A stretch of 41,177 bases of DNA, from positions 49,635 through 90,811 of the forward strand of contig PANZ01000009.1 of assembly GCA_002707835.1 (NCBI GenBank). The letters run 5' to 3'. Shown here piece by piece: positions 1-41,177 of the stretch. Every line of letters begins with the position of its first letter. Position 1 is the stretch's first letter. The position numbers were made by a program, and so were the translations under genes. The notes beneath the pieces are model-generated. The model was not told the DNA's origin. It did no database searches and worked only from the letters and a program-made list of their open reading frames with translations. The DNA comes from Chloroflexota bacterium. GTDB lineage: Bacteria > Chloroflexota > Dehalococcoidia > UBA2979.

Positions 1-1688
1 GGGTCATCTATTGTTTCTAAATGATCTTTTGCAAAATTTAATGAATGATCATCGAGCGAAACTTTTACGAAATCATGATCATTGTAATTTGGGAAAATAA
101 AATCAGGTTTCGCTAGGCCTTTTGCCTCTTCGATACTGTTTTTTGGTGTATCAAAATTTACAGGGATGCTTTCTATTATAAACTTCCCTTTCTCAGTATT
201 GGCTAAAGCGATTTCTAAAAAATGTGGTCTTAGGGTTGGGTGAGAATCAGGTGCTGATTGTTGTATTTCCATTGATTTGATCTGGTTGTTTTCACTTTCC
301 CAGTCTATTTTAATAGTATTAACTGAGGCAGTTTCTAACCATGCGCGAGACCATTCATGTAAGTCACGTTGTTCACCGTGAAGCATTAAACCATCTTGAA
401 GTGCATCTAAAAATTCATGAAGAGTCGCATTTCCATATTCATGTTTTTTGAAATATAGCTGTATCCCAGATCTGAAACCTTCTATGCCCATAGTTGCAGC
501 AAGCTGTTTTAGTGCCGCTGCGCCTTTTCCATATGTGATTCCATCAAAGTTCAACAATGTCTGGTCAGTATCTTCTACGACTCCTGCAATAGGATGCGTA
601 GTAATAAGTTGATCTTGGCGATATGCCCAATTTTTCATACCTGAATTAAATGATTGCCATGCATTTGTAAAGCGTGTGGCACTGACGAGTGCTACATAAG
701 CCATGTAAGTCGCAAAACTTTCATTTAACCAAAGATCATTCCACCATTTCATTGTGACCAAGTCACCGAACCACATATGTGCCATTTCATGGAGAATTAC
801 TTCTGCTCGCTGTGAGCGTTGATTTTCAGTAGGAGGATCACGAAAAATGAATGCCTCTGCGAAAGTGATTGCTGCAACATTTTCCATCGCGCCAGCATTA
901 AATTCGGGAACAAATATTTGATCATATTTTCCAAAAGGATATGGATAATTGAAAAAATCAGCGAAAAAATCAAGTCCTTCTTTTGTAATTTGGAATAGTT
1001 CATCTGTATCTAAATATTTAGTCAATGACTGACGACAATAAAAACCCAAGTCTATGTCATAGTGCTTTTCTCTAAATTCCGCATAAGGACCGCAAATCAA
1101 TGCAAATAAATAGGTAGAAAATTTTTCTGTTTTCAAAAATTCATGATGCAGGCGTTGGTCTGGTAATGAGGAAGTTTTATTAATTGGACTGTTATGAATA
1201 ACCTTCCATTTACTTGGTGCAGAGACCTCAAGATGATACGTAGCTTTAATATCTGGTTGATCGAAACATGGGAAAAGTTTGTGTGCGCCATAAGGCTCAA
1301 AATTTGAATAAAGGTATTCTTCGTTATCTTCAGGGTCAATAAATTGGTGAAATCCATCTCCTGTATGATCATATTGATTTATATATGTGACTTCGACAGT
1401 ATTGTTTTTTTGTATAAGATTCTGGGGAAGATTGAGTTTGTGTCCATCCCAGTCAGGGTTCTCAACAAAGGTTTCATTTAGGACTAATGTAACGATTTCA
1501 GATCCCGTAAAATCTACAATGACATTATCATCATCGCTAACTTCAAAAATGATCGTTATTTTCCCTTGATAAGTTTCTTTTCCTGAATGCATATCAATAG
1601 AAAGATTGTAACTAACGTTGCGAATGGTCTCTGCTCGTTTTTGAGCATCTTTATGTGTTAATACATTTTTTGCAGTATCTAAATTCAT
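1..1688 (-). CDS. pepN: Aminopeptidase N (M1 family), 3' end cut by the window
   Basis: This is a zinc metallopeptidase that removes N-terminal residues from peptides, probably in the cytoplasm. The reverse strand reads open from an ATG at 1688 to the window edge, giving about 562 residues. M1 proteins are usually around 850 residues, so the C-terminal part is missing. The GAMEN exopeptidase motif is at residues 266-270. The zinc motif HEMAH is at 300-304, and the third ligand Glu, in a WLNES context, is about 19 residues later (about 323). No signal peptide is seen. The gene is divergent from the DinB-like gene, with a 139-nt shared upstream region. The family assignment is secure; substrate preference cannot be read. 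Confidence 0.95.
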   Translation of the reverse strand, partial: MNLDTAKNVLTHKDAQKRAETIRNVSYNLSIDMHSGKETYQGKITIIFEVSDDDNVIVDFTGSEIVTLVLNETFVENPDWDGHKLNLPQNLIQKNNTVEVTYINQYDHTGDGFHQFIDPEDNEEYLYSNFEPYGAHKLFPCFDQPDIKATYHLEVSAPSKWKVIHNSPINKTSSLPDQRLHHEFLKTEKFSTYLFALICGPYAEFREKHYDIDLGFYCRQSLTKYLDTDELFQITKEGLDFFADFFNYPYPFGKYDQIFVPEFNAGAMENVAAITFAEAFIFRDPPTENQRSQRAEVILHEMAHMWFGDLVTMKWWNDLWLNESFATYMAYVALVSATRFTNAWQSFNSGMKNWAYRQDQLITTHPIAGVVEDTDQTLLNFDGITYGKGAAALKQLAATMGIEGFRSGIQLYFKKHEYGNATLHEFLDALQDGLMLHGEQRDLHEWSRAWLETASVNTIKIDWESENNQIKSMEIQQSAPDSHPTLRPHFLEIALANTEKGKFIIESIPVNFDTPKNSIEEAKGLAKPDFIFPNYNDHDFVKVSLDDHSLNFAKDHLETIDD

Positions 1689-1827
1689 TTTGAGAAACTA
1701 ATCCTTGTACTTTACAAATTATTGATTTTTTTTTTGAAAATTCCCTTTGTGATCTGTAAATATAAATATACTGCCATGGCTTTAGATTACTAGGTAGCTA
1801 AATTATAAAAATACTTAGGGGGTAATT

Positions 1828-2262
1828 ATGTCTGTAATTGAAGAAATAAATAATCAGATTCAAATAGGAAGATCATCATTTCGAGAAACCTTAGAAAGTT
1901 TAGATGATAATAAGTGGGATAGTTCTCCATCTTCTGATGAATGGTCTCCTAGACAAATTGCTGAACATGCAGTTGGTGCAGAACGTAGTTTTGCTACTCG
2001 TATCGCTGATGCAATGTCTGGGCGTGCACCAGAAAAAGTTGAATTATCACTTAATAATTCGCAAGAAGCATTGGAAGCATTTAATTTGGCTGTTGAGGAA
2101 TGCGATAAAGTAATTCGTTACGTAGAAGAACGAGATCTTGATAAGACAGTTGATGTTCCAGAATCTTCACCGCTAAAAACGATTAAAGATAATATGGAAA
2201 GGATCGCTTCACATAGCGAAGAGCACGCTAATCAGATTGCTGAGACTGCGTCGAATTCCTAG
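1828..2262 (+). CDS. DinB-like four-helix metal-binding protein
   Basis: This 144-residue protein is predicted all-helical. It has His47 in an IAEHAVG context and a second pair, His129 and His133, in ASHSEEH. That spacing of three histidines matches the metal site of the DinB/YfiT-like superfamily, whose members are often thiol-dependent transferases or proteins of unknown role. A strong GGGGG ribosome binding site lies 5-10 nt before the ATG. The 3' end overlaps the convergent SURF1 gene by 35 nt. The reaction cannot be told from sequence alone. Confidence 0.75.
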   Translation: MSVIEEINNQIQIGRSSFRETLESLDDNKWDSSPSSDEWSPRQIAEHAVGAERSFATRIADAMSGRAPEKVELSLNNSQEALEAFNLAVEECDKVIRYVEERDLDKTVDVPESSPLKTIKDNMERIASHSEEHANQIAETASNS

Positions 2263-2959
2263 GTCGTTGTTTTTTTATGAATCTTGCTATTGTGACAATT
2301 AACAAAACTATGGCTAAACCGAACCAAGTCAATGCATATTCTATGTGGGGTGTTGTACTTGTGTACACCACCCACCCTTGAATGGGGTATGCAGAGTTAT
2401 CTTTGTAGTTAGTTTTTTCTTTTCCTTCAAATACTACCCACTCTTTTATATCGTAGGGTAGTTCTTTTCCTATAGATTCACGATCGAATGCAGTCCAAAC
2501 TCCATTTGATGTTTTTTTACCCGTATATTCAGTAACTCTAATTAATCCTTCCAGTGTTCCTGACTGATTTTCCTTCAACTTTTCGATTATCTTTTGTCTT
2601 TCAGACACTGGATACCATCCTCGATTAGTGAGGATTGCTCCACTATTATCAGCCAAGAGGAAGGGAATAATGATTTCTTCACCAAGATTATTTTTTCTGA
2701 CTTTGTTACCCAAGAAAAATGGATATGAAAAATCCCATTTACCTTCCACGCTAATTCGACGGTAGTCCAATAAATTTTTATCTATGCTGTCAATGGTTGA
2801 AGGATTAAGAGGTTCGAGAGAGGTGTTGATGTTTTTTTCATCAATAAGGTTTTGTTTCCATTCGTTTCGTTCAATTTGCCAAAACCCTAAAATACACAAA
2901 AAAATAATAACTAATGCTATTGAACTAAAAAGAATAGGTTTGGGCACTTGAAATTTCAT
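2228..2959 (-). CDS. SURF1-family cytochrome oxidase assembly protein
   Basis: SURF1 proteins help insert haem into subunit I of aa3-type terminal oxidases. The 243-residue protein has the family layout: one membrane segment near the N-terminus (about residues 10-28), a large exported middle domain, and a second membrane segment (about 208-228) followed by a basic tail. The conserved ILTNRGWYP stretch sits in the middle domain. The gene is convergent with the DinB-like gene and overlaps its end. SCO1 and CtaG homologues lie 24 kb away, so the assembly factors are split between two loci here. Confidence 0.88.
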   Translation of the reverse strand: MKFQVPKPILFSSIALVIIFLCILGFWQIERNEWKQNLIDEKNINTSLEPLNPSTIDSIDKNLLDYRRISVEGKWDFSYPFFLGNKVRKNNLGEEIIIPFLLADNSGAILTNRGWYPVSERQKIIEKLKENQSGTLEGLIRVTEYTGKKTSNGVWTAFDRESIGKELPYDIKEWVVFEGKEKTNYKDNSAYPIQGWVVYTSTTPHIEYALTWFGLAIVLLIVTIARFIKKQRPRNSTQSQQSD

Positions 2960-3096
2960 AGTTGATGGATATTTCTATTGAGACTTTTTTAGATTGAAAC
3001 ACATTTGAAACCTTCTAGTCTTATCTTTCAATCCCTAGATCATTATGGAACTGTTTGTTCATATGGTCTGGATTAGAAATAGAAAAGAGGTGCTTT

Positions 3097-4098
3097 ATGT
3101 CCTACAAGGCTGAATATATTTGGATAGATGGTACAGAACCAAGTCCATTATTACGTTCCAAGACAAAGATAATTGCTGACGGAACTGCGGAATTACCCAT
3201 TTGGGGTTTCGATGGATCGAGTACTAACCAGGCCCCTGGAGCAAATTCAGACTGTGTTCTGAGGCCAGTTTTCACTTGCCCTGATCCTATTCGTGGTGGT
3301 GATGATGTACTTGTCCTCTGTGAAGTTTTATTACCTGATATGACTCCACATCCCACTAATACCAGAGCTGCATGTAAAGAAGTGGCAGACAAGTATGCTG
3401 ATCAAGAGTCTTGGTATGGGATAGAACAAGAATATACTTTATTCGAAGCAGATGCTCGTCAACCTCTAGGTTTTCCTGAAGGTGGATTTCCTGAAGCACA
3501 AGGTCCTTACTACTGTGGTGTAGGAGCAAATTTGATTTTTGGTAGAGAAATTTCTGAAATACATGCAAGTGCATGTATGGAAGCTGGCTTAGAAATTGCC
3601 GGAACTAATGCTGAAGTGATGCCTGGGCAATGGGAGTTTCAAATTGGACCTATTGGCCCTGTTGAGGTTGCAGATCATTTATGGATAGCACGTTGGTTAT
3701 TACACCGTGTGGCTGAAGATTTTGAAGTCGTGGTTTCAATAGATCCTAAACCTGTCCAAGGTGATTGGAATGGTGCAGGTTGTCACACTAATTTCTCCAC
3801 TAAAGCGATGCGTGAGTCATATCAACCGATTGTTGATGCCTGTGAAGCACTAGGGAAAAATATTCAAGAACATATTTCAAACTACGGTGCCGATAACGAT
3901 AAAAGGTTGACTGGTTTACATGAAACACAGCGTATAGATCAATTTAGCTATGGTGTCTCAGATAGAGGTGCATCTATACGTATTCCTTGGCAGGTAGAAG
4001 TTGATCAAAAGGGATACCTTGAAGATCGACGTCCTGCATCGAATATGGATCCTTATGTTGTGACTCGTTTGATCACTAACACTGTTTGTTCTGCATAA
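3097..4098 (+). CDS. glnII: Glutamine synthetase, type II (eukaryote-like, beta-Grasp/catalytic)
   Basis: The enzyme makes glutamine from glutamate, ammonia and ATP. At 333 residues it has the short GSII size, not the ~470 residues of GSI. Visible GSII signatures are the N-terminal AEYIWIDGT, WGFDGSSTNQAPG near residues 37-49, the GIEQEYTLF metal-binding stretch, and NGAGCHTNFSTK. The ATG at 3097 was chosen because an AGAGGTG ribosome binding site precedes it by 5 nt and it matches the usual GSII start; a longer upstream reading at 3055 lacks support. It lacks the adenylylation-site region of GSI, so control by GlnE is not expected. A strong bidirectional terminator follows. Confidence 0.95.
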   Translation: MSYKAEYIWIDGTEPSPLLRSKTKIIADGTAELPIWGFDGSSTNQAPGANSDCVLRPVFTCPDPIRGGDDVLVLCEVLLPDMTPHPTNTRAACKEVADKYADQESWYGIEQEYTLFEADARQPLGFPEGGFPEAQGPYYCGVGANLIFGREISEIHASACMEAGLEIAGTNAEVMPGQWEFQIGPIGPVEVADHLWIARWLLHRVAEDFEVVVSIDPKPVQGDWNGAGCHTNFSTKAMRESYQPIVDACEALGKNIQEHISNYGADNDKRLTGLHETQRIDQFSYGVSDRGASIRIPWQVEVDQKGYLEDRRPASNMDPYVVTRLITNTVCSA

Positions 4099-4101
4099 AT
4101 A

Positions 4102-4141
4102 AATATATTTGGTTGGGCTAATTAGCCCAACCAAATATATT
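4102..4141. terminator. Perfect 40-nt palindrome, bidirectional terminator
   Basis: Two exact 20-nt inverted arms meet with no spacer (AATATATTTGGTTGGGCTAA and its reverse complement). The GC-rich middle of each arm is GGTTGGGC and A/T runs sit on both outer sides. It lies between the converging stop codons of glutamine synthetase and the phosphodiesterase gene, so it can stop transcription from both directions. Confidence 0.85.
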
Positions 4142-4143
4142 GT

Positions 4144-5343
4144 CTATCCTATTGCTAGAGGTATTGTCATTTCATCTACTGACAAACCTGAATGTTGTGA
4201 TTCTTGTTTCATGAAATAATCATTAACATCACTGTCTATATATCGCAGTACAGCTTCTCCTAGAGAGATTGCTGTAAAAGTACCCACTCTACTTAGAGTT
4301 TCTTTTGACAATTCATTTGGGCCAAATAACCTTAGATTATTTAGTTGAATAGAGGGGATTAGTACAAAATCTTTTCCAAAACGAGCTGAGAATTCTTTTT
4401 TAAAATCATCTTCAAATTCTTTACGGACGTGGTAGAAAGAAATACGAAGATCCCCTGAAGGTGGGCTGGATAGATACCAATTTATAGGGTCTTTTTTATT
4501 GATTGTGTATTTTGTTTTTGCTTTGCGATGGCCATGATCTGATGAAAAAACAATTTTTGTAGTATCAGCATTCAATTTTGATCTTAATCCAGTAATGGCT
4601 TTATCAATGTCACGGATAGTCATTTGTGTTTGTAAACTATCCGTACCAGTTTTATGTGCTTGGTGGTCAGCTTCACTGATATACCAGTAAGTATAGCTCG
4701 TGCTATGAGTTTTTAATACGTTGGAAGTTATGAGGTCAATCGCTTCATTCAAGTTGTGGTATGGCAGATGTGTAGCTCCTGCACCAATAAAATTTGAATA
4801 CATTGAACTATGGATTGAGTGCGGTTGGACAACAAAAGTTTGACGAGACATTTTACTCATAAGGCTTTCATGCATGATTACATCAGCAAAATTTAAATCT
4901 TTTTGCAATGATCTTTTGTTGTCTAAAGTTCTGAATGGAAGAACAGTGATTGGACTTCCTAAAATTGGTATAAAATTCCACCAGCCTGTGATCGAATGTT
5001 CACTTGGCCATAGCCCTGTACCTAATGAAGTTAATGCTGCACTAGTAGTTGATGGATAGATACTTTCCAATGTTTGAACATGATGCTTAAGTAGCCAATT
5101 GCTTGAATCAAGGGCACCCTCTAAAGATGAATTGCCTACACCGTCAGCAAGAATAAATATCAAATGCTGTGGGTCGCCAATTTCCTTTTTAATTTTCATG
5201 CCATTAGCTGATAGTTTGTTGTTATTTGCACCTGTAATGACAGAGATTGCGTCTACCAAATTCATAAAATTTGGTCTAGAAAAATCTGGTTTTAGTAATG
5301 TTTTATTTTGAAATGCATCTAATAATCGTTCTAAATCATCCAT
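4144..5343 (-). CDS. Type I phosphodiesterase / nucleotide pyrophosphatase-like protein
   Basis: This 399-residue protein belongs to the alkaline-phosphatase superfamily. Two-metal site features are visible in order: Asp67 in ILADGVG, a Thr nucleophile candidate at 99-100 in YPSTTSAAL, the EADHQAHKTG segment, the SSDHGH segment, and a C-terminal SQHSG histidine. There is no signal peptide, so it is probably cytoplasmic. It starts 12 nt after the stop of the YyaL-like gene, with GGAA before the ATG, so the two are probably co-transcribed. The family hydrolyses phosphodiester or phosphonate bonds; the substrate is unknown. Confidence 0.82.
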   Translation of the reverse strand: MDDLERLLDAFQNKTLLKPDFSRPNFMNLVDAISVITGANNNKLSANGMKIKKEIGDPQHLIFILADGVGNSSLEGALDSSNWLLKHHVQTLESIYPSTTSAALTSLGTGLWPSEHSITGWWNFIPILGSPITVLPFRTLDNKRSLQKDLNFADVIMHESLMSKMSRQTFVVQPHSIHSSMYSNFIGAGATHLPYHNLNEAIDLITSNVLKTHSTSYTYWYISEADHQAHKTGTDSLQTQMTIRDIDKAITGLRSKLNADTTKIVFSSDHGHRKAKTKYTINKKDPINWYLSSPPSGDLRISFYHVRKEFEDDFKKEFSARFGKDFVLIPSIQLNNLRLFGPNELSKETLSRVGTFTAISLGEAVLRYIDSDVNDYFMKQESQHSGLSVDEMTIPLAIG

Positions 5344-5355
5344 AAGTTTTCCATT

Positions 5356-7464
5356 TTAGATACCCATTAAATTGTCTAACTGACGAGTAAATTCAGAAAT
5401 TGATGTTGCTGGTAGCTGGCAGATAAAATCACTACAAACATATGCTGTAGCTATGTCTGTAGATTCTAAAGTGTTTTCAATTGGTAAATATGCATTGTAG
5501 TCACCTACAGCAATTGTAACATTCGGAAAAAAATATTTAGATAGTTTACGCTCAAAATCATTACGCGAACTTTTTCCTCCAGTAATTGATATTTCTTTTC
5601 TAGGTGCAAGTAAAAATTCAGCAGACTGAAGTACAGTACTAACTCCATAATTTACATGCTGTGTGTTATTCAATGTGATATTTATAACTTCTTCTGCTAA
5701 CGTTTCCCATTCAGGTTTGTTGAAGTAGCGTGAGAGATAAATGGCAACAATAGCAGCTGAACCATTACCACTTGGTGTTGGAGAATCGGTAATTGATTTT
5801 TGGCGCAGAACAAAATTTTCGCCATCCTTAGGTGTGTCAAAAAAAGCTCCATTTTCATCATCATGAAAAAGATTTATTGTCTGTTCAAAAATCTGTTTTG
5901 CCCATTGTAGATGTTTATTATTCCCTGTTGCCTTATACAATTCAATAAGTCCGATTGTGAAGAAAGTATAATCTTCAAGTAATCCATCTACTGAAGCTTT
6001 ATTATCTTTATAAGTGTGAAAAAAACGATTATTTTTCCACATATACTCTCGAAAAAAAGTCACATTTTTTTCTGCTACTTCAATGTAAAATCTATTGTCG
6101 AATCCTCTCCCTGCCTCTGCTACTGCTGCTAACATGAGGCCGTTCCATGAAGTTAGGATTTTGTCATCAATTTTTGGTGCGACGCGTTTTTTGCGCTTTT
6201 CTAATAATGTTTTCTTAATTTTACTCAGTTTAGTGTTTAATTCTTTGACAGTTAGCTCAAGTTTCAGTGCAAGAGTTTCTAATTCATATTTTCTGCTGAG
6301 AACACTTCGTCCAGTAAGTTTAGGGTGATGAGGGTCAAAAAAATTCCCCTCTTTTTGAATGTTATATAAAGCTTTTGCAATTTGACTTTCTTTTACATCA
6401 AAAATTTCATTCAACTCTTCGTTTGTCCAAACAAAAAACTTTCCTTCTACTCCTTCACTATCTGCATCTTGTGATGCAAAAAAGGCACCATTTTCATCGT
6501 ATAAATCTGCCAGTACATATTCGATAGTTTCTGTAGCAATCTCTTTATAGAATATATCTTCTGTAATTTGATATGCATGTGTATAGAGTTTAGCTAATTG
6601 AGCATTGTCATAAAGCATTTTTTCAAAGTGTGGGATTAACCATTTTTCATCAACACTATATCTCGAGAACCCCCCCGCTAAATGATCATATATACCGCCA
6701 CTCCACATTTTTTTAAGTGTGGTAAGTACCATTGAAGTTGCTGATTTTGGATCATCTTGATTTTTTTTGTGGCTACCATATGTTAGAAGAAATTCTAAAT
6801 TTGTCGGGCTAGGAAATTTTGGCGAATTTCCAAACCCGCCATTGGTTTCATCATAAGAATTTCTGAATATTTCAAACCTGTCAGAAAGCGAAGTAGAAGT
6901 CAGCGGGATTGATGCTGTCGGCAGTTTTTTCTGGACAGTTTTTTGCATTTGCGAAGTTATGTTGTTTGCAGAATCTAAGATATTTTCTTGGTCATTATTC
7001 CAAGCTGTACTAATCGCGTTCAAGAGTTTTGGGAATCCCGGTCTTCCATGCGAATCATTAGGGGGGTAATAGGTGCCTGCATAGAATGGCTTTAATTCTG
7101 GCGTAAGGAAAATGGTCATGGGCCATCCACCTTGACCAGTAAGTGCTTGTGTGAATGTCATATAAACGGAATCAACGTCTGGCCTTTCTTCTCGATCAAC
7201 TTTTATATTAATAAAGTGATCATTCATCAATCTTGCAATTTGAACGTTTTCGAAAGATTCATGTGCCATTACATGACACCAATGGCATGAAGAATATCCT
7301 ACTGAAAGTAGGATGGGTTTATTGATTTTTTGTGATTTCTCAAATGCTTCTTGTCCCCACGGATACCAATCTACAGGATTAAACTGGTGTTGAAGGAGGT
7401 ACGGGCTTGTTTCACGTGATAAACGATTTTTAGGTGTTCGATCTATGTTATCCAAATTCTTCAA
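5356..7464 (-). CDS. Thioredoxin-domain protein of the YyaL / DUF255 (SPATA20-like) family
   Basis: At 702 residues this is a full-length family member. An N-terminal thioredoxin-like domain carries C60-H-W-C63 in the family context [14 protein letters not shown], then [11 protein letters not shown] and [11 protein letters not shown]. The remainder is an alpha/alpha-barrel region like N-acylglucosamine 2-epimerase and glycosidases, with [13 protein letters not shown] and [11 protein letters not shown]. The family is widespread but its biochemical role is not established. It sits in a four-gene minus-strand run with the PanE-like reductase, a small membrane protein and the phosphodiesterase. 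Confidence 0.93.
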
Positions 7465-7495
7465 GGTTCCATTCTAGTAATAAATCGATACGTAA

Positions 7496-7684
7496 TTATT
7501 TAATTTTACTATCTACATTTTTTTCTTTAATGGGTGACCAGCGTTTCATATCTGACATTCTCTTGGCTGGATGTTCATAAGAAGTTTGTTTGATTATTGA
7601 ATTACGAAATCTGTCACGTACGAATCTAACACCAGGAGCAACTGCAGCAATTAGGGGAATCCATATGTGAACTGGGCAACCCAT
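7496..7684 (-). CDS. Small conserved-looking membrane protein, 62 residues, unknown function
   Basis: This short gene is supported by an AAGGAGC ribosome binding site 5-6 nt before the ATG and by its tight fit between the PanE-like gene (9-nt gap) and the YyaL-like gene. The N-terminal half is hydrophobic (HIWIPLIAAVAPGVRF) and could form one membrane segment. The C-terminal half is basic and polar. No enzyme motif is present. I do not recognise a named family. Confidence 0.6.
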   Translation of the reverse strand: MGCPVHIWIPLIAAVAPGVRFVRDRFRNSIIKQTSYEHPAKRMSDMKRWSPIKEKNVDSKIK

Positions 7685-7693
7685 TTTTGCTCC

Positions 7694-8692
7694 TTAGGTT
7701 TTTATTATTTTATCAAATGCGAGCGAATATTCAGCAGCAAGTTTGTGTATTTCCTCTTCAGAAGAATTTTCTGGAGGGAGACTGTCTCTTACAGCTCTTA
7801 ATGCAAGTTCTTGCACAGCTTTATTATACGGTGTTGGGATATTATGCATAGTGCCAAGTAATACAATTTCGCCGTTCAGATAATCTACTTCAATACCTTT
7901 TCCTCTTGCTAAACTTTGCCAAGCAGAGGTTCCTCTTCTTGGATGGTTAGGAACTTTGCCAATTTTAAAGTTTTCTGGTCGGATAGCATCGAATTCTTCT
8001 TCGGAAGCTATATCTATTAATGCTGCTGTAAAACAAGCCTCGGCTTCAGAATTAAGTTCTTTATGTACTTCACCACCCCTTCCTGAATTACCGACTAAAG
8101 CATCCAAGGCGTTGTTTAGATTATGTTTTAATTTTGTGTATTTCAGACGCATGATCTGAGAATTTTCATTTGAACTCATCTGGCTATGACTTATGACGGA
8201 GGATACCTTTTTTGTAATTGAATCAAGCCCATATGGATATCTTCCAACATTAAGCCATCCTCGTATGGGAGTACTATGTAAAGTTACTTCACCAGGATCA
8301 AGGAATGTTGCTGACATCATGACTACCATTCCGTAAACATTTAAGAATTTTCTTGCAATCATTCTTTCCGCTTCGACACCATTTTGAGCGGAAATAATCG
8401 GTGTGTTTGTATTTGTGTATTTCAATAATTCTTCAAGAGCAGATTCTGTATCTTGTAGTTTCATGGTCAGAAATACTACATCTCCATCTTTCCAATCAAT
8501 TGCTTTTGGGTGTGAAACAGTATGTGGCTTTACATTAAATGTTGAATCAGGGGTATGAACAGTGAGTCCATTTATTTTTATCTGCTTTTCGTGTTCACCT
8601 CGTGCGATCAAAACCACATCATGCCCATGTTGATGCAAAAGTGCACCAATTCCACTACCGATTGCACCAGCTCCATATATGATGTAACGCAC
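7694..8692 (-). CDS. Ketopantoate reductase family protein (PanE/ApbA-like)
   Basis: This 332-residue NAD(P)-dependent reductase has an N-terminal Rossmann motif, GAGAIGSGIG, at residues 8-17. The family-type QNGVEAE follows, then a C-terminal helical domain. The classic family reduces 2-dehydropantoate to pantoate in coenzyme A synthesis. Many paralogues act on other 2-oxo acids, and no other pantothenate gene is nearby, so the exact substrate is open. Translation starts at GTG, preceded by GAGGT. It leads the minus-strand run down to the phosphodiesterase gene. Confidence 0.85.
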   Translation of the reverse strand: MRYIIYGAGAIGSGIGALLHQHGHDVVLIARGEHEKQIKINGLTVHTPDSTFNVKPHTVSHPKAIDWKDGDVVFLTMKLQDTESALEELLKYTNTNTPIISAQNGVEAERMIARKFLNVYGMVVMMSATFLDPGEVTLHSTPIRGWLNVGRYPYGLDSITKKVSSVISHSQMSSNENSQIMRLKYTKLKHNLNNALDALVGNSGRGGEVHKELNSEAEACFTAALIDIASEEEFDAIRPENFKIGKVPNHPRRGTSAWQSLARGKGIEVDYLNGEIVLLGTMHNIPTPYNKAVQELALRAVRDSLPPENSSEEEIHKLAAEYSLAFDKIIKT

Positions 8693-8833
8693 TGTAACCT
8701 CACTAACTTCTTTACATTAGTACATACCAATTCGAACAACAATGAATTGAAGTTAATATCAAAAGTACGTAGGTATCCGATTCTTAAGAAATGAATTTTA
8801 TATAGGGGCTAATATTCTTGATAGAGTATCTAG

Positions 8834-9502
8834 ATGAAGGCACAAGAAAATTCATGGATTCGTATACTAAAAAATGGAACTCCTGAAGTAATTTATTCAA
8901 AAGAAATGGTTGCTTTTCAGCAAGCAACTATCTTTGTTGCACATGTATCATTTGGTCACGAAGTTGCTATTTCGTGGATGAGACAACTAGATGAAACTGA
9001 AATGTTAGCAACTAAAGGTGTAGTTGGTGAGTGGATTGGTGGGACACTTACTACACGTATGGATAGACATCGTACTTGGTTTAAAGATGGAGGTTTAAGC
9101 ACCGATGAAGCTATTCAGTTGATGGAAGAGTATATTTTTTGTTTTTTCTTGCGATCGTTAGGTGTAAACACTATTTGTGATGTATGGGATGACGATCAAT
9201 TGGAAGAAGATGCTCAAGATGCCGCTGTGATGTCTGAAGAAATGGTTCGTACGGGTGCTGATATTGAATTTGATAGCATCAAAGCTGAAATGCAATTTGC
9301 AAATGTAATTTCCAATAGGCAATTCGAACTAGCTCAAGAATGGGTATTGCGCGATGATATATTGGAGAAAATCAATCTCATTGCAAAACTGTTCATTGAA
9401 ACGCCAAGTATATCTGAAGATGGTACGCATACTCTAGATGTTCCAAAAGCACTTAAAGTACTTAAGGAGTGGGAAGAGGAGTGGCTAGGCAGTGTTTGCT
9501 AA
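8834..9502 (+). CDS. Uncharacterised 222-residue protein
   Basis: I do not recognise this family. The protein is acidic and looks mainly alpha-helical, with no signal peptide or membrane segment. It carries a cluster of acidic residues (WDDDQLEEDAQD, about residues 115-126) and conserved-looking RMDRHRTWF near residue 75. The helical character and scattered Glu/His would permit a metal-binding helical bundle, but no clear ligand motif is visible. Codon use and composition match the neighbours, so it looks native. No strong ribosome binding site is seen. The gene is divergent from the PanE-like gene. Confidence 0.7.
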   Translation: MKAQENSWIRILKNGTPEVIYSKEMVAFQQATIFVAHVSFGHEVAISWMRQLDETEMLATKGVVGEWIGGTLTTRMDRHRTWFKDGGLSTDEAIQLMEEYIFCFFLRSLGVNTICDVWDDDQLEEDAQDAAVMSEEMVRTGADIEFDSIKAEMQFANVISNRQFELAQEWVLRDDILEKINLIAKLFIETPSISEDGTHTLDVPKALKVLKEWEEEWLGSVC

Positions 9503-9879
9503 TACATATGAGGTGCGATGTATGGATTGGCGATTCACACAAATATAAATCTTCATAATCTCTGACTGCACCCAGTTCCAGAATGAAACTTATATGATTA
9601 GCCATATTTCCATAAAATACGCTGGATAATTACAAATTTCCCTCAAATAAAAAAAAATTAATATAGCCCATTTTATTATTGATACTAAGTCTTATTTCGA
9701 TATTATATTTTGGATACAAATGATACTTAGTCTCAATAATAAAAAAATAGTACCCTTTTGTGTTTGAGAAAAATTTAACAATCACTTGCATGAGAATAAC
9801 AATATGCTTATAGTTATTCAAAAGTTAGTCATTAATAAAAAAATATTGTTCATTAATTGTTCAATATCTAGGAGGCGAA
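9503..9879. other. 377-nt intergenic gap before the sigma factor gene
   Basis: This is the longest non-coding stretch in the window. It is very AT-rich and holds a long imperfect inverted repeat at 9634-9776. No convincing gene or tRNA was found; a 63-codon minus-strand frame lacks support. The last 100 nt before 9880 should contain the sigma gene promoter, and an AGGAGG ribosome binding site sits at its end. Confidence 0.7.
9634..9776. repeat. Long imperfect inverted repeat (hairpin or MITE-like)
   Basis: Inner arms at 9671-9690 and 9725-9744 are 20 nt each and match with one mismatch around a 34-nt loop. Outer arms at 9634-9647 and 9763-9776 match at 12 of 14 positions. Both pairs are centred near 9706, so the block folds as one nested structure of about 143 nt. 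The stretch between outer and inner arms pairs poorly. It could be a terminator-like hairpin, a decayed miniature mobile element or a control structure for the sigma gene. No target-site duplication is obvious. Confidence 0.6.
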
Positions 9880-11238
9880 ATGGTTTCTCAAGCTCAACCT
9901 CAAGAATATCCTTTAGTGGATGAATCCTTCGATACTCAAAGTGATTCTTTTGTGCAAAGTGGCATTAACGAAAATGCTCTAAAAAAATATGTCAAGGACA
10001 TTTCTAAGCATCCTCTATTAAAACGCGCTGACGAACAAAATTTGGGTTTAAAAATTGAATTAGGTCGCTATATCAAAAAATTATATGACGAGTTTGATGG
10101 TACTAATGAATCTCAAATTTCTCTAAAAATTTTAGTGAAATTATTCTCCGATCTTACTTCTAGCGCTCCCTTGATTAAATCAGTAGCTCTTCGCCTTGGT
10201 TTTTCATTACAGCCTTTAGCTACTTTAGTATTTGATACGCAATTTAAGGAAGCAGTTGATAGTAAATTTAATGAAGAATTAGTTAAGGATTTAATGAGTT
10301 TATATGAGTGCTCTGAAACAGAAGCTCAACAGAAAATTATCGAAATTTCACTATTAACTAATATTATTTTGCCTAAACATTACAATTGGCTTAGTGAGAT
10401 TTCTGGTTCAGATGAAGAAGAATCGTATGTACCAGAGTTGTTTATTGATCACTTAGATAATTCTAAAATTATCGACTTTGATAGTCATCTTCAACAATTG
10501 GTTAAGGAATCTGAAAAAGCCTTTTCGCTTATGGTTGAATCCAATTTGCGTTTAGTTGTTTCGATTGCTAAACGATATGATGCACCGTCTATGACCTTAT
10601 TAGATTTAATTCAAGAAGGTAATATTGGACTCATAAAATCTGTTGAAAAATTTGAATATCGCCGAGGTTTTAAATTTTCTACTTATGCCACATGGTGGAT
10701 ACGACAGGCAGTAAGAAGAGCGTTAGATGAACAAGCTAGAATGATTAGATTGCCTGGTCACATGATAACTCGTCGAAGTAAAATTATTCGAGCACAAAAA
10801 CAGTTGACTGAAAAAAGTCAACAAGCTCCTTCAGTAGAGGAGATAGCTGAAGACACACAGATATCGCCCAAATTAGTTTCTCGTGCACTTTCTGTTCCGT
10901 CTGAGCCACTTTCTCTTGAGCAACCTCTATCTTCTTCTGAAGAAGATTTTGAACTCAGTGATATTGTGCCTGATGAAGTTGAAGAAGAACCTTTAGCACG
11001 AGTAAGTTGGTCGCTATTGCGCGATAGTGTCAGAGATGCTCTTTCCACTTTGACTGTTCGTGAAAGGCAATTGCTTGAATTGCGATTTGGATTAGCTGAT
11101 GGTCGTGCCAGAGGTTTGCAAGAACTTGGTGAATTATTTGATCTGACTAAGGAAAGAGTTCGACAAATAGAGATTGCTGCTTTAAAAAAGTTGAAGCATT
11201 CTCCTCGAGTTAATTCTTTAGCTGAATTTCTGGACTGA
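9880..11238 (+). CDS. RNA polymerase sigma-70 factor (RpoD/SigA-like, with insertion)
   Basis: This 452-residue protein is a group 1 or 2 sigma factor. Region 1.2 is at about residues 32-65 ([17 protein letters not shown]). A non-conserved stretch of about 140 residues follows. Region 2 is at about 212-295, with [22 protein letters not shown] and [16 protein letters not shown]. Region 3 comes next, and region 4 ends in [18 protein letters not shown]. The -10 recognition helix is well conserved. A strong AGGAGG site precedes the ATG. The insertion between regions 1.2 and 2.1 is where some primary sigma factors carry their non-conserved region. Whether this is the housekeeping factor or a paralogue cannot be told here. 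Confidence 0.93.
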
Positions 11239-11241
11239 CTC

Positions 11242-11284
11242 TAAACCAGTCATAATATCTTGCTATTGTGACTGGTTTATTTTT
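11242..11284 (+). terminator. Rho-independent terminator after the sigma gene
   Basis: An 11-bp stem (TAAACCAGTCA paired with TGACTGGTTTA, 11242-11252 and 11269-11279) encloses a 16-nt loop and is followed by a T run at 11280-11284. It starts three nt after the sigma stop codon and overlaps the last codons of the converging MMPL gene. Confidence 0.8.
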
Positions 11285-13485
11285 GTTGGCCACCAGTTCC
11301 ATTTTCCGAATTGTGAAATTAAAGCAGGCACAATTAACGTGCGTGTAATAAAAGTATCCATTAGGACGCCAATTGCTACGGCAAATCCTAATTGGAACAA
11401 ATCTTGGAGGGGTAATAACATTAGTGCTGAGAAAGTTCCAGCAAGAATTAATCCAGCCGAAGTAATTACCCCTCCTGTTCGACTCAAAGCTTCACGTATC
11501 GCATCATTGAGTGTAGATCTCTTAGCTTCCTCTTTGACTCTTGACATCAGATAAATGTTGTAATCCACACTCAATGCATTAAGAAAAACAAACAAATAAA
11601 AGGCTACACCTGTACCAATACCTTCATGATCTAGTATGAATTTAAAGATTGTCATAGATAGACCTAAGGTCGCAAAGTAGGTAATTGCAATTGTAGCGAT
11701 TAGGTAGATTGGTGCTATAAGCGATCGAAGTAGTATTGATAAAATGAAACCTATGGCAAGTAATATCAATGGTAGAACAACTATCGAATCACGATTATTT
11801 GCATTGCGCGTATCATGTATTTCAGCAGTTTCACCTCCTATCAGTATACTTTCATTAGCTATGCCCACATTTGATGCAGCAACTTTGGCTTGATTACGTA
11901 GAATAGGTATAGTATCAATTGCTTGCTGTGAGTATGGATTTGTATTGAGTACGACATCTAGTCTTACAACACTTTTATCTATCGAGACAAATCTATTACT
12001 TTGATTTTCATTCCATACCATCTTGTCTTCTGTATTTAGAACTCCAAATGGTCTAGTAGGGCCTTTGATACCAGCAATTGATGGTTGATTAGATAAGTCT
12101 AAAGTTATTGAATCTATCTGCTGGAGGGTATTTTCATTGGTAATAGGATTCTCATTATTAAGTTGTACGTATATTCGAGTTGGTGATAAATCACCAGCAG
12201 GAAAACCTTTTCGCAACAATTCGAAGCTTCGTACTGATTCGGTATTACTGGGTAAACTTGCCAAAGGATCATAATTTGGTTGATAAAAAGTCATTCCACC
12301 AATCATTATGAAAAGAGTAATTGTACATATTCCTAATATTGTCCTTGGTCGTCGTAGAACGTATTTTCCTATCCACCAGTAAATATTATTGGCTGTGTGT
12401 TCAGAATTATTTGAAGCTAAGAACTTGGGCTGTAATGGCCAGAAAGCGTTTCTACCGAAAATAGTTAATGCTGCAGGAATGAGGGTTAATGATGCTAAGA
12501 TCATTAAGATAATCGCAATTGCAATAATGGGCCCTAATGACTGATAAGATCTCAGAGTTGCTAGTAGTAGTGCTCCCGTCGCTATTAATATCGTTGCCCC
12601 AGCTGAAGCAACCGCCCCTCCCACTCCTCTCATTGTACGATGCATAGCGATGTGTTTATCTTGATTTTTTGACAGTTCCTCACGAAAACGTGCTGTAATG
12701 AACAAAATATAATCAGTACCAGTTCCAAAGAGTACAACTGTCATAATTCCAGTTGTTTGACCACTAATAGGGAAGCTAAATTGGTCTACCACCCAAGCAC
12801 CTATTCCACCAGCTACTTGGAAAACTATGGCTACTCCAATTAAAGGAATTACAGCAACAATAGGCGATCTATATATAACAATGAGTAATGTAAGAACTAA
12901 GAGGATAGTGACGATCAATAAGAATCCATCTATTTGTGTAAAAACTTTAACAAGATCTACGATTAGTCCTCCAGGACCTCCCACAGCAATATCGACATCC
13001 AGTGAATCAAATCGCATCAATTGTTCACGAATGATTGTGATACTTTCAGAAAAGTCACTCTCTGCTGGTTCGCCAGTTATTTCAACAACAATGTTCATTG
13101 TTGTTTTGTCTTGGGAAATAAGACTGGTTGCCAAATTAGGAGAAAGCGATGGAGATAATACCTGTTGGATATTGTCAGGAGCTTCAGTACTCATAAGCCA
13201 TTGTGTTAGATAGCGTTCAGCTAAAAATACTTCATTTGATAATCCTTCATCGTTATGGAATACAATTATTGTTGGTGTTCCATCACTTGGAAATTTTTCT
13301 TGAGCTAACTCAAAAGCATTTGTCGATTCAGCATCAGCAGGAAGGAAAAGTGCTTGATTATTTTCTTGAACTTGGTCCAATCTTGGTAAGGAGGAAATTA
13401 GTATACCTGCGCCTATTAACCAGATAACTAACGTAATCCATTTTCCCTTTTTACTACACGCAAAGTCTGTAAGAATATTTATCAT
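11263..13485 (-). CDS. MMPL-family (RND superfamily) transporter
   Basis: This 740-residue inner-membrane protein has the duplicated RND layout. Each half starts with one membrane segment (WITLVIWLIGAGILISSL at the N-terminus), then a large extracytoplasmic loop, then five clustered membrane segments. The first half contains GTGTDYILFITARFREEL and the second DYNIYLMSRVKEEA, the paired motif-like segments that carry the proton-relay Asp. Such proteins export lipids, siderophores or other hydrophobic molecules. The gene starts 9 nt after the stop of an unknown 212-residue protein, suggesting an operon. Substrate is unknown. Confidence 0.9.
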   Translation of the reverse strand: MINILTDFACSKKGKWITLVIWLIGAGILISSLPRLDQVQENNQALFLPADAESTNAFELAQEKFPSDGTPTIIVFHNDEGLSNEVFLAERYLTQWLMSTEAPDNIQQVLSPSLSPNLATSLISQDKTTMNIVVEITGEPAESDFSESITIIREQLMRFDSLDVDIAVGGPGGLIVDLVKVFTQIDGFLLIVTILLVLTLLIVIYRSPIVAVIPLIGVAIVFQVAGGIGAWVVDQFSFPISGQTTGIMTVVLFGTGTDYILFITARFREELSKNQDKHIAMHRTMRGVGGAVASAGATILIATGALLLATLRSYQSLGPIIAIAIILMILASLTLIPAALTIFGRNAFWPLQPKFLASNNSEHTANNIYWWIGKYVLRRPRTILGICTITLFIMIGGMTFYQPNYDPLASLPSNTESVRSFELLRKGFPAGDLSPTRIYVQLNNENPITNENTLQQIDSITLDLSNQPSIAGIKGPTRPFGVLNTEDKMVWNENQSNRFVSIDKSVVRLDVVLNTNPYSQQAIDTIPILRNQAKVAASNVGIANESILIGGETAEIHDTRNANNRDSIVVLPLILLAIGFILSILLRSLIAPIYLIATIAITYFATLGLSMTIFKFILDHEGIGTGVAFYLFVFLNALSVDYNIYLMSRVKEEAKRSTLNDAIREALSRTGGVITSAGLILAGTFSALMLLPLQDLFQLGFAVAIGVLMDTFITRTLIVPALISQFGKWNWWPTKINQSQ

Positions 13486-13494
13486 TTAGTTATT

Positions 13495-14133
13495 TTACGT
13501 TGAGTTTTGGAGAGATTCTTCTCGGATTTCTACATATGTTAACAAAAAATCTCGTGCTAATCGGATAAATTGCCCAGTAGTGTCTGCGATGGCTACTATT
13601 ATTTCTTCTGACAGATTTATCGGCATGGTAATTTGTTCGCTATTTCGAGAGTAATTAAGAAGATGAATAGTTGTTGGCGAAGAATTATCGATAAATACAT
13701 TAGGATTACCGTTGCCATGCAATTGAATTAATTTCTTGTGTCGAGGGAGATCAACAATTGCTGATAATTCTGATGCACTTTCAATTGCTCTTTCATCGAT
13801 ACCCATTTTTCGGATTAGTGTTTCCGGAGAAGTCTCAATCACATCTACACAAAACGCATCCCATTTATCGGATTCAGGCAACGAGTAAGTCAAAGCTTTG
13901 GCTACATTAACGGTTCTTTTTGTTAATGCATTGAATACTGCCACTAGTCTTTGTGCAGATTCACTGAAGTCGGACAATAATCTTAAGCCAAGAAGAGTTC
14001 TTTGGCTCGTTTCAGCGAGGAATAATCTTTCAAGTAGAGCGTCTGAAGAGACCTCAATGCTTCGAAGCGTTAAATCGCAATATTGGCGTAAAAAAATGAT
14101 TTCATTTTTGCCACTGTCGAAATCATTTAGCAT
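13495..14133 (-). CDS. Uncharacterised 212-residue protein upstream of the MMPL transporter
   Basis: I do not recognise this family. The N-terminal half is helical (residues about 1-90, rich in Leu and Ala). The C-terminal part alternates short strands and a final helix, and ends near VEIREES. It has no signal peptide or membrane segment and no catalytic motif. The stop lies 9 nt from the start of the MMPL gene, so it may be a cytoplasmic partner or regulator of that transporter, but this rests only on position. The ATG at 14133 is preceded by a weak TGGAA site. Confidence 0.65.
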   Translation of the reverse strand: MLNDFDSGKNEIIFLRQYCDLTLRSIEVSSDALLERLFLAETSQRTLLGLRLLSDFSESAQRLVAVFNALTKRTVNVAKALTYSLPESDKWDAFCVDVIETSPETLIRKMGIDERAIESASELSAIVDLPRHKKLIQLHGNGNPNVFIDNSSPTTIHLLNYSRNSEQITMPINLSEEIIVAIADTTGQFIRLARDFLLTYVEIREESLQNST

Positions 14134-14192
14134 TATAATTCCAAATTTTCATTTAAAGCATGTCCAGTATTCAGATTAATTTGAATTTCCGA

Positions 14193-15143
14193 TTAATTCT
14201 CATAGTCGATTACTTGATTCACTAAACTTCCTAAACCAGTTATTTCTATACGTACAGTATCTCCTGGCGATAGCCATTCTTGAGGATCTCGCGCTTGCCC
14301 TACTCCTGCTGGAGTGCCTGTAAAAATTACGTCACCAGGCTCTAATGTAAAGGCAGTTGACAGGTATTCGATGAGCGTTTCGACATCAAAAAGCAAGTCA
14401 CTAACCGGCGCAGATTGTTTTTCAACATCATTGATGTATGTTTTCAGATGTAGAGATTTATAGGATGGAACTTCATCACTTGTGAGTATCCAAGGTCCTG
14501 TGGGACCATGGGTATCCCAACTTTTCCCCATCATCCATGTAGGGGTATGCCTTTGCCAGTCTCGGACAGTTATATCTCCACCATTCATAAAACCTGCAAC
14601 ATAATCCATAGCATTTTCGGCTTTGATATTTCTAGCCTTCTTTCCCATTACAACACATAACTCACCTTCCCAATCCAACATATTACTCACTTTTGGATGG
14701 TGGATTGGATGGCCAGTGCCAACGATACACGAGGAAACTTTAGTAAATACAGTTGGATGTTCAGGGAGTTCTCTTTCCATTTCTGCTGCATGTGCTCGAT
14801 AATTGACACCTATGGCCATTACTTTTCCTGGTCGAGGGACTGGTGCATCGAGAATAAAATTATCAGGTGGCATAATTATGCCATCATTAATCATTTTTTC
14901 TCTAGGGACAGGGTTGCTTTGAATCCAACTTATCAGCTCACTTATTTTTGCCAGCGTTTCTTTCCCTTGTGCTAGCAGATCTAACATGTTGGAAGGGATT
15001 TCTCGTTCTGCACGACGAAGAGGTTGCACAAAATTATTTTCTGAAAACTGGAGTGCTAGAGCACGCGTCGGATCAATAATTTCTTCGTTATTTAACACTC
15101 CGATACGACTTGTTCCTAAAGATTTGTAAGTAACTAACCTCAT
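14193..15143 (-). CDS. Fumarylacetoacetate hydrolase (FAH) family protein
   Basis: This 316-residue protein has the FAH fold signature. IGVNYRAHAAE starts the catalytic domain, the metal ligands lie in DWEGELCVVMGKKARN, and GGDITVRDWQ plus GKSWDTHGPTGPWI follow. The C-terminal part has EPGDVIFTGTPAGVG. Members hydrolyse or decarboxylate 2,4-dioxo acids from aromatic or other ring breakdown; 2-hydroxyhepta-dienedioate isomerase and acylpyruvase are close relatives. The first codon overlaps the stop of the ArgE-like gene as ATGA, so the pair is translationally coupled. Confidence 0.92.
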   Translation of the reverse strand: MRLVTYKSLGTSRIGVLNNEEIIDPTRALALQFSENNFVQPLRRAEREIPSNMLDLLAQGKETLAKISELISWIQSNPVPREKMINDGIIMPPDNFILDAPVPRPGKVMAIGVNYRAHAAEMERELPEHPTVFTKVSSCIVGTGHPIHHPKVSNMLDWEGELCVVMGKKARNIKAENAMDYVAGFMNGGDITVRDWQRHTPTWMMGKSWDTHGPTGPWILTSDEVPSYKSLHLKTYINDVEKQSAPVSDLLFDVETLIEYLSTAFTLEPGDVIFTGTPAGVGQARDPQEWLSPGDTVRIEITGLGSLVNQVIDYEN

Positions 15144-16321
15144 GGCATAGACCTTTCTTGTAGATATATATTGATCCTCGATAGAAATTGTTCTAAAAGA
15201 TTAAGCTGATCGATTGTAATATATTCGTCTGGTCCATGCGCTTGCTCTATAGAGCCCGGACCACAGATTACAGTCGGAAATCCTGCTTTTTGAAACAATC
15301 CTGCCTCAGTAGCATAACTTACCTTGCCATACGCATTTGAGCCAATATCTGTAGTTAAATTTTTAATTTCGCTAACTATCATCTCTGTGGGACTAGTGTC
15401 TAAACCAGGCGTATTCGAAATTAAGTCTAATTCTATGGATGCATTTTTGTAGACTGATTTCATTTCTGGAACTAATCGATTATTAGTAAAATCATGTATT
15501 TCCTCAATTATTGCCTTGCTATTTTCTTTAGGGATTGCTCTAATTTCAAATTCAAAATTTGCATGTTTAGGTACTATATTTACTGCCGTTCCACCTCTTA
15601 CGATTCCTGTATGTAATGTGGTGTAAGGAATATGAAACTCACTGTCATAAGGACCTGAATCTGCTTTTCTTCTCGCGATCTCTGTAATTTTTGTGATTAA
15701 GCGTGATGCATACTCCACAGCATTAACAGCTTCAGGTGCTAATGAAGAATGATTTTCTATGCCTGTAACCGTACAGCGAAAAGTAAAATGTTCTTTGTGT
15801 GACAATACAATCTGTAAGGAAGTCGGTTCACCAACGATGACATAATCAGGTTTATTCGGTGAATCTATTAGATTATCTATCAGGGGAATAATTCCCAAGC
15901 ATCCTATTTCTTCGTCTGGTGAGAAAATTAAATGGAGTGGTTTTACTAAATTTGCTGCACTAAACTCAGGTATCATTGCTAAAGTGCCTGCTATAAATCC
16001 TTTCATGTCAGCAGTACCTCTACCAAATAATTTGTTTTCTCTTTGTGTGAGGACCCATGGGTCACTTGTCCAATTTTGTCCGTCTACAGGGACAACATCT
16101 GTGTGTGCAGACAAAGCCAAACCACGTTTCTCTGGAGGGCCAATTATTGCGTGAAGATTTGCTTTATTGTTTTCTTCGTACCAAACTCTTTTGGAATCTA
16201 TATGATACTTATCAAGGTAATTTTCAATATATTCTATGACCGGTAAATTAGAATTTCTACTTGTGGTATCCAGTGCTACCAAATCTTTTAGTATTTTTAA
16301 GGTGTTATTGTTAATTTCCAT
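15140..16321 (-). CDS. argE: M20-family deacylase, acetylornithine deacetylase-like (ArgE)
   Basis: This 393-residue metallohydrolase has the M20 di-metal site: SAHTDVVPVDG (His and Asp ligands near residue 73), GRGTADMKGF (bridging Asp) and SPDEEIGCLG (general base Glu and ligand Glu). The C-terminal HGPDEYI holds the last His ligand. ArgE removes the acetyl group of N-acetylornithine in arginine synthesis. Overlap with an FAH-family gene makes a catabolic N-acyl substrate also plausible. It diverges from the TPP riboswitch operon. Confidence 0.85.
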   Translation of the reverse strand: MEINNNTLKILKDLVALDTTSRNSNLPVIEYIENYLDKYHIDSKRVWYEENNKANLHAIIGPPEKRGLALSAHTDVVPVDGQNWTSDPWVLTQRENKLFGRGTADMKGFIAGTLAMIPEFSAANLVKPLHLIFSPDEEIGCLGIIPLIDNLIDSPNKPDYVIVGEPTSLQIVLSHKEHFTFRCTVTGIENHSSLAPEAVNAVEYASRLITKITEIARRKADSGPYDSEFHIPYTTLHTGIVRGGTAVNIVPKHANFEFEIRAIPKENSKAIIEEIHDFTNNRLVPEMKSVYKNASIELDLISNTPGLDTSPTEMIVSEIKNLTTDIGSNAYGKVSYATEAGLFQKAGFPTVICGPGSIEQAHGPDEYITIDQLNLLEQFLSRINIYLQERSMP

Positions 16322-16377
16322 TGTTTTCTAGTGTATCTGCAGTTTGACTTCTAGTGTAATTTCTTCTTAACATGATT

Positions 16378-16465
16378 ACTCCGCTGGGGGAGCCTGTGAG
16401 GCTGAGAGAGTAAAGTCTACCCTGGGAACCTGAACTCGGTAATTCGAGCGTAGGGAAGCGGTAGT
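16378..16465 (+). promoter_or_regulatory. TPP riboswitch (THI element)
   Basis: The segment shows the conserved TPP aptamer order: closing stem ACTCCGC with GCGGTAGT, GGAGCC, GGCTGAGAG, ACCCTGGGAACCTGAACTCGG, then GCGTAGGGAAGC. CTGAGA binds the pyrimidine ring and the second helical arm binds the pyrophosphate. It lies 81 nt ahead of the thiamine-binding protein gene and points into the transporter operon. High TPP should turn the operon down. Confidence 0.95.
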
Positions 16466-16502
16466 AAAATGTTGTATATTTAGATCTACACTTCTCTTTA
16501 GC

Positions 16503-16549
16503 AAATTACCGTTTACAAATTTTGTGACTCTAGAAATTAGGTAATTATG
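16503..16549 (+). promoter_or_regulatory. Candidate riboswitch expression platform sequestering the ribosome binding site
   Basis: AATTACC at 16504-16510 is complementary to GGTAATT at 16540-16546, which contains the Shine-Dalgarno region right before the ATG at 16547. The same AATTACC(G) can instead pair with CGGTAATT at 16437-16444 inside the aptamer. No U-tract terminator is seen, so control of translation is the likelier mechanism. This pairing scheme is inferred. Confidence 0.5.
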
Positions 16550-16843
16550 CTTGCTGAAATTCAATGTCTTCCTAACCCTCCAGGAACAAATAATGACCAA
16601 TATTTGCATATTAACAATGCAATTGATGTGATAGTTTCTAGCGGCCTAACTTATGAAGTTGGCGCTCTTGGTACAACTATTCAAGGTACCTCAGATGAGA
16701 TTTGGAATATATGCCGCCTTGTACATGAGTCTACGATTAATTCAGGATCGGATAGTGTGGTTACTGTAATTAAGATTGCTGAAACTCATGACAATAACTC
16801 TGACTTTACTATTGAATCTTTAGTAGGTGATTATCGTGAATAA
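16547..16843 (+). CDS. MTH1187-family thiamine-binding protein
   Basis: This 98-residue protein has the small ferredoxin-like fold of the MTH1187/YkoF-related family, which binds thiamine or related molecules. Visible features are the N-terminal strand MLAEIQCLP, the HINNAIDVIVSSGLTYEVG segment, and GTTIQGTSDEIWNICRLVHES. Position directly under a TPP riboswitch and ahead of an ABC importer supports a role in binding thiamine or its pyrimidine moiety. The stop overlaps the start region of the permease gene. Confidence 0.85.
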   Translation: MLAEIQCLPNPPGTNNDQYLHINNAIDVIVSSGLTYEVGALGTTIQGTSDEIWNICRLVHESTINSGSDSVVTVIKIAETHDNNSDFTIESLVGDYRE

Positions 16844-17618
16844 TTTTCGCCAGAAGATTAAAGAATATTTTCCAAGTTTGTTATTTCTAATTTTCAGCAT
16901 TTTTTTCTGGGAATGGTATGTAAAGTCTGGATATGTATCTGACTATCTTATTCCTGCTCCTAGTGCTATTGGATTATCTTTTTTGGAGCATATTTCAATT
17001 TTACCCGATCACATATTTACTACCATGCTGGAAGCCTTAGTTGGTCTTTTTTTTGCAGTGGTTATTGGTGTATTGATAGCAGTTTTAATTGCCGGTATAC
17101 CGTTTATCCGTCGTGTTTTGTATCCGATCATCGTAGTTAGTCAAAATATCCCTATTTTGGCGTTAGCTCCATTACTTGCAGTATGGTTTGGGTTTGGTCT
17201 GGCACCTAAAGTAATTATTGTTGTACTCATAGGTTTTTTCCCAATTGTTGTAAATACTACAGATGGATTAATGAATGCAGATAAAGATATGGTCTCTTTA
17301 GTTCGTGGCCTTGGTGCGAATCGTTGGCAAGTTTTCCGATTAGTACTTTTTCCTTCAGCTGTTCCAGCTTTCTTTTCCGGGTTAAGAATTGCTTCAGCGT
17401 ATGCTGTCATAGGTGCTGTGATTGCAGAATGGATGGGAGCTAGTTCGGGATTAGGGTTATTCTTAATTAGATCTCAAAGATCTTTCCAAACGGATCAGAT
17501 TTTTATGGCAATTGTTGTAATTGCAATGCTTAGCATCTCTCTATTTCTATCAATACAAGTTTTATCGAATGTTGCTATGCCTTGGAGGAAAACATTAGTT
17601 GATCTTGGGGAAAAATAA
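16836..17618 (+). CDS. thiX: ABC transporter permease for a thiamine precursor (ThiX-like)
   Basis: This is a permease of about 260 residues with six membrane segments in the BPD-transport (SsuC/TauC/ThiX) family. The cytoplasmic coupling loop is seen in VRGLGANRWQVFRLVLFPSAVPAFFSGLRIA (in two parts around residues 153-183). The GTG at 16836 was chosen because AGGTG lies 6 nt upstream and it overlaps the previous stop; another GTG three codons earlier is possible. Neighbouring NMT1-like binding protein and TPP control point to import of hydroxymethylpyrimidine or its formylamino precursor. Confidence 0.88.
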   Translation: MNNFRQKIKEYFPSLLFLIFSIFFWEWYVKSGYVSDYLIPAPSAIGLSFLEHISILPDHIFTTMLEALVGLFFAVVIGVLIAVLIAGIPFIRRVLYPIIVVSQNIPILALAPLLAVWFGFGLAPKVIIVVLIGFFPIVVNTTDGLMNADKDMVSLVRGLGANRWQVFRLVLFPSAVPAFFSGLRIASAYAVIGAVIAEWMGASSGLGLFLIRSQRSFQTDQIFMAIVVIAMLSISLFLSIQVLSNVAMPWRKTLVDLGEK

Positions 17619-17636
17619 ATTTAAAGGAGAAAAAAA

Positions 17637-18659
17637 ATGAAAGATATTATTACTAATTATTTTAAAGTGATTGTTATTAAATTTATTGCAATCCTTACTT
17701 TAATTATTGTGAGCATTGGTTGTCTAAATGGTAATGATAGCGACGAATTATATACTACAACGTTGATGTTAGATTGGACTCCCAACACAAATCATACAGG
17801 TATTTATGTAGCTTTGGATCAAGGCTGGTATGAAGAAATGGGGATAGATCTTCAAATTATTGAACCTGCAGCAGCGGGAGTAGAATCTGTTTTAGGTCAA
17901 GGTCAGGCTGATTTTGGTATATCCTATGCTGAGTATATGATTCCTGCACGATTAGCTGAAATTCCTATTACGTCGATCGCAACTATCTTGCCACATAATG
18001 ATTCAAGTCTCATGAGTCTTTCTTCTACAGGAATAGAAAGTCCAAAGGATCTTGAAGGGAAAACGTATGGTGGATGGGGTGGACCCTTGGAAAAAAGTTT
18101 AATTGATAAACTTGTTGCTTGTGCAGGCGGAGATCCTGAAAAAGTTGAGTACGTTGAAGTTGGAAATATTGATTATGTTCCAGGCATGCAACAAGGCAGA
18201 TTTGACTTTGTTTGGGTTTTTGAAGGATGGGATGTTATCAGGGCAAAAAATATGGATGGTGTGGGAATCAATACACTTAAATTCATTGATTACACTAATT
18301 GTATTCCCGATTGGTATACACCATTAATCGCAAGTAACGATAAATTAATTTCTGAAAATCCTGACTTAGTTAGAAGTTTTCTTGATGCCACAAACCGTGG
18401 TTATGAATATGCAATGAGTAATCCTGATGAGGCAGCCACTATTTTGTTAAAGTCTGTTCCTGAATTAGATGAACAATTAGTTAAAAATAGTGCTCAACAT
18501 TTATCTACACGGTATAAAAGTGAGGATAATCAGTGGGGATATCAAGAACTGAACATTTGGGAAGATTTTGAACTTTTTCTATTACAATCTGGGATTACAG
18601 AAAATTCTTTAGCAGTGGAAAATGTATATTCCAATGAATTTTTGCCCTCAAGTGATTAG
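17637..18659 (+). CDS. thiY: ABC transporter substrate-binding lipoprotein, NMT1/THI5-like (ThiY)
   Basis: This 340-residue binding protein carries an N-terminal hydrophobic signal ending in SIGC (Cys near residue 29), consistent with lipoprotein anchoring. The mature part starts with TLMLDWTPNTNHTGIYVA, the NMT1/THI5-like signature also found in pyrimidine-precursor binding proteins. QGQADFGISYAEYM and the aromatic segments WVFEGWD are ligand-pocket regions. A strong AAAGGAG site precedes the ATG. It sits between permease and ATPase genes of the same operon. Confidence 0.9.
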   Translation: MKDIITNYFKVIVIKFIAILTLIIVSIGCLNGNDSDELYTTTLMLDWTPNTNHTGIYVALDQGWYEEMGIDLQIIEPAAAGVESVLGQGQADFGISYAEYMIPARLAEIPITSIATILPHNDSSLMSLSSTGIESPKDLEGKTYGGWGGPLEKSLIDKLVACAGGDPEKVEYVEVGNIDYVPGMQQGRFDFVWVFEGWDVIRAKNMDGVGINTLKFIDYTNCIPDWYTPLIASNDKLISENPDLVRSFLDATNRGYEYAMSNPDEAATILLKSVPELDEQLVKNSAQHLSTRYKSEDNQWGYQELNIWEDFELFLLQSGITENSLAVENVYSNEFLPSSD

Positions 18660-18670
18660 AGGCAGTGATT

Positions 18671-19432
18671 ATGGACGATATTGCAGTAGAAGTTGAAGGT
18701 GTTGACTACACATATTCTCAATCACAAAAAGTACATGCATTACGAAATGTATCGTTTAAAGTTAATACTAGTGAGTTTGTTAGCTTTATCGGTCCTAGTG
18801 GATGTGGCAAAAGTACTCTACTTCACTTAATTTCCGGGTTGCTGAATCCTTCTAAAGGGGTGATTCATGTTAATGGAAAAAAAAGTTCTAGTGGTTTGGG
18901 ACGTGTGGCATTTATGCCTCAAAGGGATACTCTATTTCCTTGGCGTACAGTCGAGAAAAATGCTGTACTTGGAGCAGAAATTCTTGGTATTCCTCGTCAA
19001 GAAGCCCTTCAAAAAGCATCATCATTATTTGATTTGTTTGGTCTTTCAGGTTTTGAAAAAGCTTGGCCTAGTGAACTTTCTGGAGGTATGCGCCAGAGGT
19101 TAGCACTCCTTAGGACTTTTATAATTCCTCGAGATACGATATTGCTTGATGAGCCATTTGGTTCACTTGATGCATTAACACGTCATGAAATGCAACAATG
19201 GCTTCAGCAGATATGGGATCAAGATCGTCGAACAATAATTTTAGTTACTCACGATGTGGATGAGGCTATTTTACTATCTGATACTATCTACGTCTTGTCA
19301 GAACGCCCAGGATCGATTGTGCAGCGTGTTGAGATAAATCTTGAAAGGCCTCGAAAAAAGAAAGTAATAAATTCTACCGAATTTACAAAAATCAAAAGTG
19401 AAATTTTTCAAATTTTGAGCAGTGGAATTTAG
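18671..19432 (+). CDS. thiZ: ABC transporter ATP-binding protein (ThiZ-like)
   Basis: This ATPase of about 253 residues powers the ThiXY importer. Walker A is GPSGCGKST, the Q-loop is in MPQRDTLFPW, the signature is LSGGMRQR, Walker B is TILLDEPFGSLDA, and the switch His is in LVTHDVDEA. The ATG at 18671 has GAGG 8 nt upstream and is preferred over a GTG two codons earlier. The gene starts 11 nt after the ThiY-like stop. Its family relatives are the taurine/sulfonate/HMP ATPases. Confidence 0.92.
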   Translation: MDDIAVEVEGVDYTYSQSQKVHALRNVSFKVNTSEFVSFIGPSGCGKSTLLHLISGLLNPSKGVIHVNGKKSSSGLGRVAFMPQRDTLFPWRTVEKNAVLGAEILGIPRQEALQKASSLFDLFGLSGFEKAWPSELSGGMRQRLALLRTFIIPRDTILLDEPFGSLDALTRHEMQQWLQQIWDQDRRTIILVTHDVDEAILLSDTIYVLSERPGSIVQRVEINLERPRKKKVINSTEFTKIKSEIFQILSSGI

Positions 19433-19495
19433 CATAGTAAGTTATAAGCGTTATAGTTGATTTGTCTATTGTAAAAATACATTTAGGGAGTAGCA

Positions 19496-20977
19496 ATGCC
19501 AAAAGTAGTTGTGGTTGGCGCAGGTAATGCAGCTTTATGTGCCGCATTAGCTGCAAGTGAACATAATGTTGAAGTTACCGTGTTAGAAAAAGCAGATCAA
19601 GGTGAACGTGGCGGGAATACTTTTTTTACTGGAGGGGGATTTCGTTTTCCTTACAATGGAATTGAGGACATCCTCGAATTAATTCCCGATCTTTCAGATG
19701 AAGAACTTGCAAAAATCGAAGTTGGTAGTTACCCAGAATCAGCTATGAGATCAGATTTATTTAGAGTTACAGAAGGTCAAGCTGATGATGGTATGGTCGA
19801 ACACCTAGTACGTAATGCATACGATACAGTTAGATGGATGAGAGAGCACCATAATCAACGCTGGGTTCTTATGTATGGTCGTCAAGCCTATGAAGTGGAT
19901 GGAAAATTAAAATTTTGGGGTGGCATGATTACTGAGGCCGTCGGGGGAGGAGAAGGCCTTTCTGACAGGCTTTTTTCTGCTACTGAAGAAGCAGGGATTG
20001 AAATCCGATATGGTTGTCGTGCTTTAGGCTTAGTCGTTAATGAACAAAACAATGCCGTAATTGGCGTCAAAGTCAAAACACGCGAATCTACAGAGACAAT
20101 CTCTGCCGATGCGATAATTCTTGCAGCAGGTGGATTTGAGTCTAATGTTGAGATGCGAACTCGATATTTAGGTGCGGGATGGGAATTTGCTAAAATTCGA
20201 GGTACTAGACATAATATGGGTGACATGATTCGTGCAGCAATTGATATTGGCGCTCAACCTTATGGTCATTGGTCTAGTGGGCATGCAGTTGCTTGGGATG
20301 TAAATGCTCCACCAACAGGTAACCGCCGAATTGGTGATTTGTACCAAAAACATTCATATCCTCTTGGGATGATAGTCAATGTTAATGGTGAAAGGTTTGT
20401 AGATGAAGGAGCTGACTTTCGAAATTATACATATGCAAAGTATGGTCGAGAAATTCTTAAGCAACCTTTAGGTATTGCATTTCAATTGTTTGATCAGCAA
20501 ACAGTTTCTATGCTTCGTGATGAATATCGAATTCGTGAAATTACGAAAGCTGAAGGAAATACCATTGAAGAACTTGCAGATGCTTTGGGTATAGATGTTG
20601 GTGGATTGAAGCAGACTGTTGAACAATTTAATGATGCATGCCAATCAGGTGATTATAACCCTGCAATTCTTGATGGAGTAAAAACTGAAGGTATTGAGCC
20701 TCCAAAATCAAATTGGGCTCTACCATTAAACCAGCCACCTTATTTCGGAGTTGCGGTTACTACAGGTCTCACTTTCACATTTGGTGGTTTAAAAATTAAT
20801 CCTAAAACTGCGCAAGTTTTAGATACGGACGATATACCAATTCGAGGTTTATATGCTACTGGTGAATTAGTAGGTGGGTTATTCTTTCATAATTATGCTG
20901 GTGGAACAGGTTTGATGTCTGGAGCCGTTTTTGGACGTACTGCAGGTGCTAGTGCAGCTCAGCAAGTAACACTCTGA
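19496..20977 (+). CDS. FAD-dependent dehydrogenase, tricarballylate dehydrogenase-like (TcuA)
   Basis: This 493-residue flavoprotein belongs to the fumarate reductase/succinate dehydrogenase flavoprotein family. The dinucleotide-binding motif VVVGAGNAALCAAL is at residues 4-17. GERGGNTFFTGGGFRF binds FAD. The C-terminal GLYATGELVGGLFFHNYAGGTGLMSG (residues about 455-480) closes the FAD site. The closest known class is TcuA, which oxidises tricarballylate to aconitate; related members reduce or oxidise other substrates. A GGGAG site precedes the ATG. There is a 63-nt gap after the ThiZ-like gene, and no thiamine link is evident. Confidence 0.85.
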   Translation: MPKVVVVGAGNAALCAALAASEHNVEVTVLEKADQGERGGNTFFTGGGFRFPYNGIEDILELIPDLSDEELAKIEVGSYPESAMRSDLFRVTEGQADDGMVEHLVRNAYDTVRWMREHHNQRWVLMYGRQAYEVDGKLKFWGGMITEAVGGGEGLSDRLFSATEEAGIEIRYGCRALGLVVNEQNNAVIGVKVKTRESTETISADAIILAAGGFESNVEMRTRYLGAGWEFAKIRGTRHNMGDMIRAAIDIGAQPYGHWSSGHAVAWDVNAPPTGNRRIGDLYQKHSYPLGMIVNVNGERFVDEGADFRNYTYAKYGREILKQPLGIAFQLFDQQTVSMLRDEYRIREITKAEGNTIEELADALGIDVGGLKQTVEQFNDACQSGDYNPAILDGVKTEGIEPPKSNWALPLNQPPYFGVAVTTGLTFTFGGLKINPKTAQVLDTDDIPIRGLYATGELVGGLFFHNYAGGTGLMSGAVFGRTAGASAAQQVTL

Positions 20978-20990
20978 TTGAGTATTTAGT

Positions 20991-22334
20991 TTGAACAATT
21001 TCGTTAGTACTAAATTAATATTTGGCGAAACACAATTTTCACAACGTGGTCTTGTTTTACTTTTGCCTTCTGCACTTAATTTAACACTAGTTATAATTAT
21101 GGAGCCAATACTAAATGCAATATTAGCCCGAACAGATAATCCAGAAATTGCTATAGGAGGTTTTGCAATATCGTTTGGTTTAATTGGTTTGATTGGGTTG
21201 CCTCAATTACGTGTTCAACACTTAACCTTAATTTTTTTGCAAGATAATTACTCCTTAAGGGCTTTAAGGATTTTTGTTATACGACTTGCCATAATTGCAT
21301 CGCTAATAACATTAATTATTGGAATTACACCTTTATCTACTCTGATTTTCGGAGCTATTTTTTCTACTGATGCTAATCTTCAAAATGAGGCAGAAATTTC
21401 TTTTTTATGGATGACACCTGTTCCTGCATTAATGATTATAAAAATGTATCTTTATGGAATCGCATTGAGAATCGAAAGGCCACTAATTGTATGGATTGGA
21501 TTAACAACTAGTGTTGTTAGTATTTGTGCGATTGCAAGTGCTTTACTGTTTTTAGATATTCAGGGATCTCAAATTGCTGCAATATCAGTTACGTTTGGTA
21601 ATTTTATAGAATTAGGGTTAATGTTGTTTTCATTAGCAATAATTTCCCTAAATTTTGAAAAATCAGGCAAACATATTAAGGTGACACAATTTGAATTAAC
21701 AAAATTTTTTGCTCCATTATTGATAGTGGCTTTTCTTCCTGCGTTTAGTAAACCTTTTATTCTAGCTCTTGTTTCGCACACCTCCGAATCAACGCTGTCA
21801 CTAGCAGCTTTTCCACTTGCTATGGGGATATTTACATTTTTTACATTCCTAGTTGGTGGATTAACTCCTACAATTTTGGCACTAATGAATCAAGGAGAAG
21901 ATTTGAAAAAGATCAGCAGATTTTCTATTCGTATTGGTCTTGTTAGTTGGCTTTTTATTGCGTTGATCGTGTGGATACCTTCATTATCTAATTTCTTGAT
22001 TGGTGATCTTATTGGAGTTTCTGGCAGGCTACATCAACTGACTTTAGTTGCTTTGAAAATTTTGTCAGTTTTGCCTTTGATAATGGTTATTGAACAAATT
22101 TTTGCTGCAACACTATTACAACATAAACAAGTGAAAAAGCTTGTATTTATAAATATTGGTCGTTTAGCTAGTCTAATTATTTTTGCATTATTAATTAATC
22201 TTTTTACTGCTTTGAACGGTGCAACCATTGGGGCAATTGCTGTTTTGGTTACCTTATCGGTTGAGTCATTTCTTGCTATTATTTTTGGATATCAACATTT
22301 TTTCAAGCCTCAAATACAAGGGTCGCAAGTTTAA
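20991..22334 (+). CDS. Multi-spanning membrane protein, MATE/flippase-like
   Basis: This 447-residue protein is predicted to have about 12 hydrophobic segments and few charged loops, similar in size and layout to MATE transporters and MviN/Wzx flippases. No diagnostic motif is clear, so the class is tentative. A TTG start at 20991 is used because the first membrane segment (VLLLPSALNLTLVIIM) would be cut by the next ATG at about 21099. It starts 13 nt after the FAD dehydrogenase and may be co-transcribed. Its stop overlaps the stop of the convergent CoA-transferase by four nt. Confidence 0.65.
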   Translation: MNNFVSTKLIFGETQFSQRGLVLLLPSALNLTLVIIMEPILNAILARTDNPEIAIGGFAISFGLIGLIGLPQLRVQHLTLIFLQDNYSLRALRIFVIRLAIIASLITLIIGITPLSTLIFGAIFSTDANLQNEAEISFLWMTPVPALMIIKMYLYGIALRIERPLIVWIGLTTSVVSICAIASALLFLDIQGSQIAAISVTFGNFIELGLMLFSLAIISLNFEKSGKHIKVTQFELTKFFAPLLIVAFLPAFSKPFILALVSHTSESTLSLAAFPLAMGIFTFFTFLVGGLTPTILALMNQGEDLKKISRFSIRIGLVSWLFIALIVWIPSLSNFLIGDLIGVSGRLHQLTLVALKILSVLPLIMVIEQIFAATLLQHKQVKKLVFINIGRLASLIIFALLINLFTALNGATIGAIAVLVTLSVESFLAIIFGYQHFFKPQIQGSQV

Positions 22335-23584
22335 CCTATTACATTTTCTTGCTTTAGAATTGCTATTTCACTCTCAGAGAATCCATTATTTTTTAGAACA
22401 TCATCAGTATCTCTTCCGAGGGGAGGAGATGCCGTCGAAGGATTTAAAACTGAAGCGCTCATTTTCCATGGCGGTGCAGCCATACGTTGTGGCCCACTTA
22501 AGTCGTGATCAAGGTCGATCATGTATTTATTTGCTTGAATCTGTGGATGATCTGCAAGTTCTTGTACCCAGTGAACGCTGCTAACAGGAACCCCTGCTTT
22601 CTCAAATATTTTTTCCCAATGATCGGATGTATTTTCTTTGATCATTGATTCTACTAATTCAGTAATATTTTCATCTATTTTAATTTGGTCAGGATCTTTT
22701 GCGTCGTAATCTGGATCTTCGCGATTATGCTCTATATTTAGTGCACTTCGGACTTTTTCTCTAAGAGAAGCAGATAGAGCACCTATCGCAATGGCACCAT
22801 TTTTTGTTACATAAGCACGATAGTATATTTGACGCACTCTTTGATGGTTTTTTATGAATTGAGCATAATCGATACCATCTTTTTCACGATCAGATAAATC
22901 TTGTAATAAAGCTGAACGTTCAATCGAATCTGCCGCAGGTAATTCCATAGATTGGCCTTGAATATTTAGTGCATTAATCAGTAATGAAGTTTCAATTTTT
23001 TGTCCTTTTCCTGTTTGTTGTCTAAAGAAAAGTGCAGCACAAACACCAAGCGCTATTGAATACCCAGTTGTATAATCAGCCACTGCGCCACCAACAGATG
23101 GGTGTCCTCTTTCATCAATTTTTTCTGACTGAGCCATTAAACCTGATGCAGCTTGCACCACAATATCGTATCCAGGACGATCAGCCCAAGGACCTTCTCG
23201 ACCGAAGGCCGTATTGTCAGCATAAATAATATCGGGTTTGATTTTTTTTAACTCTTCGTAATCAATACCTAGTCGAGAAGGCACATCTGGCCGGTAATTA
23301 ATGACCACTACATCTATATCTGCAATTAATCGATAAATAATTGCTTTTGCGTCAGGATGTCCTAAGTCAATAGCTAAAGATCTTTTGCCTCTATTAAGCG
23401 CTTGATATGTTTTTGATTCTTGAGGAATAAATTGTTGTGCTAAACGCCATGGCTCACCTTGAAGAGGTTCAATCTTGACAACATCAGCACCTAAATCGGC
23501 TAGTAATTGGCATGATAATGGCCCAGCTATAATTTGTGTAAACTCAAGAACTTTAATCCCACTTAATGGACCTGTATTTGCCAT
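22331..23584 (-). CDS. Class III CoA-transferase (CaiB/BaiF family)
   Basis: This 417-residue protein transfers CoA between acyl groups. The N-terminal GIKVLEFTQIIAGPLSCQLL and GADVVKIEP form the CoA-binding Rossmann part. NRGKRSLAIDL and the conserved YADNTAFGREGPWADRPGYD follow. The nucleophile Asp170 lies in GGAVADYTTG. The ATG is preceded by AAGAG. The usual roles are oxalate, carnitine or succinyl-CoA transfers; the acyl partner cannot be deduced. It is convergent with the membrane protein gene. Confidence 0.93.
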   Translation of the reverse strand: MANTGPLSGIKVLEFTQIIAGPLSCQLLADLGADVVKIEPLQGEPWRLAQQFIPQESKTYQALNRGKRSLAIDLGHPDAKAIIYRLIADIDVVVINYRPDVPSRLGIDYEELKKIKPDIIYADNTAFGREGPWADRPGYDIVVQAASGLMAQSEKIDERGHPSVGGAVADYTTGYSIALGVCAALFFRQQTGKGQKIETSLLINALNIQGQSMELPAADSIERSALLQDLSDREKDGIDYAQFIKNHQRVRQIYYRAYVTKNGAIAIGALSASLREKVRSALNIEHNREDPDYDAKDPDQIKIDENITELVESMIKENTSDHWEKIFEKAGVPVSSVHWVQELADHPQIQANKYMIDLDHDLSGPQRMAAPPWKMSASVLNPSTASPPLGRDTDDVLKNNGFSESEIAILKQENVIG

Positions 23585-23731
23585 ATAATTCTCTTTTCTT
23601 TCAGGGGAGTAGCATACTCAAAGTAATACAAAATGTCAGTTCTAAAGAAATTTAGTTAATTATGCCTATTTTGCTTGCTTGAGTAAGAATTGACGTCCAT
23701 ACTCAGATCCCAGTTAAAAAAGGTTAAATAG

Positions 23732-24037
23732 ATGGCTAAAAAGTCAAAAATTGCTAGAAATACAAAGCGTCAACATCTCATATCACGAGATGCTGAGAGG
23801 CGTACCGAGTTGCGCTCTATAATCAATGATCCTGCAATTGACCTTACTGAAAAACAGAAAGCATACGCTACTCTTAATAAGATGCCACGAGATGGAAGTC
23901 GAGTTCGATATGTGAATCGATGCGGCGTTACAGGTCGTCCCCGTGCTTATATGCGTAAGTTTGGTGTTTCGCGAATTGTTTTTCGTGAATTGGCGAACCA
24001 AGGATTTTTACCTGGCGTAAGAAAATCTAGTTGGTAA
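23732..24037 (+). CDS. rpsN: Ribosomal protein S14 (long, zinc-free form)
   Basis: This small-subunit protein of 101 residues contains the S14 core [26 protein letters not shown] and the C-terminal LPGVRKSSW. It has one cysteine only, so it is the long form without the CxxC...CxxC zinc site. It stands alone, outside any ribosomal protein cluster. In many bacteria such a lone zinc-free S14 is an alternative to the zinc form in the spc operon. An AAAGG site lies 8-12 nt before the ATG. No clear Zur box was found. Confidence 0.97.
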
Positions 24038-24149
24038 TTTTCTAATTTCTGAATATATTGAAAAGAATCTAAATCAATAGAGTGTTACTTAATTGAGTAG
24101 TATTTTGTTTAAAATTTTTCTGAACGTAACGATTTAAATTGGGGGAACT

Positions 24150-25040
24150 ATGCATACCGAATACGATGTTGGTGAAATTATCGAAGATGATGGTGCTATA
24201 TACACGCCTTTTTATGAAGTAATTAATGTCTTAGCAAATCGTCAAGGTGCTGTGCAAAGTGATGAAACCGCACGTAAGGTTGGTTTTCAAGGTGGAGTCG
24301 TTCGAGGCACTACACATGTGCAGCAATTCCCAAGAGTATTATTAGCTGGTTTTGGTCAGCGATGGTTTGAAGTTGGCGGTTTTTCCGCTATGTTCATCAA
24401 ACCTACCATGCATGGCGATATCGTTCGTATAGGACTTCAAGCACCTGAATTAAGTGGCGATGATGAACAAGTACAGATATGGGTGGAACGTGAAGATGGT
24501 CTACATTTAGTTAATGGAACTGCCCAGCTTGGAGATCCGAAGAGCTCTTCATTAGCTCATCAAATGGTTTTAAATACACATGGTGCGGATGAAGTCCGTA
24601 TTCTCGCTGATCACAAAATTGGGACAGTCACAGATGCTATCCCAGTGCGTTTGGAGGAATCAGAAGCATATATGCCTACTGCTCCCAATGACTGGTACAC
24701 CAGTATTTCACCATGGGGAAAGCCTGTTGCTAACCCAGCAAGTGTACCGAATATCGCTGGAGAATCTTCAGGAGGATTAGGTTTAAGAACTGAAGGTGTA
24801 ATTAGTATGTTAGGTGCTCAGGAATTAAAATATGTTGAAGGGCCAATATTCCTAAATCAAGATTATCTTTCAGAAAGTGAATTAGTTGCTATTGGCTCTT
24901 CAAATAAATCAGAATATTCGTGGCATGAGTCAAGACTTATTACACCTGATGGTACTTTGGTTGCAAAAACATTGACGCAGATGCGCCATCTCAAGAAGTC
25001 TTCTCCACTCTGGGCCGACGAATTTCCTGAAGAAAAATAG
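24150..25040 (+). CDS. MaoC-like / double hot-dog domain protein
   Basis: This 296-residue protein has the size of a double hot-dog protein. GFQGGVVRGTTHVQQFPRVL near residues 47-66 resembles the MaoC hydratase segment where a gene-typical GxVxHG helix begins; the KPTMHGDIVRI strand follows. The usual catalytic Asp/His pair is not clearly present in the first part, so enzymatic activity is uncertain. It may hydrate or bind acyl-CoA or polyketide-like substrates. A GGGGGAA site precedes the ATG. A second, only distantly similar hot-dog gene lies at 25839-26681. Confidence 0.65.
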   Translation: MHTEYDVGEIIEDDGAIYTPFYEVINVLANRQGAVQSDETARKVGFQGGVVRGTTHVQQFPRVLLAGFGQRWFEVGGFSAMFIKPTMHGDIVRIGLQAPELSGDDEQVQIWVEREDGLHLVNGTAQLGDPKSSSLAHQMVLNTHGADEVRILADHKIGTVTDAIPVRLEESEAYMPTAPNDWYTSISPWGKPVANPASVPNIAGESSGGLGLRTEGVISMLGAQELKYVEGPIFLNQDYLSESELVAIGSSNKSEYSWHESRLITPDGTLVAKTLTQMRHLKKSSPLWADEFPEEK

Positions 25041-25048
25041 TTTAGGTA

Positions 25049-25804
25049 TTAATCTTTTTTAGAGGTTTGAGCAGCAACGGCTGCTGCTGCTGCTGCTGCT
25101 GCGGCTGCTCCACCTAAATAATAATGATTTTGTGCACTCATATTTTCATCGAATTCATATATAAGAGGCATTCCAGTTGGGATGTTGACTTCACTTATAT
25201 CAGCATCAGTAATATTATCAAAATGTTTTACTAGTGCTCGGATACTATTGCCGTGTGCAGAAATAAGAACGCGTTCACCATTTTTTACACGAGGTACGAT
25301 TTCACTGTTCCAAAATGGGATGACCCTTGCCATTGTGTCTTTTAGAGACTCTGATGATGGTATAGCAGCCGATAGTCCAATTGAGGAGTATCGTTTTTCA
25401 AATCTAGGATGATTAGGATCATTTTCTTCTAAGGCCGGGGGCCTTGTATCGAAACTTCTTCTCCAAATGAAAACTTGTTCTTCTCCATGTCGTTCTACTG
25501 TTTCAACTTTATTTAACCCAGCAAGTGCTCCATAGTGCCGTTCATTGAGTTGCCATGATTTTTCGGAAGGTATCCATAGTTGGTCTAACTCATCTAAAAT
25601 AATCCATAAAGTCCTAATTGCACGCTTTAAGACAGAAGAGAATGCAATGTCAAATTCAAAACCAGATTCCTTTAGTTGCTTTGCAGCAGAAAGTGCCTCT
25701 TCTTTTCCAGTATCAGATAGATCAATATCTACCCATCCTGCAAATCTATTTTCCTTATTCCAAGTACTTTCTCCATGTCTTAAGAGTACGACCTGATGTG
25801 TCAT
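25049..25804 (-). CDS. gpmA: 2,3-bisphosphoglycerate-dependent phosphoglycerate mutase
   Basis: The enzyme interconverts 3- and 2-phosphoglycerate in glycolysis. LLRHGESTWN at residues 7-16 holds the phosphorylated His, RHYGALAGLNK and RRSFDTRPP are family signatures, and SAHGNSIRALVKH carries the second active-site His. At 251 residues it is full length. The C-terminal tail, which in this family closes over the active site, has a run of ten alanines, seven of them encoded by GCA repeats. A GGAG site precedes the ATG. Confidence 0.96.
   Translation of the reverse strand: MTHQVVLLRHGESTWNKENRFAGWVDIDLSDTGKEEALSAAKQLKESGFEFDIAFSSVLKRAIRTLWIILDELDQLWIPSEKSWQLNERHYGALAGLNKVETVERHGEEQVFIWRRSFDTRPPALEENDPNHPRFEKRYSSIGLSAAIPSSESLKDTMARVIPFWNSEIVPRVKNGERVLISAHGNSIRALVKHFDNITDADISEVNIPTGMPLIYEFDENMSAQNHYYLGGAAAAAAAAAAVAAQTSKKD
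25082..25102. repeat. Trinucleotide repeat (seven TGC units) in gpmA
   Basis: Seven identical TGC units on the plus strand encode consecutive GCA alanine codons on the minus strand, inside the alanine-rich C-terminal tail of phosphoglycerate mutase. Changes by whole units keep the frame, so the tail length can vary without destroying the protein. Confidence 0.9.
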
Positions 25805-25838
25805 CTATTTTCTCCATAAAACACTATGATATTTAAAA

Positions 25839-26681
25839 TCAATTGGCGATGCTTGCATTACCAATTAAGACTATGGTTCCATCATCTTTTTCGATCCAAG
25901 TAAAAATACCTCTTCGTTTGTTATTATCTTTGAGGATACCAATGTCTATTCCCTTAATAAATAATTTATCATTTGGCCATACAGGATTAGTGAATTTTAT
26001 ATCTAATTCTCCGCTATTCCACCAATCTTCACCAAGGTGCTGCTCTACTAAATGACCTACATAAGACATTGTCATTCTTCCACCAACCACGACATTATTA
26101 AAACCAAGTTTTTGAGAAGATTTTAAGTCAGTATGGTAGCTTTTATTCCCATGGAAAAATTCTCCGCACATTTCAAGAGTGATGTTGGATTCCAATGAAG
26201 GAATAGCGATTCCATCCGGAATTAAGAATTTCCGCATGCCTTCTTTTTTTGCTGGATCTCTAAATTCTACTTTTTCTATAGGTTCATCTAGAAGGAAAGA
26301 TTGATGGTGATTAGATTTAATTACTACTGTGCCTTCTAGATTTCTAAGGGCCATTTCTGTGTTCACTACAGTGCGATCTCTTTTTTTATAGATGTCAATA
26401 ATTTTTCCATTAGCAATATAAGCTTCATTAAGATTAAGTGGTTTAAATAACTGCCATTCCTGTCTCATCCATAAATGCCCTCGATCTTGTTCAAATGCTG
26501 ACCATTTATGAAAATTATCGGCAGCGCCAGCTATCATAGAAGGCAAGGGCAGAGTTTTTTGATATTGAAGGTTGAGTCCCTCATTGTAATCATTTAAAAT
26601 TTCTTGTGTGACCATGAATTCAATTTGAGGAAGGTTTTTACCTATATATGGTTCGGTATCGTTTTGTAAACTGGATTGCAT
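25839..26681 (-). CDS. MaoC-like / hot-dog domain protein
   Basis: This protein of about 280 residues starts at MQSSLQND. The ATG at 26681 was chosen because AGGTGG lies about 8 nt upstream; a longer reading to 26759 would run through the SCO1 gene. The C-terminal half has SSQKLGFNNVVVGGRMTMSYVGHLVEQHLG and FTNPVWPNDKLFIKG (both given in part here), the hot-dog core layout seen in MaoC-like dehydratases. It probably acts on acyl-CoA-type compounds. The upstream boundary is only 10 nt from the divergent SCO1 start. Confidence 0.65.
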   Translation of the reverse strand: MQSSLQNDTEPYIGKNLPQIEFMVTQEILNDYNEGLNLQYQKTLPLPSMIAGAADNFHKWSAFEQDRGHLWMRQEWQLFKPLNLNEAYIANGKIIDIYKKRDRTVVNTEMALRNLEGTVVIKSNHHQSFLLDEPIEKVEFRDPAKKEGMRKFLIPDGIAIPSLESNITLEMCGEFFHGNKSYHTDLKSSQKLGFNNVVVGGRMTMSYVGHLVEQHLGEDWWNSGELDIKFTNPVWPNDKLFIKGIDIGILKDNNKRRGIFTWIEKDDGTIVLIGNASIAN

Positions 26682-26691
26682 AAAGCCACCT

Positions 26692-27405
26692 ATGAATATT
26701 AAAAATTTCGCAGTTAGTATTTTTCGAATTGCGCAACATTTCGTGAACAGGTTTATCATTTCTAAATCTACTCCTATTACTTATCAAATATCAATTATAT
26801 TTTCACTGGTCTTTTTTGCCACAATCTGTATTGCGTGTAGTAGTGAAGATAGAATGTTTAAAGAAGATTCATTAGAAAAGGATCGATTATCTGGTATCAA
26901 AGTGGATGGCGTTGTGCAGCGTCCTGATTTTATTTTGCAAGATACGAAAGGTAATAGCTTTGATTTTCAACAGAAAACTTCGGGCAAGGTGACTTTGTTA
27001 TATTTTGGCTATACTAATTGTCCAGATATTTGCCCGGTACATTTTTCAAACATCGCTGCTGCATTAGATCAAAGTCCGTATGAAGTTAGAAATGGAGTTG
27101 AAGTCGTTTTTGTCTCAGTTGATCCAAAACGTGATTCTCCTCAAAAAATAAGAGAATGGTTAGACTTTTTTGATACAGATTTTATAGGTCTTACAGGCAC
27201 TTATAGTGATCTTGAAATTGCCCAAAATGCAGCAGGCACGCCTGCTGCATTTGTTTCAGAAGTATATGAAAATGGATATTCGATTGCTCATGCTGCATGG
27301 ATCTTTTTATATACACAGGATGATTTGTTGTATCTAAAATATCCGACAGGAACTCGTCAGTCAGAATGGGCACATGATTTAGAAGCTTTAGTCTTGCAGA
27401 ACTAG
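26692..27405 (+). CDS. SCO1/SenC family copper chaperone for cytochrome oxidase
   Basis: SCO proteins deliver copper to the CuA site of cytochrome c oxidase outside the membrane. The 237-residue protein has the CPDIC copper motif (Cys110 and Cys114) in the context FGYTNCPDICPVHF and the third ligand His199 in YSIAHAAWIFLY. A hydrophobic segment at about 32-48 ends in IACSS, possibly a lipoprotein or anchor signal. An in-frame GTG at 26743 would give a more usual signal peptide and leave room for promoters, so the start is uncertain. CtaG follows after 28 nt. Confidence 0.9.
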   Translation: MNIKNFAVSIFRIAQHFVNRFIISKSTPITYQISIIFSLVFFATICIACSSEDRMFKEDSLEKDRLSGIKVDGVVQRPDFILQDTKGNSFDFQQKTSGKVTLLYFGYTNCPDICPVHFSNIAAALDQSPYEVRNGVEVVFVSVDPKRDSPQKIREWLDFFDTDFIGLTGTYSDLEIAQNAAGTPAAFVSEVYENGYSIAHAAWIFLYTQDDLLYLKYPTGTRQSEWAHDLEALVLQN

Positions 27406-27433
27406 TCTTGCGGAAGTAAAGGAAGTAAGAATA

Positions 27434-28273
27434 ATGGAGGTTAGTTGGTGGTGTTCTGCGAGACCAGTATCTTGGTCGTGGGATCCGCAATTTTTTCCTG
27501 GAATTTGGATAGTGATGCTATGCATAATTGGCAGTTATATTTTTGTATATATAAAGAGTTCGAAAAAAAATTCATCGCTTGATAGAGAAATAGCAACTAA
27601 TAAAGAAAAGCTCTCATTTATTTCAGGATGGCTATTGCTTTGGATTATGACTGATTGGCCAATCGGGGTGTTGGGATCAGGATATCTATTATCCGCACAC
27701 ATGTTGCAATATGTAATTTATTCTTTAGTTGTTGCTCCATTGTTGGTGGGTGGGATTTCCAAACCTATGATTTCTTATTATAAAGATCTGTGGATTTTCA
27801 TTCCGATCCGGTTTTTGATATCTCGTCCATTTATATGTTTTGTAGTGTTTAATATTGTATTGGCGATCACACATATACCGTATTTCACTGACATCTTGAA
27901 GCCGTTGCAGTTAGGACAAATGCTAATTGATGTATTGTGGATTTCTGCTGCGATGTTGTTTTGGTCTGCAATTGGTTCTTTTGATGACCAAAGTGATGTC
28001 AGTTTAGCGAGAGCTCAAAAATTACTTTACATAATTGGTATTACATTACTACCAACTATACCAGGAGCTTTTTTTGTATTTTCTGATTTTCCTTTATATA
28101 CAACATATGAATTTGCCACACGGGTATTTAATGGACTTTCAGCTCGTGAAGATCAAATGTATGCAGGGCTAATTATGTGGATGGGAATGACTCCTATATT
28201 ATTAATCCGCCTTGCAATGGCATTCTTTTCATGGTCAGAGTCAGAATCTAGGCGAGCAGGAACAATAGACTAG
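27434..28273 (+). CDS. ctaG: CtaG-family cytochrome c oxidase assembly membrane protein
   Basis: This 279-residue integral membrane protein has about seven hydrophobic segments. Family features are the short N-terminal WSWDPQFFPGI, the SAHMLQYVIYSLVVAPLLVGG segment with its conserved His (quoted in part), ITHIPYFTD, and the late DQMYAGLIMWMG. The caa3-type CtaG family is needed for assembly of aa3/caa3 oxidases, probably for copper insertion. It follows the SCO1 gene by 28 nt with GGAAG before the ATG, so the two form an operon. Confidence 0.9.
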   Translation: MEVSWWCSARPVSWSWDPQFFPGIWIVMLCIIGSYIFVYIKSSKKNSSLDREIATNKEKLSFISGWLLLWIMTDWPIGVLGSGYLLSAHMLQYVIYSLVVAPLLVGGISKPMISYYKDLWIFIPIRFLISRPFICFVVFNIVLAITHIPYFTDILKPLQLGQMLIDVLWISAAMLFWSAIGSFDDQSDVSLARAQKLLYIIGITLLPTIPGAFFVFSDFPLYTTYEFATRVFNGLSAREDQMYAGLIMWMGMTPILLIRLAMAFFSWSESESRRAGTID

Positions 28274-28315
28274 TGTTTAATTTAAACTTATAGTCGAAAC
28301 GAATTATATTAGATG

Positions 28316-28359
28316 TTAATAGCCTGCACTCATTCTGTGAGATGTGTACAGGCTATTAA
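28316..28359. terminator. Bidirectional terminator hairpin between ctaG and HU
   Basis: An 11-bp perfect stem (TTAATAGCCTG at 28316-28326 with CAGGCTATTAA at 28349-28359) encloses a 22-nt loop that has its own small CTCA/TGAG stem. It lies between the convergent stop codons of ctaG and the HU gene. Confidence 0.75.
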
Positions 28360-28363
28360 TGAA

Positions 28364-28636
28364 TTATCCAACCTGATCTTTTAGAGCTTTTGCTGCTTTA
28401 AAGGCTGCGACTCTCCTAGCAGGTATGCTGATCTCGGCTCCAGTTTGAGGATTGCGTCCTGTACGGGCATTTCTAGTGCGAGTTTCAAATTTTCCAAACC
28501 CAGCAATTGAAACTTCGCCTCCAGCACTTAACTCTGATGCTATTGCGCCAAATAGTGCATCAATTGCACGACCAGCATCAGCTTTGGTCAAATCTACTTC
28601 TCCAGCAATTTTTTCTGCCATTTCATTTTTATTCAT
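28364..28636 (-). CDS. hup: HU-family DNA-binding protein
   Basis: This nucleoid protein bends and compacts DNA as a dimer. At 90 residues it is standard length: KADAGRAIDALFGAI helices, GEVSIAGFGKFETR, the DNA-binding arm ARTGRNPQTGAEISIPA, and the C-terminal FKAAKALKDQV. The ATG at 28636 was chosen because GAGGGGTGG lies just upstream and it matches the family start; a reading from 28669 adds 11 residues with no support. It diverges from glcD. Confidence 0.97.
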   Translation of the reverse strand: MNKNEMAEKIAGEVDLTKADAGRAIDALFGAIASELSAGGEVSIAGFGKFETRTRNARTGRNPQTGAEISIPARRVAAFKAAKALKDQVG

Positions 28637-28671
28637 ATACCACCCCTCAAATGCTTGGGATAACCCCATAT

Positions 28672-28689
28672 AACCACATATATGTGGTT
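28672..28689. promoter_or_regulatory. 18-nt perfect palindrome, operator-like, between HU and glcD
   Basis: AACCACATATATGTGGTT is a perfect 18-nt palindrome in the 158-nt divergent region, 35 nt upstream of the HU start and about 105 nt before the glcD start. Partial AT pairing continues outside the core. The symmetry suits a dimeric repressor or activator. No regulator gene lies next to it, so the binding protein is unknown. Confidence 0.5.
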
Positions 28690-28741
28690 CTTATATGCTT
28701 TAATTTAGCTGATTACACGCCCCAAGTCGAGGGAAAATGAT

Positions 28742-28758
28742 AAAAAGCTCAGCTTTTT
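28742..28758 (+). promoter_or_regulatory. Short hairpin in the glcD leader
   Basis: AAAAAGC and GCTTTTT pair as a 7-bp stem around a TCA loop, 36 nt before the assumed glcD start. The T-rich stretch after it looks terminator-like. It could attenuate glcD or insulate it from the HU promoter region; the stem is weak. Confidence 0.35.
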
Positions 28759-28794
28759 CTCATATATTTTTTAGATCTATATAACTTGCTTAGA

Positions 28795-30279
28795 ATGTCT
28801 AAAGTAGTGATAGACTGCAATTCTATGGAAAATAATCAACTTACTGCATTGATTTCTGATCTTTCACAAAAGATCGATAGTTCCAAAATATTAGATGCCC
28901 CTGAAGATCTTTTAGTTTACGAGTATGATACTTCAATTGATCGCGCTGTTCCTGAGGTTGTAATTCTTCCTACAACTGTTGATGAAGTATCTCATGCAGT
29001 AAAAGTGGCTGAACAATATAACCTTCCTGTGATACCTCGAGGATCTGGAACAGGATTTGCAGGTGGTGCACTTCCTGTGAAAGGTGGGATTCTAATTGTT
29101 CTTACTGCTATGAATGAAATAAGAGAAATTGACGCTGAAAATCGTATAGCTATCGTTGAACCAGGAGTTATCAACCTTCATCTTCATGAAGCACTCGAAC
29201 CATTTAATCTGATTTATGCTCCGGACCCTTCATCTCAACGGATATGCACTATTGGTGGCAATGTGGGTACTAATTCAGGTGGTCCTCATACTTTGGCACA
29301 TGGATCCACAGTTAACCACATTCTAGGAATCGAAGTGGTTTTACCTGGAGGAAGAATTGTTTGGTTGGGTGGTAAACAGTTAGACACTCCTGGGATAGAT
29401 TTGCGAGGAGTATTTGTAGGTTCCGAAGGAACCTTGGGGATAGTTACGGCTATATGTGTAAATCTAATTCCAACTAATGAAACTATTAGAACAATGCTTG
29501 CCATTTTCGATAGCATTGATTCAGCTTCAGAAGCTGTGTCGGCAATTATTCGAAGTGGTGTCATTCCTATGGCTATGGAAATGATGGATCAAGAAACTAT
29601 TAAGGTAGTAGAGCCTCGAGTGCAGGCTGGTTATCCAATTGATGCCGGTGCAGTTTTATTAATTGAAGTTGAGGGGGTAGCAGAATCTGTTGAACATGAT
29701 TCTGCAGTTGTTGTTAGTGCATGTAACGATCTAGGTGCGCGTGAGGTTAGAATAGCAAAAAGTACTTTAGAAAGAGAATCTCTTTGGGAAGGCCGTAAGT
29801 CCGCAATAGGTGCATTGGGCCAAACAGCACCAGCAATTTATTTACTTGATGGCGTAGTTCCACGAACAAAATTACCAGAAATATTAAATAAAGTTCTTTC
29901 AGCGAGTAGTGAAGCTGGATTTAAGTGTGCAAATATGTTCCATGCTGGTGACGGAAATCTTCATCCGACAGTTCTTTTCGATCCTTTAGAGCCTGGTGCT
30001 ACAGATCGTGTGTTAGAACTTGGAGGAGCGATTATGAAACTTTGTGTTGATGCAGGCGGTTCGATTACAGGAGAACATGGTATCGGTTTAGAAAAACGAT
30101 CGTATATGGAATGGGTATTCACAGAGTCAGATCTTGCTGCTATGGAGAAAGTACGTTTTTCCTTTGATCCTGTAGGGAATTTTAATCCCTGCAAAATCCT
30201 TCCTACAGGACATGGCTGTGCACAAGGTCATATGCAAATTACAGATCAACATTTTTCTGCACCAGGTGTTTATGTCTGA
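28795..30279 (+). CDS. glcD: FAD-linked oxidase subunit, glycolate oxidase GlcD-like
   Basis: This flavoprotein of about 494 residues belongs to the GlcD / D-lactate dehydrogenase group. The FAD-binding domain has VIPRGSGTGFAGGALPVKGG (about residues 78-97) and GTNSGGPHTLAHG. The C-terminal FAD-oxidase domain ends with NMFHAGDGNLHP and GSITGEHGIGLEK, which hold the active-site and metal-binding His. The enzyme oxidises a 2-hydroxy acid such as glycolate or D-lactate at the membrane. The start is uncertain: ATG at 28795 is used, but ATG at 28825 fits homologue length and neither has a clear ribosome binding site. The stop overlaps the glcE start. Confidence 0.92.
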   Translation: MSKVVIDCNSMENNQLTALISDLSQKIDSSKILDAPEDLLVYEYDTSIDRAVPEVVILPTTVDEVSHAVKVAEQYNLPVIPRGSGTGFAGGALPVKGGILIVLTAMNEIREIDAENRIAIVEPGVINLHLHEALEPFNLIYAPDPSSQRICTIGGNVGTNSGGPHTLAHGSTVNHILGIEVVLPGGRIVWLGGKQLDTPGIDLRGVFVGSEGTLGIVTAICVNLIPTNETIRTMLAIFDSIDSASEAVSAIIRSGVIPMAMEMMDQETIKVVEPRVQAGYPIDAGAVLLIEVEGVAESVEHDSAVVVSACNDLGAREVRIAKSTLERESLWEGRKSAIGALGQTAPAIYLLDGVVPRTKLPEILNKVLSASSEAGFKCANMFHAGDGNLHPTVLFDPLEPGATDRVLELGGAIMKLCVDAGGSITGEHGIGLEKRSYMEWVFTESDLAAMEKVRFSFDPVGNFNPCKILPTGHGCAQGHMQITDQHFSAPGVYV

Positions 30280-31540
30280 TATTCGACCACTCCCTCTATC
30301 TATGGAAGATTTTATTAAGACTTTACCTTCTGAAATCTGTAGCCAACCAGAATTATATGTAATTGATGGTAAAACTCCTCTCTCTGCATTTCGTCCGTTA
30401 CATATTGATCAGATATCTAAAATTATTCAATTTGCTAATCAGTACAATTTTGCTGTTAGTCCGCAAGGAAGTCGTACTGCACTTACTTTAGGTAGAAAAT
30501 TAGAGAGATATGACATTGCATTAGATACATCTGGGATATCCAAACTGGTTGAATATACTCCTGAAGATCTTACAGTCACAATTGAAGCAGGAGCGACATT
30601 ACAGGACCTTCAATCTGTTCTTGCAGAGTTTGGGCAATATCTCCCAGCCGATCCTAACCCAAGTAATGCTGTAACAATAGGTGGTTTGCTTGCTACAGCA
30701 CGCTCGGGTGCTTGGCGCGGAAATGTACCATCTACTCGAGATCTTATTTTAGGAATGACAGTAGTTATGGCCGATGGATCTATTGCAACAAGTGGAGGCC
30801 GAGTCGTAAAGAATGTGAGTGGATTTGATATGCATCGCCTCCATACAGGTGCCTTGGGTTCACTTGGTATTATATCGAGTGCTTCATTTAAAGTTCTTCC
30901 TATCCCAGAAAGAAGTGTTTCATTAATTTTGTATTGTTCAAATATTAATGAAGCTGACGAGTTGGCATTTATCCTTCGTAACAGTAATCTGCCTATTCGT
31001 GGATTGACTATTTTAGGTTCCAACACATCCCTTAAATTAGGATTTTCTCGAACTCCTAAGGTGCTGGTAGAATTTGCAGGAATTGAGGTATCAATTAATC
31101 GTTCTATCAAAGATACTGAGCAGATAATGAGTAGATTTGGAGAAATTGATCAATTAAAAGATTCTCAAATTTGGCATCAAATACGATCTTTTGCTAATGA
31201 ACAAAAAGAACAAATTGTTGTTCGATGTGGAGTACAGGCAAAAAATGTTGCTGAGGTAATTGAACTTGCTGAATCAAATACAGCTGCATGCGCTTGGGGC
31301 AATTTGACCTCCGGATCTGTTTGGGTAGTTTTTGAGGATATTAATGTTGTCACATTATCTAAATTCCGTTCGCAGATTTTAAGTTTGGAGGGATTTATGC
31401 AAGTCGAAGCAGCACCGATGGGTATTCGCGATATCTTTGATCCGTTTGGTGATATAGAAACAGATCTTGTACGTGCATTAAAACATCGATTTGATCCCTC
31501 AGGAATTTTGAATCCCGGTCGATGGATGGTTGGTGTGTAA
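30272..31540 (+). CDS. glcE: FAD-binding subunit, glycolate oxidase GlcE-like
   Basis: This 422-residue partner of GlcD carries a FAD_binding_4 domain: AVSPQGSRTALTLGRKL near residues 56-72, PADPNPSNAVTIGGLLATARSGAWRG (quoted in part), and VKNVSGFDMHRLHTGALGSLG. The ATG at 30272 overlaps the glcD stop by eight nt and has AGGTG just upstream; an earlier in-frame start inside glcD was discarded. GlcE has no own catalytic C-terminal half of the GlcD type, as usual for this subunit. It is directly followed by glcF. Confidence 0.9.
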   Translation: MSDIRPLPLSMEDFIKTLPSEICSQPELYVIDGKTPLSAFRPLHIDQISKIIQFANQYNFAVSPQGSRTALTLGRKLERYDIALDTSGISKLVEYTPEDLTVTIEAGATLQDLQSVLAEFGQYLPADPNPSNAVTIGGLLATARSGAWRGNVPSTRDLILGMTVVMADGSIATSGGRVVKNVSGFDMHRLHTGALGSLGIISSASFKVLPIPERSVSLILYCSNINEADELAFILRNSNLPIRGLTILGSNTSLKLGFSRTPKVLVEFAGIEVSINRSIKDTEQIMSRFGEIDQLKDSQIWHQIRSFANEQKEQIVVRCGVQAKNVAEVIELAESNTAACAWGNLTSGSVWVVFEDINVVTLSKFRSQILSLEGFMQVEAAPMGIRDIFDPFGDIETDLVRALKHRFDPSGILNPGRWMVGV

Positions 31541-32848
31541 ATGTCTTTTGTACCAATTAAATTTGCGGGTAGTGATATTCCAACGGTAGAAGATCTTCGC
31601 AATTGTATACATTGTGGTTTTTGCCTGCCATCATGTCCCACATATATAGCTACTGGTCATGAATTGGAATCCCCCCGAGGTAGGTTGCACCTTATTGATT
31701 CTGTTCGTTCAGGTCGTGTCGATATAAATGATCGATTGCTAGGGCATCTAGATCTATGTCTTCAATGTCGTGCTTGTGAAACTGCATGTCCTTCTGGTGT
31801 GCCATATGGACGAATTATGGAAGATGCGCGTGCGTCGATTATGGCTAATCCCAAATCGTTACAACCCCGACAATGGAGATTGCGTACTTTTTTACTCCGT
31901 TATGTGATTACTAAGCCAATGATTTTACGATTTGCAATATTTCCATTACGTATTTACTCAAGGATAAAATTGCAAAGTTTATTTAGAAATCATATTTCTA
32001 AGTGGTTTCCAAAACGCCTTGCTAATTTAGAGGCATTGATTCCTGAGATCAGTTCAAAAAGTTTTCGTCGAAGAGGAATTTTAGCTTCTCCCGAAAAAGC
32101 TTCTGCTCGTGTCGCATTGATTATGGGATGTGTGCAAGGTGAAATGTTTCCTCAAACACATGAGGCAACAATCGGTGTGCTAGAAGAATTGAATTGTGAA
32201 GTAATAGCACCACCATCTCAGGTGTGTTGTGGGGCACTCCACCTGCACGCAGGTGATATGCAAAAAAGTCGTGAATTAGCAAAGAAAAATATTGAAGTAT
32301 TTGAAGAATATCAAGTTGATGCGATTTTAGTAAATGCTGCAGGTTGTGGTTCTACTTTGAAAGAATATGGTCATTTGCTTCGCGAAGATGATAAATGGGC
32401 GAAACGCGCAACTGCTTTCTCTAATCAAGTTCAAGATATTTTAGAATTTGTAGAACCGCGCATGCAAAATAATAATTTACAAAAAAATCTTTCAACCCTT
32501 AATATTAATGTCACTTTACAAGACTCGTGCCATCTTGCTCATGCACAAGGAATTAGAGAAGCTCCAAGGAAAATTTTGAATCAAATTCCTGGTCTGAGTC
32601 TCCATGAAATGCGTAATCCTGATCGATGTTGTGGTTCTGCAGGGATTTATTCTTTGGTGCAACCAGAGATGTCGAACAACATTCTTGCGACTAAAATGGA
32701 AGATATTGTTGCCACTGAAAGTTCAATTATTTGCACCGCTAACCCAGGCTGTACATTGCAATTACAATCTGGTGTGAGGCAAAGCGAGCTTGATGCAGAA
32801 GTTCTACATGTAATAGATCTACTTTACAGATCTTTATCGCAAAAATAG
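31541..32848 (+). CDS. glcF: Iron-sulfur subunit, glycolate oxidase GlcF-like
   Basis: This 435-residue protein passes electrons from the flavin subunits to the respiratory chain. Two 4Fe-4S clusters are seen: C22-C25-C28-C32 (CIHCGFCLPSCP) and C73-C76-C79-C83 (CLQCRACETACP). Two CCG domains follow, with QVCCGALHLHAG and DRCCGSAGIYSL, typical of GlcF and HdrD-like proteins. The ATG directly abuts the glcE stop (TAAATG). It ends 9 nt from the convergent selenoprotein gene. Confidence 0.95.
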   Translation: MSFVPIKFAGSDIPTVEDLRNCIHCGFCLPSCPTYIATGHELESPRGRLHLIDSVRSGRVDINDRLLGHLDLCLQCRACETACPSGVPYGRIMEDARASIMANPKSLQPRQWRLRTFLLRYVITKPMILRFAIFPLRIYSRIKLQSLFRNHISKWFPKRLANLEALIPEISSKSFRRRGILASPEKASARVALIMGCVQGEMFPQTHEATIGVLEELNCEVIAPPSQVCCGALHLHAGDMQKSRELAKKNIEVFEEYQVDAILVNAAGCGSTLKEYGHLLREDDKWAKRATAFSNQVQDILEFVEPRMQNNNLQKNLSTLNINVTLQDSCHLAHAQGIREAPRKILNQIPGLSLHEMRNPDRCCGSAGIYSLVQPEMSNNILATKMEDIVATESSIICTANPGCTLQLQSGVRQSELDAEVLHVIDLLYRSLSQK

Positions 32849-32857
32849 TACTTACAA

Positions 32858-33394
32858 TTACTTACCTAATAGTATTTTGCATCCTTGTAAGTACGACTCT
32901 TTAGCTCGTTCACGTAATTCATCTTCATTTCTACTGCCAATAGGGTGATCTATAAGCGCAAACTTAAAATCAGGTAGACCTAGAGTTTTTGCTGTAGCCT
33001 CTCCAGTTGGCTGAAAAGGGTGTGTACATAAGGTTAAGGCTGGGATGTTTAATTTTTCTAAAGTAATACCATCGTGCACACTGCACGTTGAGCACGATCC
33101 TCAGTCACCAACGGCTGTAATCATGAAATCAACATTGGCTCGTACTATTGTGTCAATAATATCTTGAGGGCAAGGGCGTGAAGCACTGTGTTTATTCAGA
33201 TCTAAAATAATCTGACTTTGGTGGTTTTCTTCGAAAAATTCTGCGGTGTACCTAAGAAGAACATCAGCATTAAATTTTCCATTTGAGAGAAGGGCAATTT
33301 TTGTGTTGCTGAGATCTTTTAATCTTGGTGCAAGATTGAAAGATCGATCCTTAGTTTGATCATTTATTTTTGGATTATATAGTTCTAATGTCAT
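32858..33394 (-). CDS. UGSC-family selenoprotein with in-frame TGA as selenocysteine
   Basis: This is one 178-residue protein interrupted by TGA at 33101-33103, which I read as Sec98. The frame is open and uninterrupted on both sides. The context is GD-U-GSCSTCSVHDG, with Cys101 and Cys104 after Sec, matching the UGSC-containing selenoprotein family described from marine metagenomes. A hairpin that fits a bacterial SECIS starts 13 nt after the TGA. AAGGAT precedes the ATG at 33394. The N-terminal half (about 30-97) has Rossmann-like features such as DLSNTKIALLSNGKFNAD and ends in DFMITAVGD before Sec; the C-terminal half is a short alpha/beta tail. The biochemical role is unknown; a redox-active Sec-x-x-Cys site is likely. 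No selA, selB, selC or selD is in this window. Confidence 0.88.
33073..33087 (-). promoter_or_regulatory. Candidate bacterial SECIS hairpin
   Basis: On the coding strand CGTGC and GCACG form a 5-bp stem around the loop AGTGT. There are 18 nt between the TGA and the loop, within the range known for SelB-dependent elements. G in the second loop position fits the known preference. A competing pairing ATCGTGC/GCACGAT uses the same 3' side and could form a longer stem. Confidence 0.65.
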
Positions 33395-33414
33395 GATTAT
33401 CCTTACTTCGGTTA

Positions 33415-34521
33415 TTAAATTACCTCAATTTGCATTAAAGAATTTCTTGCTCTACTCCATGAAGGCAAGAACGAAGAATGAGCTCCTGCATCACCACCTC
33501 CAACAAGTAGCAAAATATCTTCAGGCGCTATTCCTCGATGATATTGCTTGGGATCTGTTTTGCGGATAATTTGTTGATCTATTTCGAATTGTGTTTCTCC
33601 AGGAGAATAGTTTTCTGATTGTTCTGGAGCTTGGATTGTTTGATCCATGGGAGGACGTCCTATCCGTTCTAAATCTTCTACACTGCGCCACGCATTATTA
33701 AATAGATATTCCTGCACTTTTTCTCGAGTCCAGTTTTTATCAGAACCTATAATTTCAGCAGTTTCAGGTGAGAGCACAACTACTGATTGTCCATGTGTAA
33801 GGGAGTCTAGACAGCTCATTGAATCAGCAACAGTTAATAAAGCTTCTTCTGGAGTGGAGGCAAAATGATTCTCAATATTATGAAAACCTCCAGCTGCAAA
33901 AACTACAACTATTGATTCATCTGAATATCCAAAATGCTCATTTAAGCTAGGCCAAGGACTTTTTTCAGCCCTTTCAGCTATACATAGCGAATATTTCCCA
34001 GGGTTCCCTTGTGTTGATCGATCTGTGATGTTGGGTTCCATATGGAATACGTTCATATGAATTAATCTTATTGCACGTCCAATTGACGCATTGGCTCTGT
34101 TACCAGAGCCAAATAAATTTCCACTTGAATTCATTTCTAATTGATCAACGATTGGGCCACTGACTATGACCATATGAGCTGATCCACCTGTGCTGGCAGT
34201 AGAGCCATGATAATTGAAATCTGGCTTGGACATAGCTCGTAACGCTGCTATCACAACAGGGAAATGCGAGGGCAAGCATCCTGCCATTACTGCATTAGTA
34301 GCAGCTGCGTGTGCACTGCATTTTTTTTGTGTTGTAATGTGTTCTGCAATTGTCTCAAAGGGATCGAGCTTTACTTCATCCAACATTGCATCTACTAGTT
34401 CAATTGCAGGAGGAATAACTGGTAATCCATCAGTCCAGCCGGATTTGTAACATAACTCAATCGCGTTATTTAAGTTATCGACTTTAATTGGTGAATTTCT
34501 CGAATCTGATGTCGATGTCAT
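33415..34521 (-). CDS. Uncharacterised protein paired with the UGSC selenoprotein
   Basis: This 368-residue cytoplasmic protein has no known catalytic motif that I recognise. Likely conserved segments are GWTDGLPVIPPAIELVD (about residues 33-49), AAATNAVMAGCLPSHFPVVIAA with a Cys, STASTGGSAHMVIVSGP, GNRANASIGRAIRLI, and the C-terminal LLLVGGGDAGAHSSFLPSW. I recall similar motif sets in uncharacterised proteins near UGSC proteins, but have not verified it. It starts 17 nt after the luciferase-like gene and ends 20 nt before the selenoprotein, with AAGGAT before its ATG. A shared function with the selenoprotein is inferred from this operon. Confidence 0.75.
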   Translation of the reverse strand: MTSTSDSRNSPIKVDNLNNAIELCYKSGWTDGLPVIPPAIELVDAMLDEVKLDPFETIAEHITTQKKCSAHAAATNAVMAGCLPSHFPVVIAALRAMSKPDFNYHGSTASTGGSAHMVIVSGPIVDQLEMNSSGNLFGSGNRANASIGRAIRLIHMNVFHMEPNITDRSTQGNPGKYSLCIAERAEKSPWPSLNEHFGYSDESIVVVFAAGGFHNIENHFASTPEEALLTVADSMSCLDSLTHGQSVVVLSPETAEIIGSDKNWTREKVQEYLFNNAWRSVEDLERIGRPPMDQTIQAPEQSENYSPGETQFEIDQQIIRKTDPKQYHRGIAPEDILLLVGGGDAGAHSSFLPSWSRARNSLMQIEVI

Positions 34522-34538
34522 ATCAATCCTTCAATAAA

Positions 34539-35378
34539 TTAATTAGAAAAAGTTTCAATTATCGATGCGTATTGATCTAATACTGGCAGTATTTGTTCTT
34601 TTTCTGCTGATTTCAGGCGCAATATTGCTCTGTCTACACCCGCACTTGCTAACTCTATAATACTTTTTTCATCGCTGCTAGCACCAAAGACAGAGATTGG
34701 TATTGTGTTGCGACCAGATTCCAGTGCAAGTTCTTGTAATTCAGGTATTCTATTTAAATATTCTCCTCGATTACCAATAGGCATCCATTCATCACCGTAT
34801 CGTATAACTCTCTTCAGTGTATTTGCACCATTCCCACCTACAATTATTGGAGGATGAGGTTTTTGTAATGGTTTAGGCCATTGCCAGAGAGGATCAAAAT
34901 TAACAAATTCTCCGTGATATTCTGCAACATTTTGGGTCCAGATATTTTTCATTGCTTCAATACGTTCGCGCATGAGCTTCCATCGTCTTTCAGGTGACGT
35001 GCCATGATTTCTCATTTCTTCACGGTTCCATCCTCCTCCAACACCTAGCAGAACTCGTCCATTTGAGATGATGTCTAAAGTAGAAATTTCTTTGGCTAGA
35101 ATAATTGGATCTCTTTCAACTATTAGTGCAATTCCTGTTGCTAATTTTATATTTTTGGTTGAAGCTGCGATTGCCCCTAAAGTTATGAATGGATCAAAAG
35201 TATGTGCGTATTCTTTAGGTAAGTCGCCTCCTCCAGGGAATGGAGTTTCTCTATTAACTGGTATATGTGTATGTTCTGGAAGAAAAATTGATTCAAATCC
35301 TCTAGCTTCTGCTTCTTGCGCTAGAATGATTGGGTTGATTGCATAATCAGTTGGGAAAATTGTGAGTCCGAATTTCAT
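34539..35378 (-). CDS. LLM-class F420-dependent oxidoreductase (luciferase-like)
   Basis: This 279-residue protein has the bacterial luciferase TIM-barrel fold. LAQEAEARGFESIFLPEHTH is the early barrel part. GVGGGWNREEMRNHG and PPIIVGGNGANTLKR are segments of the F420-dependent branch (TIGR03619-like). Such enzymes use F420 or FMN to oxidise or monooxygenate small organic compounds. The gene is first in the operon with the unknown protein and the selenoprotein. TAAGGAA precedes the ATG. F420 use is inferred from similarity and was not tested. Confidence 0.88.
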   Translation of the reverse strand: MKFGLTIFPTDYAINPIILAQEAEARGFESIFLPEHTHIPVNRETPFPGGGDLPKEYAHTFDPFITLGAIAASTKNIKLATGIALIVERDPIILAKEISTLDIISNGRVLLGVGGGWNREEMRNHGTSPERRWKLMRERIEAMKNIWTQNVAEYHGEFVNFDPLWQWPKPLQKPHPPIIVGGNGANTLKRVIRYGDEWMPIGNRGEYLNRIPELQELALESGRNTIPISVFGASSDEKSIIELASAGVDRAILRLKSAEKEQILPVLDQYASIIETFSN

Positions 35379-35411
35379 AAGTTTTTCCTTATACTATAAT
35401 CAAAAAAAATC

Positions 35412-35427
35412 GATCTTAATCAAGATC
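35412..35427. promoter_or_regulatory. Small inverted repeat in the divergent control region
   Basis: GATCTT and AAGATC pair around AATC in the 105-nt region between the divergent luciferase-like operon and the class I CoA-transferase gene. It could be an operator half-site pair serving both promoters. At six bp per arm it could also be chance. Confidence 0.3.
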
Positions 35428-35483
35428 ACTCAAAAGTTGCTCTAAAGAGTATTCTTACATTAGCTAAGATAAAAGGAGAGAGC

Positions 35484-36788
35484 ATGAATTACGAACAATT
35501 ATTTGAGAGTAAACTTTGTTCAGCCGCTGATGCAGCCAGTTTGATCCCTGATCATTCGTTTATCGTTCAAGGAATGGCTACTGGTGAACCACCTGGACTA
35601 CTTGAAGCTATTGCTAATCGTGCTCGAAATGGTGGTTTTTCAGATCTCCGTATGACAGCATTACTTCCAATGGCAGCAAGTGCGCGTACTATTTTTTCAG
35701 AAGATGTTACAGATGTCATTCATTGGGAATCATTGTTTGCCACAGGAGCAGATCGAAATCTTATTGCTGAGGGGATTGCGTCCTTTAGCCCGGCATTTTT
35801 TCATCAAATTCCAAGATTGATTACAGAATTTATGGACGTGAATGTCGCAATTGTGTGTGTGTCTCGAATCGATCGTCATGGATACATGAGCTTAGGTACT
35901 AGCGTCGATGTTAATAAGGCAGCTATTGCGAAAGCTGATGTGGTGCTTGCTGAAGTTAATGAAAATATGCCACGTGTACATGGCGATTCGTGGGTTCATA
36001 TCTCTGAAGTAGATGCTGTGATACAAAATAACGTTCCTCTCACAGTACTACCTACACCACCTGAAAAAGAAGAAGATAGTGCGATGGGTGAAATTATCGC
36101 TGAAATGATTCCAAATGGTGCATGTATTCAATTGGGTATTGGTGGTGTACCTAATGCAGTTGCAAAAAGTTTGATGAGACACCAAAATTTAGGTATTCAC
36201 ACAGAAATGTTTGTTGATTCTATGGTGGATTTGGTTGAATCAGGTGTAGCGAACGGATCACAAAAGACATTTCATGCAGGTAAGGCATTATATGCATTTG
36301 CCGCTGGCTCACAGCGGATGTATGAATTTTTAGATGATAATCCATATATTGAAGCGCATCCGGTTTCTTATACGAACTATCCACCAAATATTGCCAAAAA
36401 TGATAATCAAATTTCAGTTAATTCAACAATTGAAGTAGATCTAACGGGCCAATGTTGCTCTGAATCAATTGGAGTTCAGCAATTCAGTGGTACAGGCGGG
36501 CAACATGATTATGCGAGAGGGGCTTTTGACTCTAAAGGTGGTAAATCGATAATTGCATTCTATTCCACTGCAAAAAATGGTACCGTGTCTCGTGTAGTTC
36601 CAACCCTAACGCCGGGAGCAGTTGTAACAACACCTCGTAATGATGTGCATTGGGTCGTATCTGAATTCGGAGCAGAAAATTTAAAGGGAAAAACAACTGC
36701 TGCAAGAGCTGAAGCACTGATTCGTCTTGCCCATCCCAAATTTCGAGATGAGTTAACAGCAGAAGCAAAGAAACTTCGTTATTTGTAG
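35484..36788 (+). CDS. Class I CoA-transferase / acetyl-CoA hydrolase family protein (4-hydroxybutyrate CoA-transferase-like)
   Basis: This 434-residue protein matches the acetyl-CoA hydrolase/transferase family in length and layout. The N-terminal half has LIPDHSFIVQGMATGEPPGLLEA. The C-terminal half has QLGIGGVPNAVAKSL followed by GIHTEMFVDSMVDLVESG with the catalytic Glu, then SGTGGQHDYARGAFDSKGG and FGAENLKGKT. Family enzymes move CoA from acetyl-CoA to 4-hydroxybutyrate, succinate or similar acids. A strong AAAGGAGAG site precedes the ATG. It diverges from the luciferase-like operon and may share its regulation. Confidence 0.9.
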   Translation: MNYEQLFESKLCSAADAASLIPDHSFIVQGMATGEPPGLLEAIANRARNGGFSDLRMTALLPMAASARTIFSEDVTDVIHWESLFATGADRNLIAEGIASFSPAFFHQIPRLITEFMDVNVAIVCVSRIDRHGYMSLGTSVDVNKAAIAKADVVLAEVNENMPRVHGDSWVHISEVDAVIQNNVPLTVLPTPPEKEEDSAMGEIIAEMIPNGACIQLGIGGVPNAVAKSLMRHQNLGIHTEMFVDSMVDLVESGVANGSQKTFHAGKALYAFAAGSQRMYEFLDDNPYIEAHPVSYTNYPPNIAKNDNQISVNSTIEVDLTGQCCSESIGVQQFSGTGGQHDYARGAFDSKGGKSIIAFYSTAKNGTVSRVVPTLTPGAVVTTPRNDVHWVVSEFGAENLKGKTTAARAEALIRLAHPKFRDELTAEAKKLRYL

Positions 36789-36791
36789 TTT

Positions 36792-37442
36792 TTATTGGCC
36801 TAGATTCGGCATATTTTCAAGACTTAAAGATTGAATTAATTCTAATAATTCAGTTGTATCTTGAGGGATTTCTGGGATGGGGAGCCTTCTTGCCCCAATA
36901 TGTTCGACATCATGTGCATCACTGCCAACAGTAACGGGTTTAGTTAAAAGTTGGCTAACTTCTAAAGCCAGAGAGTTTTCACGTTCAGTACATCCAGCAT
37001 TTTCAATCTCAATTGCATCAACAAGCGAAAAGGTAGGATGTGCTGCGAGCTCTTCCAGAGTTGCATCCATGGCAAATGGAGGGCGCGACGCTCCGACTGC
37101 ATCAAAAAAATGTCTGAAGGGATGAGCCCAAATTACAAAGTATTGATTATTTTTTGTGTATTCTAAAAGTTTTGATGCAGTCGATGGTAAAGTTTCACCA
37201 GATTGTGGCCCGATAACTATGAAATGTCCTTCATCAGTAGTTTGTTCTAATGCAGCAAAAAGTTTAACCCCCCACTGTGCCTCAAACCCTGACTGTTCCC
37301 ATTCGGTCCATACACGCCAATGTTCTGCCACCAATATCGCGCCAGTACCTTGTTCTGATGCATGTTTTCCCAGAGCATCGACAGAGATGCTTGAGTCGGC
37401 AGAACCTGCTTTAGTATGTACATGTAGTTCAATAAATGGCAT
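36792..37442 (-). CDS. PHP-domain metal-dependent phosphoesterase-like protein
   Basis: This 216-residue protein has the PHP metal site: His7 and His9 in ELHVHTKAGSADS, AEHWRVW, WAHPFRH, and GSDAHD near the C-terminus. PHP proteins hydrolyse phosphoesters such as histidinol phosphate or nucleotides. The ATG at 37442 was chosen because GGAG lies 6-9 nt upstream and the PHP domain begins right at that residue. A longer reading to 37664 would overlap the tandem CoA-transferase. The stop is 3 nt from that of the class I CoA-transferase. Substrate unknown. Confidence 0.85.
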   Translation of the reverse strand: MPFIELHVHTKAGSADSSISVDALGKHASEQGTGAILVAEHWRVWTEWEQSGFEAQWGVKLFAALEQTTDEGHFIVIGPQSGETLPSTASKLLEYTKNNQYFVIWAHPFRHFFDAVGASRPPFAMDATLEELAAHPTFSLVDAIEIENAGCTERENSLALEVSQLLTKPVTVGSDAHDVEHIGARRLPIPEIPQDTTELLELIQSLSLENMPNLGQ

Positions 37443-37553
37443 AGGTCTCCAAAACACAAATTTGTTATATAACTGATTTGAGCATTCTTGTTCGTTATCA
37501 TCTATTATAACGTGCTGAAGAGATAGTTTTTTTGATTTATTGATAGGAAGATT

Positions 37554-39905
37554 ATGCGTGTTGTTGAAATAAGCGACAGCGAAAACGCAGCCGCTTATGC
37601 CGGAAAACTTTTTGCTCGCTGGGGTGCAGAAGTTATAAAAATAGAAACTCCTCATCGACAGCAAGTAACAGTGGCTGATGACTTATATTTGAATGCAGGT
37701 AAGCGTCATATAAATATTGATTATTTTGACAGTTCAGATCATGACTTATTTTCTTCAATATTAAGTGAAGCCGATATCATACTTACTGATTTGTCTCCCA
37801 AAATTCTGGATGAGTATAGAATATTTGAATTTGCTAATAACAATTCAGTGAAAGTTTCAATCACTCCATTTGGTCTCTCGGGTCCTTATCGTGACTACGA
37901 AGCTACAGAAACTACAATACTTGCCCAAGGTGGGTATACCTTTTTGTCAGGTGATATTGGACGGACTCCATTAACTTTGCCTGGGCGGTATCCATATTAT
38001 CAGGCTGGGACTTTCGCATATATTGCTGCAATAGCTCAGTATTTATCTGGCATTGTAATTTCTGAAGAAGAAACGATTGAAATTTCTGTATTTGAAACGG
38101 TAGTTGGATTGCATCAATTTACAGATGTTATGTGGTCACAACATAAAGATATTAGAAGTCGTCATGGTAATCAATGGCAAAATCTTTGTCCGACCACGAT
38201 GGTCAGATGTGCTGATGGGTGGATAGGAGTCAATATACTTCCACGATTTTGGGAACCATTCGCTTTTATGTTAGGAATTGGAGAAAAAGCACATGATGCC
38301 GCATATGCGGAAAATTCAGAAAGAATGAAAAGAGTAGATGAAATAACTTCTATTATCGAAGATGCATTTTCAGATCTAGATCGGGCAACATTATTTAAAA
38401 TTGGTCAAGAAACGTGGAGAGTGCCAATAGGAATTCAACAAAGTTTACAAGAGGTGTTAAGTGATGAACATCTTGTATTTCGTAACTTCTGGAAAAAAAT
38501 TAATAATGGTGATACTGAAATATTGACAGCAGGATCACCATTTAAATTTGCTGGTGAAGAAGCTCCTAAGGAAAATCCACCTCAGCGATATCGATTTGAA
38601 GATATTAAGTGGGAAATTCAAAAAAACGAATTTGCGAATGCATCCATCAATAGAATGCAGCCATTAAAAGGATTACGTGTACTTGACCTCACTCGAATAT
38701 GGTCTGGCCCTCTAGCAACACGAATACTTGGTGATATGGGTGCAGAAATTATAAAAATTGAAGCTCAAGATGGTAGAGGTCCTAGAAAAGTGACAAGTTC
38801 TGGTGATAAATCTGGTTATTATCCTGATAACAATCCTGGTGATATTCCTTGGAATCGTCAGGGGCTCAATAATAAACTTAATAGAAATAAAAAAAGCTTG
38901 GCTATAAACCTTAAAGCAGAGCGTGGGCGTGAAATTTTTCTAGAACTAGTAGAAAAAAGCGATGTTGTTATCGAAAATTTTAGTGCACGTGCAATGCCTT
39001 CACTTGGTCTTGATTACGCTCAGTTAAAGAAACGTAATCCGCAAATTATTTATGTGGCTATGCCAGCATTTGGGTTAAGTGGTCCCTATCGTGAATATAT
39101 AGGCTTGGGCCCCAGTATTGAGCCTCTAACGGGTGTTTGTGCACTTTTGGGTTATAGCTCAGAAGAGCCGCGCATGTCAGTACAGGCTTTGACAGATGCG
39201 ATGTCCGGGACAGCAGCAACCGCAGCCGTGATGACTGCTTTAGAAAGACGTTACCGTACAAATGAAGGAAGTTTCGTTGAACTTTCTCAACATGAATGCG
39301 GAGTAGGATATTTCGGTGAATATTTTATTGACTCACAATTAAATCAAAGTGAACCTCAAATGGCACCCAATCAGCATAACGATTTTGCTCCCAATGGCGT
39401 ATATCGTTGTTTAGGAAAAGATGAGTGGATTGCTATTTCAATTCGTTCAGATAGTGAATGGTATGAATTATGTACTTTTGCTGGAAAAAATTGGGAGAAT
39501 GACGAACGATTTAATTCTAGTATCAATAGAAAAATTAATAAAAAACTTTTGGATGAATCAATAGAGAATTGGACAAAAGATCTGGATAAAGTTGAATTAA
39601 TGAAGCAATTACAAAAAATATCTATTCCTGCTGGTGTTGTTAATTCGTCTCCTGAATGGCTAACTGATGAGCATTTATTACAACGTGGTTATTTTTTTGG
39701 TGTAGAAGAGATGGATGCAGGTTATCAATCATATGATGGATCACCAGTGAAATTTTATAATGATCGTGGTTATGATTCTTGGGTACGCTCACCTGGTCTG
39801 GGGGAGCATTATGCTCAGGTATTGGGTGGAATTCTCGAATATTCTTCTTTCGATATTGCCGAGCTGTTTGAACAGGGGATAATTGTTGATTCTCCCCCAG
39901 TCTAA
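37554..39905 (+). CDS. Fused tandem class III CoA-transferase (CaiB/BaiF, two halves)
   Basis: This 783-residue protein is a head-to-tail duplication of the class III fold. The first half covers about residues 1-350 and starts with VVEISDSENAAAYAGKLFARWGAEVIKIE. The second, about 365-780, starts with GLRVLDLTRIWSGPLATRIL and GAEIIKIEAQDG. Only the second half keeps the expected nucleophile Asp548 in ALTDAMSGTAATA; the matching place in the first half, near residue 148, reads YPYYQAGT, with no Asp. The first half may be structural. A GATAGGAAG site precedes the ATG. An enoyl-CoA hydratase gene converges on its end, two nt apart. Confidence 0.88.
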   Translation: MRVVEISDSENAAAYAGKLFARWGAEVIKIETPHRQQVTVADDLYLNAGKRHINIDYFDSSDHDLFSSILSEADIILTDLSPKILDEYRIFEFANNNSVKVSITPFGLSGPYRDYEATETTILAQGGYTFLSGDIGRTPLTLPGRYPYYQAGTFAYIAAIAQYLSGIVISEEETIEISVFETVVGLHQFTDVMWSQHKDIRSRHGNQWQNLCPTTMVRCADGWIGVNILPRFWEPFAFMLGIGEKAHDAAYAENSERMKRVDEITSIIEDAFSDLDRATLFKIGQETWRVPIGIQQSLQEVLSDEHLVFRNFWKKINNGDTEILTAGSPFKFAGEEAPKENPPQRYRFEDIKWEIQKNEFANASINRMQPLKGLRVLDLTRIWSGPLATRILGDMGAEIIKIEAQDGRGPRKVTSSGDKSGYYPDNNPGDIPWNRQGLNNKLNRNKKSLAINLKAERGREIFLELVEKSDVVIENFSARAMPSLGLDYAQLKKRNPQIIYVAMPAFGLSGPYREYIGLGPSIEPLTGVCALLGYSSEEPRMSVQALTDAMSGTAATAAVMTALERRYRTNEGSFVELSQHECGVGYFGEYFIDSQLNQSEPQMAPNQHNDFAPNGVYRCLGKDEWIAISIRSDSEWYELCTFAGKNWENDERFNSSINRKINKKLLDESIENWTKDLDKVELMKQLQKISIPAGVVNSSPEWLTDEHLLQRGYFFGVEEMDAGYQSYDGSPVKFYNDRGYDSWVRSPGLGEHYAQVLGGILEYSSFDIAELFEQGIIVDSPPV

Positions 39906-39906
39906 A

Positions 39907-40716
39907 TTATGTACCTGTAAATTCTGGAGGGCGATTGTCAAGGAAGCTTTGAAAACCTTCTTTTGAGTCATTAGATTTCAATAGTTGAGCTTGGATAGAC
40001 CACTCTCTGTCTAGGAAGAGATTTCTCTCAATAGTATCTGTTGATTCTAACACGAGTCTTCTAATGGCAGTGAGTGCCATTGGTGCACCTGCAGCGAGAT
40101 TTTTTGCAAAACTTAAGGTTTCAGATAATAGAGATTCAGAGGGGAAAATTTTATTCGTCAATCCAATTTGTAGTGCTTCTTCAGCGCTAATTAGGTCTCC
40201 ACTGTATAGCATTTCAAACGCTTTGGCTGGACCTACTAATCGTGGTAACCAGTAGGCAGCTCCATAGTCTGAAGCGAGACCTCTTTTACTGAATATGGAG
40301 CCAATCCGTGTTTGTTCACTGAAAAAACGAATGTCACAACAAAGTGCAATACCGAATCCAGCACCTGCAGTAACACCATTTATTGCACCTATTATTGGTA
40401 CATCACATGCAGCAAAAGCTTGGACAGTTTCCGAAGAACCTGCTTGTATATTCATTCGATCATATCGCGAACGTAGCTCTTCCGTAGTTGATCCATTGAT
40501 TGCTGGAGACTTTTCACGAGTTACTTCGGCACCTGCACAAAATGCCCTGCCTGTACCAGTAAGTACTAATACTTTAACCTCATCATTTTGGGAGGCTTCT
40601 GCAAGTGCATTTCTTAACCCAATCCTAATGTTGTTATTAAGTGCGTTTAATTTCTCTGGTCTGTTAAATGTCGCAGTCATTACGCCATCAGCTATTTCAA
40701 TTTCAAGATCACTCAT
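39907..40716 (-). CDS. Enoyl-CoA hydratase/isomerase (crotonase) family protein
   Basis: This 269-residue protein has the crotonase fold. FNRPEKLNALN is the N-terminal signature, VLTGTGRAFCAGAEV forms the first oxyanion-hole part, and GAINGVTAGAGFGIALCCDIRF (quoted in part) the second. KRGLASDYGAAYWLPRLVG lies where the catalytic residues are found, and the usual Glu pair is not plainly visible, so the exact reaction is open. The ATG at 40716 was chosen for its GAGGT site 5 nt upstream; an ATG at 40734 lacks one. The VanY-like gene ends 26 nt upstream of this start, so the two may be co-transcribed. Confidence 0.92.
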   Translation of the reverse strand: MSDLEIEIADGVMTATFNRPEKLNALNNNIRIGLRNALAEASQNDEVKVLVLTGTGRAFCAGAEVTREKSPAINGSTTEELRSRYDRMNIQAGSSETVQAFAACDVPIIGAINGVTAGAGFGIALCCDIRFFSEQTRIGSIFSKRGLASDYGAAYWLPRLVGPAKAFEMLYSGDLISAEEALQIGLTNKIFPSESLLSETLSFAKNLAAGAPMALTAIRRLVLESTDTIERNLFLDREWSIQAQLLKSNDSKEGFQSFLDNRPPEFTGT

Positions 40717-40742
40717 AATTACCTCATTTTGCATGCCTATTT

Positions 40743-41177
40743 TTAATAATCTAAATGGATACCTTTTAAGACTTCAATTAATGTTTTACCACTCTCATAC
40801 CATTCGTTGCTGCATGCTTTCCCCACATAGCGTAAATGCCATGGTTCATAAATATAACCTGTTATTTCTTCTTTATCACGAGGGTAACTTAATGCAAAAC
40901 CGAATTTATGTAAATTTTGATCGACCCAAATACCTTCTGGTGTGCTGCCAAATGCTTCCTGTAAATCCCAATTAACAGACTCACTAGTGAGATCAATCGC
41001 TTGCCCTAGCTGGTGTTCGCTATGCCCTGGTACTGCACTTTCTCGTTTAGCCTGTTCTAAACCAAGCTCTTTTACCCAATAAGCAAATGTCCATTCTTGT
41101 TCTTGGAAAGATCGATAAGATGATCGTATTACTATGTCATGGCCTTCTTTTTTTGCCGCATCTATTAATTCCATAGC
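40743..41177 (-). CDS. D-Ala-D-Ala carboxypeptidase, VanY/M15B family, 5' end cut by the window
   Basis: The visible 144 residues form the M15 peptidase domain. SSYRSFQEQEWTF begins the conserved fold, SEHQLGQAIDL carries the SxHxxGxAxD zinc motif, and EPWHLRYVG holds the catalytic Glu/Asp-like residue and the third zinc ligand His. Such enzymes trim the terminal D-alanine of peptidoglycan stems outside the cell. The frame stays open to the window edge and a signal or anchor region is expected upstream. Its stop is 26 nt from the enoyl-CoA hydratase start, in the same direction. Confidence 0.9.
   Translation of the reverse strand, partial: AMELIDAAKKEGHDIVIRSSYRSFQEQEWTFAYWVKELGLEQAKRESAVPGHSEHQLGQAIDLTSESVNWDLQEAFGSTPEGIWVDQNLHKFGFALSYPRDKEEITGYIYEPWHLRYVGKACSNEWYESGKTLIEVLKGIHLDY

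Follow-up and report, generated by a model that had tools for sequence, protein, structure and literature searches.

The UGSC locus

The window, a stretch of 41,177 nt from a Chloroflexota contig, carries on its minus strand a predicted selenoprotein gene of the UGSC family, preceded by two further genes of the same orientation. From upstream to downstream, the features of this locus, with the basis of each in parentheses, are:

34539..35378, minus: LLM-class (luciferase-like) oxidoreductase gene, TIGR03619, separated by 17 nt from the downstream partner gene (profile scans)
33415..34521, minus: partner gene encoding 368 aa, P family, separated by 20 nt from the downstream UGSC gene (unmatched by Pfam and NCBIfam; adjacency, co-occurrence, AF2 model)
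33401..33404, minus: Shine-Dalgarno-like AAGG, 6 nt 5' of the UGSC ATG (sequence)
32858..33394, minus: UGSC-family selenoprotein gene, 178 aa plus TAA, Sec98 (translation with TGA as U)
33101-33103, minus: in-frame TGA, residue 98, the U of UGSCSTC in a UxxCxxC motif (translation; homologue conservation)
33073..33087, minus: bSECIS hairpin CGUGC-AGUGU-GCACG, within the coding sequence, 13 nt 3' of the UGA (folding, pairing, covariation, synonymous-codon test)

A first-pass annotation had described two same-frame coding pieces split by a TGA, with a start and ribosome binding site on the first piece. We find a single frame of 178 aa on the minus strand, a strand left unstated in that annotation, and the only TGA inside it stands in AVGD-U-GSCSTCSVHDG. 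The ATG at 33394-33392 (minus) lies 20 nt past the TAA of the upstream gene and is preceded by AAGG at the distance given above, in agreement with the proposed start. Under table 11, the ORF comprises only the first 97 aa (33101-33394), and thus, a naive gene caller would truncate the gene.

In a Pfam scan, the full translation matches PF24696 (E = 1.4e-45; 156 bits versus a cut-off of 25) over residues 6-172, a range that spans the TGA, while the match to NF041046 scores 126.8 bits versus a cut-off of 125. The U/C-G-S-C motif of the family is present as UGSC at residues 98-101. Judged by these profile matches, the product of 33394..32858 (minus) belongs to an established selenoprotein family, UGSC (PF24696/NF041046), which accounted for 8.2% of selenoprotein genes in 2021 (PMC9402790). 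The family assignment of the first-pass annotation is thereby upheld, whereas its description of an "unannotated-looking selenoprotein" stands as to the selenoprotein and is only relative as to the annotation, as both models already describe the family as a (seleno)protein.

Decoding of UGA98 as selenocysteine

The genome from which the window derives (1.64 Mb, 94% complete) encodes SelA, SelB, SelD and a tRNA-Sec with anticodon TCA (UCA), which together are the genes that the first-pass annotation had named as a check on its reading of the TGA as Sec. Its SelD is itself of the Sec type, with an in-frame TGA of its own (CAGUAGK). Within the family of this genome, 22 of 44 genomes contain UGSC proteins above the cut-off, and the TGA is found at the motif in 53/53 distinct domains. 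The TGA is likewise present in 121 of 126 distinct UGSC domains from a wider sample of the phylum, and the UxxC motif is kept in all 116 distinct sequences of the SECIS region. Among the five domains that lack the TGA, one has Cys (L186), and four are fused proteins with T, M or A at the site, and hence neither Sec nor Cys (L066:3021-4622, L067:2925-4526, L185:1-951 and L183:9424-11001). These four still retain the partner domain, and it is possible that they are neofunctionalized or inactive.

Comparison with the nearest relatives gives dN/dS values of 0.13 before and 0.07 after the TGA (versus L097), and of 0.14 before and 0.10 after (versus L051). By this measure, purifying selection does not weaken past the TGA.

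A bSECIS had been predicted within 33050-33103, and a hairpin is indeed located at 33087-33073. The full 5-bp stem is present in 88 of 102 distinct sequences, compared with a mean of 21 and a maximum of 36 when the same proteins are randomly recoded with synonymous codons (1000 runs). Two of the stem pairs display two-sided changes: one is C-G in 68 sequences and G-C in 26, while the other is T-A in 77 and C-G in 7. At the serine of the loop, AGT is used in 85/85 cases, versus a background of 12% across the same genes. Taken alone, the window sequence would have both the stem and the AGT with a chance of 0.02 under synonymous codons, and thus, the strength of the bSECIS evidence rests on the comparison. 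The test left out the 14 distinct sequences of a fused, USTC-type subclade, in which the lower two stem pairs are missing at that place. In this subclade, which consists of L157 and 13 relatives, USTC replaces UGSC, and the hairpin that follows the UGA is unlike the main bSECIS.

Taken together, the conserved TGA, the machinery, the bSECIS and the selection downstream of the TGA leave little doubt that UGA98 is read as selenocysteine and that the UGSC gene is a genuine selenoprotein gene, as originally proposed. That the TGA is a true stop, whether in a pseudogene, through a sequencing error or as the end of a functional 97-aa fragment, is consistent with the end of the table 11 frame at 33101, but is exceedingly improbable given these same four lines of evidence. 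Equally far-fetched is a genome-wide reading of TGA as another residue such as Trp, for which the open frame speaks and nothing beyond it, whereas TGA ends 5 of the 32 large ORFs in the window as an ordinary stop, tRNA-Sec(UCA) and SelB are present, and the residue aligns with the Sec of known families.

The window copy is one of four UGSC paralogues in this genome, and the four (L057, L058, L059 and the window) fall in different subclades. The named relatives of the UGSC gene are MAGs of Dehalococcoidia/Chloroflexi, a placement that fits a SAR202-like host, as drawn from the relatives of one gene rather than from a marker tree. We found no joint mention of SAR202 and selenoproteins in the literature searched, and the SAR202 papers searched were without selenium.

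A near-obligate partner gene

The gene directly upstream, which went unmentioned in the first-pass annotation, probably offers more information than the rest of the locus. Pfam and NCBIfam scans yielded no match for the window partner or for five diverse homologues. Nevertheless, a member of this family is adjacent to or fused with 120 of the 126 UGSC domains, with 53 in the order partner-UGSC, 30 in the order UGSC-partner (83 on the same strand) and 37 fused. Fusions were counted only where no stop separates the two domains, and long open frames alone were not taken. For the other 6 domains, a same-strand search of 3 kb revealed no partner; two of these lie at contig ends, one has a partner approximately 3 kb away, and one has a partner on the opposite strand. 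On a tree of the 126 UGSC domains, the arrangement requires 13 changes when "not found" is counted as a label, and well-supported branches place at least three origins of fusion, with the linkage persisting throughout. One UGSC locus of the window's genome (L058) contains two consecutive partner-family genes.

The two families also co-occur across genomes. In a set of 400 genomes of the phylum, UGSC is found in 42, the partner in 42 and both in 41, such that the two occur together in 41 of the 43 genomes that are positive for either. On the basis of adjacency, fusion and co-occurrence, and of the confident single-chain model obtained for a natural fusion, UGSC and its partner very probably constitute an obligate two-subunit unit, and a physical complex of the two would be expected. 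The Global Ocean Sampling survey reported UGSC fused to an unclassified domain, "Unknown_1" (PMC2398784). In the UGSC literature searched, we found no account of a near-obligate partner, of repeated fusion or of a relation to GrdB/PrdB.

Neighboring genes and a candidate electron donor

The LLM oxidoreductase, partner and UGSC genes probably form a three-gene operon with the LLM gene first, an order that we observe in the nearest relatives (L097 and L051) alone. Convergent with this operon, at 28786-32848 of the window, are, in succession, two FAD-linked oxidase genes and a gene for a CCG-domain Fe-S protein, an assemblage that is glycolate-oxidase-like.

A second type of neighbor recurs more widely. 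In 14 UGSC loci, we observe a TrxR-like Pyr_redox_2 gene of 302-343 aa with a CxxC motif (SYCATCD and variants), which lies on the same strand and less than 400 bp from the pair in 12 of the 14 and is distributed over several UGSC subclades. Such a gene adjoins one of the four copies in the window's genome (L059), and none is found beside the window copy itself. These associations lead us to lean slightly toward a TrxR-type electron supply to the UGSC-partner pair.

Relation to GrdB/PrdB and predicted folds

When a profile of 53 UGSC proteins was compared by HHalign with GrdB and PrdB-like proteins drawn from the same phylum, the match to PrdB-like proteins reached 96.9% (E = 1.6e-10) and that to GrdB 95.8% (E = 6.8e-9), both being single-target E-values, and in both alignments Sec falls on Sec. 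As controls, eight of nine unrelated neighbor families gave at most 1.2%, the ninth, a Rossmann dehydrogenase, gave 48%, and reversed profiles gave at most 0.9%. The likeness spans about 75 residues around Sec rather than the whole protein, and PF07355 (GrdB/PrdB) has no match to the window UGSC protein in the Pfam scan. From these profile comparisons, we consider it highly likely that the Sec region of UGSC is homologous to that of GrdB/PrdB. Elsewhere in the phylum, many Chloroflexota genomes encode short PrdB-like proteins whose genes contain an in-frame TGA, giving UPxC or UGLC (L210, L212, L227 and others), and one Chloroflexota genome (G212) has 6 GrdB and 18 GrdE-type matches, an unusual multiplication of glycine/betaine-reductase-type genes.

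The partner shows no such kinship. Its comparison with GrdE, GrdB and PrdB-like profiles revealed no homology (0.1% by HHalign for GrdE, PF09338), and neither the partner alignment nor the fused alignment matched any PDB sequence. The AF2 model of the window partner alone is of high confidence (pLDDT 90.8, pTM 0.91), and its matches to PDB folds are weak (best E = 6e-4, TM 0.25). Class I fumarate hydratases and Toblerone-fold cyclic amide hydrolases head the list, which would be in keeping with the pair acting as a hydrolase, lyase or transferase that employs Sec as a nucleophile or metal ligand. With TM values of at most 0.25, however, the matches are too weak to identify the partner as either enzyme, and the strict conservation of UxxC together with the TrxR-like neighbors favors redox chemistry; we therefore regard a non-redox role of this kind as unlikely.

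UGSC has been described as Trx-like with a UxxC redox motif and of unknown function (PMC2398784, PMC13188914), from which it could be a thioredoxin-fold thiol oxidoreductase with the partner as its client or accessory. A natural fusion (L061:2733-4424) modeled by AF2 as one chain (pLDDT 95.2, pTM 0.94) gives a different picture. In the UGSC part of this model, strands and helices alternate, and Sec opens the helix that follows strand four or five. The best 50 PDB matches of the fused model are generic alpha/beta folds (among them lumazine-synthase and FtsZ-like proteins) that cover part of the chain, with no thioredoxin in this set, and the UGSC profile matches GrdB/PrdB. The published Trx-like fold finds no support in the predicted structure, and a thioredoxin-type identity appears unlikely.

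Proposed mechanism

We favor, as moderately likely overall, a two-component redox enzyme. SelB and tRNA-Sec almost certainly decode UGA98 at the bSECIS inside the coding sequence, giving a UGSC protein that would serve as the Sec subunit, with the 368-aa partner as the other subunit. As the Sec region is homologous to that of GrdB/PrdB, the chemistry is likely to be GrdB/PrdB-like: the selenolate of UxxC(xxC) may attack and reductively cleave a small organic substrate held together with the partner, after which Sec98 would end in a Se-S bond with C101. A TrxR-like flavoprotein could then re-reduce the Sec subunit using NAD(P)H. Because the partner has no detectable homology to GrdE, the mechanism of the known reductases is not directly transferable.

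The individual parts of this proposal differ in strength. A substrate-reducing enzyme is somewhat preferred over a general thiol oxidoreductase. The expansion of paralogues, together with neighboring genes such as those for LLM monooxygenases, CoA-transferases and dehydrogenases, suggests that the pair participates in the catabolism of diverse dissolved organic compounds. Taken loosely, the whole chain of a Sec subunit with its partner, GrdB/PrdB-like chemistry, re-reduction by a TrxR-like protein and organic catabolism is reasonably probable. More tentatively, and with the balance of our judgment somewhat against it, the pair may represent an undescribed class of two-subunit selenoenzyme, in which a GrdB/PrdB-type Sec subunit is combined with a non-pyruvoyl substrate subunit and dedicated TrxR-like recharging, and which has expanded in SAR202-type bacteria for the reduction of different dissolved organics.

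The near-obligate partner, the kinship with glycine and proline reductases and the candidate electron donor provide a concrete and testable biochemical set-up for UGSC, which would link selenium demand to SAR202-type turnover of organic matter.

Comparison with known systems

The window gene resembles the UGSC family, known from Global Ocean Sampling as "UGSC-containing protein", in its full-length match, in the placement of Sec in UxxC, in its origin from a marine bacterium and in its bSECIS, and no feature sets it outside the family. With thioredoxin-fold selenoproteins, it shares the UxxC motif, whereas neither its predicted fold nor the profile match lends support to a thioredoxin fold. 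A functional parallel that we propose is with GrdB/PrdB, i.e., selenoprotein B of glycine, sarcosine and betaine reductase and its D-proline reductase counterpart (PF07355). UGSC proteins differ from these in being shorter and unmatched by PF07355, and in having a partner without homology to GrdE, which is the pyruvoyl-type subunit in the known reductases. Their Sec regions are homologous and align Sec with Sec, both have UxxC(xxC) followed by E..G(I/L)P, and GrdB/PrdB also act with a second subunit, as we propose for UGSC.
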